From NCBI GenBank assembly GCA_021298015.1, contig JAJTGY010000036.1, positions 1 to 64,000 on the forward strand: a DNA stretch of 64,000 nucleotides. The letters run 5' to 3'. This document shows positions 1 to 64,000 of the stretch, in pieces (position 1 is the first letter of the stretch; each line of letters opens with the position of its first letter). A model generated the notes under the pieces. That model ran no database searches. It saw only the letters and a list, made by a program, of their open reading frames with translations, and was not told where the DNA came from. The DNA is from Flammeovirgaceae bacterium. Its GTDB lineage: Bacteria; Bacteroidota; Bacteroidia; Cytophagales; Cyclobacteriaceae. Position numbers and translations under genes: made by a program.

Positions 1-87
1 GCAAATTGTTGTCCTTCTTTTTTTGGGAAATAAAAAAAAGGTGTCCATTTCTTATTTTTCAATTTGTTGCGTTAGAAACTTGAGACC

Positions 88-115
88 ACCTTTTATCCTC
101 ACCTCAATAAAAGGT
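88..115. promoter_or_regulatory. Perfect inverted repeat upstream of higBA
   Basis: Arms ACCTTTTAT (88-96) and ATAAAAGGT (107-115) are exact reverse complements, 9 bp each, with a 10-nt spacer. It could form a hairpin ending transcription from upstream or be an operator half-site pair. It is the first of three dyads packed ahead of the HigBA module. Confidence 0.45.
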
Positions 116-119
116 TGTA

Positions 120-173
120 GGCGTCAGACGGCTTATTTGCGGTATATTATATATATAAGAGCCGTCAGACGCC
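120..173. promoter_or_regulatory. Paired 13-bp near-palindromes flanking an AT-rich core
   Basis: GGCGTCAGACGGC (120-132) and GCCGTCAGACGCC (161-173) are inverted copies that differ only at the central base. Each is itself an imperfect palindrome. They bracket an AT-rich tract (TATATTATATATATAAG) that could hold the promoter core. Two repressor sites around a promoter is the usual layout of toxin-antitoxin autoregulation. That role is inferred; the repeats are seen. Confidence 0.5.
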
Positions 174-181
174 TTTGTTCA

Positions 182-204
182 ATTGTTGGCATTTTGCCAA
201 CAAT
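182..204. promoter_or_regulatory. Perfect 10-bp inverted repeat, probable higBA operator
   Basis: ATTGTTGGCA (182-191) and TGCCAACAAT (195-204) are exact reverse complements around a TTT spacer. The repeat ends 15 nt before the proposed GTG start of the toxin at 220, where an antitoxin-bound operator or a translation-limiting hairpin would act. Binding by the HigA product is an inference. Confidence 0.6.
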
Positions 205-219
205 GCTTATCTTTGGGTT

Positions 220-525
220 GTGAACGTGATTGCCTACCACATACTTCAGTTGTTTTGGAAAAAACATGCCGATTCCAGGCAAGCACTTGGTACGTGGTAC
301 TGGGTTTGTCGAAAGGCGGAGTGGAAGAGTTTTAACGAATTAGCTCGAGATTTTCCAGATGCATTCCCGGTCGGAGATAACCGTGTGGTATTTGACATTA
401 AAGGCAACCGGTACAGATTGGTGGCACGCGTTCTTTTTATGTTCAAAATTGTTCAGATCAAGTGGGTTGGCACTCACGCTGAATATGACCGTATTGATGT
501 TGTCACGATAAATAAGAAACCATGA
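220..525 (+). CDS. higB: HigB-type mRNA interferase toxin
   Basis: A protein of 101 aa that matches the HigB family of RelE-fold toxins, which cleave mRNA at the ribosome. Visible family features are an N-terminal helix rich in charged residues, the stretch KAEWKSFNELARDFP, the core VVFDIKGNRYRL and the terminal GTHAEYD. I chose the GTG at 220 because family members begin with the equivalent of MNVIAYH; an ATG at 175 would add 15 residues that overlap the inverted repeat at 182-204. The stop overlaps the start of the antitoxin gene by 4 nt (ATGA), so the two are translationally coupled, with the toxin first as in other higBA loci. Length and motifs look intact. Confidence 0.85.
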   Translation: MNVIAYHILQLFWKKHADSRQALGTWYWVCRKAEWKSFNELARDFPDAFPVGDNRVVFDIKGNRYRLVARVLFMFKIVQIKWVGTHAEYDRIDVVTINKKP

Positions 526-950
526 CATGGACCGTTTTACATACCCCCGGTGACTACAAAAGAGCACTCGCCCGCCTGGATCACCTGGCCGAACAAGCTC
601 CGTTACCTCATTCCAATGAAGGGCGGGAACTGGAGTTACTCGGCTACCTCATTCAGGATTTTGAGGATCGGGAATGGGTTAAGCCAGACCTTGATCCGAT
701 TGATGCCATATCCGTTCGCATGGAGCAACTTCACCTGAATGTGGCTGATCTGCTGGACGTTTTCGGTGACCGCGGGACAGCCTCCAAGGTTCTTAATCGC
801 CAGCGGTCTTTATCATTGGCCATGATCCGTGGCTTAAGTGAAAGGCTAACGCTGCCGGTTGATTTGCTAATCCGACCGACCGCCCCCCAGTCCAATAAAC
901 TGGCGGTTGCGGATCCCCGCGCCACTTACCGAAAGAGGCGCAAGCGGTGA
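522..950 (+). CDS. higA: HigA-type antitoxin with C-terminal HTH
   Basis: A 142-aa partner of the upstream toxin. The N-terminal half (about 1-60) is acidic and helical and would wrap the toxin. The C-terminal half carries a helix-turn-helix of the HigA/Xre class, around LHLNVADLLDVFGDRGTASKVLNRQRSLSLAMIRGLSERL. The protein should bind its own promoter, and the dyads at 88-204 are candidate sites. Start and stop overlap (ATGA, 522-525) shows the operon. The basic tail, ending in RKRRKR, is somewhat longer than usual and its role is unknown. Confidence 0.85.
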   Translation: MTWTVLHTPGDYKRALARLDHLAEQAPLPHSNEGRELELLGYLIQDFEDREWVKPDLDPIDAISVRMEQLHLNVADLLDVFGDRGTASKVLNRQRSLSLAMIRGLSERLTLPVDLLIRPTAPQSNKLAVADPRATYRKRRKR

Positions 951-980
951 GGTAAGCGCTAATTTTCGTTTCTTTGCTGC

Positions 981-2027
981 ATGACCGATCAGGCCCTTTT
1001 TCTAAAAAATCTCTGGTACTTCGCTTTCCACAGTTCGCACCTGAAGCCAGGCAAGCTGGTGGGCCGTGAAATCGTGGGGGAGAAAATCGTTTTTGGCCGC
1101 GACTCGAACGGCAAGGTGTTCGCTCTGCGCGACAATTGCCCGCACCGGGGCGTACCGCTCTCGCACGGTTGGTTTAAGGACGATACCCTTCAGTGCTGCT
1201 ACCATGGCTGGATGTTTAACACGCAGGGCGTCTGTACGGGCATACCCGCCATGCCACCCGATGCCACCTTCGATGCCTCTAAGATTAAGGTGTTTCAATA
1301 CCCGGTAGAGGAGAAGAACGATACCATTTGGGTGTATGTACCTGAAAAAAAACTGCCCAACACAAAACCGAAAGAACCTGCGCCCAATCTGTTGCTGGCC
1401 CCCGATAAAAAGTTCAAGCACGTTGAGACCGTGATTATGCCGGCCGATATCGACCATTCGGTGATCGGCCTCATTGACCCCGCCCACGTTACGTTTGTGC
1501 ACCAAAGCTGGTACTGGCGCTCGGCCAAAAAACTAAAGTTGAAAGAAAAGCACTTTGAACCCACTGCCAAAGGGTTTAAAATGGTGAGGCATACTCCGTC
1601 AAGCAACTCCAAAGGCTACGGCATTTTGAAGGGCGGTACCTCTACCGAAATCACTTTTGAGATACCCGGCATTCGCACCGAGCACATCCAGGTGGGCAAC
1701 AAGGAAGTGGTATCGATTACGGTGTTGACACCCATTAACGACAAGCAGACTGAGCTCACGCATATCTTCTATACGTCCATCGGATTAGCCAATCTGTTGT
1801 GGGCACCGCTCAAGCGGTTGGGCAAGCAGTTTATCGGGCAGGATCTGGGCGTGTTTCAGAAGCTGAACGAGGGCTTGCAATCCAACCCTACGTTAAGTCT
1901 CATTGGCGAGCCGGATATGCAGGCGCGCTGGTATTATGAAATCAAACGGCTGTGGCACAAAGCCCAACAGACCGATGAACCGTTTGTGAACCCGATCAAG
2001 CCGCAGACGTTGCATTGGGTGACGTAG
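981..2027 (+). CDS. Rieske [2Fe-2S] non-heme iron oxygenase
   Basis: A 348-aa aromatic-ring-hydroxylating-type oxygenase subunit. The N-terminal Rieske domain has C53-P-H55 and C72-x2-H75 for the 2Fe-2S cluster. The catalytic domain has D166-P-A-H169-x4-H174, which fits the 2-His-1-carboxylate iron site (the third ligand lies further on). Length and layout match single-component family members such as vanillate demethylase or pheophorbide/Tic55-like oxygenases, but I cannot name the substrate. No ferredoxin or reductase is adjacent; the nearest candidate electron donor is the reductase at 12548-13555. It is downstream of higBA on the same strand with a 30-nt gap, though it need not share the transcript. 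Confidence 0.85.
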   Translation: MTDQALFLKNLWYFAFHSSHLKPGKLVGREIVGEKIVFGRDSNGKVFALRDNCPHRGVPLSHGWFKDDTLQCCYHGWMFNTQGVCTGIPAMPPDATFDASKIKVFQYPVEEKNDTIWVYVPEKKLPNTKPKEPAPNLLLAPDKKFKHVETVIMPADIDHSVIGLIDPAHVTFVHQSWYWRSAKKLKLKEKHFEPTAKGFKMVRHTPSSNSKGYGILKGGTSTEITFEIPGIRTEHIQVGNKEVVSITVLTPINDKQTELTHIFYTSIGLANLLWAPLKRLGKQFIGQDLGVFQKLNEGLQSNPTLSLIGEPDMQARWYYEIKRLWHKAQQTDEPFVNPIKPQTLHWVT

Positions 2028-2043
2028 CCGCGATTAGTGCCGG

Positions 2044-2180
2044 TTACTTCTTGCATACCACCGCCCTGATTTTCTCATCTACTTTTACCCCCAGTAGTTC
2101 CGCTTTGGTGATATCCTGTCAGGCCTCGCGCAAGGCACCAGCCTTTTGTTTGGCAATGCCGCGGTTGTAGAAGGCCAGTC
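2044..2180 (-). pseudogene. Duplicate 3' fragment of the neighbouring TPR gene
   Basis: This stretch repeats the 3' end of the TPR gene at 3305-4521, including a 34-bp identical block (2126-2159 against 3387-3420). Read on the minus strand it encodes LAFYNRGIAKQKAGALREA, then TGA where the intact copy has a Cys codon, then a diverged C-terminus ending in VVCKK and a stop. No start or upstream part is present. It is a relic that, with the intact copy, flanks the RES/Xre module as a direct repeat. Confidence 0.85.
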
Positions 2181-2215
2181 GATAATATGTTGAGTCTCTG
2201 TTTTCACCTGAACGC

Positions 2216-2692
2216 TTACCTATCGCCCGTTGCCCACTCATTCAAGTGAAAATAAAGGTCTTCCGTGTTGTTTACCTTCACGATTGCTCCAAAATCCGGG
2301 TGAAACGGATTGATCAAAAGATTGTGCTCCTTTGGGTATGCCGACAGTAGCAGTCGGGCAGAGGGTACCTTAAGGCATACCGAGCCTTGGCTTTTAACCC
2401 AACTGCTTCCAAAGAGTTGGGTCGTGAGCGGGTACGGGCGGGAATCCCATTCAATCGGCAGATTTTTTTTTTCCAAATCCGGTAAGTTACCATCGATCGT
2501 ATAGGTTATCAACGACCACTCAGTTTTGACTACCTGCGCGCCCTTGATGCAGAGATATTCCGTCATGGCCAGCGCAACCGAAGAAGATGCATAAATCATG
2601 GGTAGGTTGCGTGGGTTCCACCGGCCTGCCCCGGTACCAAAGCCAAAAGGCGTTTGGCTATGCTCGCGCTTCAAAATTCTGAAATAATCCAC
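2216..2692 (-). CDS. RES-domain toxin
   Basis: A 158-aa RES domain protein, a toxin family whose studied members (e.g. MbcT) degrade NAD+. The signature Arg, Glu and Ser are present: GRWNPRN near residue 24, the Glu in MTEYLCIKG near residue 45, and the Ser in GSVCLKVPSARL near residue 105, followed by LINPFHPDF. It is the second gene of a two-gene operon: the GTG start (2690-2692) follows the antitoxin stop TAG (2693-2695) with no gap, so translation is probably coupled. Full length for the family. Confidence 0.9.
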   Translation of the reverse strand: MDYFRILKREHSQTPFGFGTGAGRWNPRNLPMIYASSSVALAMTEYLCIKGAQVVKTEWSLITYTIDGNLPDLEKKNLPIEWDSRPYPLTTQLFGSSWVKSQGSVCLKVPSARLLLSAYPKEHNLLINPFHPDFGAIVKVNNTEDLYFHLNEWATGDR

Positions 2693-3202
2693 CTACATGA
2701 TGTTACCGTGCTCCATGGCCTCCAGCGCATCTTCCACTAATTCTACGCCATAGGGTTCGCTGAGTATGTCAATCGGGGCTACATCACCCAAAGCAATGTT
2801 AGGTTGTTGCAACCATCCTTTGAATAAATCAGCATCGCCAAATGTGTCAATTCCCTTTTTCGAAAGCCGGTCTACCTCCAGGAGCATTTTGGAGGGAAGT
2901 ACCCCGATCATGGAATCATCATCCCACCGCGAAATGGTTCGGGCGGAGACTCCAATAAGAGATGCAAATTTTTCCTGGGGTAAATCGAGATAGGTCACCA
3001 GTGGTTTTACCGATTTCATCATAAACCCTTCATCACCGATCAATTCATTCAGGTCGGTAAAGTCTTTTGCCTTTCGCACTTCGGCAATGAAAGCGCCATA
3101 GGGGATGCGTGCTACTACGGCCACCTTCTTGCCTGCCCCCATGTTGACCACGAAAGTAGATGACGTGGCTGCTCGTTTTGGTTTTGCTGCTTTTTGCGCC
3201 AT
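2693..3202 (-). CDS. Xre/MbcA/ParS-type antitoxin of the RES module
   Basis: A 169-aa antitoxin with the expected partner architecture. A basic, disordered N-terminus (1-20) is followed by a helix-turn-helix around EKFASLIGVSARTISRWDDD, and then by the C-terminal toxin-binding domain, with the typical GDADLFKGWLQQPNIALGDVAPIDIL and GVELVEDALEAMEHG. It should neutralise the RES toxin and repress the operon. A perfect palindrome at 3219-3238, 17 nt upstream of the start, is the likely operator. Confidence 0.9.
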   Translation of the reverse strand: MAQKAAKPKRAATSSTFVVNMGAGKKVAVVARIPYGAFIAEVRKAKDFTDLNELIGDEGFMMKSVKPLVTYLDLPQEKFASLIGVSARTISRWDDDSMIGVLPSKMLLEVDRLSKKGIDTFGDADLFKGWLQQPNIALGDVAPIDILSEPYGVELVEDALEAMEHGNIM

Positions 3203-3218
3203 TGAGGATATAGTCTTT

Positions 3219-3238
3219 TGTCGTATAAATATACGACA
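3219..3238 (-). promoter_or_regulatory. Perfect palindrome, probable xre-res operator
   Basis: TGTCGTATA (3219-3227) and TATACGACA (3230-3238) are exact reverse complements around an AA centre. On the minus strand the dyad contains TATATTTA, close to the Bacteroidota -7 box TAnnTTTG, so a bound repressor would block the promoter. It lies immediately upstream of the antitoxin gene. Confidence 0.65.
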
Positions 3239-3304
3239 TTTGTCTTGGTGTGGTTCCGCGATGGGATATCTTTTTTAGGCAGAAATCTAGGCGATAAGAA
3301 AATG

Positions 3305-4521
3305 TTACTTTTTACACACCGCTACCCTTACTTTTTCATCTACAGCCACACCCAAGAACTCCGCCTTGGTAATGTCCTGGCAGGCTTCGCGCAAGGCACC
3401 AGCCTTTTGTTTGGCAATGCAGCGGTTGTAGAAGGCCAGTCCGTACTCGGGGTAGTGGGTAATGGCTACGGTGTAGTCTTCAATGGCTTCGCGCAACCGG
3501 TTCATTTTGGTCAGCACATTGCCGCGGTTGAGCCAGGCTTTCTCGTGCGTGGCATCAATGCGTATGGCCTGGGTAAGGTCAGCCAAGGCACCGCCCAGGT
3601 CTTTGCCGTGCTCTTTGCAAATGGCGCGGTTGATCCAGAAATCCGGGTCCGTGGCGTCCAACTCGATGGCCTTGGTAAAGTCTTGCAGGGCAGCCGCCCA
3701 CTTTTGCTGGCTCATCAGCAGGTGGCCGCGCTCTTCATACAAGTACGCCTGTCGCGGGTCCTCTTTAATGGCTTTAGAAAGCAGTGCTTCCGATTCGGCT
3801 TTTGAGGGGGTTCCTTTCAGCAGCACCGCCAGGTTGTGCTGGGCCAGGCTGCTGGCCGGATTCAATTCGAGCGTGCGTTGGTAGTCACTGATCGCCTGCT
3901 TTTTGTCGCCCGCTTGCTGGTAGGCCAGACCGCGGTTAAGAAAGAAGTCGGCCCGTGCGGGATCAAGACGAATGCAGGAGTCGAAATAGGTAATGGCCCG
4001 CGTGTAGTACTTCAACTGAGTGTCGATCTGCCCCAGGTAGTTGAAAACAACTGAGCGCACATCACTTTGTGCCGTGAATATCTTTTGCGTGGCGCCTCCC
4101 GACAGCTCAAAATAGACGGACTCCGTTCCGGTGCCGGTTGAGGCCGGCAATCGTAACAGCGTAACGAAGTCCTCGCGTGCCAATTCATATTGGCTAAGTT
4201 GAAACCGAAGGGTAGACCGGCTAAACAAGGCCTCCCGGTGATTGGGAAATTGTTCCAAAAAAATGGAGTAGTCGGTAATCGCTCCACGCGAGTCAGCCAG
4301 TCGCTCGCGGGCGATGCCGCGCAGGTAGTAGGCCTTCCATTGTTGAGGATCTTGCTAAGGCACTCGTTTAAATGAGCCAGGGCCGTACGGTCCTGCCGCT
4401 GCTCCAGGGCCAGTTCGCCCTTCTCCAGCAATTGCGGGGCATTGCGGGGCTGCGATAAGGCACTTAACGCAAGCAAACAGGTCGTGGCCAGCAATAGTAA
4501 TCTCACCCATTTTAACCCCAA
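3305..4521 (-). pseudogene. Secreted TPR-repeat protein, frameshifted
   Basis: Two overlapping minus-strand frames make one gene. The 5' part (from ATG at 4519-4521) encodes a signal peptide (MGLKWVRLLLLATTCLLALSA) and a first TPR helix, LALEQRQDRTALAHLNECLSK. The 3' part continues with AYYLRGIARERLADSRGAI and at least six further TPR units to the stop at 3305. The frames join if one G is restored near 4350-4352, giving SKDPQQWKAYYLRG. The gene is therefore a recent frameshift mutant or carries a sequencing error; the rest is undamaged. TPR proteins mediate protein-protein contacts, here probably in the periplasm. Its 3' end is duplicated at 2044-2180. Confidence 0.8.
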
Positions 4522-4561
4522 TTACCGAAACTTTCGCCTAAAATTCCTGTTTAGTTTATGT

Positions 4562-5230
4562 ATGGAAACCACAAAGAAATCAAAGGCCAAATCGGGCGCC
4601 AAAGAGGCGGCTGTGCTGAAGGCCTATCGTGAGTATGTGTTGAAGGAAGGCAAACAACCCACTTCGGTGTTTGCTTTTTGCCAGCAGTTGGGCATTCCGG
4701 AAGAGGAATTCTATAAGCACTTTGCCTCTTTCGAGGCGCTGGAAAGAGCCATTTGGCAAAACTTCATTTCCACCACCCGCCAAAAACTGGAAGTGGATGA
4801 GAGCTATGCCGGCTTCAGTTCACGCGAAAAGGTACTCGCGTTTTACTTCACGCTGGCCGAAATGCTGAAAAGCGATCGAAGCTTTGTGTTACACCAGTTA
4901 AAGGGCTGGAAGAACCCCGGCACGATGCCCACCTTCCTGAAAGGATTCAAGGCATCTTTCGATGAGTGGATTAAGGGTGTGGTGGCTATGGGTGTGCAAT
5001 CCGGTGAAATTGCCAAAAGGCCTTACCTGGACGAACGTTACTACATGCTCTTTTGGCTGCACCTGATGTTCATTCTCCAGTTCTGGAGCCATGATGAGAG
5101 CGCGAACTTTGAGAAAACAGATGCCGCGATTGAAAAGTCGGTGAACCTGGCTTTCGATTTAATCGGTAAGGGCATTCTGGATAATGCCATTGACTTTGGG
5201 AAGTTTCTCTATCAGACAGCTAAAAACTAA
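4562..5230 (+). CDS. TetR-family transcriptional regulator
   Basis: A 222-aa protein with an N-terminal TetR-like helix-turn-helix (about 17-65: AVLKAYREYVLKEG, then FCQQLGIPEEEFYKHFASFEALE) and an all-helical ligand-binding C-terminal domain. I start at ATG 4562 (METTKKSKAKSG), as a longer frame from 4442 adds residues unlike the family and overlaps the divergent TPR gene. The stop is 3 nt before the GTG of the ABC1 kinase gene, so the two form an operon. Ligand unknown. Confidence 0.8.
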   Translation: METTKKSKAKSGAKEAAVLKAYREYVLKEGKQPTSVFAFCQQLGIPEEEFYKHFASFEALERAIWQNFISTTRQKLEVDESYAGFSSREKVLAFYFTLAEMLKSDRSFVLHQLKGWKNPGTMPTFLKGFKASFDEWIKGVVAMGVQSGEIAKRPYLDERYYMLFWLHLMFILQFWSHDESANFEKTDAAIEKSVNLAFDLIGKGILDNAIDFGKFLYQTAKN

Positions 5231-5233
5231 CGT

Positions 5234-6565
5234 GTGAGCAAGCGTGTGAAGGAGCAGGAGCGGATACCCGTAGGGAAAGTACATCGCGCGACCAAGTTTA
5301 TTGCCACCGGTGCTAAGATCGGCACCAACTATTTGAAGCACTATGGAAAAAAGCTGGTCAACCCCGAGCTTTCGCGCGATGAGTTACATGAGAACAACGC
5401 CACCGATATTTATCAGTCCCTCAGCCAGCTTAAAGGCAGCGCCCTGAAAGTGGCGCAGATGCTGAGCATGGACAAAAATTTGCTGCCGCGGGCCTACCAG
5501 CAGCAGTTTACCATGGCGCAGTATTGCGCACCCCCGCTTTCGTATCCGCTGGTGGTGCGCACATTCGAAAAGCACTTTAAGAAAAAGCCGACTGAGCTCT
5601 TTGATACTTTCAGCCCGTCCGCTCAAAATGCGGCATCCATGGGGCAAGTGCATAAGGCTACGCTCAACGGCAAAGAGCTGGCAGTGAAGATTCAATATCC
5701 GGGTGTGGCGGACAGCGTGAAGAGTGACCTCGCTATGGTGAAGCCTATTGCCCTCAGCATGTTCAAGCTCAATCCGGCCGAGTACGATGAGTTTATTGGT
5801 GAGGTGGAAAGCCGTTTGCTGGAAGAAGCGGATTATGACCTGGAGTTGGAGCGGTCGCAGGAGTTGACCTCTCAATGCCGGTCCATTCCCAATCTCGTTT
5901 TTCCCGGCTACTATCCTGAGTTCAGCTGTGCCAAGGTGCTGACCATGGATTGGCTGCACGGCAAGCCGTTGGGTGAGTTTCTGAAAACGGATACCTGGAC
6001 GGCCGAAGAAGGAAACCGGATAGGGCAGGCCATGTGGGATTTTTACCACTTCCAGATTCACCGGCTTAAGTCGCTCCATGCCGATCCGCATCCGGGCAAT
6101 TTCATCATCACCGACAACCGCCAATTAGGTGTTATTGACTTTGGCTGTGTAAAAGTGATTCCGCCCTCGTTTTACCTTTCGTATTTTCAGTTGTTGGATG
6201 GCGACCTGCTGAATAATCCCAAGAAAATGGCGAAGGTGTTTCAGGAGCTTCGCTTTATTTACCCGGATGATTCGGTCCGCGATCAGGCATTTTTCACCGA
6301 GGTGTTCACCCGTTTGGTTGAGCTACTCGGGCGCCCGTTCCGCACACCGGAGTTTGACTTCTCAGATTCTGAATACTTCCGTCAGTTGTACGGGTTTGGC
6401 GAGGAAATCTCGTCCATGAAGGAATTCCGGAATTCAAAGAAGGCGCGTGGCGTGAAAGACGCATTGTATATCAACCGTACCTACTACGGCTTGTATAACA
6501 TCCTGCACGAGTTGAAGGCGAAGGTGAATACCAGTACCACTTGGTTGCACCAGCAGATCCGTTAA
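5234..6565 (+). CDS. ABC1/AarF/UbiB-family atypical kinase
   Basis: A 443-aa protein of the ABC1 (ADCK/UbiB) family, linked to isoprenoid-quinone and lipid metabolism. Visible motifs: the KxGQ-like segment LKGSALKVAQMLSMD (about 66-80), the Ala/Met-rich nucleotide loop SPSAQNAASMGQVHKA, ELAVKIQYPG with the ATP-binding Lys, catalytic HADPHPGNFI and the metal-binding VIDFGCVK. The start is GTG at 5234, 3 nt after the TetR gene. The co-transcribed regulator suggests lipid-responsive control, which is inference. A long antisense reading frame inside it is a codon shadow. Confidence 0.9.
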   Translation: MSKRVKEQERIPVGKVHRATKFIATGAKIGTNYLKHYGKKLVNPELSRDELHENNATDIYQSLSQLKGSALKVAQMLSMDKNLLPRAYQQQFTMAQYCAPPLSYPLVVRTFEKHFKKKPTELFDTFSPSAQNAASMGQVHKATLNGKELAVKIQYPGVADSVKSDLAMVKPIALSMFKLNPAEYDEFIGEVESRLLEEADYDLELERSQELTSQCRSIPNLVFPGYYPEFSCAKVLTMDWLHGKPLGEFLKTDTWTAEEGNRIGQAMWDFYHFQIHRLKSLHADPHPGNFIITDNRQLGVIDFGCVKVIPPSFYLSYFQLLDGDLLNNPKKMAKVFQELRFIYPDDSVRDQAFFTEVFTRLVELLGRPFRTPEFDFSDSEYFRQLYGFGEEISSMKEFRNSKKARGVKDALYINRTYYGLYNILHELKAKVNTSTTWLHQQIR

Positions 6566-6724
6566 CGGCAAGGGTCTTCGCACCCCAATGGCAGAAATCG
6601 TTCGGTTGGCCCAGTTAATTCTAGTGATGATCGCTAGGCTGTACAAATTTTTTGAAAAGTCATTCAATACCAATATTTTAGCAGTCTGGTATTCATTTTT
6701 TGGTCCAACTAACCATTTTTTGCC

Positions 6725-7573
6725 ATGCGCGCCATTTGGAAAGGACACATTCAGTTTTCGCTGGTCACCATCCCGGTCCGGATTTACAACGCCATTGACA
6801 CCGGCCAATCGATCAGTTTCAACCTGCTTTCGAAGGACGGGAACAACCCCGTGAGCTACGAGAAGAAGGACAAGGTTACCGGTCAGCCGTTGCGCAATGA
6901 GGACATTGTTAAAGGTTATCAATATGAGCCCGGCCAGTATGTGATTATTGAGCAGGAAGATCTCGATAAAGTGCGATTAAAAAGCACCCGGGTGATTGAG
7001 CTGGATGGTTTTGTCAAGGCCGAAGAGGTGCATCCTACATTGTTTGAGAGCCCGTATTTTTTAGGGCCGGATGGCGAGGTGGCCGCCAAGACCTACGGCC
7101 TGTTGGCCGCAGTAATGAAAGACAGCGGCAAGGTTGGCGTTGGCAAAGTGGTGCTGCGCGACCGGGAAACACCCGTGCTGATTACCCCGCACGAAAAGGG
7201 CATCCTGCTGTATCGCCTTCGGTATCCCCACGAAGTACGCAGCATCAACGAGGTTCCCCAGCTATTGGAGGTAAAAGCTGACAAAGAGCAGATGAAGCTG
7301 GCCAAAACATTGGTTGACTCCATGAGCACCAAATTTGCCAAAATCGAAATGAAGGACCACTACTATGATGCCTTGAAGGCCATCATCGATTCCAAGATTG
7401 AGGGCAAAGAGATTGTTGTGGTGGAGCACGAAGAGCCCAAAGTAGTCGACATCATGATGGCTCTGAAAGCCAGCATTGAACAAGCCAAAAAGAAGCCCAT
7501 GGAGAAGGCTACCGGTGCAGCCAAGGAAGCGAAGAAAGCCAAAGAGATTAAGCTGAAGCGCAAGGCAGGTTGA
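6725..7573 (+). CDS. ku: Ku DNA end-binding protein (bacterial NHEJ)
   Basis: A 282-aa protein with the Ku core: MRAIWKGHIQFSLVTIPVRIYNA at the N-terminus, then the Ku-typical pairing of YEKKDKVTGQPL with ELDGFVKAEEVHP, and the C-terminal helices around QLLEVKADKEQMKLAKTLVDSM. It binds DNA ends and normally recruits LigD for non-homologous end joining. No ligase D is in this window. The basic Lys-rich tail (about 250-282) fits the DNA-binding extensions seen in bacterial Ku. Start chosen at the conserved MRAIWKG. Confidence 0.95.
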   Translation: MRAIWKGHIQFSLVTIPVRIYNAIDTGQSISFNLLSKDGNNPVSYEKKDKVTGQPLRNEDIVKGYQYEPGQYVIIEQEDLDKVRLKSTRVIELDGFVKAEEVHPTLFESPYFLGPDGEVAAKTYGLLAAVMKDSGKVGVGKVVLRDRETPVLITPHEKGILLYRLRYPHEVRSINEVPQLLEVKADKEQMKLAKTLVDSMSTKFAKIEMKDHYYDALKAIIDSKIEGKEIVVVEHEEPKVVDIMMALKASIEQAKKKPMEKATGAAKEAKKAKEIKLKRKAG

Positions 7574-7574
7574 C

Positions 7575-7605
7575 ATTGAATAATGGTGTGGTACGGCTAT
7601 ATTTG
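7575..7605 (+). promoter_or_regulatory. Bacteroidota-type promoter for the ParE-like module
   Basis: ATTG (7575-7578) is followed after 19 nt by TATATTTG (7598-7605), an exact match to the -7 consensus TAnnTTTG with usual spacing. Transcription should start about 7 nt later, almost on the ATG at 7613, so the mRNA would be nearly leaderless. Confidence 0.65.
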
Positions 7606-7612
7606 ATTCTCC

Positions 7613-7849
7613 ATGACTGAAATAATAAAACAGCGGCATGAGTTAATTCACTGGCTGGAGAACGTCCAGGACGTTGACACAATACATGCACTGATGCTTC
7701 TTAAGCGTTCATGGGAGACTAGCTCACAATTGTCCGACCAAGAGAAGGAAGCTATAGATGCCGGCCTTACCGATTTGAGGGAAGGTCGTTTAAAGTCTCA
7801 CGGCCAAGTCATGGACTCGGCCAAAGTTAGGTTCCCTGGCCTTTTTTAA
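7613..7849 (+). CDS. Small putative antitoxin paired with ParE-like toxin
   Basis: A 78-aa protein I do not recognise by family signature. It starts with a charged helix (MTEIIKQRHELIHWLENV) and is rich in Glu, Asp and Lys. Its C-terminal part (SQLSDQEKEAIDAGLTDLREGRLKS then HGQVMD) resembles the toxin-wrapping segment of short addiction-module antitoxins that lack a DNA-binding domain. It ends 8 nt before the ParE-like toxin gene, the usual antitoxin-first order. A consensus promoter sits just upstream. Function rests on context. Confidence 0.65.
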   Translation: MTEIIKQRHELIHWLENVQDVDTIHALMLLKRSWETSSQLSDQEKEAIDAGLTDLREGRLKSHGQVMDSAKVRFPGLF

Positions 7850-7857
7850 TTTTTGCC

Positions 7858-8145
7858 ATGAAAATCGTCTGGACGGCTGAGGCTGAAGATGATTATTTCG
7901 AAAACATTGAGTTTCTGATGTCCAACTGGTCCGAAGCCGTGACACGTGAATTTTTAGACGATGTAGCGAGGTGCCTTGACCTAATTCTGCGTTTTCCGGA
8001 CATGTTCCCGCAATCGGACTACAAGGGTGTTCGCAAAGCCGTTATTCGTAGGCAGATTTCCCTGTTCTATCTCGTTGATGGCGACCAGCTCATACTGCTT
8101 CGCTTCTGGAACAATTATCGCGACCCGCAAGACATAAAATTCTGA
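7858..8145 (+). CDS. RelE/ParE-superfamily toxin
   Basis: A 95-aa protein of the RelE/ParE fold: MKIVWTAEAEDDYFENIEFL, the central helix with LDLILRFPDMFPQSD, then the strands VRKAVIRRQISLFYLVDGDQLILLRFWNN. ParE members poison gyrase and RelE members cut ribosome-bound mRNA; the sequence alone does not decide between them. Full length. Second gene of a two-gene module with the small protein at 7613-7849. Confidence 0.8.
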   Translation: MKIVWTAEAEDDYFENIEFLMSNWSEAVTREFLDDVARCLDLILRFPDMFPQSDYKGVRKAVIRRQISLFYLVDGDQLILLRFWNNYRDPQDIKF

Positions 8146-8146
8146 T

Positions 8147-8154
8147 TACCTTTG
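8147..8154 (+). promoter_or_regulatory. -7 box TACCTTTG before the TPR gene
   Basis: TACCTTTG matches TAnnTTTG exactly and lies 5 nt before the ATG at 8160, straight after the toxin stop. I see no convincing -33 TTG at the right distance, so this is a weaker call. Confidence 0.4.
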
Positions 8155-8159
8155 CTTTC

Positions 8160-8756
8160 ATGGCCAAGGTCGTACAATTTACACCTACCCCGGAAAAATT
8201 TGGGTTCAAGCCGGTGCGCAAGCGAAAGCGCGACCAGCAGGAGCAGCGCGGCCAGTTGAATCTGTTCTCGGGTGGCAAGCAGGTTCGACTCAGCCAGCTT
8301 TCACCATTTGAAGAAGCCTTACTGTTTGATGATAGGGGCGACCTGGCGCAGGCTAAGGAGCTCTACCTTAAAGCCATTCAGGAGAATGACTGCTTGCCCG
8401 ATGCGTACTGCAACCTCGGCATCCTGGAGTCGCAGGAAAAGAACTATCCCAAAGCGATTGACTGTTTCACCAAGTGCCTGAAAGAACAACCCCGACACTT
8501 TGAAGCGCATTACAACCTGGCCAACCTGTATGCCGAAGCCGGCAATTTTCCCCTGGCTAAGTTGCATTATCAATTGTCTATTGAGATTGAACCGGAGTTT
8601 CCGAACAGCCATTTCAACCTCGCGTTAACGCAGGCTATGCACCGCGAAATTGAAGAAGCGATTATTACGCTCAACCGCTATCGGCAAATGGTAGACAATC
8701 AGGAACGCCATCAGACCGACAATCTGATTCAATCACTCTTACGGGCGAGGGTCTAG
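8160..8756 (+). CDS. TPR-repeat protein
   Basis: A 198-aa soluble protein with a basic N-terminus (KPVRKRKRDQQEQ, about 18-30) followed by three tetratricopeptide repeats between residues 55 and 160, with helix pairs such as DAYCNLGILESQEKNYPKAI and AHYNLANLYAEAGNFPLAK. There is no signal peptide, so it is cytoplasmic. The role is probably protein-protein binding; the partner is unknown. It ends 2 nt before the convergent DUF3667 gene's stop. Confidence 0.8.
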   Translation: MAKVVQFTPTPEKFGFKPVRKRKRDQQEQRGQLNLFSGGKQVRLSQLSPFEEALLFDDRGDLAQAKELYLKAIQENDCLPDAYCNLGILESQEKNYPKAIDCFTKCLKEQPRHFEAHYNLANLYAEAGNFPLAKLHYQLSIEIEPEFPNSHFNLALTQAMHREIEEAIITLNRYRQMVDNQERHQTDNLIQSLLRARV

Positions 8757-8758
8757 CG

Positions 8759-9562
8759 CTACATTGTCCAGAGGGTGAGGAAGAACAGAATAAGGCGGTA
8801 GACCTCGAGCGCCAGTTTCATCAGCCCAATCATCAGCACGGATTTAATCACGAGGCGCCAACTGCTTTCGGTATAAAATGTATAACCGGATCTGATCAGG
8901 AAGTAGAGATTGGTCGTTATGAATATGATCGTCAGGGTCAGTTCGTTGACCCGACTCCCCAGGCCCGTCAGGTTGATGATTAACGTTAACACGATGGCGT
9001 TGACGAAAAGATTAAAGCAGGCCACTTCAACCATGTAATCCACATGATCCGTAAAGTACCGATTGTTCTTGCGGTACAAAACGTTGAGCGGGAGGGAGGC
9101 CAGCAGAACGAAGAGCATCACCATCAGTTTGGCCAGACCAACCGTCTTCAGATTATAAAGCAACGTGAAGGTTTCGAGGTTTACACCTATTTGAAGCACA
9201 GCCGTGGTGAGCGGTCCGCGCAACCATCTGCCAAACAGTGACAGTAATTGGGTATTCAGCGAGGCATTGAAAAGCTGAATGAGCGGGAAAAAGAAATAAA
9301 TGAGATTTAAGACAAAAAATACCGAGATGGGCGGCAAATACTTCACCCGCCTGCCTTCAGCAAATTCGGCTGAAACAAAGCCGGGTTTGCGTAGCATCAA
9401 CCCCAGGGTGTGTACAAATTTATTGTCGGCAAAGGTAATGGCCCGGGCAATGTTGTTCAGCAATGCGCGCAATGACCGGTCAGCCGGAACCAATACCTTT
9501 TCACCGCATTGGTTGCAGTAGTTGCCTTCAAACGCATTTCCGCAGCTTTTACACAAAACCAT
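8759..9562 (-). CDS. DUF3667-type membrane protein with zinc ribbon
   Basis: A 267-aa protein beginning with a zinc ribbon (CKSCGNAFEGNYCNQCGEK, two CxxC pairs) and continuing with about four to five hydrophobic segments, for example ISVFFVLNLIYFFFPLI, LMVMLFVLLASLPLNVLY and LTLTIIFITTNLYFLI. This is the layout of DUF3667 proteins, common in Bacteroidota and of unknown function. I start at ATG 9562 (MVLCKSCG) rather than the upstream TTG, as the ribbon normally begins right after the start. Confidence 0.75.
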   Translation of the reverse strand: MVLCKSCGNAFEGNYCNQCGEKVLVPADRSLRALLNNIARAITFADNKFVHTLGLMLRKPGFVSAEFAEGRRVKYLPPISVFFVLNLIYFFFPLIQLFNASLNTQLLSLFGRWLRGPLTTAVLQIGVNLETFTLLYNLKTVGLAKLMVMLFVLLASLPLNVLYRKNNRYFTDHVDYMVEVACFNLFVNAIVLTLIINLTGLGSRVNELTLTIIFITTNLYFLIRSGYTFYTESSWRLVIKSVLMIGLMKLALEVYRLILFFLTLWTM

Positions 9563-9592
9563 AAGCGGGCGCAAAGATGCCGAATCGGTCTT

Positions 9593-10114
9593 TCAATTCA
9601 ACATCCGGAGCTGTCGGATCGCCTTTGCGCCCCGTGAGCGAAAGGCGGGCGACCCCAACGGCATTTCCTCTTCGATAAGCAGCCGTATTTCATTCGCGAG
9701 TTCGGGGTTTTGAATAGCCAGGTTGGTCAGCACCGTCATGGCAAAAACACGAATAGCGATGGCTTCCTGCCGGTTGGTGAACAGGGTAAGTGCAAGGTCT
9801 GTAGCTGTGCCCTGGTACTGCCTGGGGATGGAGATGAACTGAAGCAGACGCATGGTGTTGCGCTTGACCGCATCCGGCAAGCCCGGCTTCCGGAGGTGTC
9901 GGAGCAAAACCGCCAGGTGTGGACGAACCAAATGGGGATTCGCTTCAACGCAGTAACTAAGGGGCCATGCCGCTCGTGGCGTCAGGCGATTGTCACCTGC
10001 TAAGAAGACCTCCACGAGGGCTTTGAATCGGGCGGGGTCCGATCCAACCCAGGCCACGATACGCTGGCATTGAGCTTTTGAATACCTTTTTCTCAACGCC
10101 TGTACTAAATTCAT
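9593..10114 (-). CDS. HEAT-like helical repeat protein, hypothetical
   Basis: A 173-aa protein made almost wholly of predicted amphipathic helices in the pattern of HEAT/adenylosuccinate-lyase-like repeats (HLVRPHLAVLLRHLRKPGLPDAVKRNTMRLLQFI, in two pieces, then TLFTNRQEAIAIRVFAMTVL). No signal peptide or catalytic motif is visible. I start at ATG 10114 (MNLVQALRKRY) instead of an upstream TTG. It is on the same strand as the DUF3667 gene, 30 nt away, and may be co-transcribed. Function unknown. Confidence 0.65.
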   Translation of the reverse strand: MNLVQALRKRYSKAQCQRIVAWVGSDPARFKALVEVFLAGDNRLTPRAAWPLSYCVEANPHLVRPHLAVLLRHLRKPGLPDAVKRNTMRLLQFISIPRQYQGTATDLALTLFTNRQEAIAIRVFAMTVLTNLAIQNPELANEIRLLIEEEMPLGSPAFRSRGAKAIRQLRMLN

Positions 10115-10321
10115 TTTCAACAACTTAACTCGAAAAAGAAGTTAATTGGATATATATAACTACTTGATAGTTTGTATTTTAAATAAATTCGTTATAGTTT
10201 TAATTCAAGTTTAACTGATGGGCTATGCTGATATTTTTTACCATCGCGACTTTTGCATCTTTTCAACTGGCGGTATGCCTGTATTGTTATAAGCAAAAGC
10301 AAGGCGTAATCGGATTCTGAG

Positions 10322-12181
10322 TTACCATCCGATTCCATAATCCTCACCATGGTTGCTGGAACCTCCCCAGAAGGTACCGTGCTTCCAATCAAAATAAATG
10401 GCGTTGATTGGTCCACTGGTGCGTTCCTGGTAGTTGATGCGGTACCCCATGCGCGATAAATCTTTCCGTACCCAGGCGGGCATTGCGTTGTTGAGGGTAA
10501 TGCCTCCCGGTATTTTTTCGTGATCGCCAAAACTGCTGAACATCTGCTGCGTCTTGAATGAGGGCGCTTCGCAGGCTTCCTGAACCGTCATGTCAAACTC
10601 CACCATGTTCAGGAAAAACTGCAGGAGCAACTGGTCCTGTTCATCACCGGCTTGCTTGGCAAACGACAGATAAGGTTTGCCATCCTTTAAGGCCATGGTG
10701 GGCGTGAGGGTCACGCGCGGCCGCTTGCCGGGCTCCACTACGTTAAAGGGATTCTCTTTGGCATCCAGCACAAAAGATTGCATGCGTTGGCTAAGGCCAA
10801 CTCCCGTATTGCCGGCAATACACGCAGGCACCCATCCACCGCTGGGTGTAATGGAAACCACCCAGCCGTCTTTATCCGCGGCCTCAACCGATGTGGTGCC
10901 TGCAGTAAACGCCTGCTGATATCTTTCATCCAACGGATTGGGTAACGAAAAATTAGTTGCCTGGGGGTTGCCCCAGTTCTTCAACAGATCAAGGTAAGGG
11001 TTCTGCCTGCCTTCAAATGGATAGGGATCACCGGGTGCCGCTTTGGCATCGTTGCGTTCGTGATTCATAAGCTTCACGCGTTCTTTTGCATACTCTTTGG
11101 ACAACAGCCCTTTCATAGGTTCTTCAGGGGCGAAGGCCGGATCACCGTAGTAAAAGTCACGATCGGCAAACGCCAGGTTCATTGCCTGGTAAACGGTATG
11201 TATGTAACGGGTTGAGTTGTAGCCCATGCTTTTCAGATCGAAGTTTTCCAGAATAATCAGCGTCTGTAAAAAAGCCGGTCCTTGCGTCCACTGCTGCAGT
11301 TTGTAGACTTCGATGCCCCGGTAGTTGGTGGACAAGGGTTCCTCGATTTTCACTTTCCAGTTGGCGAGGTCTTGTTCGGTGATTAATCCGCCTTGCTCTT
11401 GAGTGCCGCGGGCGATCTCTTTGGCGATATCGCCTCTGTAAAATCGATCGTAGGCAGCATAAATGGCGGCTTTGCGATCCTTCCCTTTTTTCAGCGCCTG
11501 CTGTTCAGCTTCTACCAGCTTTTGTAGCGTAGCCAGCAGATCTTTTTGGACGAAGATTTCACCTGCATGTGGTGCTTCCCGCGTTTCGCCCAGGTGGGGG
11601 AGAAATACTTTTTTCGAATAGGGCCACTGTTTGATTTGCTCTTTACCCCGTTCGATCGAATTGGCTGTTTGCGCTTCGATGGGATAACCCTCGGCCATTT
11701 GCATGGCGGGGGCTAAAACGTCTTTCAGGCTCATGGTGCCGTACTCGGCCAGCATGGTCATCAATCCACCCGGTGTGCCAGGCGTAACAGCCGCGAGCGG
11801 ACCATACTCAGGCGGGTATTTCATGCTTTTTCCTTTGAAGAAATCTGCCGTAGCACCGGTAGGGGCCACGCCCAGGGCATTGATGGCGATCACCTTTTTC
11901 GTCTTGGGGTTATAAATCAACGCCTGCGTTTCGCCACCCCAGCTCAGCACATCCCACATGGTACAGGTAGCGGCCAGCATCGCACAGGAGGCATCCACCG
12001 CATTGCCACCTTTGGTGAAAATCATAGCACCGGCCGCTGCGGCCAGGGGTTTGCCGGTAATGGCCATCCAGTGGCGGCCATGCAAGGGTGGCTTTTGGGT
12101 AGTGACTGGAAGATTATTGAAGGATTGGGCAAAACCGGCAACCGCGCTGAGCACGATGGCCAAAGAGAAGACAAGTCGCAT
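10322..12181 (-). CDS. Gamma-glutamyltranspeptidase family protein
   Basis: A 619-aa Ntn-hydrolase of the gamma-glutamyltransferase family, which self-cleaves and hydrolyses or transfers gamma-glutamyl groups (glutathione and related peptides). A signal peptide (MRLVFSLAIVLSAVAGFAQS) places it in the periplasm. The large-subunit part has GGNAVDASCAMLAA and TPGGLMTML; the processing site is AFTAGTTSVEAADKDG near residue 430, where the Thr would be the nucleophile; GGWVP and the C-terminal FKTQQMFSSFGDHEKIPGG follow. Classic enzymes have TTHxSV; here the His is absent, so activity may differ. About 50 aa longer than E. coli Ggt-type cores. No clear operon partner. Confidence 0.85.
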   Translation of the reverse strand: MRLVFSLAIVLSAVAGFAQSFNNLPVTTQKPPLHGRHWMAITGKPLAAAAGAMIFTKGGNAVDASCAMLAATCTMWDVLSWGGETQALIYNPKTKKVIAINALGVAPTGATADFFKGKSMKYPPEYGPLAAVTPGTPGGLMTMLAEYGTMSLKDVLAPAMQMAEGYPIEAQTANSIERGKEQIKQWPYSKKVFLPHLGETREAPHAGEIFVQKDLLATLQKLVEAEQQALKKGKDRKAAIYAAYDRFYRGDIAKEIARGTQEQGGLITEQDLANWKVKIEEPLSTNYRGIEVYKLQQWTQGPAFLQTLIILENFDLKSMGYNSTRYIHTVYQAMNLAFADRDFYYGDPAFAPEEPMKGLLSKEYAKERVKLMNHERNDAKAAPGDPYPFEGRQNPYLDLLKNWGNPQATNFSLPNPLDERYQQAFTAGTTSVEAADKDGWVVSITPSGGWVPACIAGNTGVGLSQRMQSFVLDAKENPFNVVEPGKRPRVTLTPTMALKDGKPYLSFAKQAGDEQDQLLLQFFLNMVEFDMTVQEACEAPSFKTQQMFSSFGDHEKIPGGITLNNAMPAWVRKDLSRMGYRINYQERTSGPINAIYFDWKHGTFWGGSSNHGEDYGIGW

Positions 12182-12289
12182 AGGTGATGATTTAGAACTT
12201 CTAAAGTAGCGATCGGATTACGTTGGGCCTAGTGCATTATGATGGATGGCCGGAACTGTTTAACTTGATTTTCTAAACGAATTTGAAGG

Positions 12290-12520
12290 ATGGAAGCCAG
12301 ACGGAGATCCTATTTTTACAAATGGTTATTTCTCGGTGGTGGTGGCGCGGTATTGTTTGGTGCCGGCCTGTGTGCCACCATCGAAGTAGCTTTTATGCGT
12401 TACGAGGGTGCTCCCTTTTGGACATGGTTCGCCCTTGGTACGTTGTCACTGTGTTTCGTGGTAGCCGGACTTGCCTGTATGATTGACTCGGTGCGGTGGA
12501 AGATAAAATACAATGGCTAG
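12290..12520 (+). CDS. Small two-helix membrane protein
   Basis: A 76-aa protein with two hydrophobic stretches, LFLGGGGAVLFGAGLCATIEVA (split after residue 33) and FALGTLSLCFVVAGLACMID, joined by a short polar loop. It has basic residues at both ends (MEARRRSYFYKW and RWKIKYNG), suggesting both termini are cytoplasmic. Not recognised. A second frame from 12283 is less plausible as it has no membrane logic. Confidence 0.5.
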   Translation: MEARRRSYFYKWLFLGGGGAVLFGAGLCATIEVAFMRYEGAPFWTWFALGTLSLCFVVAGLACMIDSVRWKIKYNG

Positions 12521-12547
12521 TCAGCCATGGCTGACGTTGGCTATCGG

Positions 12548-13555
12548 CTAATAAACGATCTCCACATCGCCATCCACCGGAAATCCCGTACATGTGAGTA
12601 TTCGACCGGCAGCCAATTCACGATCGGAAAGAACCTCGTTGCGCGACAACCACACGGAACCTTTCACACACGTAGCCGCGCAGGCGCTACACTGACCTGC
12701 CTCGCAACTGAACGGGAGGCCGATACCTTGTCTCCGGGCTGCCTTCAAAATACTCACCGGATATTGAACCGAAACATTAAACCGTTGATTTTGGAAGTTC
12801 AACGTCACCTGATGCTCGCGCTGGTCGGGCGGGGATTGCGGATTTTCAAATTCGGGCGCGAGAAACGTTTCGCGATGGATCCGGGAAAGCGGGACGCCTT
12901 CCGTCACCAGGCCGATTTCAGCCGTCAGCATGTAATCGTATGGCCCGCAGAGGTAGAACGCAGCCTTGTCTTTTTCCGTGACATACTGTTGCAGAAGTTC
13001 GCCCACGAGCCACTTGCTTAGCCGTGCGCGCAGCAGGTTGACGTTGCTGCTGTTAAGCCATTCAATCTGAAACTGCTTGGGGAATTTTCTTCGCAGTTCA
13101 GTCAACTCACTTCGGAAGATGGTGGTGGCCTCCGATCGATTGCTGTAAGCGAGCACTACCGTGCTTTGCCCGCGATGCGTCAGAATCTCTTCAATCATCG
13201 GCCGACAGGGCGTAATGCCGCTGCCTGCAGCAAAAAAAACATACTGTTCAAAGGCATCCGGATTCTCCGGCAACTGAAAACGACCGGCCACTCCGCTGCT
13301 GGTAAGGGTTTCGCCTACACGGGCCTCATCAAACAAATAGCGGGAGAATAAACCATTTTCGATTCGCTTTACCGTGATGCGAACCAAGGAGTCACCCGGG
13401 GATGACGATATCGAATACGATCGTCTGTGTTCACGCTGTTGCAGGATGAGGAATTGGCCCGCGCGGAACGCCAGTGGCCGATCGGGCCGCAGCCAAAACG
13501 ATTTCGTGTCTTCCGTTTCGGGCTGAATTTTTTGAATGGTAAGAGTCCACGTCAT
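12548..13555 (-). CDS. Ferredoxin reductase with C-terminal 2Fe-2S domain (PaaE-like)
   Basis: A 335-aa flavoprotein. The N-terminal FAD domain has RRSYSISSSPG, the NAD(P) domain has FFAAGSGITPCRPMIEEIL and FYLCGPYDYM, and the plant-type ferredoxin domain has C-x4-C-x2-C (CEAGQCSAC) with the fourth Cys in RILTC. Such proteins feed electrons from NAD(P)H to oxygenases or desaturases. I start at ATG 13555 (MTWTLTIQK) because it overlaps the stop of the upstream SDR gene by 4 nt (ATGA); a longer frame adds 33 residues antisense-like in character. Last gene of the 17897-12548 operon; its acceptor is not in the operon. Confidence 0.85.
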   Translation of the reverse strand: MTWTLTIQKIQPETEDTKSFWLRPDRPLAFRAGQFLILQQREHRRSYSISSSPGDSLVRITVKRIENGLFSRYLFDEARVGETLTSSGVAGRFQLPENPDAFEQYVFFAAGSGITPCRPMIEEILTHRGQSTVVLAYSNRSEATTIFRSELTELRRKFPKQFQIEWLNSSNVNLLRARLSKWLVGELLQQYVTEKDKAAFYLCGPYDYMLTAEIGLVTEGVPLSRIHRETFLAPEFENPQSPPDQREHQVTLNFQNQRFNVSVQYPVSILKAARRQGIGLPFSCEAGQCSACAATCVKGSVWLSRNEVLSDRELAAGRILTCTGFPVDGDVEIVY

Positions 13556-14406
13556 TTGCCCGACAACCGCTGGTCGATGTGCTTCAAGGCGGAGAGGAAC
13601 CGCTCCTTCACCTGCCTGCGAAACCAGGTGGGCGCAAGCCTTTTCATTCGCCACATGTTGCGCGCGATATCCGGTAGAATCAGGTAGAGTTCACCTTTCG
13701 CCATACGGATGAGAATTTCCCGGGCGACCGCATCTGCCTCCAGGTTCGATTTATCTAACAGATACTGGGTGGCGCGGTTCACAAATTCACCGCCCCGCGC
13801 ATGTTGCGCCACGTTAGTCCGGAAATACGAGGGCATGATACACGACACCTGCACATTATAGTCCAGCAGTTCGCCATAAATCGTTTCGCTGATGGCAACC
13901 ACGGCTGCCTTGGTCATGTTATACGCGCCCATGGTGGGAGCGCAACTCACCGCGGCAATGCTGGCCGTGTTTATGATGTGGCCCGATCGCTGCTGCTTGA
14001 GTACCGGCATGAAGATGTGGCAACCGTGAACCACGCTCATCTGATTCACCCGGATCATCCACTCATAATTCTCAATGCTGTACTCTTCAAAGGCACCGCC
14101 ATCGCCCACGCCCGCGTTGTTGAAAATCAAATCGACTCCGCCATTGAGCAACAGGAATTTATCAGCCTGTTGCCGGAAGGCAGCGTAATCGGAGACATCG
14201 AACACGTAGGTTTGTGTGGTGCCACCTTTGGCCTGGAGCTCGGTTGCCACCCGCTCCAGATTGGCTGTGTCCATGTCCGCCAGCCCGAGTGTCCATCCAT
14301 CGTGAGCCAATTCGGTGGCCAATGCCTTACCAAGCCCGGAAGCGGCCCCGGTAATGAACGCGCGCTTGCGCGGGTATCGGTCAGTCAGTTTGTAAATCGG
14401 TTTCAT
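13552..14406 (-). CDS. Short-chain dehydrogenase/reductase
   Basis: A 284-aa classical SDR. The Rossmann motif is GAASGLG (20-26), followed by NNAGVGD, a catalytic Ser in INTASIAAVS and YNMTK (YxxxK). The C-terminus is about 30 residues longer than FabG and basic (MWRMKRLAPTWFRRQVKER), seen in membrane-associated lipid SDRs. Start overlaps the phosphotransferase stop (ATGA, 14403-14406), and its stop overlaps the reductase start, so it is inside a coupled operon. Substrate probably a hydroxyacyl or other lipid-derived alcohol, by context. Confidence 0.85.
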   Translation of the reverse strand: MKPIYKLTDRYPRKRAFITGAASGLGKALATELAHDGWTLGLADMDTANLERVATELQAKGGTTQTYVFDVSDYAAFRQQADKFLLLNGGVDLIFNNAGVGDGGAFEEYSIENYEWMIRVNQMSVVHGCHIFMPVLKQQRSGHIINTASIAAVSCAPTMGAYNMTKAAVVAISETIYGELLDYNVQVSCIMPSYFRTNVAQHARGGEFVNRATQYLLDKSNLEADAVAREILIRMAKGELYLILPDIARNMWRMKRLAPTWFRRQVKERFLSALKHIDQRLSGK

Positions 14407-15458
14407 ATCTTCTTCGTCTCTATGGCGTGCACTGCTTGGGCGGCCAAGGCTTTTGCTACATCAATCAATTGACCGAACCGGGGATCTTGTGTGAATCCGG
14501 CTTTCCAGCGGGCATAAATCTGTTGCGCAATCACGGCATTCTTAAATAACCCAAACACGTAATAGAAGCTAATGTTTGACACATCCCGTCCGCTGCCGGC
14601 TGCATATCGGTCAATCACCTCTTTTCGACTCAGGTTGCCCGGCAACCAGGATACATTAAACATGCGTGTCAGCGGATGGTCAGTCGGCTCGCACCAATAG
14701 GCGAGGGCTGCGCCCAAATCCATCAGCGGATCTCCCACGGTGGCCATCTCCCAATCCAGAATGCCGATTATTCGGGTGGGGTCGTTTACGTCCAGCACTA
14801 CGTTATCATACTTGAAGTCGTTGTGTAGAAACGCGACTTCTTTCGATACCGGCTGATTGGCGATCAGCCACGCACTGCTTTCGTTCATGGCCGGAATCGA
14901 ATCGGTTTCCGCTTTCGTATAACGCTGCGTCCAACCTTCGACCTGGCGGGCCACATAACCCTCTGGTTTCCCCAGTGTAGCCAGTCCGGTGGTTTGGATA
15001 TTCAGAGCATGAATTTCAACCAGCGTATCCACCAGCTTGCGCGATAATGCCATGAACTGCTGGGGCGGCAGGGGCGACCGCGCATGACTTGCCCGCAGAA
15101 TGATGCCGTTCAATCGCTCCATCACGTAAAACGATGAACCGATTACCAGTCCATCTTCACAGAGCGCCACAGGCTTGGGCACGCGGTTAAAGTGGGGAAA
15201 AAGCAGTGACAATACCCGAAATTCGCGACCCATGTCGTGAGCCGATTTGATGTTGGCTCCGGCCGGGGGTTTCCGCAAGATGAACTCACCACCGGTGGCC
15301 GTCAGCGCATAGGTTAAGTTGGAAAAACCACTTGGGAATTGCCGGATGGAAGAGATCTGGCCGACTTGTGGAGCATGAGTATCCAGCCAGGTTTGCAACG
15401 CGCCTGCCGGCAGTTCTTCGCCAGCGCGTACGTCAACGGGTTGATCAATCGGTAGCAA
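14403..15458 (-). CDS. APH-like phosphotransferase (LvaA/ACAD10-11 kinase type)
   Basis: A 351-aa aminoglycoside-phosphotransferase-fold kinase. Visible are the N-terminal glycine-rich lobe (GFSNLTYAL), the ATP-lysine region (FILRKPP), the Brenner motif HNDFKYDN and the metal site ILDWEMATVGDPLMDLG. This branch sits beside acyl-CoA dehydrogenases; in Pseudomonas LvaA and in ACAD10/11 it phosphorylates the 4-hydroxyl of 4-hydroxyacyl-CoA. The start is TTG at 15458: a TGA lies five codons upstream and no ATG is available. A 14-bp tandem repeat fills the gap to the acyl-CoA dehydrogenase gene. Family assignment is firm; substrate is inference. Confidence 0.8.
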   Translation of the reverse strand: MLPIDQPVDVRAGEELPAGALQTWLDTHAPQVGQISSIRQFPSGFSNLTYALTATGGEFILRKPPAGANIKSAHDMGREFRVLSLLFPHFNRVPKPVALCEDGLVIGSSFYVMERLNGIILRASHARSPLPPQQFMALSRKLVDTLVEIHALNIQTTGLATLGKPEGYVARQVEGWTQRYTKAETDSIPAMNESSAWLIANQPVSKEVAFLHNDFKYDNVVLDVNDPTRIIGILDWEMATVGDPLMDLGAALAYWCEPTDHPLTRMFNVSWLPGNLSRKEVIDRYAAGSGRDVSNISFYYVFGLFKNAVIAQQIYARWKAGFTQDPRFGQLIDVAKALAAQAVHAIETKKI

Positions 15459-15466
15459 GGATTTTA

Positions 15467-15508
15467 GATTTCAGATTTTCGATTACAGATTTTCGATTAC
15501 AGATTTCA
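15467..15508. repeat. 14-bp tandem repeat (three copies)
   Basis: Units GATTTCAGATTTTC (15467-15480), GATTACAGATTTTC (15481-15494) and GATTACAGATTTCA (15495-15508), with further degenerate GATTTTA-like words on both sides. It fills the only real intergenic gap inside the acyl-CoA operon. Probably replication slippage; no protein-coding or CRISPR character. Confidence 0.75.
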
Positions 15509-15519
15509 GCGTATGAATT

Positions 15520-16731
15520 TTAGATTTTTTTCTTCAATCCGTATTTCTTGAGAATGCCGGTGGCCATGCTTTGGAGATGAACTTCATCCGCTCCATCCCA
15601 AATGCGCGCGCCCCGCTCGTGTTGATAGAGTGTGGCGAGCAACGTCAGGTCGGAAAGGCCGGCCGCCCCGTAAGTTTGAATGGCCCGATCGAGAATACCC
15701 AACATAATGTTGGCCACGTAATACTTGATTCCCGAAATATCATCGCGCGTGGCGGCTGCGCCCTGTTCATCAATCTTTTGTGCGGTGCGCAGCACCAGCA
15801 AGCGAGCCGCATCAATCTCAACCCGGCTTTGGGTGATGAACGATTGAATGTACTGCTTATGTCCAAGATACACTCCGTCTTCAATTTCGCGCGACACCGC
15901 CCGCTGACACATTAAGTCAAATGCCTTTTCTGCGATGCCGATCCAGCGCATGCAATGGTGAATGCGTCCGGGGCCGAGCCGCTCTTGTGCCAGCTTAAAG
16001 CCTTCGCCTTCGCCACCGATGCGGTTGGTTTGTGGCACGCGGCAATTTTCAAAACGGACTTCTGCGTGACTGGCCCAGCCTCCACCGGCTTCACCAAACA
16101 CCGGAATGTTACGGACGATGGAGTACCCCGGTGTGCCGGTGGGCACAATAATCATACTGGCGCGTTGATGCGGAGCGGCTTCCGGGTTCGTGACGGCCAT
16201 CACAATGGTGAAAGCTGATCCTTCGGCACCAGTGGTAAACCATTTATGCCCGTTGATGATGTAGTCATCTCCTTCGCGCTGCGCAGTAGTGGCCAGCCGG
16301 GTAGGGTTGCTGCCGGCCATTTCCGGCTCGGTCATGGCGAAGCAACTGCGCACTTTGCCTTTGCAAAGAGGCAACAAGTAGTTTACCCGTTGCCCGGCTG
16401 AAGCAAACTTCGAGAGTAACTCGATGTTGCCGATATCCGGGGCCTGGCAATTGAACGTGTAATGCCCGTAAAACGGAGTCCGCGCCAATGCTTCACTGAT
16501 TTGACCAAACTCGCAAAGCGTAAGGCCAAGGCCACCTTCCTCTTTTGGCAGATGTAATCCCCACAAGCCGGAGGTTTTCACTTTTTCCCGCTTCTCGTCC
16601 AGCAGCCGGAATGTTTCCGGCCACGGGCGGTGATGATGATCCTTTTCCAACGGAAGCAACTCCGCCTCAACAAAGGCGCGGACGCGTGGCAGGAGGTCGG
16701 CAAGCCGTGGGGTTCCAAATAACTCTTCCAT
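15520..16731 (-). CDS. Acyl-CoA dehydrogenase (LvaC/ACAD11-like)
   Basis: A 403-aa flavoenzyme that oxidises or rearranges acyl-CoA thioesters. The FAD/substrate signatures are CFAMTEPEMAGSNPT and GHKWFTTGA in the N-terminal half, LGPGRIHHCMRWIG in the middle, and QTYGAAGLSDLTLL with RIWDGADEVHLQ near the C-terminus. The last motif is typical of the ACAD10/11 branch rather than short-chain enzymes. It is 4 nt from the SDR upstream, in the same operon as the phosphotransferase with which this branch usually works. Confidence 0.9.
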   Translation of the reverse strand: MEELFGTPRLADLLPRVRAFVEAELLPLEKDHHHRPWPETFRLLDEKREKVKTSGLWGLHLPKEEGGLGLTLCEFGQISEALARTPFYGHYTFNCQAPDIGNIELLSKFASAGQRVNYLLPLCKGKVRSCFAMTEPEMAGSNPTRLATTAQREGDDYIINGHKWFTTGAEGSAFTIVMAVTNPEAAPHQRASMIIVPTGTPGYSIVRNIPVFGEAGGGWASHAEVRFENCRVPQTNRIGGEGEGFKLAQERLGPGRIHHCMRWIGIAEKAFDLMCQRAVSREIEDGVYLGHKQYIQSFITQSRVEIDAARLLVLRTAQKIDEQGAAATRDDISGIKYYVANIMLGILDRAIQTYGAAGLSDLTLLATLYQHERGARIWDGADEVHLQSMATGILKKYGLKKKI

Positions 16732-16734
16732 CGA

Positions 16735-17499
16735 TCAGATCGTTATGCCGCCATCGGCTGTGAAAATGGTTCCCGTACAGTAGGCCGAAGCCGGGGAGGC
16801 CAGAAAAAGAATTAGCGCAGCCATTTCTTCTGAAGTGCCCATGCGGGGCAGGGCCATGTGCCGCAAGAAGCTGTTCAGCATCTTTTCGTTTTGCCACAGC
16901 GCTTCCGAAAACTTGGTTTTGATCAGTCCCGGTGCCACGGCATTAACGCGAATGCCATCAACACCCCATTCTTTCGCCAGCACTTTGGTGAGCATATTCA
17001 ACGCGGCTTTGGATACCGAGTAAATGCCGAGCCCCGGATCGGGCGTATCGCCCGCCACCGAGCTGATGTTGACAATTGAACCACCGCCACACGCCTTCAT
17101 ATGCGGATAGGCCAACCGGGCCAATTCAAATGGTGACTTCACGTTCACACTCATGATTTTATCGAACGCCCAGCCTTCGGTTTGAACGACCGGGCCGTAG
17201 ACCGGATTGGTGGCCGCATTATTCACCAAAATGTCCAGTCCGCCTGCCCGCTTCACCACCTCAGCGACCAGTTCCGTGCAAAAAGCCGTGTCGCCCACGT
17301 TGCCGGCAATGAAATCACACGCTCCACCCGCTTGCGCGATGGCTTCGGCCACGGGCTTTAGCTCCTCTGCTTTGCGCGAATTGATCACTACATGGGCGCC
17401 TTGCCGGGCCAACATTCGGGCGGCTGCTTCGCCAATGCCTTTACTGGCGCCCGTAATCAGGGCCACTTTGCCGTTTAACTGAAATACAGAACTATCCAT
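16735..17499 (-). CDS. FabG-like short-chain dehydrogenase
   Basis: A 254-aa classical SDR: TGASKGIG cofactor motif (about 17-24), NNAATNP, SSVAGDTPDPG with the catalytic Ser, YSVSK (YxxxK), and the C-terminal ADGGITI. Close in layout to 3-oxoacyl-ACP/CoA reductases and to mammalian DHRS4-type enzymes. It lies 2 nt from the thioesterase gene and 3 nt from the acyl-CoA dehydrogenase gene, so it belongs to the same transcript and probably oxidises a hydroxyacyl intermediate. Confidence 0.9.
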   Translation of the reverse strand: MDSSVFQLNGKVALITGASKGIGEAAARMLARQGAHVVINSRKAEELKPVAEAIAQAGGACDFIAGNVGDTAFCTELVAEVVKRAGGLDILVNNAATNPVYGPVVQTEGWAFDKIMSVNVKSPFELARLAYPHMKACGGGSIVNISSVAGDTPDPGLGIYSVSKAALNMLTKVLAKEWGVDGIRVNAVAPGLIKTKFSEALWQNEKMLNSFLRHMALPRMGTSEEMAALILFLASPASAYCTGTIFTADGGITI

Positions 17500-17501
17500 A
17501 T

Positions 17502-17897
17502 CTATTGAAGTAAATTAACCATGTCTTCGGGCACGCGCCTCGGTTTGAACGTTTGGGCATCCAGCATGACCCATATCGTTTTGGCTTTGACCATTTCCTT
17601 TTTGGTCTGCGCATGGCGAATGACGATGAATCGTTCGAATCGTGCACCTTGCGCCTGACCCACCCAGGTACCCACTTCAATGGGATCGCCCAGAAAAGCC
17701 GGAGCGAGGTAGTCGATTTCGTGGCGCGAGGCTACCCACACCACTTCGTTGATGCGATGCTGGCCCACCTGCTGCCAGTGGCTTTTGGCTACATCCTGGA
17801 TCCATTGAAGATAGACCACATTGTTAACATGGTTGAGTTCATCAATGTCGGCCGGCACCACGGTGCGCGTCATCGCAAATCGGAACGGATGAGACAT
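17502..17897 (-). CDS. 4HBT-family acyl-CoA thioesterase
   Basis: A 131-aa hot-dog-fold thioesterase. The strand-helix start RTVVPADIDELNHVNNVVYLQWI contains the catalytic Asp of the 4HBT family (split here for length: DIDELNHVNN), and SRHEIDYLAPAFLGDPIEV is the second conserved part. I start at ATG 17897 (MSHPFRFAMT) because a -7-like box TATCTTGG lies directly before it; a frame opening 12 codons earlier would include that box. First gene of the operon running to 12548, divergent from the ABC-F gene. It would release free acids from acyl-CoA. Confidence 0.8.
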   Translation of the reverse strand: MSHPFRFAMTRTVVPADIDELNHVNNVVYLQWIQDVAKSHWQQVGQHRINEVVWVASRHEIDYLAPAFLGDPIEVGTWVGQAQGARFERFIVIRHAQTKKEMVKAKTIWVMLDAQTFKPRRVPEDMVNLLQ

Positions 17898-17943
17898 GGC
17901 TCCAAGATAGGTAATAATGCTGTAGTCATTCACCGCCAGTGAT

Positions 17944-17951
17944 TACCTTTG
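17944..17951 (+). promoter_or_regulatory. -7 box TACCTTTG before ABC-F gene
   Basis: Exact TAnnTTTG match 15 nt before the ATG at 17967, in the 69-bp gap between divergent genes. The -33 element is not obvious. Confidence 0.4.
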
Positions 17952-17966
17952 CGCCTCATTTTTTTT

Positions 17967-19829
17967 ATGAACTATCTTTCAGCCGAAGGGCTTTCCAAAT
18001 CCTATCACGACAAATGGCTCTTTCGCAATCTCTCGGTGGGCATTTCGCAGGGGGAAAAGTATGCTTTGGTGGGCAACAATGGAGTGGGTAAAAGTACACT
18101 GCTCAAGATTCTTACGGGCGAAATCCAGCCGGATGGCGGCACCGTGGTGGTGCGCGAGGGTATCCGACTTGGCTACCTGACCCAACAACCGACCGTTGAC
18201 GATAACGTCCAGGTAAAGGATGTGCTTTTTCATGAGTCAAACGAAGTGGCTCGTGCGGTGAAAGAATATGAAGACTGCCTCCACCATCCGGATGTGGCGC
18301 CCGAGCGCATGCAGGCCGCGCTGGAAAAGATGGAAGAGTTCAGCGCCTGGGACTATGACGCCAAAGTTCAGGAAGTAACCGGTCGGCTTGGCGTGCCGGA
18401 CATGGACAAAAAATTTGGCGAACTCTCGGGCGGCCAGAAGAAGCGGATCTTTCTCGCGCAGTTGTTGCTGGCCGAACCCGACCTCATCATCATGGACGAG
18501 CCAACCAATCACCTGGACTTATCCGCCATTGAATGGTTGGAAAACTACCTCAGTGGCGTGAACATGACGGTGATTATGGTTACCCATGATCGTTACTTTC
18601 TCGATGCTGTGGCTACGGAGATTCTCGAAATCGACCGAGGCCAATTGTTCCGGTACCACGGCAACTATGCCTATTTCCTCGAAAAGAAATCCGAGCGCGA
18701 GGAGATGTTAAAGTCTGAGGTGGAGAAAGCGCGTAACCTGATGCGCAAAGAGCTGGAGTGGATGAGACGGCAACCGAAAGCGCGGGGCACGAAAGCGAAG
18801 TACCGCGTGGACGCGTTTTATGAATTGCAGCAGAAGGCGTCCACCGATCTGCGAAAGGAGCGGCTGGAACTCGATATCCAGGAGGCTCGCCAGGGCGGGA
18901 AAATTCTGGAGGTTCATGATATACGCAAATCCTGGGGGAACCAGGTTGTCATTGAGAATTTCTCCTACACCTTCAAGAAGTTCGATCGCATTGGCGTGGT
19001 AGGGCAAAACGGTGTCGGTAAGTCTACCTTTCTGGATATCCTCACCGGGCGTCTGAAACCCGATGGGGGCGAAGTTGTTCCGGGTGTAACCACGCGCTTT
19101 GGTTATTTCACGCAGGAGGCGGTGAGCCTGAATCCCAACCACCGGGTTATTGAAGAAGTAAAAGAGATTGCTGAATTCATTACCCTGAGTGATGGCAGCC
19201 AGATTTCGGCCAGCAAGTTCCTCGACAACTTTTTGTTTCCGCCCGAAAAGCAATACACGTTCGTGGAAAAGCTCAGTGGGGGAGAGAAAAAACGTCTGCA
19301 GTTACTCAAGCTGCTGGTGACCAATCCGAACTTTCTGGTGTTGGATGAACCCACGAATGATTTTGACATTGATACGCTCAATGTGTTGGAAGATTTCCTA
19401 GAGAAATTCACGGGGTGCCTATTGCTGGTTTCGCACGACCGGTATTTTATGGACCACCTGGTCGATCAGTTGTTTGTGTTCGAGGGCAACGGACAAATCC
19501 GGAAATTCAACGGCAACTATACCGATTACCGCGCGTGGGTTGATGATCAGAAGGCGGCTGTGGAAGAAAAGCCGGTGGCACAACCAAAGGTGGAGAAGGT
19601 GGAGTCTGCTTATTCTTCCAAACTTTCCTACAAGGAGCGGCAGGAGTTGGATGCGTTGGTAGCCGAGATTGAGAAGCTTGAGCTTGAAAAAGGAGAGGAG
19701 ACAGCCCGGCTTTCGGGAGGTTCTACCGATCATGCCGAACTTCAGGAACGTGCCGAGCGCATTGCCCAAATCGACCGGCTGCTGGAGACCAAGACCGCCC
19801 GCTGGATGGCGTTGGCGGAGCGGGCCTGA
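17967..19829 (+). CDS. ABC-F family ATPase
   Basis: A 620-aa soluble protein with two ABC domains and no membrane segment. Walker A motifs are GNNGVGKSTLLK and GQNGVGKSTFLD; signatures are LSGGQKKR and LSGGEKKR; Walker B is LIIMDEPTNHLD and FLVLDEPTNDFD. A Lys/Arg/Glu-rich linker between the domains (about 235-300) and a coiled-coil C-terminus (about 540-620) fit the Uup-like ABC-F branch, which acts on ribosomes or branched nucleic acids. I start at the second ATG (MNYLSAEGL); the first, at 17949, falls on the -7 box. Confidence 0.9.
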   Translation: MNYLSAEGLSKSYHDKWLFRNLSVGISQGEKYALVGNNGVGKSTLLKILTGEIQPDGGTVVVREGIRLGYLTQQPTVDDNVQVKDVLFHESNEVARAVKEYEDCLHHPDVAPERMQAALEKMEEFSAWDYDAKVQEVTGRLGVPDMDKKFGELSGGQKKRIFLAQLLLAEPDLIIMDEPTNHLDLSAIEWLENYLSGVNMTVIMVTHDRYFLDAVATEILEIDRGQLFRYHGNYAYFLEKKSEREEMLKSEVEKARNLMRKELEWMRRQPKARGTKAKYRVDAFYELQQKASTDLRKERLELDIQEARQGGKILEVHDIRKSWGNQVVIENFSYTFKKFDRIGVVGQNGVGKSTFLDILTGRLKPDGGEVVPGVTTRFGYFTQEAVSLNPNHRVIEEVKEIAEFITLSDGSQISASKFLDNFLFPPEKQYTFVEKLSGGEKKRLQLLKLLVTNPNFLVLDEPTNDFDIDTLNVLEDFLEKFTGCLLLVSHDRYFMDHLVDQLFVFEGNGQIRKFNGNYTDYRAWVDDQKAAVEEKPVAQPKVEKVESAYSSKLSYKERQELDALVAEIEKLELEKGEETARLSGGSTDHAELQERAERIAQIDRLLETKTARWMALAERA

Positions 19830-19832
19830 TGA

Positions 19833-20813
19833 TCAGGGCTTCTGACCCGCCTTTTCTTTTTTCTCTTTGTCTTTGAAGTATCCGCGGAACAGCATGTGGC
19901 TGCGCATGGCCTCCATGTTTTCATTTAGCTTCACACTGCTCTGATTCAGATTGCGAAGAGTTTCCTGAAAATCCGTCCTCATGGTGGTGTCGCGCAGGAG
20001 GGCATTAAGCAAACCCGGATCGTGATTGAGCCGGCTGACAAATTCTTGAAGGCTGTCTGAAGCGAGCGTGATCCTCGCAGACGTTTTATCCAAATTCGCC
20101 AGCGTGGTTTTGACATGCACAGCTGTGGTCGTGTCCGTCAGCAGCCAGCCAATTACACCCTTTCCTTTCTCCACTTGTTCCACAATTCCATTCGCCTCGG
20201 CCAGCAGCTGGTTGGTTTGGTCCATGGCCTGTCGTAAACTACGAATGGACCGTGTGAGATCCTGGCGCATCGTGCTGTCATACAGCAGGTACGTGAGCGT
20301 GCCATGCCCGTGTTTGATTTGCTGCGTCACTTCCAGCAGGTTGGAGGTCAGCATGGCGGCATTTTCGTTGGTCATGTTGAGCGTCTTCAAAATATCATCG
20401 GTTTTGATGCGGCTAAATGAGCGCAGGCGGTCTTTGTTTTCAACCGGGGGGACCGTGGCCGAGCCAGGACTGATGTTGATCAGCATGTTGCCCATCAGAC
20501 CATCGGAACCAATGGAGGCAACCGCGTCTTTCTTGATGAACGGCCGCACACTTTCCCGAACGCGCATCATCACCTCAATGACCGAGTCACTTTTAATTTC
20601 CACCGACAGAACCGTTCCTACGTTAATGCCGGAGAAGCGAACGTTATTGCCCGGCTGTAATCCATTGACGTTGTTGAATACTACAGATATGACGAACGTT
20701 TGCCGGAACATATCCTGCTTCTGGCCGATGAGATAGGCCGTCATCGTAAAGATGAGGGCTCCCAGAATCACCAGGAAGCCGAGGCGGGCCGTACGTTGGG
20801 TTGACTTTTCCAT
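19833..20813 (-). CDS. mlaD: MlaD/MCE-domain substrate-binding protein
   Basis: A 326-aa protein with one N-terminal membrane helix (LGFLVILGALIFTMTAYLI, about 11-29) and an MCE domain (FVISVVFNNVNGLQPGNNVRF through SDGLMGNMLINI, about 40-120). The rest is a long helical segment, likely a coiled coil, built from repeats such as LLYDSTMRQDLTRSIRSL and LLRDTTMRTDFQETLRNL. It binds lipid between the inner and outer membrane in Mla-type phospholipid transport. Last gene of the mlaE-mlaF-mlaD operon. The stop lies 4 nt beyond the stop of the convergent ABC-F gene. Confidence 0.85.
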   Translation of the reverse strand: MEKSTQRTARLGFLVILGALIFTMTAYLIGQKQDMFRQTFVISVVFNNVNGLQPGNNVRFSGINVGTVLSVEIKSDSVIEVMMRVRESVRPFIKKDAVASIGSDGLMGNMLINISPGSATVPPVENKDRLRSFSRIKTDDILKTLNMTNENAAMLTSNLLEVTQQIKHGHGTLTYLLYDSTMRQDLTRSIRSLRQAMDQTNQLLAEANGIVEQVEKGKGVIGWLLTDTTTAVHVKTTLANLDKTSARITLASDSLQEFVSRLNHDPGLLNALLRDTTMRTDFQETLRNLNQSSVKLNENMEAMRSHMLFRGYFKDKEKKEKAGQKP

Positions 20814-20830
20814 ATATCAGATCATTTGTG

Positions 20831-21580
20831 CTACGTGAAGAATGAATGAACGACCGGATCGGTCATGCGCTCAACTTCCTCGTATTTACCTTCAGCATAA
20901 TTATTTCCATCTGCGAGAATGACCAGCCGGTTACCCGTGATGCGGGCGCAGGCCAGGTCGTGCGTGATGACCACCGAAGCCGCCTGGTATTGCTTTTGAA
21001 TGTCCACGATCAGCCGGCTGATCTCGCGTGCGGTGATGGGGTCCAGCCCGCTGGTGGGCTCATCGTACAAAATCAACTTGGGGCGCATAATGATCGTGCG
21101 CGCCAACGCAATCCGCTTCTTCATTCCACCGCTCAGCTCGGAGGGCAGCAGGTCAATGGCATTCAACAGCCCCACATTTTCCAGCGCTTCTTTCACGAGA
21201 TCCTCGGTTCGGTATCCTTTTATCTTTTCCAGATGCCTGCGCAACGGAAATTCAAGATTTTCCCTCACCGTCATCGAGTCGTACAGGGCGCTGCCCTGAA
21301 ATTGAAAGCCGACATCTGCGCGCAATGCATCCAGTTCCCGTACGGAAAGTTTCGGCACATCTTTACCGAGCACTATCAATTGGCCTTCGTCTATCGGTTC
21401 CAACCCGATAATGCATTTGATTAATACCGATTTGCCCGACCCGGACTTACCCATGACCGCCACATTTTCACCGGCCGCCACATCGAGGTGAAATCCCCGT
21501 AAAACGTGGTTGCTTCCGAACGACTTATGCAGGTTGCGGATGGAGACAACGGACGGATATGTTTGCGCGTCAGAGCTCAT
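20831..21580 (-). CDS. mlaF: MlaF-type ABC transporter ATPase
   Basis: A 249-aa ATPase: Walker A GKSGSGKSVLIK, Q-loop FQFQGSALYDSMTVREN, signature LSGGMKKRIALAR, Walker B LILYDEPTSGLDP and switch His in VITHDLACA. The SGGM-KR signature with FQ.GALFD-like Q-loop is characteristic of the MlaF group. I start at ATG 21580, which overlaps the 3' end of mlaE by 11 nt; an upstream start would add a stretch read out of frame through mlaE. Drives phospholipid transport with MlaE and MlaD. Confidence 0.9.
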   Translation of the reverse strand: MSSDAQTYPSVVSIRNLHKSFGSNHVLRGFHLDVAAGENVAVMGKSGSGKSVLIKCIIGLEPIDEGQLIVLGKDVPKLSVRELDALRADVGFQFQGSALYDSMTVRENLEFPLRRHLEKIKGYRTEDLVKEALENVGLLNAIDLLPSELSGGMKKRIALARTIIMRPKLILYDEPTSGLDPITAREISRLIVDIQKQYQAASVVITHDLACARITGNRLVILADGNNYAEGKYEEVERMTDPVVHSFFT

Positions 21581-22334
21581 AAAAAATGTCGGTAACCAGC
21601 ACCGCAATAAAGTCAAGAACAAAGACTAGGAGCGAGGCAATGACGACTGCTTCGTTGGCCGTGCGACCCACGCCCTCTGTGCCGCGTGACGAGGTATAAC
21701 CTTTGTAACATCCGATGATGCCGATGGCGAATCCGAAAAAGAACGACTTGATGATCGAGGGGAGGAGATCCCCGAATTGCAGAAACTCCAACACTTTGGA
21801 AAAATAGAGCGTAAATGAAACGCCACCCTTGAGGTTCTCTACAATGGCTGAGCCGCCCAGGGAAATCAGATCAGACATAATCACCAACACGGGTATCATA
21901 ATGGTGGTGGCCGTTACGCGGGTAATCACCAGGTACTTGAACGGATTGGTGCCCGATACTTCCATTGAGTCAATTTGCTCGGTTACTTTCATCGAGGCCA
22001 GTTCGGCACCAATCCCTGAGCCCACTTTGCCCGCACAAATAAGGGCGGTAAGCACGGGGCCGATTTCCCGCACAATGGCAATGCCGACCATGGCTGGCAT
22101 CCAGCTTTGCGCACCAAATTCAATAAGGGTAGGACGGGTTTGCAGCGTGAGCACTATGCCCATGATAAACCCGGTGGTACCCACCAGCGCCATCGACTTA
22201 TTGCCAATGAGGAAGCATTGTTTGAGCAATTCCTGAAATTCATAAGGCGGAAACCACACCTCGCGCCAGTAGCGCGCGGCAAACCGGCTGATCTGCCCGG
22301 TGGTGAAAAAAAACTGTCGGAGTAAATGAAGCAC
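21570..22334 (-). CDS. mlaE: MlaE-type phospholipid ABC permease
   Basis: A permease of about 254 aa with five to six hydrophobic segments and the family core MPAMVGIAIVREIGPVLTAL, KVGSGIGAELASMKVTEQID and MEVSGTNPFKYLV. The exact start is uncertain: GTG at 22334 and TTG at 22340 fit family length, while a frame opening at 22445 adds a Cys/Pro-rich sequence unlike the family and overlaps a TTACCTTACTG promoter-like word. First gene of the mla operon, divergent from the stress protein gene. Confidence 0.8.
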   Translation of the reverse strand: MLHLLRQFFFTTGQISRFAARYWREVWFPPYEFQELLKQCFLIGNKSMALVGTTGFIMGIVLTLQTRPTLIEFGAQSWMPAMVGIAIVREIGPVLTALICAGKVGSGIGAELASMKVTEQIDSMEVSGTNPFKYLVITRVTATTIMIPVLVIMSDLISLGGSAIVENLKGGVSFTLYFSKVLEFLQFGDLLPSIIKSFFFGFAIGIIGCYKGYTSSRGTEGVGRTANEAVVIASLLVFVLDFIAVLVTDIFYEL

Positions 22335-22469
22335 AACCAATCGGTTTTTTGAACGGCAGTAAGGTAATGGCGGCTGCGTACCGCAACAATGACTAAAATC
22401 AGTTCTCCATCGAGCGATCATCATGCCGGGATTGCTTTCTACCAAGCACTTTGCAGTTGTTTACATGTT

Positions 22470-23288
22470 ATGAAAAAGTTTCTTGTACCAGTCGATTTCT
22501 CGGGTTCAGCCTGGTCGGGCGCGCGGTATGCCGCAGGACTGGCGAAGGCCACGGGGGCCGAGATTACGTTGCTGCATGTGCGGACTACCATTTGGCCGGA
22601 GAATGCTTTGCTGGCTGGCGATGTGGCAACGGCCGACCTGCAGGTGGAACAACAACTACACGACTGGCAGCACAAACTGCATCAGGCCACCGGCACGGAT
22701 GTTCGGACGCATCACCTGGTGACGTTAGACAGTTTGCCCGAGACGCTGGCTTCGGCTGCCCAACCTTTTGATCTGATGGTGATGGGCACCAATGGAGCCG
22801 AAAACTATTACCAGCATCTGATGGGCAGCCAGACCTACCAAGTGATTGAACAGTCGCGATGCCCCGTGTTGATCGTCCCGGATGGATTCGTCTTCCGGCC
22901 GATCGAGCGGATTACGTACGCGTTTGATCCGCGCACGAATCCCATCTTTTTGATGGAACAACTGCAACGATTGGTGGCCGACCTGCACGTGGAAATAACC
23001 GTGCTGCATATCGCACGCGAAGAGCCGAACGAAGAGACCGAGCACAAGATGGATATTCTACGACAGGCCATTGATGCGCGCCAACATCACCATCTGAAGC
23101 TGGTGTTTACGCACCGCTATGGCCGCGATGTAGGGTGGGAATTGCATCGGTACATGTCGGAGCAGGAAAACAATTTACTCGCCATGTCGTGGCACGAGCG
23201 CACCCTCATGGAGCGGATGTTTACGGATAATATTATTGAAAAAATCAGCCGGACGGCCGGGTACCCGGTTTTTGTGTTTTGGCGCTGA
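22470..23288 (+). CDS. Universal stress protein, tandem UspA domains
   Basis: A 272-aa cytoplasmic protein. The first UspA domain (1-142) has KKFLVPVDFSGSAW, ITLLHV, DLMVMGTNGA and the ATP-type G-2x-G-9x-G(S/T)-like segment near MGSQTYQVIEQSRCPVLIVP. The second (about 145-272) is more diverged (RITYAFDPRTN, ITVLHIAREE, LLAMSWHERTLMERM). I start at ATG 22470 (MKKFLVPVD), the conserved beginning. Role in general stress response by family only. Confidence 0.85.
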   Translation: MKKFLVPVDFSGSAWSGARYAAGLAKATGAEITLLHVRTTIWPENALLAGDVATADLQVEQQLHDWQHKLHQATGTDVRTHHLVTLDSLPETLASAAQPFDLMVMGTNGAENYYQHLMGSQTYQVIEQSRCPVLIVPDGFVFRPIERITYAFDPRTNPIFLMEQLQRLVADLHVEITVLHIAREEPNEETEHKMDILRQAIDARQHHHLKLVFTHRYGRDVGWELHRYMSEQENNLLAMSWHERTLMERMFTDNIIEKISRTAGYPVFVFWR

Positions 23289-23354
23289 GTGGCGCTTGGC
23301 ACCAGGCCCGGATTACGCTATTTTTACCCGAATGTTAAATCCATTTGTCCGGTG

Positions 23355-23605
23355 GTGAAGATTCGGTTGCGTGTTTTGTTGGCTTTCCTAGCTGGTTTTT
23401 TTCCGATTTCATGCAGTTCAGCCGCTGAGGAAGAAATTGTTCCCGAGGGGCTTGTTGTCAATGAATTGTATGCGGCCTCGGGAGACGACTGGATTGAATC
23501 ATACAATAGTCAGGAATCGCCACGCGATTTGTCCGGGTTCTTGATTTATGATAATATAATCCGGACACCAAATACCTGATTCCCGATGGCGTTTCGATTG
23601 AGGAA
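23355..23605 (+). pseudogene. Truncated lamin-tail domain lipoprotein
   Basis: A GTG start (23355) opens a lipoprotein signal (KIRLRVLLAFLAGFFPISC with the lipobox Cys) followed by a lamin-tail domain start: LVVNELYAASGDDWIE, then DLSGFLIYDN. Near 23553-23560 a 2-nt insertion shifts the frame; in the other frame the domain continues as NPDTKYLIPDGVSI and then stops resembling lamin-tail sequence at the junction with an IS3-family transposase fragment. The gene is thus both frameshifted and cut by mobile DNA. Confidence 0.75.
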
Positions 23606-24253
23606 GTTATTGGCAGTAGCCGTAAAGGAAGAACAAAAGTGATCAAGTTGGTACAGAAAAAATATCCGGAAATGGGGGATAGCAAAATCCGCAGAGTGTA
23701 TGAGAACGAAGGGTTTTCGTTGAGTAGAAAGCTGCGCAGGCGTATCAAAGACAATCCTGCCAACCCCATCACTATGCCATTAAAAGCCAATCAGGAATGG
23801 GCAATGGACTTCATGAGCGATGCACTGGAAAACGGGCGAAGGATTCGAACACTTAACATTGTCGATCATTTTAATCGGCAGTGCAAAGGTATTGAAGTGG
23901 GTTTCAACTTACCAACCCGAAGGGTGATTGAAATTGTGGAGCGGGCTATTGAACGGTATGGCAAACCCGTAAAAATCCGTACCGATAACGGCCCTGAGTT
24001 CCGTTCCAAAAGATTTCAATTGTGGCTGAAAGAAAACCACATCGAATGGAGCCGCATACAGAAAGGAAAGCCACAGCAGAACGCTATCATCGAACGCTTC
24101 AACAAAACCTACCGTGAAGATGTACTGGACGCTTACCTGTTTTACTCCGTTGATCAGGCCAATGAAGTAACAACCAAATGGATTGATGATTACAATCATG
24201 ACAGGCCGCATCAATCGCTCAACTATCAAACTCCGATGGCTTATGCAGCGTAA
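23606..24253 (+). pseudogene. IS3-family transposase OrfB, 5'-truncated
   Basis: About 205 codons of a DDE transposase of the IS3 group. The rve integrase core is intact with all three acidic residues: Asp in EWAMDFMSD, Asp in IRTDNGPEF and Glu in NAIIERFNKTYRED, followed by YNHDRPHQSLNYQTP. The N-terminal part of OrfB and all of OrfA are missing; the frame runs directly on from the lamin-tail gene. The element is therefore immobile on its own. Confidence 0.85.
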
Positions 24254-24420
24254 GGTTTTCTTAAGGCATAAAACTCTTGGAATGATCCAAGAAAAAGTCC
24301 TGACGCTGCCGTCAGGACTTGACCATTCCAGTCGGTTGGACTTAACCCTGGCAGGTTGCTCCTCAGCAGAGCCTGCTTCCGTTTCAGTTCAACAATACAA
24401 AATTCAAATCAGTAATCTAT
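24254..24420 (+). mobile_element. 3' flank of the IS3 remnant with strong hairpin
   Basis: Non-coding stretch between the transposase stop and the GH57 gene. AAGTCCTGACG (24295-24305) and CGTCAGGACTT (24310-24320) form a perfect 11-bp stem with a CTGC loop; no T-tract follows, so it is not a standard terminator. I could not find the matching left inverted repeat, so the right boundary of the IS is not fixed. Confidence 0.4.
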
Positions 24421-24447
24421 ATTTACAACCTGTCAAAAATCCCAGCC

Positions 24448-26841
24448 ATTTACCGCTACATCTGTATTCACGGGCACTTCTATCAACCACCGCGCGAAAA
24501 TGCGTGGCTCGAAGTAATTGAGCTTCAGGATTCAGCCCATCCCTACCACGATTGGAATGAACGCATCTCGGCTGAGTGCTATGCGCCAAACGGGTACTCC
24601 CGGATTTTGGGACAAGACCACGTGATCAAAAACATTGTTAATAATTACACCCGTATCAGTTTCAATTTTGGTCCTACGCTGCTCTCGTGGATGGAAGAGT
24701 ATGACAAAGCGGCCTACGAGGCTGTTCTCGAAGCAGACCGGGAGAGTATGAAGCTCTTCAACGGCCACGGCTCAGCCATGGCACAGGTATATAACCACAT
24801 GATTATGCCGCTGGCGAATAAGCGGGACAAAGATACCCAGGTCGTGTGGGGGCTTCGCGATTTTGAGTTCCGGTTCAAGCGAAAAGCGGAAGGAATATGG
24901 CTGGCGGAGACGGCCGTGGACATCGAGACGCTTGAAGTTCTGGCCGATCACGACATCAAATTTACCGTGTTGGCTCCGCGCCAGGCACGTGCGGTCAGAA
25001 AAGTGGGGGACGAGGATTGGACTACCGTAAATGATCAGTCGATCAATACCCGGGTGGCCTATCGCTGCCTGCTGCCGTCAGGACGCAGCCTGGTGCTTTT
25101 TTTCTATGACGGTTCTGTTTCTCAGGGCGTGGCCTTCGATGGCTTGCTGAACGATGGCAAACGATTTTCAGATTCTCTGCTGAACGCCTTCAACGGAGAG
25201 GAGGGGCCGCAGCTGGTGCACATCGCCACCGATGGCGAAACCTACGGGCACCACCACAAACATGGCGATATGGCCCTGGCATTTTGCCTGGATACAATCG
25301 AGAAGGGAAAGAAGGCAAAACTGACGAACTATGCGGAGTTTTGCGAGAAGTTTCCGCCCCGCCATGAAGTACAAATCAACGAAAACAGCTCATGGAGTTG
25401 TGTGCACGGTGTGGAACGGTGGCGCAACGACTGTGGCTGCAACTCCGGCAAAGGATATCACCAAAAGTGGCGAAAGCCATTGCGCGAGAGCCTCGATTGG
25501 CTGAGGGATACCGTTACGGAAGTATTTGAACGCGAAGGGTCACTCATTTTTCGTGATCCATGGGAAGCCCGAAACGAATATATCAACGTCATCTTGAGAC
25601 GTAATGACGATACGATCAGGAAATTTCTGAAAGACAATGTGGTAACCGATGCCAGCAGCACCAAAGTGCTGAGGTTAATGGAAATGATGCGCCACAGTAT
25701 GTTGATGTATACCAGCTGTGGGTGGTTTTTTGATGAGGTTTCCGGCATTGAAACCACCCAGGTGATGCAGTATGCCTGTCGGGTGATTCAGCTGGCCAGT
25801 CAGGTGGGGGGCTCCGACCTGGAGTTGGAGTTTCTGAAGAAATTGGAGTTAGTGCCGAGCAATATACCTTCGCTCGGCAATGCCGCTGCCGTATATAAAA
25901 AGTACGTGTTGCCGGCCCGAACCAATCTGCAACGTGTAGGTATGCACGTGGCCGTGTCGTCCCTCTTTGAGGAGGAGGCTGATACGCTGACGATTTTTAA
26001 TTACACCACCCACAATGAGTCATTTGTGAAAAAGGAGGCAGGTGAGCAAAAACTCGCACTCGGTATTACGCGCGTGAAATCGCTGGTGACCCGGTCTGAA
26101 AAGAAGTTTGCTTTTGCCGTCATTTATCTGGGCAAGCACAACATTATCGGAAATATTTCCATCGACATGGCCCCCGACCGTTTTGCCGGCATGCAGTTCC
26201 GGATGGTAAAGGCTTTTGAAGAGGGTAAACTGGGCGATGTGATTGGCGTGATGCAGCAGTATTTCGGTCCTGAAAAGTATACCCTTTGGCAATTGTTTAA
26301 GGACGAGAAACGAAAGATTCTCGACTTGATCACTCAGCAAAGCATGGCTGAACTGGAGGCGTCTCTCCGAAGAGCATACAATCAGGATTACCTGTTGATC
26401 AATGCGCTGGCTACCAATGAGATTCCGATCCCAAACGCCTATCGCACCACATTTGAGTACATCCTGAATGCCGATTTGCTTAATTGTTTCAAACCGGAGC
26501 GCATCAACATTAAGGATGTGCAACGGATTTCGGGTGAATTGATCAAATGGGATCTGAAAATTGAAGACCCCAAGAAACTGGCACGCCTGGCCGGTGAAAG
26601 CATCCACAAAGAGCTCAGACGTATCAGCAGTGAACGTGAAAATGTGAAAAGAATCCAGCGACTAAACCGGCTTTTTCCGCTTCTTCAACAATTCCAACTG
26701 GAACCGAACTTACACAATACCCAAAACCTGTATTTTGAGATCGCGGGTTTATTAAAAGAGAAGCAAGGTGAGAGTAATGAAGAGTGGATGACGCAGTTTA
26801 ACCTGCTTGGCGATAATCTCGGAGTAAAAGTAGAGCTTTAA
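24448..26841 (+). CDS. GH57-family alpha-glucan hydrolase (DUF3536 type)
   Basis: About 797 aa, cytoplasmic (no signal peptide), of the large GH57 group (COG1449-like) acting on alpha-1,4-glucans. The N-terminus has the family start RYICIHGHFYQPPREN; the catalytic barrel includes NFGPTLLSWME, GHGSAMAQVYNHMIMPLAN and ATDGETYGHHHKHGDMALAF; the C-terminal half is the DUF3536-like helical region. The frame is open well upstream of the first ATG/TTG, and homology begins right at 24451. No ATG precedes it; the codon where family members start is ATT (24448-24450). A -7-like TATATTTA lies at 24418-24425. The stop overlaps the convergent ROK gene stop by 4 nt. Confidence 0.85.
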   Translation: MYRYICIHGHFYQPPRENAWLEVIELQDSAHPYHDWNERISAECYAPNGYSRILGQDHVIKNIVNNYTRISFNFGPTLLSWMEEYDKAAYEAVLEADRESMKLFNGHGSAMAQVYNHMIMPLANKRDKDTQVVWGLRDFEFRFKRKAEGIWLAETAVDIETLEVLADHDIKFTVLAPRQARAVRKVGDEDWTTVNDQSINTRVAYRCLLPSGRSLVLFFYDGSVSQGVAFDGLLNDGKRFSDSLLNAFNGEEGPQLVHIATDGETYGHHHKHGDMALAFCLDTIEKGKKAKLTNYAEFCEKFPPRHEVQINENSSWSCVHGVERWRNDCGCNSGKGYHQKWRKPLRESLDWLRDTVTEVFEREGSLIFRDPWEARNEYINVILRRNDDTIRKFLKDNVVTDASSTKVLRLMEMMRHSMLMYTSCGWFFDEVSGIETTQVMQYACRVIQLASQVGGSDLELEFLKKLELVPSNIPSLGNAAAVYKKYVLPARTNLQRVGMHVAVSSLFEEEADTLTIFNYTTHNESFVKKEAGEQKLALGITRVKSLVTRSEKKFAFAVIYLGKHNIIGNISIDMAPDRFAGMQFRMVKAFEEGKLGDVIGVMQQYFGPEKYTLWQLFKDEKRKILDLITQQSMAELEASLRRAYNQDYLLINALATNEIPIPNAYRTTFEYILNADLLNCFKPERINIKDVQRISGELIKWDLKIEDPKKLARLAGESIHKELRRISSERENVKRIQRLNRLFPLLQQFQLEPNLHNTQNLYFEIAGLLKEKQGESNEEWMTQFNLLGDNLGVKVEL

Positions 26842-27824
26842 ACCATCTCCAGCTTTAACTGCACCTTTTTATCGAGGTAGTCCCACACAAGGCTGCTCGC
26901 CCCCAGGATAGGGGCCGCCTGATTTTGCAGGCCCGATGGCAGCACTTTCACCTTACCTCGGAAAAGCGGCATAAGATTTTCTTCCATGTGCCGAATGGTG
27001 GGCTTAAAGATCAGGTCACCGGCCTGCGATAGCCCTCCAAACAAGAAGATTGCCTCGGGGTCGCTATGCACAACTGTCTCCGCGAGCTTCATGCCCAATA
27101 TACGACCCGTGTACTCAAACGCAGCACGCGCCACAATATCGCCCCGATGAGCGGCCTCCGTGATCATCTTCGTGTTCAGGTTATCGAAGGAAATGCCACG
27201 TAGTTCGCTGTTCTCCAGGTGATCGGCCAGCAACTTGTACACCGTTCGCTTGATGCCGGTAGCGGACACATAGGTTTCCAGGCAACCGCGCTTGCCGCAA
27301 TTACAGAATCGGCCGGTGGGGTTCACGCTGGTATGCCCGAGTTCTCCGGCAATACCGTGGTGGCCATTCAGCAGTATGCCATTGCAGACAAACCCGCTGC
27401 CCAGCCCGGTGCCCAGGGTTATCACGACAAAGTCCTTCATGCTTTGGGCGTTGCCGTAAATCATTTCACCCACGGCAGCGGCATTGGCATCATTCGTTAA
27501 AATACAAGGTACATGAAAGTCATCAGTAAACAGCTTTGCCAATGGCAGTACGCCTTTCCATCTCAGGTTCGTGGCCCGCTCAATAGTGCCCGTATAATAA
27601 TTGCCGTTGGCAGCCCCGATGCCAATGCCCACGAGTTTATGGTCGCTGCTCAGGGTAGTGAGTGAATGTCGCACCGCCTCAGCCATGGCCTTAAAATAAT
27701 CCTCGAACTCCGAATAGTCGGTGGTTCGAATAGTGCCCTGGAAAAGGACTGTGCCTTCCCGGTCAACGAGTCCAAACTTGGTATTGGTTCCTCCGATATC
27801 AACTCCTGCGGTGAATTCCTTCAT
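26838..27824 (-). CDS. ROK-family sugar kinase, probable glucokinase
   Basis: A 328-aa ROK kinase. Motifs: ATP phosphate-1 site DIGGTNTKFGLVD (9-21), ITLGTGLGSGFV, the catalytic/zinc segment HHGIAGELGHTSVNP and the zinc cysteines CNCGKRGCLETY. Lack of a helix-turn-helix argues for a kinase, not a NagC-like repressor. It is the third gene of a pgi-pfkA-ROK operon, 12 nt after pfkA, which supports glucose as substrate. Confidence 0.85.
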   Translation of the reverse strand: MKEFTAGVDIGGTNTKFGLVDREGTVLFQGTIRTTDYSEFEDYFKAMAEAVRHSLTTLSSDHKLVGIGIGAANGNYYTGTIERATNLRWKGVLPLAKLFTDDFHVPCILTNDANAAAVGEMIYGNAQSMKDFVVITLGTGLGSGFVCNGILLNGHHGIAGELGHTSVNPTGRFCNCGKRGCLETYVSATGIKRTVYKLLADHLENSELRGISFDNLNTKMITEAAHRGDIVARAAFEYTGRILGMKLAETVVHSDPEAIFLFGGLSQAGDLIFKPTIRHMEENLMPLFRGKVKVLPSGLQNQAAPILGASSLVWDYLDKKVQLKLEMV

Positions 27825-27835
27825 GGGACGTATGT

Positions 27836-28822
27836 TTAGATCGATAAGATTTTCGCTATGCGTAAAGACTCACTGTTTATCTCGTGAATGTGATCGATAA
27901 TCATGCTGAATGGGTTGAACACCATCTCACCTCTGCGAATGCCAACCATGACATCCGTCTCGCCCTTAAGCAACCCTTCGATAGCCGCCACGCCCATCCG
28001 GCTCGCCAACACGCGGTCGAAATACGTAGGCGATCCTCCACGTTGCAGGTGGCCCAGAATAGTCACTTTTATGTCGAAGTAATTGTTTCGTTCGCTAAAC
28101 TTCTTCGCTAACTCCATCGCACCGCCCAACTTGCTGCCTTCGGCTACTACCACCAGGCTTGATTTCTTGTTGGTTTTTCCTCCGGCATCCAGCTTGTTGA
28201 ACAACTCATCCATGGTGGTTTGGCTGTCCTCAGGAATGATAATCGCGACTGCTCCACCGGCAATGCCGCTATTGATGGCGATGTAGCCCGAGTTGCGGCC
28301 CATCACCTCGATAAAGAACAGCCGGTTGTGCGATAATGCCGTGTCACGAATTTTGTCAATCGCCTCAACCGCTGTGTTGGTCGCGGTGTCGTATCCAACG
28401 GTGAAGTCAGTGCCCGGTAAGTCATTATCGATGGTGCCGGGAATACAAATCGCGGGAATACCATATTCCTGATGAAAGTAGTGGAGACCGGTAAATGATC
28501 CATCGCCACCGATTCCTACCAACGCGTCAATCCCGTTTTTCTTCAGGTTTTCAAATGCACGGGCGCGGCCTTCTTTTGTGCGGAAGGCATCACTGCGGGC
28601 CGTCTTCAAAATCGTGCCGCCCCGCTGGATGATGTTGCCAACCGAACGTGCTCCGAGTTTCACGATTTCGTTTTCAATCATGCCCTCGTAGCCGCGCATA
28701 ATGCCGAAGACCTCTTTATTATAGTAAATGCCGGTGCGCACTACGGCACGTATGGCGGCATTCATGCCGGGGGCATCGCCACCAGACGTGTACACGCCAA
28801 TCCTTGATATTTTTGAGCTCAT
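27836..28822 (-). CDS. pfkA: ATP-dependent 6-phosphofructokinase
   Basis: A 328-aa PfkA: YTSGGDAPGMNAAIRAVVR at the N-terminus, GGDGSFTG for ATP (Gly, not Asp, after GGD, as in ATP-using enzymes), the catalytic PGTIDNDLPGTD, MGRNSGYIA and the substrate-binding HLQRGGSPTYFDR. Standard length. It converts fructose-6-phosphate to fructose-1,6-bisphosphate, downstream of pgi in the same operon. Confidence 0.95.
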   Translation of the reverse strand: MSSKISRIGVYTSGGDAPGMNAAIRAVVRTGIYYNKEVFGIMRGYEGMIENEIVKLGARSVGNIIQRGGTILKTARSDAFRTKEGRARAFENLKKNGIDALVGIGGDGSFTGLHYFHQEYGIPAICIPGTIDNDLPGTDFTVGYDTATNTAVEAIDKIRDTALSHNRLFFIEVMGRNSGYIAINSGIAGGAVAIIIPEDSQTTMDELFNKLDAGGKTNKKSSLVVVAEGSKLGGAMELAKKFSERNNYFDIKVTILGHLQRGGSPTYFDRVLASRMGVAAIEGLLKGETDVMVGIRRGEMVFNPFSMIIDHIHEINSESLRIAKILSI

Positions 28823-28880
28823 GAAAGCAGTCAGAACCGTTAAAAATAGGCCTTAGGAAACAGAATACAAGGGGTGTAGA

Positions 28881-30536
28881 TCAAACAGGGGATTTCAATC
28901 GTTTGAAATAGTTTATTAAGCCATTGGTGGAGGAATCGTGGCTGGTTACCTCACCGGCAGAAGTGAGCTCGGGAAGGATTTTCTTGGCCAGTACTTTTCC
29001 TAACTCAACTCCCCATTGATCGAAGCTGAAAATGTTCCAGATCACGCCTTGAACAAAGATTTTGTGTTCGTACATGGCGATGAGAGATCCGAGAACGCGC
29101 GGGGTAAGCTGCCGGAAAAGGATCGAGTTGGTGGGTTTGTTACCGGCAAACACCCGATAGGGCACGTGAAACCCAAGTGCCTCTCCGTCCATGCCCGCAG
29201 CGCGCAATTCGGCCTCCACTTCTTCGGCTGTTTTACCTTTCATCAGGGCTTCGGTTTGGGCAAAAAAGTTTGAGAGTAGTTTTTCATGATGATCGGCCAC
29301 TGCGTTGTGGCTGACTGCGGGGGCAAGAAAATCACACGGGATTAAATGGGTGCCTTGATGGATCAATTGGTAAAATGCATGCTGCCCATTGGTGCCTGGC
29401 TCACCCCAAATGACAGGGCCTGTGGGATAATCAACGGGGTGCCCGTTTCGATCTACTGACTTGCCGTTGCTCTCCATGTTGCCCTGTTGGAAGTACGCGG
29501 CAAAGCGGTGCATATACTGATCGTAGGGGAGTATGGCCTCTGATGTAGCGCCAAAGAAATTGGTATACCAGATGCCCAGCAGACCCAAGACAACCGGAAT
29601 ATTTTTATCAAGAGGCTGCGTTCTGAAGTGCTCATCCATATCAAATGCGCCCCGCAGCAGTTCTTGGAAACGTTCAAAACCGATGGTGCAGGCGATTGGC
29701 AATCCAATAGCCGACCACAAGGAGTAACGGCCGCCTACCCAATCCCAGAATACAAACATGTTTTCCGGTGCTATGCCGAAGGCCGTCACGGCTTTGCTAT
29801 TGGTCGAAACCGCCACAAAATGCCGCGCCACATCACCGCGACCTCCGGTGGCCTCCAAAAACCAGCGCTTGGCGGATTCCGCATTCGTCATGGTTTCCTG
29901 CGTGGTAAATGTCTTCGAGGCGATAATGAACAAGGTGGTCTCCGGGTTTACCCGCTTCAGTGTTTCGGCCAGGTGCGTCCCATCAACGTTGGACACGAAG
30001 TGAGGTCGTATGTGGCGATGATAAGGGCGAAGCGCCTCGCACACCATCAGCGGCCCGAGGTCCGATCCGCCAATACCGATGTTGACAACATCCGTAATCT
30101 CTTTTCCCGAATATCCTTTCCAGGCACCACTCAGGAGTCCGTCTGAAAAATTTCTGATTTGGTCCAGTACCCGGTTGACTTCCGGCATCACGTCTTGGCC
30201 GTCCAGCGCCATAGCCCGGCCGGTTTGGTTGCGCAGGGCCACATGCCACACCGCGCGAGCTTCCGTCTGATTGATTTTTTCCCCATTGAACATCGCCTGA
30301 ATGGCATCCGGCAGCTCGGTTTCCTCGGCTAAGCGCTTCAGAAGAGCGAGGGTATCGGTGGTGATGATATTCTTGGAAAAATCAACCAGAATGTCGGAGA
30401 ACGTAAGGTGTAGTTTTTCAAAACGGCTTGGATCCTCTTCGAACAAGTCGCGCATCGTTGTGGCCTGCATCTCGAGGTAATGCTGCTGTAGCGAAACCCA
30501 CGCCTGCGTTTCGGTCGGATTATGATTAGGGAACAT
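28881..30536 (-). CDS. pgi: Glucose-6-phosphate isomerase
   Basis: A 551-aa long-form isomerase. Conserved pieces: [45 protein letters not shown], the catalytic ESNGKS and [18 protein letters not shown], and the C-terminal [11 protein letters not shown] start at ATG 30536 ([11 protein letters not shown]), since the frame upstream opens only with TTG. First gene of the pgi-pfkA-ROK operon; links glucose-6-phosphate made by the ROK kinase to PfkA. Confidence 0.95.
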
Positions 30537-30602
30537 AGACAGATTTTCCGGCAAGATAGCCAGTGATACAGATCGAAAAGAAATGGATCAGGAAAAAACG
30601 GA

Positions 30603-31010
30603 TTAACCGCCAACTACCTTGCGCAGATTGGCGACCAGGCCTTGCCACAAATCTTGCAGTTCTTCCAGATCATCAAAGTCAGAATAGTCCATCACCTTGA
30701 GGAAGGTGGTTTGTGTAAGTTCGTTAACCTCTAGCCGAAACTCCACATAGGAGGGATCGTTTTCGTCTTCCGCACTTTCCGGCAGGTATTCAAAACGTGC
30801 AAAATGATTGAGCCGGTGGCCAGCCATTAGGGCTTTATGTTTTTCATTTTCCCACTTGAACGTGAAGATTTTTTCCGGTGTAATCGTCACGTCATCGGCA
30901 AACCATTCGGCCAGGCCGCTGGCTGTGTAAATATACGGGTACAGCATTTTGGTCGAGGCGTGCACCTCGAAATCAGCGGTAAATAATTTTTTGCTCGGTG
31001 TCTCGGCCAT
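30603..31010 (-). CDS. START-like (SRPBCC) domain protein
   Basis: A 135-aa single-domain protein of the AHSA1/START-like fold common in Bacteroidota: KLFTADFEVHASTKMLYPYI at the start, the ligand-cavity loop GLAEWFADDVTI, and the terminal helix ELQDLWQGLVANLRKVVGG that closes the cavity. Ligand and role are unknown. It lies 66 nt upstream of pgi on the same strand and 98 nt from tRNA-Met. Confidence 0.75.
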   Translation of the reverse strand: MAETPSKKLFTADFEVHASTKMLYPYIYTASGLAEWFADDVTITPEKIFTFKWENEKHKALMAGHRLNHFARFEYLPESAEDENDPSYVEFRLEVNELTQTTFLKVMDYSDFDDLEELQDLWQGLVANLRKVVGG

Positions 31011-31108
31011 GGTGGCTCAATACGTGTTTCAAAGTAATGGATTTTTACGGAAGCGCAAAAAGCTTTTTCGAGGGTGATGCGCGAAGTGCTCTGACATCCG
31101 GGCCGGAG

Positions 31109-31182
31109 TAGCGAGGGGGGGAGTTGAACCCCCGACCTTTGGGTTATGAATCCAACGCTCTAACCACCTGAGCTACCTCGCC
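31109..31182 (-). tRNA. tRNA-Met (CAT)
   Basis: A full cloverleaf on the minus strand: acceptor GGCGAGG (31182-31176) with CCTCGCT, D-arm GCTC/GAGC, anticodon stem TTGGA/CCCAA around loop TTCATAA (anticodon CAT), T-arm GGGGG-TTCAACT-CCCCC, discriminator A. The 3' CCA is not encoded. The D and anticodon arms fit elongator Met better than fMet; an Ile tRNA with modified CAT cannot be strictly ruled out. Confidence 0.9.
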
Positions 31183-31199
31183 TTGCCCTAAAGTGGGCG

Positions 31200-31207
31200 C
31201 AAACTTA
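31200..31207 (-). promoter_or_regulatory. -7 box of the tRNA-Met promoter
   Basis: On the minus strand this reads TAAGTTTG, an exact TAnnTTTG match, 17 nt upstream of the mature tRNA 5' end. The region about 19 nt further upstream is T-rich (CGTTTC) but lacks a clean TTG. Confidence 0.5.
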
Positions 31208-31299
31208 CAAACTTTTAGCAATTTAGAAACGAGTGAGATGCCCTATCGGGTGGGGCAGTGCTTCATTTGGCCCTGTTTTTGCCTATCTTCGGCCGCCTC

Positions 31300-32964
31300 A
31301 TGAAGAAAATCGATAAACTGATTTTAAGCTCCTTTCTCGGGCCCTTCTTCGTCACGTTTTTGGTCGTAGTGTTCATCCTATTGATGCAAAACATGCTCAA
31401 GTATTTTGATGATATCATTGGCAAAGACCTGGGGTGGGATGTTATCGCGCTGCTGTTCTTCTATTTTGCCGTGTTCATGGTTCCGTTTGCCATGCCGCTG
31501 GCCGTCCTGCTCTCCAGCCTGATCACGTACGGCAACCTGGGGGAGCATTTTGAGCTAACAGCTGTGAAAAGCCTGGGTATTTCACTTACCCGGAGCCTGG
31601 TACCGATTGGGGCGTTTGTAGTACTGTTGGTAGGTGTGGCCTTTTATGCCAATAATTACATGGTGCCGAAAGCGGCATTGGAGGCTTACAGCCTGATTTA
31701 TGATATTAAACAGAAAAAGCCTGCTCTCGACCTGCGTGAAGGTTCCTTTTATAACGGCATTCCGGACATCAGCATTAAGGTCAACAAGAAGCATCGCGAT
31801 GGTATCTCACTGAAGGATGTCATTATCTATGATCATCGCGGCCGGCTGGGGAACAAAGAGGTAATCATTGCTGATTCGGGCCGGATGTTTACCATGCTCG
31901 GTGATCAATACCTGAAACTGGAGTTGTTCAACGGCTACAATTATTCCGAGGGCACGTCTTCAAACGACATCAACATGGTGGGGCAGAATTATAATGAAGA
32001 AACGTTGCGAAAGACCGCGTTTGCCCGGTCGGAAATGATATTTGATCTGTCGTCTTTCAACTTGAATCGTACCGAAAAGAAATGGTTTCAGGGAAATCGC
32101 ATTATGCGGAACCTGAGCGAACTGCAGCGCGACATGGATTCCGTTTCCTGGCAGATGAATGACCAGCGTTTAGGTGTCTACCAAATTGGTCAATCGATGT
32201 TTAGTTACCACCTGACGCGAGATACCGTGCCCCTGTCAGCCGATCTGCGCTTTTTTCGCAGGCAGAAAGATTCCCTGTTTCGGGCCCGCACGGCCCGCGA
32301 ACAAGCGGCTAACCATTCCATTTATCCTGTGGCGGTTGTGGATTCTTTAATACCCCCTGCGACCACGCAGCAGGCCCAACCGGAGACACGCTTGCTTTCC
32401 GCCAGCACAAAGAATCTGGCTGTACCCGTTGGTGAAACCAGTCGCTCGACTGATCCGGTGAACCCGGCTATCCTGGATTCCATTTTTGACGCGCCTTTCT
32501 CCCGCGAGTTGCACACCCAAGCGCTCAATAGTATCCGCGCGGTGAAAAGCCAGATGGCCAGTTCGCTCTCGGTGGCCGAGTCGCAGGACCAAGAATACCT
32601 GATGTTTCAAATTCAGTGGCACAAGATCTTATCCAGTTCAGTTGCCTGCTTCGTCATGTTTTTGATTGGCGCTCCGCTGGGTGCCATTATCAAAAAAGGA
32701 GGTCTGGGTATTCCGGTAATTGTGTCCATCTTTTTCTTCATTATCTACTACGTCATGGGCATTACGGGCGAGAAATGGGCTAAACAGCACCTGGTGAGTG
32801 TTCCGGTAGGAGTTTGGATGGCGAATGTTATCTTGTTGATAATCGGCCTGTTATTTTTGAGGCAGGCCCGGGTTGATGCCCGCCTGTTCGATTCTGATTT
32901 CTATCTGGTGGTCTGGGATAGACTTAAACGGGCCTACGGGCGGAAAAGGCTCCCCTCAGCTTAA
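31300..32964 (+). CDS. LptF/LptG-family LPS export permease
   Basis: A 554-aa YjgP/YjgQ permease. Three N-terminal membrane segments (LILSSFLGPFFVTFLVVVF, IALLFFYFAVFMVPFAMPL, LVPIGAFVVLLVGVAFYA), a large periplasmic jellyroll-like middle, and three C-terminal segments (SVACFVMFLIGAPLGAIIKKG, IPVIVSIFFFIIYYVMG, VWMANVILLIIGLLFL). In Bacteroidota such proteins serve with LptB to extract lipopolysaccharide. The middle region is enlarged by a low-complexity stretch (about 330-420). Start at ATG 31300 (MKKIDKLIL). Confidence 0.85.
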   Translation: MKKIDKLILSSFLGPFFVTFLVVVFILLMQNMLKYFDDIIGKDLGWDVIALLFFYFAVFMVPFAMPLAVLLSSLITYGNLGEHFELTAVKSLGISLTRSLVPIGAFVVLLVGVAFYANNYMVPKAALEAYSLIYDIKQKKPALDLREGSFYNGIPDISIKVNKKHRDGISLKDVIIYDHRGRLGNKEVIIADSGRMFTMLGDQYLKLELFNGYNYSEGTSSNDINMVGQNYNEETLRKTAFARSEMIFDLSSFNLNRTEKKWFQGNRIMRNLSELQRDMDSVSWQMNDQRLGVYQIGQSMFSYHLTRDTVPLSADLRFFRRQKDSLFRARTAREQAANHSIYPVAVVDSLIPPATTQQAQPETRLLSASTKNLAVPVGETSRSTDPVNPAILDSIFDAPFSRELHTQALNSIRAVKSQMASSLSVAESQDQEYLMFQIQWHKILSSSVACFVMFLIGAPLGAIIKKGGLGIPVIVSIFFFIIYYVMGITGEKWAKQHLVSVPVGVWMANVILLIIGLLFLRQARVDARLFDSDFYLVVWDRLKRAYGRKRLPSA

Positions 32965-32975
32965 AAAGCTGATTT

Positions 32976-33007
32976 ATTGGAAATTTCGAAGGCTTCCCGT
33001 ACTTTTG
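32976..33007 (+). promoter_or_regulatory. Consensus Bacteroidota promoter for rpsO
   Basis: ATTG (32976-32979), 20-nt spacer, TACTTTTG (33000-33007), matching both elements. It precedes the rpsO start by 28 nt. Confidence 0.75.
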
Positions 33008-33035
33008 CAGCCTGAAAAAAAGTAATTAAAGCAAC

Positions 33036-33311
33036 ATGTATCTCAACGCGGCAAAAAAGCAGGAGTTGTTTACCAAACACGGCTTTTCGAAAAAGAAAAA
33101 CGACACGGGATCACCGGAGTCGCAGATTGCTCTGTTCACCTTCCGGATCAACGAGTTGACCGAACACCTCAAGTCAGCAAAAAAGGACTACAGTACGCAG
33201 CAAGGCTTGCTTCGTCTGGTTGGTCAGCGAAAAAAGTTATTGAACTATCTCCAGAAGACCGATATCAAGCGCTACCGTTCAATCGTGGCGGATCTCGAGC
33301 TCAGAAAATAA
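33036..33311 (+). CDS. rpsO: 30S ribosomal protein S15
   Basis: A 91-aa S15 with the family features: [22 protein letters not shown] (16S helix binding), [23 protein letters not shown] and the closing [14 protein letters not shown]. Full length. It precedes pnp, the usual bacterial order, but a terminator lies between them, so pnp may depend on read-through or its own promoter. Confidence 0.97.
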
Positions 33312-33329
33312 TTTATTCATCCGGCAGAC

Positions 33330-33355
33330 AGGGAACCATTCAGGTTCCCTTTTTG
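33330..33355 (+). terminator. Rho-independent terminator after rpsO
   Basis: Perfect 8-bp stem AGGGAACC (33330-33337) / GGTTCCCT (33343-33350), loop ATTCA, followed by a T-run. Confidence 0.85.
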
Positions 33356-33398
33356 CTTTTAACCGCAACTCACCCGAGTGGTGTTTTGCCCTTTCTCT

Positions 33399-35546
33399 AT
33401 GAAACCAACTGTTATTACCAAAACTTGTAAACTGCCCGATGGGCGGGAAATTACTATTGAAACCGGAAAGCTGGCGCGCCAGGCCGATGGCTCTGTAACG
33501 CTGCGCATGGGCAATACCGTATTACTAGCTACCGTGGTGTCGGCACCCGAAGCTAAAGAAGGAACTGACTTCTTACCGTTGTCGGTAGACTACCAGGAAA
33601 AATTTGCGTCCACCGGTCGTATTCCGGGCGGCTTCCTGAAACGCGAAGGCAAACTATCGGACTACGAAGTTCTGATTAGCCGCCTCGTAGATCGCGCCTG
33701 TCGTCCTTTGTTTCCGGATGATTACCATGCGGATACTCAGATCAACATCTGGTTAATCTCAGGCGATCACAACGCATTACCCGATGCGTTGGCGGCTTTT
33801 GCTGCTTCCGCAGCCCTGGCCGTGTCCGATATCCCGTTCAACGGACCAATTTCAGAGGTTCGCGTGGGACGCGTAGATGGCAAACTGATTGTCAATCCTA
33901 CCCTGGAGCAGAAAGAGAAGTCCGATCTTGATTTCATGGTAGGGGCCTCGATTGATAATATCCTGATGGTGGAAGGGGAGTGCAAGGAGATCAGCGAAGC
34001 CGATATGCTTGAGGCATTGAAGTTTGCCCATGAGGCGATCAAGGCCCAGTGCCAACTGCAAATTGAATTAACGAAAGAGGTAGGCAAGACGGAAAAGCGC
34101 ACCTATAGCCACGAGGTCAATGACCCGGCACTGAAAGAGGAGCTTTTCAACACGATGTATCCGAAAGTATACGAAGTTGCTCGCCAGCAGGTACCCAACA
34201 AAAAGGTACGGTCTGAGTCGTTTGGCAAGATACTGGACGACTACTTCGCCTCGTTGCCTGAGGACACCACCATCGGCAAGGATATGGTGAAGCGCTATTA
34301 TAAAGACATTCAGAAGAAAGCGTGCCGTGACCTCGCCCTGAAAGAAGGCGCCCGTCTTGACGGACGCAAGCCGCGCGAAATCCGCCCGATCTGGACGGAA
34401 GTTGATGTACTGCCCTCACCTCATGGTTCGGCCGTTTTTACCCGTGGTGAAACCCAATCGCTTTCAACCGTTACGCTGGGTACCAAACTGGACGAGCAGT
34501 TGATTGACGGTGCCATGTTTGCGGGTTCAAACAAGTTCATTTTACACTACAATTTTCCCGGCTTCTCAACCGGGGAGGTGAAGCCTAACCGTGGCCCGGG
34601 CCGCAGGGAGGTAGGGCACGGCAACCTGGCGTACCGCGCGCTTAAGCAGGTGCTGCCAGCCGATGCCGAGAACCCCTATACCATTCGCCTGGTTTCCGAT
34701 ATTCTGGAGTCCAACGGCTCATCCTCCATGGCAACTGTATGTGCGGGTGCGCTCGCGCTGATGGATGCCGGTGTACAGATCAAAGCGCCTGTGTCGGGCA
34801 TCGCCATGGGTATGATCTCAGACAGCTCAACAGGGAAATACGCTATACTGTCCGATATCTTGGGAGACGAAGACCACTTGGGTGATATGGACTTCAAAGT
34901 GACGGGTACGGAAAAGGGAATCACAGCCTGCCAAATGGATTTGAAGGTGGATGGTTTAACCTATTCGGTCATGGCAGAAGCGCTCGACCAGGCCAAAGAA
35001 GGTCGCCTGCATATTCTCAATGAGATGAAGAAGTCGCTGGAGAAATCCCGTGCTGACTTCAAACCTCATGCTCCGCGTGCCATTACCATCTACATTGAAA
35101 AAGATCAGATCGGTGCCGTTATCGGACCGGGTGGTAAGATTGTTCAAGATATCCAGAAGCAATCCGGTGCTACGGTTGTTATCGAGGAAACCCCGACCAA
35201 GGGTATGGTCAATATTTTTGCTACCAGCCAGGCCTCAATGGATATTGCGGTAAAACGCGTAAAAGCGATTGTAGCCGTGCCTGAAGTAGGTGAGGTATAT
35301 GATGGCATCGTTAAGTCAATCATGCCATTTGGTGCCTTCGTTGAGTTCATGCCGGGCAAGGATGGTTTGCTCCATATCTCGGAAATCAAGTGGGAACGCC
35401 TGGAGAACATGGAAGGGGTGCTGGAAGTAGGCGAGCAGGTGAAGGTAAAACTGATTGAGGTGGATAAGAAAACGGGCAAATTCAGGCTTTCCCGCAAGGT
35501 TTTGATCCCCCGCCCGCCCCGCAAAGAAGAAACCCCGGCAGCCTGA
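33399..35546 (+). CDS. pnp: Polyribonucleotide nucleotidyltransferase (PNPase)
   Basis: A 715-aa exoribonuclease: two RNase PH domains ([18 protein letters not shown] and the second with [23 protein letters not shown]), a KH domain ([20 protein letters not shown], about 570-620) and a C-terminal S1 domain ([30 protein letters not shown], about 635-700). It degrades mRNA 3'-5' using phosphate. I start at ATG 33399 (MKPTVITKT) rather than an earlier frame opening. Confidence 0.97.
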
Positions 35547-35605
35547 TTTGCGTAAGCAAAGTGAAGGAACTAAATTTTGACTTTTACGTGTTCTAACCAT
35601 TAGCC

Positions 35606-36469
35606 ATGAGACAGCTTAAGATCAGTAAACAGATCACGAACCGCGAGAGCCAGTCGCTGGATAAGTACCTCCAGGAGATTGGTAAAGTGGATTTGCTGAC
35701 CCCGGATGAAGAGGTGGAATTGGCCAAGCGGATTAAGGAAGGTGACCAGATAGCGTTGGAGAAGCTGACCAAGGCGAACCTGCGTTTTGTGGTGTCCGTG
35801 GCCAAGCAATACCAAAACCAGGGGCTCTCCCTGGGTGACCTCATTAACGAAGGTAACCTGGGGTTGATTAAGGCTGCCCAGCGTTTTGACGAAACCCGTG
35901 GCTTCAAGTTCATTTCCTATGCCGTTTGGTGGATTCGTCAGTCTATTCTGCAGGCCCTGGCCGAGCAGTCACGGATTGTTCGCCTGCCGCTCAACCGGGT
36001 AGGTTCGTTGAATAAGATATCCAAAACGTTTAGCGAACTGGAGCAGAAGTACGAGCGCGAGCCCTCCCCGGAGGAATTGGCGGAGGTGCTGCAGGTAACC
36101 ACGGCCGAGGTTGTGGACACCATGAAAATCTCGGGACGCCACGTGTCCATGGATGCACCGTTTGTTCAGGGCGAAGAAAACAGCCTGTTGGACGTACTGG
36201 AAAACGACAGCGAAGAAACACCCGACCAGGGTTTGATGACGGATTCACTCAGGCGCGAAGTACAACGGGCGCTGTCTACCCTAACTCAACGCGAGGCTGA
36301 TGTGATCACGCTTTATTTTGGGCTTAACGGTGAGCATGCACTGACGTTGGAAGAAATCGGTGAGAAATTTAGTCTTACCCGCGAGCGGGTTCGCCAGATC
36401 AAGGAGAAGGCTATCCGCAGATTACGCCATACGTCACGCAGCAAAGCCTTGAAACCGTATCTCGGATAA
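35606..36469 (+). CDS. rpoD: Primary sigma-70 factor, short Bacteroidota form
   Basis: A 287-aa sigma factor without region 1.1 or the non-conserved insert, the normal form in Bacteroidota. Region 1.2 is [20 protein letters not shown]; regions 2.3-2.4 are [21 protein letters not shown]; region 4.2 helix-turn-helix is [22 protein letters not shown]. It recognises the TTG / TAnnTTTG promoters seen in this window. It follows pnp by 59 nt and is closed by the terminator at 36491. Confidence 0.95.
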
Positions 36470-36490
36470 ATTTGTTATTGAAATCAACCG

Positions 36491-36521
36491 CGAAAGGTCT
36501 CCGAGAGAGACCTTTCGTTTT
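36491..36521 (+). terminator. Rho-independent terminator after rpoD
   Basis: Perfect 11-bp stem CGAAAGGTCTC (36491-36501) / GAGACCTTTCG (36507-36517) with loop CGAGA and a following TTTTC. It ends only 9 nt before the trxB start. Confidence 0.85.
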
Positions 36522-36529
36522 CAAAGACT

Positions 36530-37480
36530 ATGAGTGAGAAAACAAAAGTGCTGATTATTGGGTCCGGCCCGGCCGGTTACACCGCTGCTATTTATGCTGC
36601 CCGCGCAGGGCTTAAACCCGTACTGTTTACAGGCGGCCAGCCCGGTGGCCAGCTCACAACCACCAATGATGTGGAAAACTTCCCGGGCTACCCGGAGGGC
36701 ATCAATGGCCCGCAAATGATGATTGATCTGCAAAAGCAAGCCGAGCGTTTTGGCACAGTTATTAACTACGGTCTTGTTACCGGTGTCGATTTCTCCGGAT
36801 ACCCCCTTAAAGTCACGGTGGATGAAAACCGGACCGTTGAGGCCGAAGCTGTGATCATCGCTACAGGCGCTTCGGCCAAGTACCTCGGACTTCCCTCGGA
36901 AGAAAAATATGCCAACCGTGGTGTGTCGGCCTGTGCCGTGTGTGACGGGTATTTTTACCGGGGTAAAGAAGTTGCCGTGGTCGGAGCGGGTGATTCCGCA
37001 GCCGAAGAGTCAACCTACTTATCGAAGCTGTGCACGAAGGTACACCTGATTGTGAGGCGCGAAGAAATGCGCGCTTCCAAGATCATGCAGCAGCGGGTAT
37101 TAAACACCCCTAACATTGAGATTCATTGGAACAGCGAAACGGAGGAAGTATTGGGGGATGATCAGGGCGTGAATGGCGTGCGGGTTCGCAACAACAAGAC
37201 CGGGGAGAAGAAAGTAATTCCGATTCAGGGATTTTTTCTGGCCATTGGACACAAGCCAAACACTGACATATTCAAAGGCCAGTTGGATATGGATGAGGCC
37301 GGTTATCTTAAAGTAACACCCGGCAGTACGCATACCAATGTGGAAGGCGTATTTGCTGTTGGTGATGTGGCAGACAAAGTCTACCGCCAGGCAGTTACCG
37401 CAGCGGGTTCAGGTTGTATGGGTGCTCTGGATGCTGAGAAGTTTCTGGCCGCCCGCGAAATGGAGATGGCCCATTCATGA
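36530..37480 (+). CDS. trxB: Thioredoxin reductase
   Basis: A 316-aa low-molecular-weight reductase: FAD motif IIGSGPAGYTAAIYAARAG (9-27), redox pair C135-A-V-C138, NADPH motif VVGAGDSAAEES and the FAD-contact VFAVGDVADKVYRQA near the C-terminus. It reduces thioredoxin, or in a bacillithiol-making organism could serve bacillithiol-linked disulfides. Overlaps bshB1 by 4 nt, so the two thiol-redox genes are one operon. Confidence 0.95.
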   Translation: MSEKTKVLIIGSGPAGYTAAIYAARAGLKPVLFTGGQPGGQLTTTNDVENFPGYPEGINGPQMMIDLQKQAERFGTVINYGLVTGVDFSGYPLKVTVDENRTVEAEAVIIATGASAKYLGLPSEEKYANRGVSACAVCDGYFYRGKEVAVVGAGDSAAEESTYLSKLCTKVHLIVRREEMRASKIMQQRVLNTPNIEIHWNSETEEVLGDDQGVNGVRVRNNKTGEKKVIPIQGFFLAIGHKPNTDIFKGQLDMDEAGYLKVTPGSTHTNVEGVFAVGDVADKVYRQAVTAAGSGCMGALDAEKFLAAREMEMAHS

Positions 37481-38196
37481 GTAAAGTCGATTTATTAGTT
37501 CTGGCAGCACACCCGGACGATGCCGAACTGGGATGTGGCGGCACCGTGGCCAAACATGTCGCCATGGGCTGGAAAGTAGCGGTGGTTGACTTTACGAGAG
37601 GCGAGTTGGGCACGCGGGGTTCCGTGCCAGAGCGTGACCGCGAAGCGGCAGCAGCAGCAAAGATTCTGGGCCTAACCGAGCGTATCAACCTCGATTTACG
37701 CGATGGTTTTTTTCAAAACACGGAAGCCGATCAGCGAAAAGTCATCGAGGCAATCCGGTACTTTCAACCTGATATTGTTCTGGCCAATGCGATCACTGAT
37801 CGCCACCCGGATCACGGTAAAGGAGCTCAACTTGCTTTTGACTCCTGCTTTTTGGCGGGACTTGAGAAAATCAGAACTCATTGGCACGGCTACGAGCAAA
37901 AGGCCTGGCGCCCAAAGGCCGTTTACCATTTTATGCAGAGCCAGCCCATTAAGCCGGACTTCATTGTTGATGTCAGCGATCACTGGGATACCAAGATGAA
38001 GGCGATTCGCGCGTTTTCAACTCAATTTTTTCAGCCGAACAGCCGCGAGCCGGTTACGTTCATTTCAACACCCGAGTTTTTGAAGATGTTGGAAAGTCGT
38101 GCAGTTGATTTCGGACATGCTATTGGTGTAAGGTATGGTGAGGGATTCACCGTGCGCAGAACACCAGGTGTTAACTCGCTGCGGGATATTTTTTAG
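37477..38196 (+). CDS. bshB1: Bacillithiol biosynthesis deacetylase BshB1
   Basis: A 239-aa LmbE-like zinc deacetylase that removes acetyl from GlcNAc-malate in bacillithiol synthesis. The zinc motif is AHPDDAELGCGGT (H12, D14, D15), then RGELGTRGSVPERDREA, and DRHPDHGKG with the second metal-site His. The length and FSTQFF segment separate BshB1 from mycothiol MshB. ATGA overlap with trxB. Indicates that this organism makes bacillithiol, as many Cytophagales do. Confidence 0.9.
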   Translation: MSKVDLLVLAAHPDDAELGCGGTVAKHVAMGWKVAVVDFTRGELGTRGSVPERDREAAAAAKILGLTERINLDLRDGFFQNTEADQRKVIEAIRYFQPDIVLANAITDRHPDHGKGAQLAFDSCFLAGLEKIRTHWHGYEQKAWRPKAVYHFMQSQPIKPDFIVDVSDHWDTKMKAIRAFSTQFFQPNSREPVTFISTPEFLKMLESRAVDFGHAIGVRYGEGFTVRRTPGVNSLRDIF

Positions 38197-38206
38197 TAGT
38201 CTCCCG

Positions 38207-38848
38207 CTAGGGCGCCAGTCGGTGCAACTTCCATTCATTGTCCCAGCGGGTAAACACCAGCCGATCATGCAGCCGGCTCGGCCTGCCTTGCCAGAACTCA
38301 ATTCGCATGGCATCCACAGCAAAGCCACCCCACTGGTTTGGTTTGGGTAGGGTGTCGGCATCTTTATACTTTTCTGCCAATTGGCGAGCACGTGCTTCCA
38401 GCACATCGCGATTTACAATAAGTGCGCTTTGGGGCGAGGCCCAGGCTCCGATTTGACTTTCGCGCGGGCGGCTTTGGAAGTAGGCTACCGAGTCGGACTC
38501 CTCCAACCGAATGGCAATGCCTTCAATTCGCACCTGACGCTCCAAGTCGGGCCAAAAGAAATTCAGTGCGCAGGCCGGATTCTTAGCCAGGTGCTTCCCC
38601 TTGGTGCTTTGATAGTTGGTAAAAAACACGAAGCGACCACCCTCAAGAGCCTTGAGCAATACCACGCGGGAAGAGGGTTGGCCATCGTCCGAGACGGTGG
38701 ACAGGGTCATGGCATTGGGTTCCGGTACCTGGCTATTCAGTGCCTCACTAAACCAAATTTCGAATTGCTTCAATGGATCCGTTGAAATGGTGGACTCGTC
38801 CAACGATTGGCGGGTGTAATCCTTGCGGAGGTCTGCGATTGGGTTCAT
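38207..38848 (-). CDS. pdxH: Pyridoxamine 5'-phosphate oxidase
   Basis: A 213-aa FMN oxidase making pyridoxal 5'-phosphate. Motifs: SSRVVLLKALEGGRFVFFTN, QVRIEGIAIRL, SRPRESQIGAWAS and the closing FWQGRPSRLHDRLVF with the PLP-binding Arg residues, then WKLHRLAP. Start at ATG 38848 (MNPIADLRKDY), the conserved beginning. Confidence 0.95.
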   Translation of the reverse strand: MNPIADLRKDYTRQSLDESTISTDPLKQFEIWFSEALNSQVPEPNAMTLSTVSDDGQPSSRVVLLKALEGGRFVFFTNYQSTKGKHLAKNPACALNFFWPDLERQVRIEGIAIRLEESDSVAYFQSRPRESQIGAWASPQSALIVNRDVLEARARQLAEKYKDADTLPKPNQWGGFAVDAMRIEFWQGRPSRLHDRLVFTRWDNEWKLHRLAP

Positions 38849-38952
38849 AGCGGTGAAAAAAAATCCAAGTCCGGTTTGCTTCTCGTTGGCCGGCTTAGTT
38901 TCTTTCCCGTAAAATAACAACCGCGCGCACCGAAATTTGCCTTGAAGGTACG

Positions 38953-39534
38953 ATGCCTATGGATTTTTTTAAATATCGAAACAAGCTGAAGCCCGAAAAG
39001 GGAAGCATATTGGTTTCTGAGCCATTCCTGCCCGATCCGAATTTTGAGCGCACGACCATTCTGCTTTGCGAGTATAACCAGGACGGGTCATTTGGATTTG
39101 TTTTGAACAAGCGGGCCGAGGCCCGGTTAGGCGAAGTGATGGAGGACTTCAAATCGTTCGATGCTCCGGTGTTTATCGGAGGACCCGTGCAGCAGGATAC
39201 GCTACATTATCTGCATCGGCTGCCCCAACTGGAAGACTCCACTGAAATTGTCAATGGAGTATTTTGGGGTGGAAATTTTGACCAATTGAGCATCCTTATT
39301 GATACGGGGCAAATCAGTCCATTGGATATCCGGTTTTTTCTGGGATACAGTGGCTGGGGCGAGGGTCAGTTGGATACGGAGTTGAAGGAGAATTCCTGGA
39401 TCGTAAGCAACCGCGTGACACCGGAGTTTGTGTTCGAGACTCTTCCGGACGAGATGTGGAAAAAGGCCCTTCAAATACTGGGCGGCCGCTATACTATTTA
39501 TTCCAATTACCCGGTAGACCCGCGCATGAACTAG
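38953..39534 (+). CDS. YqgE/AlgH-family protein
   Basis: A 193-aa DUF179 protein: KGSILVSEPFLPDPNFERTTILL, GSFGFVLNKR, FIGGPVQQDTLHYLH and FLGYSGWGEGQLDTEL. The fold is known but the biochemical role is not settled. Divergent from pdxH. Confidence 0.9.
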   Translation: MPMDFFKYRNKLKPEKGSILVSEPFLPDPNFERTTILLCEYNQDGSFGFVLNKRAEARLGEVMEDFKSFDAPVFIGGPVQQDTLHYLHRLPQLEDSTEIVNGVFWGGNFDQLSILIDTGQISPLDIRFFLGYSGWGEGQLDTELKENSWIVSNRVTPEFVFETLPDEMWKKALQILGGRYTIYSNYPVDPRMN

Positions 39535-39575
39535 ACGGGGAAATTTTTACCTTTACAATCTTAAGAGGAACCGGT

Positions 39576-41405
39576 ATGGAACAGGAGCAGGAATTGCAGG
39601 CAGGTCCTCTGGAAATGGTCGTGGCCGGGAGCACAAAGGCACCAGCAGCATCCCATGAACCGGAGGTAGAAGTAGAGGCAGATGAGTGGAAGTCGATCGA
39701 TTTTGCCGCCATGGCAAAAAAAGATTTTGTCACGCTGCTGAAAGAGTTAACCAAGGAGACGGACGTACGAAAAATCGATTTCGTGCTGAGGGAATCACGT
39801 CATCATTTTGATGAATTACGTGACCGAAGCAGGGCCGAAGCGCTATTTCGGTTTCAGGCTGAGGGCGGTTTGCCCGATGATTTTGATTATCGCCCCGATG
39901 ACGTAGATATTGCATTCGATGCTACATACCGCTTGTTGCGTGACAAGCGAAACCAGTTTTTCAAGAATCAGGAACTCCAACGGGCAGAGAATCTTTACAA
40001 AAAGCAACAATTGCTCGAGCAATTGCGCCATTTAGTTGATGGTGAAGATTCGGGTGCCGGTTTTAATGCTTTCAAAAACATACAACAGGAGTGGAAGGGT
40101 ACTGGGCCGGTGGGACCTGCTCATGCGCGTGAGCTATGGGCCAGTTATCATGCCTTGGTCGATCGGTTTTACGATCACCGAAACATTTACTTTGAGCTCA
40201 AAGAACTTGATCGTAAGAAGAATCTAGTTGCGAAGATCGAGCTGTGCGAGCGTGCTGAACAACTCGCTAAAGTTGACTCTATTCGCGAAGCGGTCAAAGA
40301 ACTAAATGAACTACACGAAGAGTTTCGCCATATCGGACCGGTGCCGGCCGAGGATAAAGAAGCCCTCTGGACTCGTTTCAAGGCTGCCTCTGATGGTGTG
40401 TATGCCAGACGGGATGCTCACGTGGAAGAACTGCAGAAACAATTGGGGGCTAATTTGCAGGCAAAGGAGCAGGTAGTTACCGAAGTGGCGGCCTTCACTA
40501 CGTTTCAATCAGACCGAATTAAGGACTGGAACCAGAAGACCCAGGAAATTCTGGCGCTCCAGAAAAAGTGGGAGAGTATTGGAGCGGTGCCGCGAGCCAA
40601 GACCAAAGACATCAATCGAAAATTTTGGGCTGCGTTTAAATCGTTTTTCAACAACAAAAGCGGTTTCTTTAAGAAACTCGACAGCGAGCGGGATGCCAAT
40701 CTGAAAAGCAAGCAGGCGCTTGTTGATCGTGCGCGTCAATTGCAGGATAGTCAGGATTGGGAGTCAACCTCGAACGAGTTAAAGCAACTGCAGGTGCAAT
40801 GGAAGGAGATCGGACCTGTGCCTGAAAAGCAGCGGGAAAAAATCTTTCAGGAATTTAAGGAAGCGTGTGATAAGTTCTTTGGTCAGCGCAGGGGTTTGAA
40901 AGAGCAGGAAGAGGCCGGTTTTGAAGAAAATCTGAAGCGGAAACAGGAAATCTGCGACCAGTTAACGAAGCATGCGGTCGAGAAATCCGGATCACTTGAC
41001 CGGCTCCACGAACTACAGGCCCAGTTCAACGAAATAGGGTTTGTTCCGCGAAAATCGATGGCTGCTATACGGCAGCGCTATAACCAGGCAGTGGAGCAAT
41101 TCATGAATTCGCTCGAGGGCGTTAGCGAAAAGGATAAACAGAAGTTCCGGCTGGAAGTTGAACTGGATGGTCTGCGGGGCGACCCACAGGGTGGACGAAA
41201 GCTGCAGCATAAGGAGCAGCACCTGCGCAAGCGCATAAGTAAGGCGGAAAATGATTTGGCCACCTTGCGAAACAATCTCGAGTTCTTTGGCCGGTCAAAA
41301 AATGCAGATAAGGTGAGAGCGGAGTTTTCGGAAAAGATCAGGCTGGCCAGCGAGGAACTGGATGCGATGAGGGCGGAGCTTAAAATCCTTCGTTCGGTTG
41401 GCTGA
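39576..41405 (+). CDS. DUF349 multi-repeat protein
   Basis: A 609-aa highly charged helical protein made of DUF349 repeats, each about 75 residues and marked by W-x-x-I/T-G-x-V/A-P, for example WKGTGPVG, FRHIGPVPAEDKEALW, WESIGAVPRAKTKDIN, WKEIGPVPEKQREKIF and FNEIGFVPRKSMAAI. The C-terminus is a coiled coil. The N-terminal acidic stretch (1-50) is disordered-looking. Function unknown. I start at ATG 39576; a -7-like TACCTTTA lies at 39549-39556. Confidence 0.85.
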   Translation: MEQEQELQAGPLEMVVAGSTKAPAASHEPEVEVEADEWKSIDFAAMAKKDFVTLLKELTKETDVRKIDFVLRESRHHFDELRDRSRAEALFRFQAEGGLPDDFDYRPDDVDIAFDATYRLLRDKRNQFFKNQELQRAENLYKKQQLLEQLRHLVDGEDSGAGFNAFKNIQQEWKGTGPVGPAHARELWASYHALVDRFYDHRNIYFELKELDRKKNLVAKIELCERAEQLAKVDSIREAVKELNELHEEFRHIGPVPAEDKEALWTRFKAASDGVYARRDAHVEELQKQLGANLQAKEQVVTEVAAFTTFQSDRIKDWNQKTQEILALQKKWESIGAVPRAKTKDINRKFWAAFKSFFNNKSGFFKKLDSERDANLKSKQALVDRARQLQDSQDWESTSNELKQLQVQWKEIGPVPEKQREKIFQEFKEACDKFFGQRRGLKEQEEAGFEENLKRKQEICDQLTKHAVEKSGSLDRLHELQAQFNEIGFVPRKSMAAIRQRYNQAVEQFMNSLEGVSEKDKQKFRLEVELDGLRGDPQGGRKLQHKEQHLRKRISKAENDLATLRNNLEFFGRSKNADKVRAEFSEKIRLASEELDAMRAELKILRSVG

Positions 41406-41410
41406 AAACC

Positions 41411-41441
41411 CTTGTAAAACTGGCATCTTCCCGTAATTTTG
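41411..41441 (+). promoter_or_regulatory. Near-consensus promoter before the tRNA-like repeats
   Basis: CTTG (41411-41414), 19-nt spacer, TAATTTTG (41434-41441): both elements fit the Bacteroidota consensus. It is directed into the 84-bp repeat array, with the expected start about 41448, and no protein gene follows on that strand for over 1.3 kb. That suggests a non-coding transcript. Confidence 0.65.
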
Positions 41442-41457
41442 CGGCTCTTTTATTGAA

Positions 41458-41699
41458 AGGATAAGCCTCCTTAGCTCATCCCGACAAAATCGGGAGGTAG
41501 AGCAACTGACGGAAAGCGTTCGCAGGAGAGGGCAGGTAGAAAGGATAAGCCTCCTTAGCTCATCCCGACAAAGTCGGGAGGTAGAGCAACTGACGGAAAG
41601 CGTTCGTAGGAGAGGGCAGGTAGACAGGATAAGCCTCCTTAGCTCATCCCGACAAAGTCGGGAGGTAGAGCAACTGACGGAAAGCGTTCGCAGGAGAGT
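41458..41699 (+). repeat. Tandem 84-bp tRNA-like repeat, 2.9 copies
   Basis: Copies begin at 41458, 41542 and 41626 (exact 84-nt period) and differ at only a few bases. Each holds a tRNA-style 5' half: GCCTCCT acceptor strand, TAGCTCA, then GGTAGAGCAACTGAC, as in normal tRNAs. A hairpin (TCCCGA..TCGGGA, 41479-41495 in copy 1) is inserted in the D-loop. The anticodon arm is replaced by a short GACGGAAAGCGTTCGCAG, then AGGAGAG, which can pair with CTCCT of the acceptor. There is no usable anticodon and no normal T-arm. A decayed and amplified tRNA gene, or a structured tRNA-like RNA. The third copy ends 10 nt short. Confidence 0.7.
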
Positions 41700-41786
41700 A
41701 ATCAAATGGTTACAGGTATGTAGCCCTTTTTTATCTAGGAATTGTTATCAGAGAGCTTTGAAAAACCCGTTTCAAAATTTCCGTTT

Positions 41787-42199
41787 TTATTTTTTTGGTT
41801 TTTTTGATTGGGGCACGGGTGGTTTTGTTCGGTTGTTGTTCACTTCATCCGGTTTTTCGGCTCGGCTGCGGTTGTTTTTTTTTGCCAACCGGGCCCACCT
41901 ATCCCACCAATGGTTTCTGTTTTTACAAGAACGATGCCCTTGGAAGCTCAGCCGATCGATGAGCTGGTCCTCCACTTGTTCATCGCTCAGGCCAAAGGTG
42001 TGCCGGAGGAACAGCATCTTGAGTATGATCTCGAAACTGATCGGGGGGGGAGGCCGCCTTTTCCGCCTTGGGTCTTGTCGATGCCTTTCACCAAGCCGAC
42101 CAGCGCTTGCCAGTTGACGAGTTTGTTTGTTGCTGAAAGGGTGGCCACCGCCTTACTTATTTTTCTCCTGCGGCTGTAACTGAGAACCGCATCCATCAA
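41787..42199 (-). pseudogene. IS5-family transposase remnant
   Basis: Minus-strand pieces match the IS5 transposase N-terminus: NKLVNWQALVGLVKGIDK, then FEIILKMLFLRHTFGLSDEQ and VEDQLIDRLSFQ. The first lies in a different frame from the others; the shift falls on a run of eight C (42043-42050). After RLSFQ the family sequence stops, so most of the catalytic domain is deleted. Non-functional. Confidence 0.75.
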
Positions 42200-42780
42200 G
42201 CTGAGTTATCTGTTGTTTTTCTCCATGAACAAATTTAACAACCCGCTGGCTTTTGTCGGGTTTTACTCATGGGTTTTTCAAAGATCTCTTTTTGTAAACT
42301 CCCACTGGGGTGTCACTCACGATCTTACGGGCCTAAGTTTCCCAAGGTTTGCCGGGGGTGAGATGCTTGCTGAAGGGAGACTCGAACCCTTCCACGACCG
42401 GTTGGTGGGGGCTAATGTAGCCATGCTTTGCTGCACGGATATTTAGGGTTTTTTGCTCATTTCCTGGCACGTGGTTTCACGCCAGGTTCGCTAATTTCAG
42501 CAAAATTGCTACGGATTTTATACGACTCAAGGTTTTTCAGCAGGCCCAAAGCACATTTTACATCAGCGGTAAAAAAATAAATATCGGATTATTCTAACTT
42601 TACTTACGTATGTAATAATTATAGCAATATACTTAAGTGTCAGACACCCACATGAATATGACAGGAAGAGTTTTTAAATCGGAATGCAAAGCACTCACAG
42701 CAGGGGCCGATAGGCGAGAAAAAGAGACAGGGGTGGCATTGGGTAGCCGTTTTCGGGTTCAGCCGTCAGTAATCGTGCGT
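42200..42780. other. Intergenic region upstream of the T9SS gene
   Basis: About 580 bp with no gene I can support. It contains a hairpin AACCCG..CGGGTT near 42240-42262, a short block (42369-42400) that looks like a reverse-strand tRNA T-arm but has no matching tRNA, and an AT-rich tract from 42560 on where TAACTTTA could be a -7 box. The 49 codons from 42637 that extend the T9SS gene upstream lack signal-peptide character and are treated as non-coding. Confidence 0.5.
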
Positions 42781-45700
42781 ATGATTAAACATATACTGGT
42801 AACCGCTTTCCTTTTGTGCACGGTTGCTCATTTGCAAGCTCAGGGAATTCCATCTAAAGAGGAGTTACAGAATGCCGCAACAAAATTAAATCAAGACACT
42901 GTTCATGCCGGAGGTTACACGATCACCATCGGTGATCTGGTCAACGAGAGGAAGAAGAATGGGATCACAATTGCGGCCATCTACAAGTACGAGATAAAGG
43001 GGCCGGAGGTGGAACCCACGGGTGAAAATCCTTCACCAGATGAAAAAACAGATGAAGCCTTGCTTCAAATCTATGATTTAAAGCATATCAATATCTCACA
43101 AGTGTGTGCTGGCGTAGATGCCATGGGCAAGCCAGAAAGTAGTAATGTCTCAAACGACAAGAAGTTTTCGAAGCTGGTACGTGATGCCTATACACCGGAA
43201 TTTAATACCTTCATATTGAAAAGTTTTGTGGAGTATAAATTAGGCTTGGGTACCGGGACGCCTGTCGATCTATTGGAAGACATGCATGGAGACAACCTTA
43301 TTTCTGTCATTAATACACAGTACGCTGAGGACAGTGAGAACTCGGTCATTGACTTCGAGATAAACCACCCTGAAAAAACCAGGTTATCTTTTCCAGTACT
43401 TTATGGGGGTGAGGTAATTACCGGTGGCAGCAGCATAGATGTTCCGAGAACTGATTACAACGTAACCGATTGTGATGCAAAACCTGATCTTAATGACCAG
43501 AAGTTATTATGCAAAGATTTGAATCAGCTGAGGCAAAGAAACTATAGTGAAGATGAGTATCTATTAGAACAAATCGAAAAATTCGACTTGCAAAAAATGC
43601 ATGTATTGAAAATTTTCGATGATTATGTTAAATTAGAAAAGTATGATCATGACAATACTGACCAGAGTTTCTCCGGCACAAAGTCCGCTATTGTAGCCTA
43701 TTCACCTGCAAACAATCCCGCTAGAACAGGCTATGCCAGGTCACAAACGGTGTTTGTCTATGATCCAGACGGTGATGGTAAACATGATGTGTTGATTATT
43801 CTGCTTACGAGAAGAGAACGGGATCCCAACTTTTTTTTGAGAGGTTCGGAGGCATATAGTCCGGATATTACAATTGGTGCTAACACGCGGGCATTTGCCA
43901 GGTTTGTTGCTGCTTTAGAGGTTAATGGAAACATCGGTACTTCTTTTTCCGAAAACTGGGAACATATTCATGCCAGCCAGATGATCGCGTTCGATGGTGG
44001 CAAATCGTCATACCTATACAATGCGATGGGATCCAATTTGACGGATCATGAAGGAGTTCTTGAAGATCAAGTTTTTGAAACCTTTTGGATTGCCTTACCG
44101 CTTTACATGGCTTTTTATCAGAAGAGCGAAACAGCACCGCCAGATGGATTCAAAATTGAGGTGTTATCACCTCAGGCTGATGACGAGGTCATAATGTGCG
44201 GGGAATATTTTATTATGTGGTATGACAATATTATGGTTGAGAATGTAGGCATTTCTAATGACAAGGTGGATATTGAACTGTTTGATATGTCGGGAAACAA
44301 GGTTAAACATGTTGCCTCCGGGGTATCGGGGGATAACGTGTACAAATGGCAGGTGCCACAGCCAATTGAGATCCCCGGCTGGAGTTCATCTATGAAATAC
44401 CGAATAAAGATCACTTCTCCCCACACCGGAAAGTACGCTACTTCAGAAGATTTTAGTTTACAACTTCCTCAAGATAGTTCTGCAATTGTTCCAATTATCA
44501 GCGGTGATCTGCTCAATATATCAAGTTTTATTGCATCATCAGCCCCATGCTTTGGTGGGGGTGAAACCGTGGTGAAAATAAATGATAAAGGTTGGATATT
44601 GGGGTATTTCCCAACCGGGCAGGGGAAGTTTATGACATTTGTGATCACCACAAAAGAAGGAAACTTTGATCTGGATCGATACATAGAAGTAGGGCTTTTT
44701 AACGGACGGCCATCCGATATTTCTTCAACCGGAGAGGTACTCATCAATGTGGGTGACGTGGCAGAGCGCTTTATCTATGATGCCGAAACAAAAAGCTACT
44801 CGTCCAAGCCTGGTGCGTTGTCTATTTACGCAGATGCTTTTGCTACCGCTATAGAAGGGGATTACGTTGCCGCGGTGCTTACTCTAAAAAAAGGGGAGGA
44901 TGGCCTTGTGAGAAACAAAGTCTCTTATTTTTTTGATCCTGCGCAGTTTCAAAACGATCTTGATATTCACGATAGGTATAGGCGAGCAACGATCAAAAAC
45001 CTGGCTTCAAAAGTTGCTGAGCCGGTAGCTTCGCTATATGCACATTATTATAACCGAAACAGCCAGCTAAACGATGTTACCGCTGCAGGGGTGGGGGTGG
45101 GCTTTTCCTACGCGCCTGATGTTGGTGTAACTGGGGCTGAATTTGGTGAGCCGGTTATGCTCAATCAGTACCCCATTATTCATGATCCGAACATTCAAGC
45201 CGGGGCCGAAAAAACACGAACGCTTGTAGGTCTTATTCCAGGCGAGGCGAATAGCATCAATAATGTTGGTGGTGTAGCAGGTCAATGGTGGAATCCGGGT
45301 AACAACATCATAAAAGGTTTTTACACCTCCGATGGTTGCCGAAATGCCTCTGGAGATGAGGATTCGTGGGCGAAGATTAATCCACCAAAAGAAGTAACGG
45401 ATTTGTACAGCAAACCTGACTTAGTGCCGATTGTTGTTCGGCAGATTAACGACCTGGGGTATGTGGTGGGCACGTACATGCCGCCATCTTCTCAGCTTAA
45501 TCACGGGTATGTGTGGCAGGCATGTTCTTGCACATCAGGAACTTTTACAGACCTGGATGAATTGCTTAAAGATCATTATCAAACGGACTGGGATTTTGTG
45601 AATGCAATCTCCATCAACAACAGCAATTATGTGGTAGGCAATGCCGAAGTGGATGGTAAAAGATTTATCTACAGAGCTAAACTGCCCTTGGCAAATTCTA

Positions 45701-46311
45701 TTTGTTGCGACAATGACGAAATTTCTTTCAGGTTGAGTACCCCCCCGATTAATCAGGTGCAATTTGAAATGTTTCAAAATAACGGTACCGAGGTAATTCA
45801 GACGCTTACACCCATCAAAGGTGCCGACAATCACTACTACCTGAAATGTGCTTTTTCTGTTTTAAAAGGGAAGACCACGCGCTTTGTGGAGAAAATTGAT
45901 CCCAACTCGTTGTACTCGGGCAGCGCGGTAAAATATTCCGTATCGGTAACCGATGATGCGTTGACGGTTAACCCGGACGGTGACAGTCAGACTTTTGATG
46001 TGAGTGGTAAAAAGTATTGTGGAAGGATATTCCCTGTACAAGCGGAAGTGTTTCAGGTTCAACCATCATCTGCATTGGGCAAATCTACTGCTGCCTACCC
46101 GGTGCCTGCAACCGAAAAGTTAAATGTGAGGCTGGAGAATACGAATTTAGCAAAGCTTGTTATCCGCGATCTGATGGGCAAAATTGTGTTGCAAAAGGAA
46201 AATGCCTCCGCGCAAGAGGAGTTGAGTATTGAGGAGCTCACCCCCGGCATTTACATATTGGAGATTCATACCGCCACTGGCGTACAGGTGAGCAGAATAG
46301 TGAAGCGCTAG
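42781..46311 (+). CDS. Large T9SS-secreted protein with HAF-like repeats
   Basis: A 1176-aa secreted protein. A signal peptide (MIKHILVTAFLLCTVAHLQAQ) is followed by a region of about 430 residues that I do not recognise, including an EF-like DPDGDGKHD. Next come a Kre9/KNH-like Ig module (about 458-560; EVLSPQADDEVIMCGEYFIMWYD), and beta-propeller-like HAF motifs (INDKGWILGYF, INDLGYVVGTY, INNSNYVVG) at about 570-980. A type A T9SS sorting domain (YPVPATEKLNVRLEN ... PGIYILEIH) occupies the last 75 residues. It should cross the outer membrane and be surface-anchored or released. I start at ATG 42781, where the signal peptide begins. Residues about 570-860 have a close paralogue at 63024. Confidence 0.85.
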   Translation: MIKHILVTAFLLCTVAHLQAQGIPSKEELQNAATKLNQDTVHAGGYTITIGDLVNERKKNGITIAAIYKYEIKGPEVEPTGENPSPDEKTDEALLQIYDLKHINISQVCAGVDAMGKPESSNVSNDKKFSKLVRDAYTPEFNTFILKSFVEYKLGLGTGTPVDLLEDMHGDNLISVINTQYAEDSENSVIDFEINHPEKTRLSFPVLYGGEVITGGSSIDVPRTDYNVTDCDAKPDLNDQKLLCKDLNQLRQRNYSEDEYLLEQIEKFDLQKMHVLKIFDDYVKLEKYDHDNTDQSFSGTKSAIVAYSPANNPARTGYARSQTVFVYDPDGDGKHDVLIILLTRRERDPNFFLRGSEAYSPDITIGANTRAFARFVAALEVNGNIGTSFSENWEHIHASQMIAFDGGKSSYLYNAMGSNLTDHEGVLEDQVFETFWIALPLYMAFYQKSETAPPDGFKIEVLSPQADDEVIMCGEYFIMWYDNIMVENVGISNDKVDIELFDMSGNKVKHVASGVSGDNVYKWQVPQPIEIPGWSSSMKYRIKITSPHTGKYATSEDFSLQLPQDSSAIVPIISGDLLNISSFIASSAPCFGGGETVVKINDKGWILGYFPTGQGKFMTFVITTKEGNFDLDRYIEVGLFNGRPSDISSTGEVLINVGDVAERFIYDAETKSYSSKPGALSIYADAFATAIEGDYVAAVLTLKKGEDGLVRNKVSYFFDPAQFQNDLDIHDRYRRATIKNLASKVAEPVASLYAHYYNRNSQLNDVTAAGVGVGFSYAPDVGVTGAEFGEPVMLNQYPIIHDPNIQAGAEKTRTLVGLIPGEANSINNVGGVAGQWWNPGNNIIKGFYTSDGCRNASGDEDSWAKINPPKEVTDLYSKPDLVPIVVRQINDLGYVVGTYMPPSSQLNHGYVWQACSCTSGTFTDLDELLKDHYQTDWDFVNAISINNSNYVVGNAEVDGKRFIYRAKLPLANSICCDNDEISFRLSTPPINQVQFEMFQNNGTEVIQTLTPIKGADNHYYLKCAFSVLKGKTTRFVEKIDPNSLYSGSAVKYSVSVTDDALTVNPDGDSQTFDVSGKKYCGRIFPVQAEVFQVQPSSALGKSTAAYPVPATEKLNVRLENTNLAKLVIRDLMGKIVLQKENASAQEELSIEELTPGIYILEIHTATGVQVSRIVKR

Positions 46312-46342
46312 AGAAACTTAAGATCTGATACACGAAAATTTG

Positions 46343-47431
46343 TTAGTATTCAAAGAATGCCGATATCGGCAGGATGTTGGCTGTTGCCTTAAAAAAAAAC
46401 CACTCTTTACCCTGTTCGGTTTCGGTGTAAGCCAAAATCCAACCGGCATTTGTTATATGGGTAGCGCAGGTGGGTTGTTTATTGTGGCTTACGGCAGGGT
46501 TTATGGTATAGTGTTTGCCCTGATCCCAAACTACTGCCTTTTGATTTTTCGCCCCGGTTACCATACCGCTATCATTCAGGTCACGGGGAATAAATCCATC
46601 CCCGAGCGAAACCCAGCCCTCACTATCATCTGTAACTTTTGATTTGGTCCACAAGTAGCCAGCGGTTTTTTTGTGGTAGGGGTGCTTCCAGGTACCTACA
46701 ACTTGGCCATTGTTGTTCATGGCCGTGGCTGTGGCCTCAATGTTTGGCAAAATATGTACTGCGGTATCCGTTGAAGTTTGAAAAAATGCGAAATGCCTTT
46801 CAGCATTTGCCGTCTTTATTACCAGTTGCCCGCAAACATTCCCGTTTCTGTCCATATCCGTTGCATGCGTTCTGGTAAAGTTCCCGCTGGGCGGTATCAC
46901 CTCGTGATTGCCGCTGTTCGATAGATTGGTAACATACGTATGCTCATGAATCGAAATGGCAATTTCAAGGCCGTTAAATGCGCCTCCGTTGCCTGGCATG
47001 GTGGCCAGTTCTAATCCACCCGGGGAGACTACCATTACCTGGGTTTCACCAAAAAAGGCAGAGGCGCCACCGCCCGAAGATTTTATGGCGAGCGCCCTGC
47101 CGTGGAAGGGAATAACACTAATACTTCTAACACGTAGCGATACTGTATCGAGAAATATTGCCAGAGTCTCAAATTTGCCGCTTTCCCGGGCACTGGGCAC
47201 TTGCGCAAACAGGCGCAGGTCCTCACTTACCGCAAATACCTCCAGGTTTTGTCGTACATATTCATCCGGTACACGTAAGATGTTAGCCACGGCATCATTG
47301 ACGTATACAGACTGGGCACACGTTGTTTCGGTTTTGCAAAAAGTTAAGAAGACACACAGGAAGCCGAAGCAAACAAACTGTATGGCTTTTGTGAGCTGAT
47401 AGGCGTTATCTCCGCGTGAAATTGAATTCAT
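46343..47431 (-). CDS. Secreted HAF-like repeat protein
   Basis: A 362-aa protein with an N-terminal hydrophobic signal (LTKAIQFVCFGFLCVFLTFC, about 15-34) and a Cys that might act as a lipobox. The body has repeats of the form MNNNGQVVGTW, LNDSGMVTGA, ITNAGWILAY, the same HAF-like pattern as the T9SS neighbours. No sorting domain is visible at the C-terminus, so it is periplasmic or outer-membrane. Start at ATG 47431 (MNSISRGDN); ATG 47452 is an alternative. The frame runs open to 47797, but that part overlaps relic DNA. Confidence 0.7.
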   Translation of the reverse strand: MNSISRGDNAYQLTKAIQFVCFGFLCVFLTFCKTETTCAQSVYVNDAVANILRVPDEYVRQNLEVFAVSEDLRLFAQVPSARESGKFETLAIFLDTVSLRVRSISVIPFHGRALAIKSSGGGASAFFGETQVMVVSPGGLELATMPGNGGAFNGLEIAISIHEHTYVTNLSNSGNHEVIPPSGNFTRTHATDMDRNGNVCGQLVIKTANAERHFAFFQTSTDTAVHILPNIEATATAMNNNGQVVGTWKHPYHKKTAGYLWTKSKVTDDSEGWVSLGDGFIPRDLNDSGMVTGAKNQKAVVWDQGKHYTINPAVSHNKQPTCATHITNAGWILAYTETEQGKEWFFFKATANILPISAFFEY

Positions 47432-47710
47432 GTTTTTCCGGATAGGTAACATAACTACAGCGCGGGTTAGCAATCTTGATGTAGCCAAATATCGGATTTT
47501 TTGTGAGAACATTTTGTCATTAATCACCATCACCGGGATGAGGTGACGGATTCTTTGGTAGGCCAGGAGCACCTGTTTGATAAGCCGGATGACGTCTACC
47601 GGTGCCACGTTTGGGTATTTTGGGTTATTAAATACGTGTTCGGATTGAGAAAAAATCAGAACCATCGTTATTAATGCCACCCGCCCTCGCCATGCAGCGC
47701 ATGCTCGCGT

Positions 47711-47850
47711 TCTCAATCGTATTTTTTTGTTACTAATATTGCCTTTGCCCAAGATGTAGTACTTCTTGGATGATGGTCTCTGGGGTAGGCAATGCAATAC
47801 AGGTAGGATCTAACGCGGGTAGGTTGGGAGGCTTGCCTCAGCCGGCCGTG
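47711..47850 (+). pseudogene. Decayed fragment of an EYF-repeat of the giant gene
   Basis: DNA here aligns with about 50347-50480 of the giant gene: tctcaatcg..tttttt, gtacttc..gatg, then ctggggtagg-aatgc-atacaggtag and ggaggct-gcc-cag. Translated, SQSYFFVTNIAFAQ matches NQSVFFITNKAITQ; then comes a frame change, TAG in place of GAG, and YFLDDG against YFIDTDP. No start, no end. Confidence 0.75.
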
Positions 47851-47980
47851 CTTGCCGAGGGCTGCACCACCCGCAGATTATTTCGGGGCGCACAAAGCAG
47901 CTACTAAACCACTCGTCTTGCTTAACCGATAAGAGGCTTTTTACACCGCTCAAATAACTTTTTAAATGACGACAAAAAAT

Positions 47981-47995
47981 CTGTTAGCCTAACAG
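47981..47995. promoter_or_regulatory. 7-bp palindrome CTGTTAG-C-CTAACAG
   Basis: Perfect dyad with a 1-nt centre, about 200 bp upstream of the beta-helix gene. With so short a centre it is more likely a protein-binding site than an RNA hairpin. No regulator is assigned. Confidence 0.35.
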
Positions 47996-48196
47996 CAGGC
48001 GGGCAATCAGGGCTAGGTTTGTTACTTCTCTAATTTCTCTTTCTGCTTTTTCTGGTAAACCCACTTTTGTTGTCGCACTAAGCGCGGTTATTCCCCATCT
48101 AAGAAAAGTTTATCGCCATTTTTAACAAGATAGTTTTCAAAATTTTTTGTTTTTCCGAAACGTACAACTACATTTAAACCCCTAACCTAAAGGTCT

Positions 48197-49264
48197 ATGA
48201 AGCAACTTCTAACCGTAGCAATTGCGGTGTTTTGTATGTGCCTGTCTGCACATGGGCAACCGCGGCCAAACGTACACACAGTGTCCATTAACGACCGTCC
48301 GGCTAAGAAAAAAGTAACCAGTGGCTCAGATTTGAGCAATTATGCCAACAGCCTCCCGGATGGCGATACCATCTACCTTCAGCCCGGGCACTATGGTGAT
48401 ATGAGTGGCCTTAGTAAGAAAATTGTATTTGTGGGTATTGGGCATAGCGATTTTCGCAATTCTGGCGGCACGGTAGTGTCATTTTCGAACATCACCAGCC
48501 TGCAAGTTGGAGCCAGTGGCTCCAGTTTTATAGGCATTACGGTAACAGGTGAAGTACAGGCTTATCACTGGCAAAGTGTAGTTAATAATATTACTTTCGA
48601 AAAATGCAGGCTGGGTACAATAAATTTACATGCCGGTTCGGCCACCTACCAAAGAGCGAACTGGAGCTTTATTGGCAATATTATCACCGGAAAAATTTAT
48701 AACAGTTATGGCTCAACCCCATCAATCCAAAACATGTTCTTTTTTAATAACGTATTTACCAAAGACAGTTTTTTTTCGGGTATAAACAGCCCATTAGCCG
48801 AAAGGGTAACACTGGTAAACAATGTTTTTTTAGGAGAGCACGCAACACCCAGCAAAGTTTTTGAGGGCACATGCAGGTTTTTTCAGATGCAGCGTAATAT
48901 TTTTTATGGCAGATTTTTTGGTGGAACACTCAACAGTGTTGAGGTGTATGACAATATTTTCTACGCAAGCGGCATCAACTCGGATGCTGATCTGGGCGCG
49001 GGCGTTACTGGGCCTACCGGAAGCAATACATATACAGACCCGGTGTTTATCAATCTGCCGGCTAACCATGGCGGCTTATTTTTAAGTAGTTATAATCTCA
49101 AACGAGCCAGCAATGACAACAAGGGTTTGCATAGTTCGTTTAACCGCTACGGCACACCGTTCACCCCCTTTGTTACCGGTTTGCAAATCGCAAGCCCGGT
49201 TATATCGCAAGGTGGCACGCTTTCCATCACGCTCAGTGGCGCGTCAAAAGTAGAAGATCATTAG
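48197..49264 (+). CDS. Secreted right-handed beta-helix protein
   Basis: A 355-aa protein with a signal peptide (MKQLLTVAIAVFCMCLSAHG). The middle (about 45-300) has the pectate-lyase-like beta-helix pattern of short strands with hydrophobic and Asn ladders: GDTIYLQPGHYGDMSG, LVNNVFLGEH, MQRNIFYGRF and VYDNIFYASG. No catalytic set is visible and no T9SS sorting domain; the end (FVTGLQIASPVISQGGTL) resembles the start of a beta-sandwich, so the protein may be shortened at the C-terminus. It is 29 nt upstream of the giant gene, on the same strand, and probably co-transcribed. Confidence 0.8.
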   Translation: MKQLLTVAIAVFCMCLSAHGQPRPNVHTVSINDRPAKKKVTSGSDLSNYANSLPDGDTIYLQPGHYGDMSGLSKKIVFVGIGHSDFRNSGGTVVSFSNITSLQVGASGSSFIGITVTGEVQAYHWQSVVNNITFEKCRLGTINLHAGSATYQRANWSFIGNIITGKIYNSYGSTPSIQNMFFFNNVFTKDSFFSGINSPLAERVTLVNNVFLGEHATPSKVFEGTCRFFQMQRNIFYGRFFGGTLNSVEVYDNIFYASGINSDADLGAGVTGPTGSNTYTDPVFINLPANHGGLFLSSYNLKRASNDNKGLHSSFNRYGTPFTPFVTGLQIASPVISQGGTLSITLSGASKVEDH

Positions 49265-49293
49265 AAGCAGTAACAGGTTAGCGCCCGTTGCTT

Positions 49294-52200
49294 ATGAGAT
49301 TTTACTACTGCGTTGTAGTGGTGCTCCTTGGGATTAATGGCGTGTGCATTTCCTCGCTAAGGGCACAAAACTATACCCACTTTGAATATTTTCTGGATAC
49401 CAATGATGCCGGTATAGGGCTGAACAATCTATTATCGTATAAGCCTGGAAAAGTTGAAAAGGTAGACTTTGCTGTCGGCACCACACCAGGCCAACATGTA
49501 CTATCTGTACGGTTTAAAAGCAGCAATGGAAGTTGGAGTGCAGTAACAACAAGCGTGGTAGACTATTATCCTCCGGTGAACGGCCTTTCCGGGGTTACGT
49601 CTTTTTTTATTGTACCCGATTCGTATTTAGATGATAACAATCTTTTGGTATCAGGCGAGCATTTTATTGAGCCTGACCCAGGTGTTGGTTCAGGTAGTGG
49701 GTTCAGCTTTTCACCTGCCACAAGTCTGTTTAACTATAACATTGCCAATATCGCCCCGGGAGCCCTGGCCACTAACGTGGGGTATGAAATTGGTACACGC
49801 TTTAAAGACAGCAGGGGAAATTGGGGGCAGGCGGATTACGCCAGTTTTTTTGTTTACGATTTTCCCTCGGTTACCAATACGTTGATTGGTGCGGGAGAGT
49901 ATTTTCTTGGAAATGATCCTGGCCCCGGTTCGGGCACTTTTTTCACCTTTAATCCAGCCAACCCCACGGGGGCGCAAGTTATCAACACCACTGCTTTGTT
50001 GCCCAGCATGCTTCAGGCAGGGAGCCACCAGTTGGGGGTTAGGCTTTTGGATAAAAATAACAAATGGGGTTCTTCAGCGTATGCGCAGTTTTTTCTATTT
50101 AATACTCCTTTGTCGTTCACCAACAACAAGATTATAAAGGGTGAGTATTTTGTGGTCGGAGATGCTGATCCCGGTATCGGCCAGGGTACGGCTTTTTCCA
50201 TTTCACCTTCAGCGATTCAATTTTCTGATTTTGTAGTCAGCAATATTGCACTTCCAACAAACCTACCTTTTGGCAGTCATCAATTGGCCGTACGGGTGAT
50301 GGATGAAGTTGGCACCTGGAGTCATACCGTGTACAGTAATTTCTTTAATCAATCGGTTTTTTTTATTACCAATAAGGCCATTACCCAAATGGAGTACTTC
50401 ATAGATACTGACCCTGGGGTAGGTAATGCCATACAGGTAGAATTTGACGGGAATAGTTTTGGAGGCTCGCCCCAGTTGACAACGGGGCCTATAACGGCCC
50501 CTTTTGGGGCACACCAACTGGGTGTGCGCGTTAAAGACGAGGCTGGCCGGTGGGGGCACCCACAATATTCGGCCTTCTATGTCATGCCAACGGCTTCCCT
50601 GGCAGAGAATAAAAAAATTACCGCTATGCAGGTTTTCTTTGGGAGTGACCCGGGCATTGGCGCTTCGCAGACTGTAACCATCCCGCTAGCTAACCCCCAA
50701 ACACAGGTTGTAGACCGCCCGGTTAACATAGACATTCTGCCCTTTAATCTTGAAAAAGGCGAAGCCGGTATGAACAAAACCCATGTGGTGGGCATACGTG
50801 TGAAGGACGAGGCTAATGCGTGGAGCCAGGCCAGTGCGGCACAGTTTGAAATAAATGATCAGGAAGTAGAAGTAAACGTAAAGGTGGTAAGCCCGAATAA
50901 TGGAGAGATTTTTTACACGGGTCAGGTCTTACCGATACACTGGTCGTACCATCCCTCCATTGTGAACAAGAGCCTCGATATTTATTACTCGCTTAATGGT
51001 ATAGATTGGTTTTTGATAGCATCCGATCAAACCACTGGCAGCTTTAACTGGACAATCCCAACAAACATGGCGTCATCGTTAAATTGCCGAATACGCATAC
51101 GCCAGGACGCAGGTGAAGGTTCCACACCCTATTTCGATGAGTCGGATAATTTTTTTCAAATCAGACGATTTGGCACTGAGCTGACCTCTCCTGCTCCGAA
51201 TACTACTTTCTTTTGGTGGCAGTCGGTTCCTTTTGGATGGATGAACAACGGTTTGCCCGCTGATGCCACAGTAAAAATTGATATGACGTTGTCGGGAAGT
51301 AATGTTACACAGACCATTAACCCGGCCGCTATCCCGGTAAACGATCTTCAATACACCAGTTGGAGTGTCCCTTCAGGAACGGCCGAAGGAGCGTATGAGT
51401 TTTCGATCTATCCTGACGAACAACCTCAAAACGGGCAGACGATAGTACTGAATTTAAAGAAGCCGAAGATTTCGGTGAATTCACTTGCCTCGGAATACTA
51501 TCACGGTACCACCCTTCCGATTGTTTGGAGTACAGCAGGTGTGCCGGCTAATGCCTTGGTTTCTATTTCAGTGCTTAACCCTGCAACTGATCTTTACGAA
51601 TCGCTTGCAACCGTTGTTAATAGCGGCTTGTATAATTGGGTAATTCCGGTTACCGGAACTTTCACGGGCACAAGCAGAATCAAGTTAACGTGGGCCGAGC
51701 ATGTTGAAATTACAGTTCTTTCCAGCCCGTTCGTGATGAAGGAGGCATACCTCTCGTTTGTAAACCCTTCTGGTTCCGGGGCGGTGGTCTATCAACATGA
51801 CCAGTATAATTTCCAATGGGACAGCCGCGGGGTGGGTAGTGGTACCGTGACTCTCCAATATCGGCTTCAGGGGTCGAACGAGATTTGGAATACCATTGAT
51901 GCTTCGTTGCCCGTGATCGGGAGCAAGGTATGGACCGTTGGCAATGATACTGGGGCCGGCAGCTATGAGGTAAGGATAATGACGGGTGGCTTCCAGGACT
52001 TGGCCACTATCCAGGTGAAGCAACCCTTTATTGTGGTGAACACGCCTTTGGGTACCCATCAGGGCAGCATAGGTCTTCAGTGGACTTCTGATTTGCCGGC
52101 AAACGCAACTATCAACCTATTCCATGAGTACGCAGGAATCCGAAGTTCCATAGCTACTGCCATATCAAATACGGGCAACTATCAGTGGCAGAGTTTCAAC

Positions 52201-55200
52201 CTTCCTCCCGGGGATTACAAAGTTATCGCGCAATGGGCTGCCCATCCCCTGGTGGAGTCTGTATCCGGAATTTTTGACGTGCTAACGCCATCAATTGTGA
52301 TAGATACCCCACTGATGAACAGCTCCTATAACCCGGGCAATACCGTGAATTTGGCGTGGACGGGTCTGGGCATTGCAAATCAAGTTAAATTGGAAACTTC
52401 TACTAACAACTTGCTGTGGGTTGATCGATTATCGAATCTCCCGGGCACGGGTTCATCAAGCTACGTTCTGCCCACAGACCTGGAATTGGGTACGACATTC
52501 TATTTCCGTCTGTCTTGGCAGGCTGGTTACGGTACTGTCTACACCTCCGTTCGATCGATACACATAGGCAACCCGATTTTGACGATAGCATCAATACCCA
52601 CTTTATATACCGCAAATGTCCATTCAGTTTCCTGGGATGCAGCGGGAATCAGTGACACCGAAGATGTTTCGTTAGAAATAAAATCAACAGAAAACAATGG
52701 AACCTGGCAGTCAATACAGGGCCCTACTCTGGTTAAAGCTACCGCAAAAAACTTTACATGGAATATTCCTTCAGATTTAGCTGCCGGATGGTATCAAATA
52801 CGGGTGCGGCTTATTACGGATACATCGGTGGAAAGTATTTCCATTCCATTCAGCATCGCTCATCCTTCCGTTTCCTTAATAACACCCAATGGCAACAATC
52901 AAATTTATTATTTGGGCAGTAACGTATCCGTAAGTTGGGTCAGCTCGGGGATGCCGGGCGCTACTTACAGCCTTGATTATACAAGCAACTATACAACTGA
53001 TGCAGGCAGTACGTGGGTTGAAGTGGCTGGCGGTGTTACGGGCAATTCCTTGACCTGGCAGGTACCCATTAGCCTTACCCCGTCAGCCAATGTACGCATG
53101 CGGGTAAGATCGTCAACGAATTCCTCGGACGTAAGCAATAGTTCTTTTCAGGTTAAACTCCCGGTTATTACGTTAACTAACCCAAAAGATATTGAAGTCG
53201 ACCGGTTTTCGGTTTGGGCGAGTGGTCAGTCGAGGCGGGTAAGTTGGCTAACCGAAGGATTTACCGGTACGGTTTCGATTGATTACACTACCGACCTTGG
53301 TTCGACAGCTCCGGTTTGGAATACACTTGCTTCTTCGGTGCCCGCCTCCGCCCTGGAGAAGGTGGTTACAGTACCCCATGTATCGGCTTCGACAGACGTG
53401 AAGCTGCGTGTTGTAAGTGAGGCATTTCAAGAGTATGTATCAAGCGCTGTCAACATCAAATTTCAACCTGCCCTTGCGGGAGACACAGACGTAAATCCGC
53501 TTGTGGTGGCATTTGATAATCCATGGCTGCCCGATCATATTGATTTTGAAGACACTAAGTCAAGCACAACATTTTCGCATAATTATACCGGCACATCCCA
53601 CCTTGCTACCCATGACATATACTATATGTTTACAGTTCCCTCAGCCTGTACTGATGCGATTAGCATTAAGCTGGTGAACACAAGCTATGGGTATAGTCGA
53701 ATTTTTCTTCTGGATAAAAACCGTAATTACATAACACATTCCGATGGTCAGTTTCCGGTAATTGAACGGACGGGTGCCGGATTGCAGGCCGGTGAAAACT
53801 ACTACATCGTTGTTCAGGGGGGGCAGGACCCATTTTCATACACGCTGCGGGTAGACCGCGTGGAGCATGAAGTAAAACTGGGAGCTGACCAAGAAACATG
53901 CCCAGGCCAGGTGGTTGCCCTAACCTCAAATGTAACCGGTGATGAATACAGTTGGCTGGTTGTTAATCCTCCCGCTACCGGATCAATCAAAGCGGGAGAT
54001 GAAACGCTCTCGACCGCGCATGTAACCGGCCCCGGCACCTTCAAGTTACACGTTACTAAAAACCAGTGCACCAAATCAGACGAAGTAGCAGTTTTGATCA
54101 ACAATAAAACCATTGGAGTATTTTCCGTCAATCTGCCTGGCAATGGCGCTATTAATAGCCGGATGCCGCTTGCGTTTACCTGGGGTTCCGCTGTGAATGC
54201 CACAAACTATGATTTTTTCATCTGGCCGTCAGGTCAAGATGAACCCGCTGTTGATGATACGCCTAATTCTCCGGGAGTCTCCAATTTGACGTCTCTTTTG
54301 ACAACGGTTACGCAAGGGTTACAATACAACCAAAGCTATAAATGGAAAGTACGTGCGCGCAACTCGTGTTACCGTGCTTTCTCCAGTCAGGTAAATACAA
54401 TTTCAATGGCTCAGGTACCTGATTTAGTGACCACCATTAAACCGCTCACCAATAAAGACGACAAAGACACCACTATTGCAGTAACAAACGCTATCAAAAT
54501 TCGCTGGACGGTAACGAACGCAAGTACAATTACTACAACACAAAATTTTTCATGGCGAGATAAAATCTATTTCTCGACCGACAATCTGCTCAGCTCTGAT
54601 GATAGACTTTTAAGAGATATAGCCAACTCGAAGTCGCTGAAAAAAAATGGTGAAACCCCGTTTTTCTATGATGCCGAAAGCACGTTTTCAATTCCCGAAA
54701 ACATATTAACAGGAGCCTATTTTGTAATTGTAACAAGTACCGGGCTCGAGGAAAGCAACTACGTAAACAATGTTGCTGTATCCGTAAAAAAAGTGAATGT
54801 TTCAGGCCGACCGCGCCCAAATTTACAAGTGGCTGACCTTTCAGTGAGTAAAACCACACTGGTAGCCGGGCAAGAGTTTAATGTTTCCTTTAAGGTTAAA
54901 AATGTTGGCGATGCAATGGTTGAGCCTGTTTTTTTTGATGGCATTTACCTGAAAAACGGCAACGCCCCCGGCATTCTGTTAACAGAAATACGCAATTTTA
55001 AGACTTCTAACACAAGTGGTGGGGCAACATTTTTTTATAATGACCTTCGACCCGGAGAAGAGTATACTGTTACAAAATCAGTAAAGATTCCCGTAGGCAT
55101 TATCGGTAATTACGCTATTCTGGCCAAATCTGATATCTATGGTAATGTCGAAGAATCTGCCGAAGGGGATAATGAGGCTGTATTTTCCGGGTTAACGATA

Positions 55201-58200
55201 GCAGCGCCTTCGCTGCCGGATTTGTTTCCTGTTTCATTTCTGGGTCTTGCACAAAAAGTTGCGGCCGGATTTTATTACAACTGTCAGTGGGTTGTGGAAA
55301 ACAAGGGTATTGCAGCACCAGAACTGAATTCGGGCTGGGTAGATAAAGTGTACCTTTCCAAGGAATCTGTTTTTGACGAAAGCAAGGCGCAGCTAATCGG
55401 GCAGAGTTATACTGAAATAAGCGGTGGTTCTGTTTTCGGGCCCGGTGGAAGCATAACCGTTGAGGAACCGCTGTTTGTGCCTTTAGCAATACCAGACGGC
55501 TTTTATTATGTTTTTGTGAAGTTGAATGATGATGGGCGCCTGGCTGAAAGTAACATGCCCAATAATATTTTTCGATCGGGGGAGACCATTGAAATAGTGC
55601 GCGGCAGTAATCCGCCTTCGGGGCTTGCCTGCGATAATTTTTTTGATGCGTGTGAAATCGCCATTTCTCAAAATGGGTTTGGCTACGATACTAAAAATAT
55701 TTCTTTCGACTTGACCAGCGCCACTACCGAACCCGGTGAACAATTTTCAACAAGCATACATCAAAAGCATGGAAAATCGGTTTGGTACAAGTTTACCATT
55801 CCCATCCAACGCATGGTAGAGATTGCTATCCCTGAGGAGGATAATGCTCCTCACCTGGGCATAACCTCGATAGGCGTTACCGTTTTCAGGGCTCCCTCAA
55901 TACCGGGATTGCCCAAGGTGAGCTATCCGGGCGGAACCGGAAGCGACTTAGCTGACTTTACTCAGTTAACCAAATTCGGTGTGACCGGAAATTATTGTTT
56001 ACCTGCCGGCACCTACTACGTTAGGTTCAGTGCTCGGGAATATGTAGCGAATCAAAGGATTTTTGGTAGCATTATTTTTAGGACAGCTGCGGAACATACG
56101 CAAAGCACTTATGCATACGACCGGGCAATTCATGCCTATCAATTTCCCACATTAAATAAACAGTGGCAGACCGTTACTTTTGATGTGGGATGTCTGAGTC
56201 TCGATAATGAAGAGGAGGTATTTGTATCCCTAAAAAACACAAATCCTGTGGCAAATTACCGAGACTATACACAAACGGCATGGTTTACGTTTCGCACCGG
56301 CCAATATGCTGATGCTGTCCGAATTTTGCTGAGTGGCATCAAAACCTTTAGTGATGAGTATAAGGTGGGTGTAAAGGTGTATAAGGGAAACGTGAGAACA
56401 GAACCGATAAACGCGCTGGTGTTAATTGATTCTGCGAAATTTGAGTATCGCGCACTGCCTAATGAGCAGCTCCCGCGCCTGGATTACCTGTGTAACGTTG
56501 TTCCAGACGGAACTTATTCAATACAGTTATTTTTCTACAAGTACGCCTCCAGCCGTTTTACTTTACAAATTAGGGATTTGGGAACTCAATTAACTGCAGG
56601 TGTTTCGCCCTCCAATCCGGTACAACTTGGCGTCTTGGATAGTGATTTTAGCCTGGGTGAGGCTAATTTTGATGGGTACACTAAGCCGCCCGGAAAAAAG
56701 ACATCTTATCAAAACAATTTCGCCTGCAATGCTTACATGCGCGACAACCAGGCTTGTGGCTATTCGCCAACCAATGGCATATTGCTTTACGACGGTATAA
56801 AATTTAACCTGTCGCAGTGGTACACCTTTGAATTAGACCGCGTATCAAATGTGCTTATTGCGAGCCGCAGTCCTAACATAAAACAAGCAATACTTTTTCG
56901 GGGAGACGTGAAGAAAGTTTGCGATGGTACGGGGATCACAACTTTGTTAGGCTCATCGAAAAAAGGGCAGCTCGCAACACCAGTAATATCAAACTATGGA
57001 TTCGAAGAGCAGTTTACTTTTGATCGGAAATGCCTGGAACCCGGAGTGTATTCTTTGCAAGTATTAGGCAGAGCCGATTCCCTTGACATTCTTGGGATTC
57101 TTTCAAATCTTGGGTTACAAAACTTCGTGGAGTTCTTTGTGCAACGGCAGCAACCTTCCAACAAGTTTAATTTGTCATCACTGGAAGCGATTGATAACGT
57201 AGGGGCTTTCGGTGTTTCCCGCAATAACTTACAAGTATTGGCAGAGGTCGATACCTTTGGCTGTGCCGTTACTCCTCTACCTGTTGATGTTTGTTCCGGG
57301 AATTTTCATGGAGCGATATATCGGCAATTTGAGGTAACCGAAGAGGGATCAATGAGAATTTCGGATACGTTCAGCAACAAGTTGTATCGCGGTGCTATCA
57401 CGCAGGTACCCACTACAAGCAGATTTGTTATCGGGGAAGCAATGGCACCATGTTCAGGAACCGCAACCTACTGCTTGTCTGTGGGGAAATATACATTGGT
57501 TTCATTCGGTGGTTTTGCCCAGGTCGGCCGTGTATCCCAGCCTACTTTTAAATTTAATGCCTACCGTAATTCGAACTTCAAGACTCCCGCAACATCCGAG
57601 CAAATTGGCGACATCACGGCCAGTTTAAATTCTGGCGGAGGCACCGGAGTTGTTACGAGTCAGGCCGCTTTAATAACCTGCGAATCCCATTTGTTTACTA
57701 TCGGTAACTTCGATAACTGCGATAGTCAATATGACAAAATGTTTTTCAGGGAATTTGAACTCACGGAAGCTATGCCAGTAACGATAACGGGTTCAAATCA
57801 CTACCATGATGTGTTGCGGCCACCAGCGGTACGGTTGCTTAAGGGTTCTGCACGCGAAGGATTGAGTACATTACAGCGATTAGATCCTGAATATTCCTAC
57901 AATAATGATCCGGATTGTAAGTTTGGATCGGGTTTTGAATCGCCAAGATGGATCAGTAATACATGCAAACCGCTACCCCCGGGTAAGTACACGGTAGTTT
58001 ATTATGCCAGCGGTGGCAGTTATGATGGCATGGGTAATGGTAGGTATACGAGTAGCTCGGCCGGTAACTTTAGCTCCATTACGATCCGAAAGACAACACG
58101 GAATTTAGTATCACAATTTAATCGACCAACGGCTGCTTCTGATGAGGGACGTATAGAATGGTCGAGAAAACCGTCTACGGCCAGTGCGTACCCATTTAAC

Positions 58201-61200
58201 GCACGAGTTTATCAGTTTCAAAAAGAGCAATTTACGTGTATTTCGGATGCCGCTGATTTGGCAAATATTCAGCCATTCCCTTCTGGTTACAGCAGAGTAG
58301 TGTACTATGTATTCCGGTTGAATAAGGCGTCTTTTTTCAGGATTTCTTTGGGAAGTATTTCAGGTGCTTTTGGTGGTTTTACAACTGATCTTAAGGCTTG
58401 GCTTTATCCGTTTGATGTTCGGTATGATTATCCAAGGCTGTCGCAAAGTGATCCGATTGGGTCGACCCGTTCCGATGTCCCCGGAAATCAGCTTGAGTTT
58501 TGTGATCTTTCGCCAGGTGTTTATTCACTTGTGGTTTTTGTTCCTGATGGCGATGCTTTCAATGGTATGTCGGTTCAACCCAGCGTATATCTTGAAAGAC
58601 CGCAGCCAACGTTGTACGATACGCCCCTCAAGGCTTATGATTATCGGGTTGTGCCCGGGGATGGCAGAACGTGGTATGGAAATCCGTACGATACACATCC
58701 CAGCGGTAATCCGGTACTACCCCCCACCAGCGACTTTATTTCATGTAAAACCGGGGGGCTGGTAGACCCAACGGGAGTATCACAAGATGATGAAATTATT
58801 CCACCGCTTGCCGTAGATGAACCTTCGTTATATTGTTATGTGAATTCAAGTTCCTATAAAGCCCAGTATCCGGTGGGCGTAAACAAGGTGCACAGAAACG
58901 GCAGAAAAACGCTCTGGTATTCTTTTCAAATTCAGGGTGGCGGTGATGTAATTGTAGGAGTTCATAATAGAACACCTGAAAGAGGTGGGATAAATTTTTC
59001 TGAGGGCAACACTTCATTAGACGAGGAATTGGATGGGTCTGGATTACAATACTCATATTCTGTGTACGAGTATACACCCAATGCAAATATTCTCTCGCAA
59101 CATCCACAAGCACACAGCTATTCCCTATCCGATCTCGCCAAGTTTAACCTCCTACAGGGAACGGATGCTTCTTTGAAATTTAAAACATGGAATGTGAGGC
59201 GTGACCCATGGGGTTTTTGTATTCCCTCATCGCAATTGGTCAGGTGGGCTATTGATCCTTGCGAGGGAAATGCTGTAAAGCGCTATTTTGTTGTGGTTGA
59301 AAACCACGAATCTATCGATATCAATAGTCAGGTGGAAGTGAGTGTTCGTCATTTTAAGAATGTTGATAAACATCCGGCTAATGATTTGAAAGTGAATTCA
59401 TATACCATTAAGTCATCTTCCTCAGCAACGGTTTTGGGCGAAGGTATTTATCAGGGCGAAAGTTCCACCTTCAACTGTGCAACCGGAGACAGTGATGACC
59501 AGACCAGTTGCGGAGGGAAAACCATTTGGTGGAAGTTTGATTCAAAAGAGGCGGGTAAAGTTCGCATTAACTACGATATTCAATTACTGCAAAATGGAGC
59601 CCGGCCGGTTTACGAAACCCGGTTTAATGATCCGCTTCGTGCTGATATTGATCGCGATCCCTCAAATGAAGAGGTGGTATTGTATTGGGAAAAAATAGAT
59701 CCAAAGACGAATCAAAAATATCTCCGCAAAATTCCACTACAAAGAAAAACCTTTAATGGTAGTAATTGGGGCGAGGGTTGCCTTGCACAAGGCACTTACT
59801 ATGTCAGCCTTACCGGCTGTAACTACACAGCGCTTCCGGTAAAGCCAACGATTTGGATTGTGCCAGAAGGCGGAGATGTGTGTGGTCGCCCCGTGACAGT
59901 AACGGTGAACGCTAATAATGCCAGCTACGAAAAATCCTCAAGCATTGATTGCCACACATGGAGTGCCGATTTTGGGGAAAAAGGATTCACCAATACGGGT
60001 TGCTTTTTTGAAGGTAGCCCTACTAGTTACCCCCGCGCACAAAAGCATGCCGATTCGGTTAAATCAACCTGGTTCAAATTTCAAGTAGGGTCAATCGGGG
60101 GAAAGGCGGATATGCGTTTTGAATTCAATTATCAAAATACTTCACAGTCGTTTGTTGGAGCCGGTGATATTAAATACCGAGTATTGTATGGGACTTGCGG
60201 GGCAATGCGTGCCGGAGAATGTCAAAACAGCATCAACCAGTATTTCCAGCTGGATTGTATGCCTGATAAAACAGACTATTACATTCAGGTGGTTTCACCG
60301 GCAAAGGCATTAGGAATTGTTTCCGTTAAATTAGTGGTTAAGCAACCTGCTAATCTTTTGTGTACCCCTCAAGATGTTGATCCGCTACGCGTTCAATTCG
60401 ATTTGGTCAATTCGTGCAAAGGGCAAGATCTGCAAACAGTAAATCTTTCTTCTCAGGGAGAATTCATAAGTTATGAGTGGACCGTAAATGGACAGACAAT
60501 GCCCAGCACTAGCCTTAACCCGGTGTTTTCAGCCCAGAATACCAGCAGTGTCTCGATTAAACTTGCAGTAAAAAACTCGCTTACTGATAAAGTTGTTTCA
60601 TTGACAAAGGTATTTAGTCTGTTTGATGCACCCTTAACTAATTGGGCTGTAGCACATGATAACGGAAGTGTTTTACAGTTTCCGGTAGAAAATAACCTGA
60701 GTTTTTACGCGAATGCTTCCAACACATCACAGGATCCACCCACGTCATTTGAGTGGGATTTTGGAAATGATTCTCTGTATGCGCAGGCCAATCAGATGAA
60801 TCCGGTAAATATTAAGTATCGACCAAAAGATATCGGCATCTTCAACGTGAAATTGAAAAGTATTTCGGGTTCATGTTATTTTGAAGATCAGAAGGAAGTA
60901 ATAACCATAGGTACATTGGCTAGGAAAGTTACGAAATGCACCGGTTCGTCCATAAGTCTGGATGGTGGTACACCAGAAGATGATGGGGTAACTTATGAGT
61001 GGTTCAAAGGTAGCTCAACTAACATCATGAGTACAGCGAGAAGAATTAGCACAGTCGATGCAGACCTGTACACGGTAAAGAGAAAACTTACATCAGGTGC
61101 CCAGCAGATTTTTCTTTTTGAAGTTGTGAATCTTAATTTACCTGCTTTATCATTAGGGGCTGATGTGCAAATTTGCGAGGGTGAACCGGCCATTCTCAGG

Positions 61201-62931
61201 CCTGTTACAATTAACAAATCTGATATTGTAGAGTATTTGTGGGCTACTGGTGGTAAAGGCGATCAATTGGCCGTTTCGGCTCAAGGTAAATATTGGCTGG
61301 AGGTTAGAGACAAAAACAATTGTATAGGCCGTGATACTGTTAAAGTCAGTTATCGAACGAGCGTTCCTTTTTCGCTCGGAAAAGACGTTCATGTGTGTAA
61401 AGACGGAGTAGTAACACTTAGCACAGGGTTTAGCAACTCGGGTGGTTATTCACATTATTGGTCAACTGGCGAGACTGCTGAAACAATTACGACATCAGTT
61501 CACGGTTCTTATTGGGTAAAAGTGACCTCTCCAATGGGATGTTCGTCCTTCGACACCGTCAAAGTGAGCACGTCTAATCAAATACCGGTAGCTCTGGGAA
61601 GTGGCAAAAAATTGTGCGGAAGTGAGGAAACGGTTCTTCAATCGTCATACACATACCCCAATGCATCCTACTCATGGTATAAAGACGATGTCTTTGTTTC
61701 CTCCACGTCAACATTTTCAACCAAAACAGCGGGTATATATAAATTAAAGATTTCGCAGGGGGCGGGCTGCTCCGGGGTTGGTGCCGTTGAAGTCAAAACA
61801 CCACATCAGGTGCCAGTAAACTTAGGTCAAAATGTAGCTATGTGCCAGGGCGAAACCGCGGTACTCAATGCCTTTGTGCAGGGTGCAAGCTACCTGTGGT
61901 CTACTACTCCACCGGCAACTACTCCTCAGTTGAGTGTTTCGGTACCTGGCGTTTATCGTGTTGTGGCGAGGCATCCAGACTTGTGCGATGGCACAAGTCA
62001 GGTAACAGTAACATTAATGCCATCTCAACCCATTAATCTGGGGGCAGACAAATTCATTTGTAAGGATACTCAGGTAACGCTGGATGCCGGTGTCGATTTG
62101 GATAATTACTTGTGGTCTAACGGAGCTGTTACACGCACAATAACAGTAGGCGAGGGATCTTACTCCGTATCTGGAACGAGATCAGGTATTTGTTTCATTT
62201 CCGAAAATATCTTGGTTAACAGGTTTGCCGATCAGTTTTTTGTTAATTTGGGTGCCGACACTATACATTGTACAGGACAGCCGCTCACACTTAACGTAAG
62301 TAAAGCCGGGCTGCAATATAGTTGGAGCACAGGAAGTACTGCGCAGGCAATTGAAGTGAATCAGTCTGGCACATATAATGTGCGTGTAACCGACCAGCAT
62401 GGTTGTATTACCAGTGATGAGATAGTCGCATCCGTGAAGCCATTATTTGATCCACTGGTGATTGGGCCAAGCGAAATTTGTAACGAAATAACAGGTGTTT
62501 TCCGGGTAGAGAATGCGGAGCCACAATGGACATTTGCATGGGTTGATGGTTCTACTAAGCCGCGCCTCGATGTTACTCAACCTGGAACCTACAGTGTTAC
62601 GATTACCGACCACGCCACGGGTTGTGTTGCCACAAAGCAAATGGAAGTAGTACGTAATGATGTGTGTGAACCTTGCCGGGATGTTCAAATTTACCCCAAT
62701 CCGTACGTGGAGTCTAAAGCGTTGCGCCTGGTCTTCCCTGAAAAATGCGCGATTCCCAGTCGCCTGATCTTAACGCTCTACGAAGGCAGTGGCAAGCAGA
62801 TACCGCTGACTGCAGACCGCTATTCAGATCGAGAGTATGTATTGTATTTGCCTTCGCTAAGTTCAGGGCAATACTACGTGAGGATTAAATTGGATAAAGG
62901 AGTAGTTACACTTAAACTGCAAGTTTTGTGA
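49294..62931 (+). CDS. Giant modular T9SS surface protein (4545 aa)
   Basis: One uninterrupted frame. A signal peptide (to about 24) is followed by: six EYF repeats of about 75 aa (29-522; YFIDTDPGVGN, QLGVRVKDEAGRW); nine Kre9/KNH-like Ig modules of about 95 aa (529-1394); a pre-peptidase-C-like domain (1395-1528); an Ig and an Fn3-like module (1529-1706); three CARDB domains (1709-2102; LSVSKTTLVAGQEF); a long run of Cys-containing PPC-like modules (2109-3686); PKD-like modules (3716-3870); eight Ig modules of type LGADxxxCxGE (3882-4453); and a T9SS sorting domain (4457-4545; IYPNPY). Likely a surface adhesin or gliding protein. I start at ATG 49294 (MRFYYCVVV) instead of TTG 49288. Boundaries are approximate and by eye. 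Confidence 0.85.
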   Translation: MRFYYCVVVVLLGINGVCISSLRAQNYTHFEYFLDTNDAGIGLNNLLSYKPGKVEKVDFAVGTTPGQHVLSVRFKSSNGSWSAVTTSVVDYYPPVNGLSGVTSFFIVPDSYLDDNNLLVSGEHFIEPDPGVGSGSGFSFSPATSLFNYNIANIAPGALATNVGYEIGTRFKDSRGNWGQADYASFFVYDFPSVTNTLIGAGEYFLGNDPGPGSGTFFTFNPANPTGAQVINTTALLPSMLQAGSHQLGVRLLDKNNKWGSSAYAQFFLFNTPLSFTNNKIIKGEYFVVGDADPGIGQGTAFSISPSAIQFSDFVVSNIALPTNLPFGSHQLAVRVMDEVGTWSHTVYSNFFNQSVFFITNKAITQMEYFIDTDPGVGNAIQVEFDGNSFGGSPQLTTGPITAPFGAHQLGVRVKDEAGRWGHPQYSAFYVMPTASLAENKKITAMQVFFGSDPGIGASQTVTIPLANPQTQVVDRPVNIDILPFNLEKGEAGMNKTHVVGIRVKDEANAWSQASAAQFEINDQEVEVNVKVVSPNNGEIFYTGQVLPIHWSYHPSIVNKSLDIYYSLNGIDWFLIASDQTTGSFNWTIPTNMASSLNCRIRIRQDAGEGSTPYFDESDNFFQIRRFGTELTSPAPNTTFFWWQSVPFGWMNNGLPADATVKIDMTLSGSNVTQTINPAAIPVNDLQYTSWSVPSGTAEGAYEFSIYPDEQPQNGQTIVLNLKKPKISVNSLASEYYHGTTLPIVWSTAGVPANALVSISVLNPATDLYESLATVVNSGLYNWVIPVTGTFTGTSRIKLTWAEHVEITVLSSPFVMKEAYLSFVNPSGSGAVVYQHDQYNFQWDSRGVGSGTVTLQYRLQGSNEIWNTIDASLPVIGSKVWTVGNDTGAGSYEVRIMTGGFQDLATIQVKQPFIVVNTPLGTHQGSIGLQWTSDLPANATINLFHEYAGIRSSIATAISNTGNYQWQSFNLPPGDYKVIAQWAAHPLVESVSGIFDVLTPSIVIDTPLMNSSYNPGNTVNLAWTGLGIANQVKLETSTNNLLWVDRLSNLPGTGSSSYVLPTDLELGTTFYFRLSWQAGYGTVYTSVRSIHIGNPILTIASIPTLYTANVHSVSWDAAGISDTEDVSLEIKSTENNGTWQSIQGPTLVKATAKNFTWNIPSDLAAGWYQIRVRLITDTSVESISIPFSIAHPSVSLITPNGNNQIYYLGSNVSVSWVSSGMPGATYSLDYTSNYTTDAGSTWVEVAGGVTGNSLTWQVPISLTPSANVRMRVRSSTNSSDVSNSSFQVKLPVITLTNPKDIEVDRFSVWASGQSRRVSWLTEGFTGTVSIDYTTDLGSTAPVWNTLASSVPASALEKVVTVPHVSASTDVKLRVVSEAFQEYVSSAVNIKFQPALAGDTDVNPLVVAFDNPWLPDHIDFEDTKSSTTFSHNYTGTSHLATHDIYYMFTVPSACTDAISIKLVNTSYGYSRIFLLDKNRNYITHSDGQFPVIERTGAGLQAGENYYIVVQGGQDPFSYTLRVDRVEHEVKLGADQETCPGQVVALTSNVTGDEYSWLVVNPPATGSIKAGDETLSTAHVTGPGTFKLHVTKNQCTKSDEVAVLINNKTIGVFSVNLPGNGAINSRMPLAFTWGSAVNATNYDFFIWPSGQDEPAVDDTPNSPGVSNLTSLLTTVTQGLQYNQSYKWKVRARNSCYRAFSSQVNTISMAQVPDLVTTIKPLTNKDDKDTTIAVTNAIKIRWTVTNASTITTTQNFSWRDKIYFSTDNLLSSDDRLLRDIANSKSLKKNGETPFFYDAESTFSIPENILTGAYFVIVTSTGLEESNYVNNVAVSVKKVNVSGRPRPNLQVADLSVSKTTLVAGQEFNVSFKVKNVGDAMVEPVFFDGIYLKNGNAPGILLTEIRNFKTSNTSGGATFFYNDLRPGEEYTVTKSVKIPVGIIGNYAILAKSDIYGNVEESAEGDNEAVFSGLTIAAPSLPDLFPVSFLGLAQKVAAGFYYNCQWVVENKGIAAPELNSGWVDKVYLSKESVFDESKAQLIGQSYTEISGGSVFGPGGSITVEEPLFVPLAIPDGFYYVFVKLNDDGRLAESNMPNNIFRSGETIEIVRGSNPPSGLACDNFFDACEIAISQNGFGYDTKNISFDLTSATTEPGEQFSTSIHQKHGKSVWYKFTIPIQRMVEIAIPEEDNAPHLGITSIGVTVFRAPSIPGLPKVSYPGGTGSDLADFTQLTKFGVTGNYCLPAGTYYVRFSAREYVANQRIFGSIIFRTAAEHTQSTYAYDRAIHAYQFPTLNKQWQTVTFDVGCLSLDNEEEVFVSLKNTNPVANYRDYTQTAWFTFRTGQYADAVRILLSGIKTFSDEYKVGVKVYKGNVRTEPINALVLIDSAKFEYRALPNEQLPRLDYLCNVVPDGTYSIQLFFYKYASSRFTLQIRDLGTQLTAGVSPSNPVQLGVLDSDFSLGEANFDGYTKPPGKKTSYQNNFACNAYMRDNQACGYSPTNGILLYDGIKFNLSQWYTFELDRVSNVLIASRSPNIKQAILFRGDVKKVCDGTGITTLLGSSKKGQLATPVISNYGFEEQFTFDRKCLEPGVYSLQVLGRADSLDILGILSNLGLQNFVEFFVQRQQPSNKFNLSSLEAIDNVGAFGVSRNNLQVLAEVDTFGCAVTPLPVDVCSGNFHGAIYRQFEVTEEGSMRISDTFSNKLYRGAITQVPTTSRFVIGEAMAPCSGTATYCLSVGKYTLVSFGGFAQVGRVSQPTFKFNAYRNSNFKTPATSEQIGDITASLNSGGGTGVVTSQAALITCESHLFTIGNFDNCDSQYDKMFFREFELTEAMPVTITGSNHYHDVLRPPAVRLLKGSAREGLSTLQRLDPEYSYNNDPDCKFGSGFESPRWISNTCKPLPPGKYTVVYYASGGSYDGMGNGRYTSSSAGNFSSITIRKTTRNLVSQFNRPTAASDEGRIEWSRKPSTASAYPFNARVYQFQKEQFTCISDAADLANIQPFPSGYSRVVYYVFRLNKASFFRISLGSISGAFGGFTTDLKAWLYPFDVRYDYPRLSQSDPIGSTRSDVPGNQLEFCDLSPGVYSLVVFVPDGDAFNGMSVQPSVYLERPQPTLYDTPLKAYDYRVVPGDGRTWYGNPYDTHPSGNPVLPPTSDFISCKTGGLVDPTGVSQDDEIIPPLAVDEPSLYCYVNSSSYKAQYPVGVNKVHRNGRKTLWYSFQIQGGGDVIVGVHNRTPERGGINFSEGNTSLDEELDGSGLQYSYSVYEYTPNANILSQHPQAHSYSLSDLAKFNLLQGTDASLKFKTWNVRRDPWGFCIPSSQLVRWAIDPCEGNAVKRYFVVVENHESIDINSQVEVSVRHFKNVDKHPANDLKVNSYTIKSSSSATVLGEGIYQGESSTFNCATGDSDDQTSCGGKTIWWKFDSKEAGKVRINYDIQLLQNGARPVYETRFNDPLRADIDRDPSNEEVVLYWEKIDPKTNQKYLRKIPLQRKTFNGSNWGEGCLAQGTYYVSLTGCNYTALPVKPTIWIVPEGGDVCGRPVTVTVNANNASYEKSSSIDCHTWSADFGEKGFTNTGCFFEGSPTSYPRAQKHADSVKSTWFKFQVGSIGGKADMRFEFNYQNTSQSFVGAGDIKYRVLYGTCGAMRAGECQNSINQYFQLDCMPDKTDYYIQVVSPAKALGIVSVKLVVKQPANLLCTPQDVDPLRVQFDLVNSCKGQDLQTVNLSSQGEFISYEWTVNGQTMPSTSLNPVFSAQNTSSVSIKLAVKNSLTDKVVSLTKVFSLFDAPLTNWAVAHDNGSVLQFPVENNLSFYANASNTSQDPPTSFEWDFGNDSLYAQANQMNPVNIKYRPKDIGIFNVKLKSISGSCYFEDQKEVITIGTLARKVTKCTGSSISLDGGTPEDDGVTYEWFKGSSTNIMSTARRISTVDADLYTVKRKLTSGAQQIFLFEVVNLNLPALSLGADVQICEGEPAILRPVTINKSDIVEYLWATGGKGDQLAVSAQGKYWLEVRDKNNCIGRDTVKVSYRTSVPFSLGKDVHVCKDGVVTLSTGFSNSGGYSHYWSTGETAETITTSVHGSYWVKVTSPMGCSSFDTVKVSTSNQIPVALGSGKKLCGSEETVLQSSYTYPNASYSWYKDDVFVSSTSTFSTKTAGIYKLKISQGAGCSGVGAVEVKTPHQVPVNLGQNVAMCQGETAVLNAFVQGASYLWSTTPPATTPQLSVSVPGVYRVVARHPDLCDGTSQVTVTLMPSQPINLGADKFICKDTQVTLDAGVDLDNYLWSNGAVTRTITVGEGSYSVSGTRSGICFISENILVNRFADQFFVNLGADTIHCTGQPLTLNVSKAGLQYSWSTGSTAQAIEVNQSGTYNVRVTDQHGCITSDEIVASVKPLFDPLVIGPSEICNEITGVFRVENAEPQWTFAWVDGSTKPRLDVTQPGTYSVTITDHATGCVATKQMEVVRNDVCEPCRDVQIYPNPYVESKALRLVFPEKCAIPSRLILTLYEGSGKQIPLTADRYSDREYVLYLPSLSSGQYYVRIKLDKGVVTLKLQVL

Positions 62932-63023
62932 ATTTATGTCGAAAAAATGATAGTAGATATGTATCCGGTTTGCTGCCTTCGCCCACACAAATTTTTCCAA
63001 ATCGAGTTACCAAAGATGATGTC

Positions 63024-64000
63024 ATGATAGGTAGTATTCGGATAGTCCGATGGGTGATGGCGATGATTTTTGCTTCGGTAGCGTCAGCGTTAACAGCCCA
63101 ACAATACGCGAGCGACACGGTCAATTTAACCAAGTTTATACTAAGCAAGGATGGAAGCTTGGGCGGTAAAAATCCTGATGCCACAGTGGTGAAGATCAAC
63201 AACCTGGGCTGGGTGTTGGGATACTATACTGTAAGCGGAGGCCGACAGCGAACGTTTGTTGTTACCGCTGGAGATGCCCCCGAGTTTAAGCCAGACAGGT
63301 TTATTTCGATCGGTGATTTTTTCGGTACGCCAATTGATTTTTCGGAGGACGGGCAGGTATTGATAAATGAACAAAGGGGAAGCCGTAATGTGGGAATGCT
63401 TTTTAAGTATAATACGCAAAGTGGATTGTATGATGGCCCGTTCTATGGTAACTCACTTTATGGAGACGATTTTTTGACCTCCGTATCAGGCGACTATGTT
63501 GCATCTCGAGTCTCGATGGATGCTGGTGATCCATATTCGGCTAAGCACAATCTGATTTTTGTTAACAATTTGTTTGTAGGATTAACGGATTACAGTATTT
63601 ATGAGCATTATCAACGGGCGGTGATCAAAAATATATCCAACAAAGAACACCGGTTGGTAGCAACCATTCCTGCCCACTATTATAATCGCAATAGTCAAAT
63701 TAATGACGTTCAAAGCGATGGTAGCGGAGTGGGATTTTCGTACGCACCGGCAACGGCAAGCTTAGGTAGGTATGGCGAGAGCCTGATGCAAAATCAGTAT
63801 CCGGTAATTTTTCAACTGGATCCCGAAAAGGGAATATACACCACTCAGACTTTGTTAGATTTAGTCCCTGGTGAAGCAAAAAGTTTTAATGTTCGTACTG
63901 AGACGGTCGGGCAGTGGTGGAAACCATCGGATAATGTTATCAAGGCATTTTATGTTTTGCCCGGCTGTAAAGATCCTATTACAGGAGAAGAAGATACGTG
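63024..64000 (+). CDS. Secreted HAF-like protein, cut by window end
   Basis: A 5' partial gene: at least 325 codons open to the last base. A signal peptide (MIGSIRIVRWVMAMIFASVASALTA, two pieces) is followed straight away by a region homologous to residues about 570-860 of the 1176-aa T9SS protein: INNLGWVLGYY against INDKGWILGYF, PAHYYNRNSQINDV against YAHYYNRNSQLNDV, GVGFSYAP in both, and LVPGEAKSFN against LIPGEANSIN. It lacks the paralogue's N-terminal 500 residues and Kre9-like module. A T9SS sorting domain would be expected beyond the window. I chose ATG 63024 because earlier ATGs run into a stop at once. Confidence 0.75.
   Translation, partial: MIGSIRIVRWVMAMIFASVASALTAQQYASDTVNLTKFILSKDGSLGGKNPDATVVKINNLGWVLGYYTVSGGRQRTFVVTAGDAPEFKPDRFISIGDFFGTPIDFSEDGQVLINEQRGSRNVGMLFKYNTQSGLYDGPFYGNSLYGDDFLTSVSGDYVASRVSMDAGDPYSAKHNLIFVNNLFVGLTDYSIYEHYQRAVIKNISNKEHRLVATIPAHYYNRNSQINDVQSDGSGVGFSYAPATASLGRYGESLMQNQYPVIFQLDPEKGIYTTQTLLDLVPGEAKSFNVRTETVGQWWKPSDNVIKAFYVLPGCKDPITGEEDT

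Follow-up and report, generated by a model that had tools for sequence, protein, structure and literature searches.

Tandem hairpin-bearing fragments of tRNA-Thr in a Bacteroidota genome and a proposed family of tRNA-nesting elements

Behind a promoter in the genome of a Flammeovirgaceae bacterium (Bacteroidota, Cyclobacteriaceae; GCA_021298015.1, contig JAJTGY010000036.1) stand several short, tRNA-like units in tandem, each of them interrupted by a hairpin, and the locus raises the question of whether such an array is a conserved regulatory RNA, a decaying tRNA gene or a part of something mobile. The window referred to below is the whole stretch of DNA that was analysed, i.e. the 64,000 nucleotides from position 1 to 64,000 of the forward strand of this contig.

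Anatomy and genomic setting of the array

Tandem Repeats Finder delimits the array at 41455-41698, with a period of 84, 2.9 copies and 97% matches; the period and copy number given in the initial annotation stand, and its description of the copies as exact has to be softened to near-identical. All three 84-nt units are derived from the front end of tRNA-Thr(UGU), each being made up of tRNA nucleotides 1-14, a hairpin in place of the D-loop nucleotides 15-17, nucleotides 18-32 and a tail (Table 1). Both flanks of the hairpin match the tRNA exactly, which bears out what had been read from the letters alone, namely a tRNA-like start of each unit, a hairpin lodged inside the D-loop (found in all three units) and a tRNA origin for the array as a whole. 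The hairpin has the form TCCCGAC-loop-GTCGGGA, with a stem of 7 bp that is shortened to 6 bp in unit 1.

ARAGORN calls no tRNA gene on the array; every unit stops short of nucleotide 33 and does not make a cloverleaf with anticodon and T arms. No Rfam family matches the array at the gathering score, and a lax search of 41300-41850 returned a single chance match that lies outside it; a known Rfam RNA was accordingly dropped as an identity for the array. At 16 of the 116 homologous hairpin-copy loci listed in the public-genome scan described below, Rfam gave tRNA matches only. Predicted folding of a single unit is mildly stronger than that of shuffled sequences (z -1.9, 9 of 200 shuffles as good), and that of the whole array clearly so (z -3.1, 0 of 200). 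It had also been claimed that a short stem replaces the anticodon and T-arms, and that an AGGAG able to pair with the acceptor strand is kept. Neither is borne out as conserved: the unit is a front-end fragment in which no conserved closing stem was found, and over 71 homologous units the longest helix between the 3' stretch and the acceptor strand averages 4.25, as against 4.17 after permutation (236 of 1000 permutations as high), with individual values of 5 in the window and 4 in the unit of the relative G007. The closing stem was dropped because this pairing is not above the permuted level.

Table 1. Features of the array and its immediate surroundings in the window
Feature	Position	Strand	Basis
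DUF349 gene, syntenic marker by which the tRNA-Thr locus is recognized across the genus	39456..41405	+	Pfam PF03993, E 3.8e-92
Bacteroidota-type promoter: TTG 41412-41414, 19-nt spacer, TAATTTTG 41434-41441	41412..41441	+	sequence
Unit 1, tRNA-Thr nt 1-14	41465..41478	+	14/14 match to tRNA-Thr(UGU)
Unit 1, hairpin TCCCGACAAAATCGGGA replacing tRNA nt 15-17	41479..41495	+	palindrome search, sequence
Unit 1, tRNA-Thr nt 18-32	41496..41510	+	match to tRNA-Thr(UGU)
Unit 1, 38-nt tail reaching unit 2	41511..41548	+	sequence, repeat period
Unit 2, tRNA-Thr nt 1-14	41549..41562	+	match to tRNA-Thr(UGU)
Unit 2, hairpin TCCCGACAAAGTCGGGA	41563..41579	+	palindrome search, sequence
Unit 2, tRNA-Thr nt 18-32	41580..41594	+	match to tRNA-Thr(UGU)
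Unit 2, 38-nt tail	41595..41632	+	sequence, repeat period
Unit 3, tRNA-Thr nt 1-14	41633..41646	+	match to tRNA-Thr(UGU)
Unit 3, hairpin TCCCGACAAAGTCGGGA	41647..41663	+	palindrome search, sequence
Unit 3, tRNA-Thr nt 18-32	41664..41678	+	match to tRNA-Thr(UGU)
Unit 3, tail shortened to 20 nt; expected intact tRNA-Thr absent after it	41679..41698	+	sequence, locus comparison
Terminator-like hairpin and T-run directly 3' of the array	41708..41731	+	terminator scan

The promoter was not picked up by a sigma-70-type scan, which Bacteroidota-type promoters are expected to escape. The terminator scan found two candidates in the whole stretch, as against 1.0 expected in shuffles, and the one that follows the array resembles, as judged by eye, the tRNA terminators of relatives. 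Elsewhere the window holds a 14-bp tandem repeat of 3.4 copies (15460-15509) and, on the forward strand at 42637-46311, the gene for a large protein whose C-terminus carries a secretion-sorting domain (Por_Secre_tail, E 5.4e-13).

To place the array in its setting we compared the loci downstream of the DUF349 gene, for which 51 of 58 genomes gave a match; the best 30 of these 51, the window included, were read. An intact tRNA-Thr(UGU) follows the promoter in 25 of the 30, the five exceptions being the window, G004 (at a contig end) and G006, G014 and G023 (no tRNA-Thr there). A similar promoter arrangement, recognized by eye, precedes the intact tRNA-Thr in the congeneric loci, and by this comparison the array promoter is read as the tRNA-Thr(UGU) locus's own: the near-consensus promoter (TTG-19-TAATTTTG) reported in the initial annotation is real, and only its being dedicated to the array has to be withdrawn. 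G007, the nearest relative and 98% identical over the DUF349 stretch, carries a single unit ahead of an intact tRNA-Thr; the window has three units with no intact tRNA-Thr after them. Fragments accompany the intact tRNA-Thr at four of the 25 loci, lying upstream of it in G007, G020 and G032 (by eye, the palindromes of the latter two differ from it and lie in the D and anticodon regions) and downstream, in three copies with a palindrome-like insert in the T-loop, in G024; none was detected at the remaining 21. In G009 a GIY-YIG gene lies 40 nt downstream of tRNA-Thr, with no fragment detected, and G061, from outside the 30, combines a hairpin copy, a GIY-YIG frame interrupted by a single stop and an intact tRNA-Thr. 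One conserved site is found in this way with fragments that are accompanied by a nuclease or stand without one, and at most loci with neither. In the window the terminator-like hairpin is followed by a weak transposase-like remnant, a short ORF on the reverse strand (41787-42017) whose match to the DUF772 transposase domain (E 5.9e-4) falls below the curated cut-off; judged by this match, it was perhaps left by an insertion sequence where the DNA beyond the array is rearranged. The sequence downstream of tRNA-Thr in G007 sits on another contig of the window's genome.

A tRNA search of the window's genome gave 36 matches. ARAGORN typed 35 distinct tRNAs in the loci taken from this genome, and neither Thr(UGU) nor Asn is among them; with the assembly in 115 contigs, both may simply have been missed from it. 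The only tRNA-Asn(GUU) seen in the assembly (C45:27882-27970; L004 483-571) has a D-loop hairpin and is otherwise complete, scoring 35 bits with Rfam and receiving no call from ARAGORN. Since in G007 two hairpin fragments precede an intact tRNA-Asn, the C45 version looks like a recombinant between fragment and gene or an assembly chimera. There is no GIY-YIG match in the window's contig; full elements occur in the window's genome at tRNA-Met and tRNA-Ser. On C102 (L302), C20 (L052), C81 (L058), C103 (L033), C88 (L029) and C45 (L004), tRNA genes lie no more than about 300 bases from where the contig ends, as is expected if repeats break a short-read assembly.

Hairpin copies and a small GIY-YIG nuclease beside tRNA genes

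Searching two genomes by palindrome alone, we found 12 palindromes of the type TCCCGA..TCGGGA in the window's genome and 16 in G007. At least one flank matches a tRNA by automatic search in 9 and 10 of these, respectively, and four more (three in G007, one in the window's genome) were recognized by eye as T-loop insertions beside tRNA-Gly. The D-loop junction in this set is exact (nucleotides 14/18). A palindrome inside an open frame common to both genomes (C58 in the window's genome, C13 in G007) was treated as coincidence. A cobalamin riboswitch of the window's genome (C30:36379-36395; L317) carries a TCCCGACTAAGTCGGGA palindrome in one of its variable regions.

The D-loop pattern is present in 11 of the 96 genomes of the relatives' set (the window's included), all of them in one genus out of 32, and in 12 of the 396 genomes of the class, in 10 of 198 genera; a reversed control pattern had no match in the 396 class genomes. 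A scan of public genomes, with a pattern that fixes the hairpin stem and the D-loop position, so that exactness in this set is built in, returned at least 134 sites on at least 116 contigs, and the 116 contigs listed fall in Bacteroidota (113), Pseudomonadota (2) and Planctomycetota (1). Similar units thus occur in the genus, the class and public genomes, quite contrary to the possibility, raised at the outset, that relatives have none. As the contigs listed include cultured isolates of Algoriphagus, Flavobacterium, Winogradskyella, Gelidibacter and Belliella, the hairpin copies are not a metagenome artefact. Among the matches listed they extend over Flavobacteriales, Cytophagales, Bacteroidales and Chitinophagales and adjoin tRNAs of 14 anticodons. 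A same-strand tRNA matches the copy at 11 or more of its first 14 nucleotides at 110 of the 134 sites listed (96 of them exact), with the copy upstream in 104 and downstream in 6. The other 24 sites listed comprise four with a poorer-matching tRNA and 20 with none in range, 14 of the latter having less than 450 nt of contig downstream; the three contigs from outside Bacteroidota likewise have no tRNA in range. A viral source was dropped, since the pattern has 0 matches in viral contigs and tblastn with one nuclease of the Bacteroidota family as query gave no phage match at 1e-5.

Between hairpin copy and tRNA there is often a gene for a GIY-YIG protein of about 95 amino acids, with an intact nuclease domain in three representatives of full elements (PF01541, E 3.6e-12 to 5.3e-19). 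With a profile of ten nucleases, nine of which come from hairpin-copy loci themselves, such a gene was found within 1.5 kb at 37 of the 116 loci listed (295 kb), as against one in the 466 kb beyond 2 kb; a control profile built from eight nucleases that are not tRNA-linked, used at a laxer cut-off, gave 33 loci near and 1 far among the same loci. The gene lies between copy and tRNA at 18 of the 116, and all 51 nuclease stretches at the loci listed, counted per site, are on the strand of the copy. At 79 of the 116 no nuclease gene was found within 1.5 kb, some of these loci ending at a contig end. In four congeneric genomes, leaving out eight hits in open frames of about 460-600 aa that are UvrC- or polymerase-like by size, 11 of 24 small GIY-YIG stretches lie at most 200 nt from a tRNA, all on its strand (per genome, P 5e-9, 1e-5, 0.016 and 9e-5), and 13 are more than 200 nt from any tRNA, three of them being extra tandem copies.

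A further set was assembled from nuclease and tRNA, the hairpin not being a criterion: 21 loci, from nuclease hits with the same ten-member profile in seven genomes, of which one has no tRNA on the strand, leaving 20 nuclease-tRNA pairs. In 17 of the 20, one of them recognized by eye, the nuclease gene has on its far side a fragment of the tRNA with which it is paired; the three pairs without a fragment include one at a contig end. Where the nuclease is upstream of the tRNA the fragment begins at nucleotide 1 or 3 (5/5), and where it is downstream the fragment runs to the last nucleotide (10/11; a twelfth case was read by eye). Many fragments carry palindromic inserts of differing sequence at the D, anticodon or T loops, and in several 3' fragments the insert breaks the T-loop sequence. 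Tandem copies of nuclease plus fragment are present at tRNA-Leu, His and Val, and tandem expansion of fragment units is recurrent. Three to five units, consisting of a fragment or of a fragment plus nuclease, adjoin tRNA-Val, Gly, Asp, Leu and His at L165, L175, L307, L309 and L310.

To examine the relationships of the nucleases we used a tree of 58 of 60 proteins (70 aa or more), which rests on few columns and has many open forks. One branch, with support 100/99, separates 49 rows, including 44 of the 45 tRNA-linked nucleases, from nine others, of which eight lack a tRNA link. Contig-end and tandem copies are among the five rows without such a link that fall on the tRNA side. The tRNA-linked nucleases are placed by this tree in one clade, within which they cluster by tRNA isotype: the isotype labels require 15 changes on it, against a mean of 27.3 and a minimum of 24 in 300 shufflings. 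In nine of 12 nuclease pairs dN/dS is 0.10-0.26, the other three not being estimable, and these values indicate purifying selection. The nearest solved relatives by sequence are UPF0213-type small GIY-YIG proteins (1ywl, E 0.003; 1zg2, E 0.1), which are of similar size but only weakly similar to the tRNA-linked nucleases.

A cut-and-repair proposal and its alternatives

The array is, in our judgement, probably a derivative, amplified in tandem and devoid of a nuclease gene, of a family of very small selfish elements of Bacteroidota that nest at tRNA genes and for which we propose steps of cutting and repair. The family is apparently widespread in this phylum and undescribed: among the open-licence papers listed by full-text search, we found no title or opening of an abstract that speaks of hairpin-capped units or of bacterial GIY-YIG genes between a tRNA and its fragment. 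In the full form of the element the nuclease gene shares a strand with an intact tRNA on one side of it and a fragment of that tRNA on the other, so that the host keeps a functional tRNA. Elements on the 5' side have a fragment that starts at or near nucleotide 1 and those on the 3' side a fragment that extends to the last nucleotide, and palindromes of varied sequence often occupy the fragment's D, anticodon or T loop. The nuclease would cut the loop DNA of its own tRNA gene, and repair templated by the element would spread the element, restore an intact tRNA and expand the units in tandem; a palindrome would take the cut site out of the fragment and so disarm it. In the window the nuclease gene would have been lost and the intact tRNA-Thr removed by a later rearrangement. 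That the array is the end of a mobile element was one of the options of the initial annotation and the one closest to this reading; of the regulator or decoy role that it also named, our results give no sign.

We infer the cutting, repair, restoration, disarming and tandem expansion from analogy with two systems. In T-even phages the free-standing GIY-YIG homing endonuclease SegB makes cuts within tRNA genes, and a tRNA segment is amplified in tandem only when the enzyme is active (PMC13096335). Its motif RAWTSGAAC, which 23 of 83 cut sites contain, is a help but no strict requirement (PMC13096335). As in the Bacteroidota elements, a GIY-YIG nuclease adjoins tRNA genes and tandem segmental units arise; moreover, RAWTSGAAC is, on our own reading, the reverse complement of a T-loop, the site at which palindromes break several of the Bacteroidota 3' fragments. 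SegB differs in being phage-borne, and the portions of its description drawn on here mention no loop-hairpinned tRNA fragments (PMC13096335). In the fungal mitochondrial mORFs (Allomyces atp6, Glomus atp9) an endonuclease ORF sits in the host gene and brings a duplicated gene end that keeps this gene complete, the native end being displaced (PMC3630166). Here too an endonuclease gene is combined with a duplicated end of a host gene that stays complete, but the hosts are mitochondrial protein genes rather than tRNA genes of bacterial chromosomes, and the parts of that account available to us mention no palindromes in the displaced end (PMC3630166).

Several observations temper the proposal, among them the absence of a GIY-YIG match from the window's contig, the three of 20 pairs that show no fragment, the 13 of 24 small GIY-YIG stretches more than 200 nt from any tRNA, and the SegB motif's presence at only 23 of 83 cut sites. 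As 79 of the 116 loci listed have no nuclease gene within 1.5 kb, the mini-units could arise by another route. By eye, promoter and leader are duplicated together with the tRNA in G061 and at the tRNA-Met of the window's genome, and the intact copy there should still carry any cut site, which counts against the scheme. We put forward, tentatively and as somewhat less probable than its failure, a more specific version: that these are undescribed mobile elements whose isotype-specific GIY-YIG nucleases cut tRNA loop apices, that they nest between a restored tRNA and a hairpin-capped fragment, and that arrays like the present one are non-autonomous satellites moved and expanded in trans by the nucleases of relatives.

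A homing-type derivative is to us the best reading, preferred over a conserved regulatory RNA. In the latter the upstream front-end copy, as a leader RNA, would vie with the tRNA's own 5' strand for the 3' acceptor strand and so tune tRNA maturation, and the hairpin would guide folding. Thermodynamic folding of 61 real units does predict that the copy holds the 3' acceptor strand with a mean probability of 0.61 and the tRNA's own strand with 0.18, compared with 0.84 for the tRNA alone, and the copies listed keep the acceptor sequence of their own tRNA; however, any front-end duplicate would compete likewise, and the folding model leaves aside co-transcriptional folding and RNase P. The own-strand value is 0.183 with the real hairpin, 0.095 with the native D-loop (P 0.004, 41/61) and 0.105 with one shuffled hairpin per unit (P 0.002, 45/61), from which the model hints that the palindromes might insulate the tRNA from mispairing. 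We consider a leader role unlikely in view of its patchy presence in the class and at the tRNA-Thr loci, the loss from the window of the very tRNA to be regulated, and the mirror-image 3' fragments downstream of tRNAs, to which such a role does not apply.

Alternatively, palindromic repeats of Bacteroidota might insert unaided into the loops of structured RNAs and be tolerated only in duplicated tRNA fragments, the link with the nuclease being secondary. The filling of equivalent loops by different palindromes, the hairpin copies listed that mostly have no nuclease gene found nearby, and the occurrence of TCCCGA..TCGGGA in an RNase P RNA as well as in the cobalamin riboswitch would all suit this. 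The RNase P palindrome is, however, also present with one mismatch in the window's genome, and in other relatives the helix that bears it varies like an ordinary helix tip, for which reason it was dropped as proof of hairpin mobility. Together with a tRNA flank at 19 of 28 palindromes by automatic search and at four more by eye in the two genomes, the exact D-loop junction and the strong far-side rule seen with the nuclease, this makes unaided insertion improbable as well. Short palindromes lodged in genes, as here, are also known as Rickettsia palindromic elements and mitochondrial double-hairpin elements; neither is known to be tied to the apices of tRNA loops or to any nuclease gene. Plain decay, in which slippage or unequal crossover doubled the tRNA front end and the copies drifted, would fit near-identical tandem units and the loss of the intact tRNA in the window but is very hard to credit, the same hairpin recurring at the same nucleotides in four orders and 14 anticodons among the matches listed, in a scan whose pattern fixed stem and position.

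The homing-type reading bears on a more general problem, for tRNA genes are essential and nearly invariant, and a parasite inside one has to leave it functional. These elements suggest a way to do so that needs no splicing: the tRNA stays whole to one side of the element, and the fragment to its other side is disarmed. If true, the proposal would account for a group of small GIY-YIG genes and incomplete tRNAs in Bacteroidota genomes, may help to explain assembly breaks at tRNA loci, and would make the cut-and-amplify process, lately demonstrated for phage SegB, accessible in a bacterial system.

Palindrome-bearing fragments can also cause false tRNA calls. One such call arose in the set of 20 pairs, at L305 (935-1015), where ARAGORN reports a tRNA-Ser inside a palindrome-bearing 3' fragment that was recognized by eye as belonging to tRNA-Leu.
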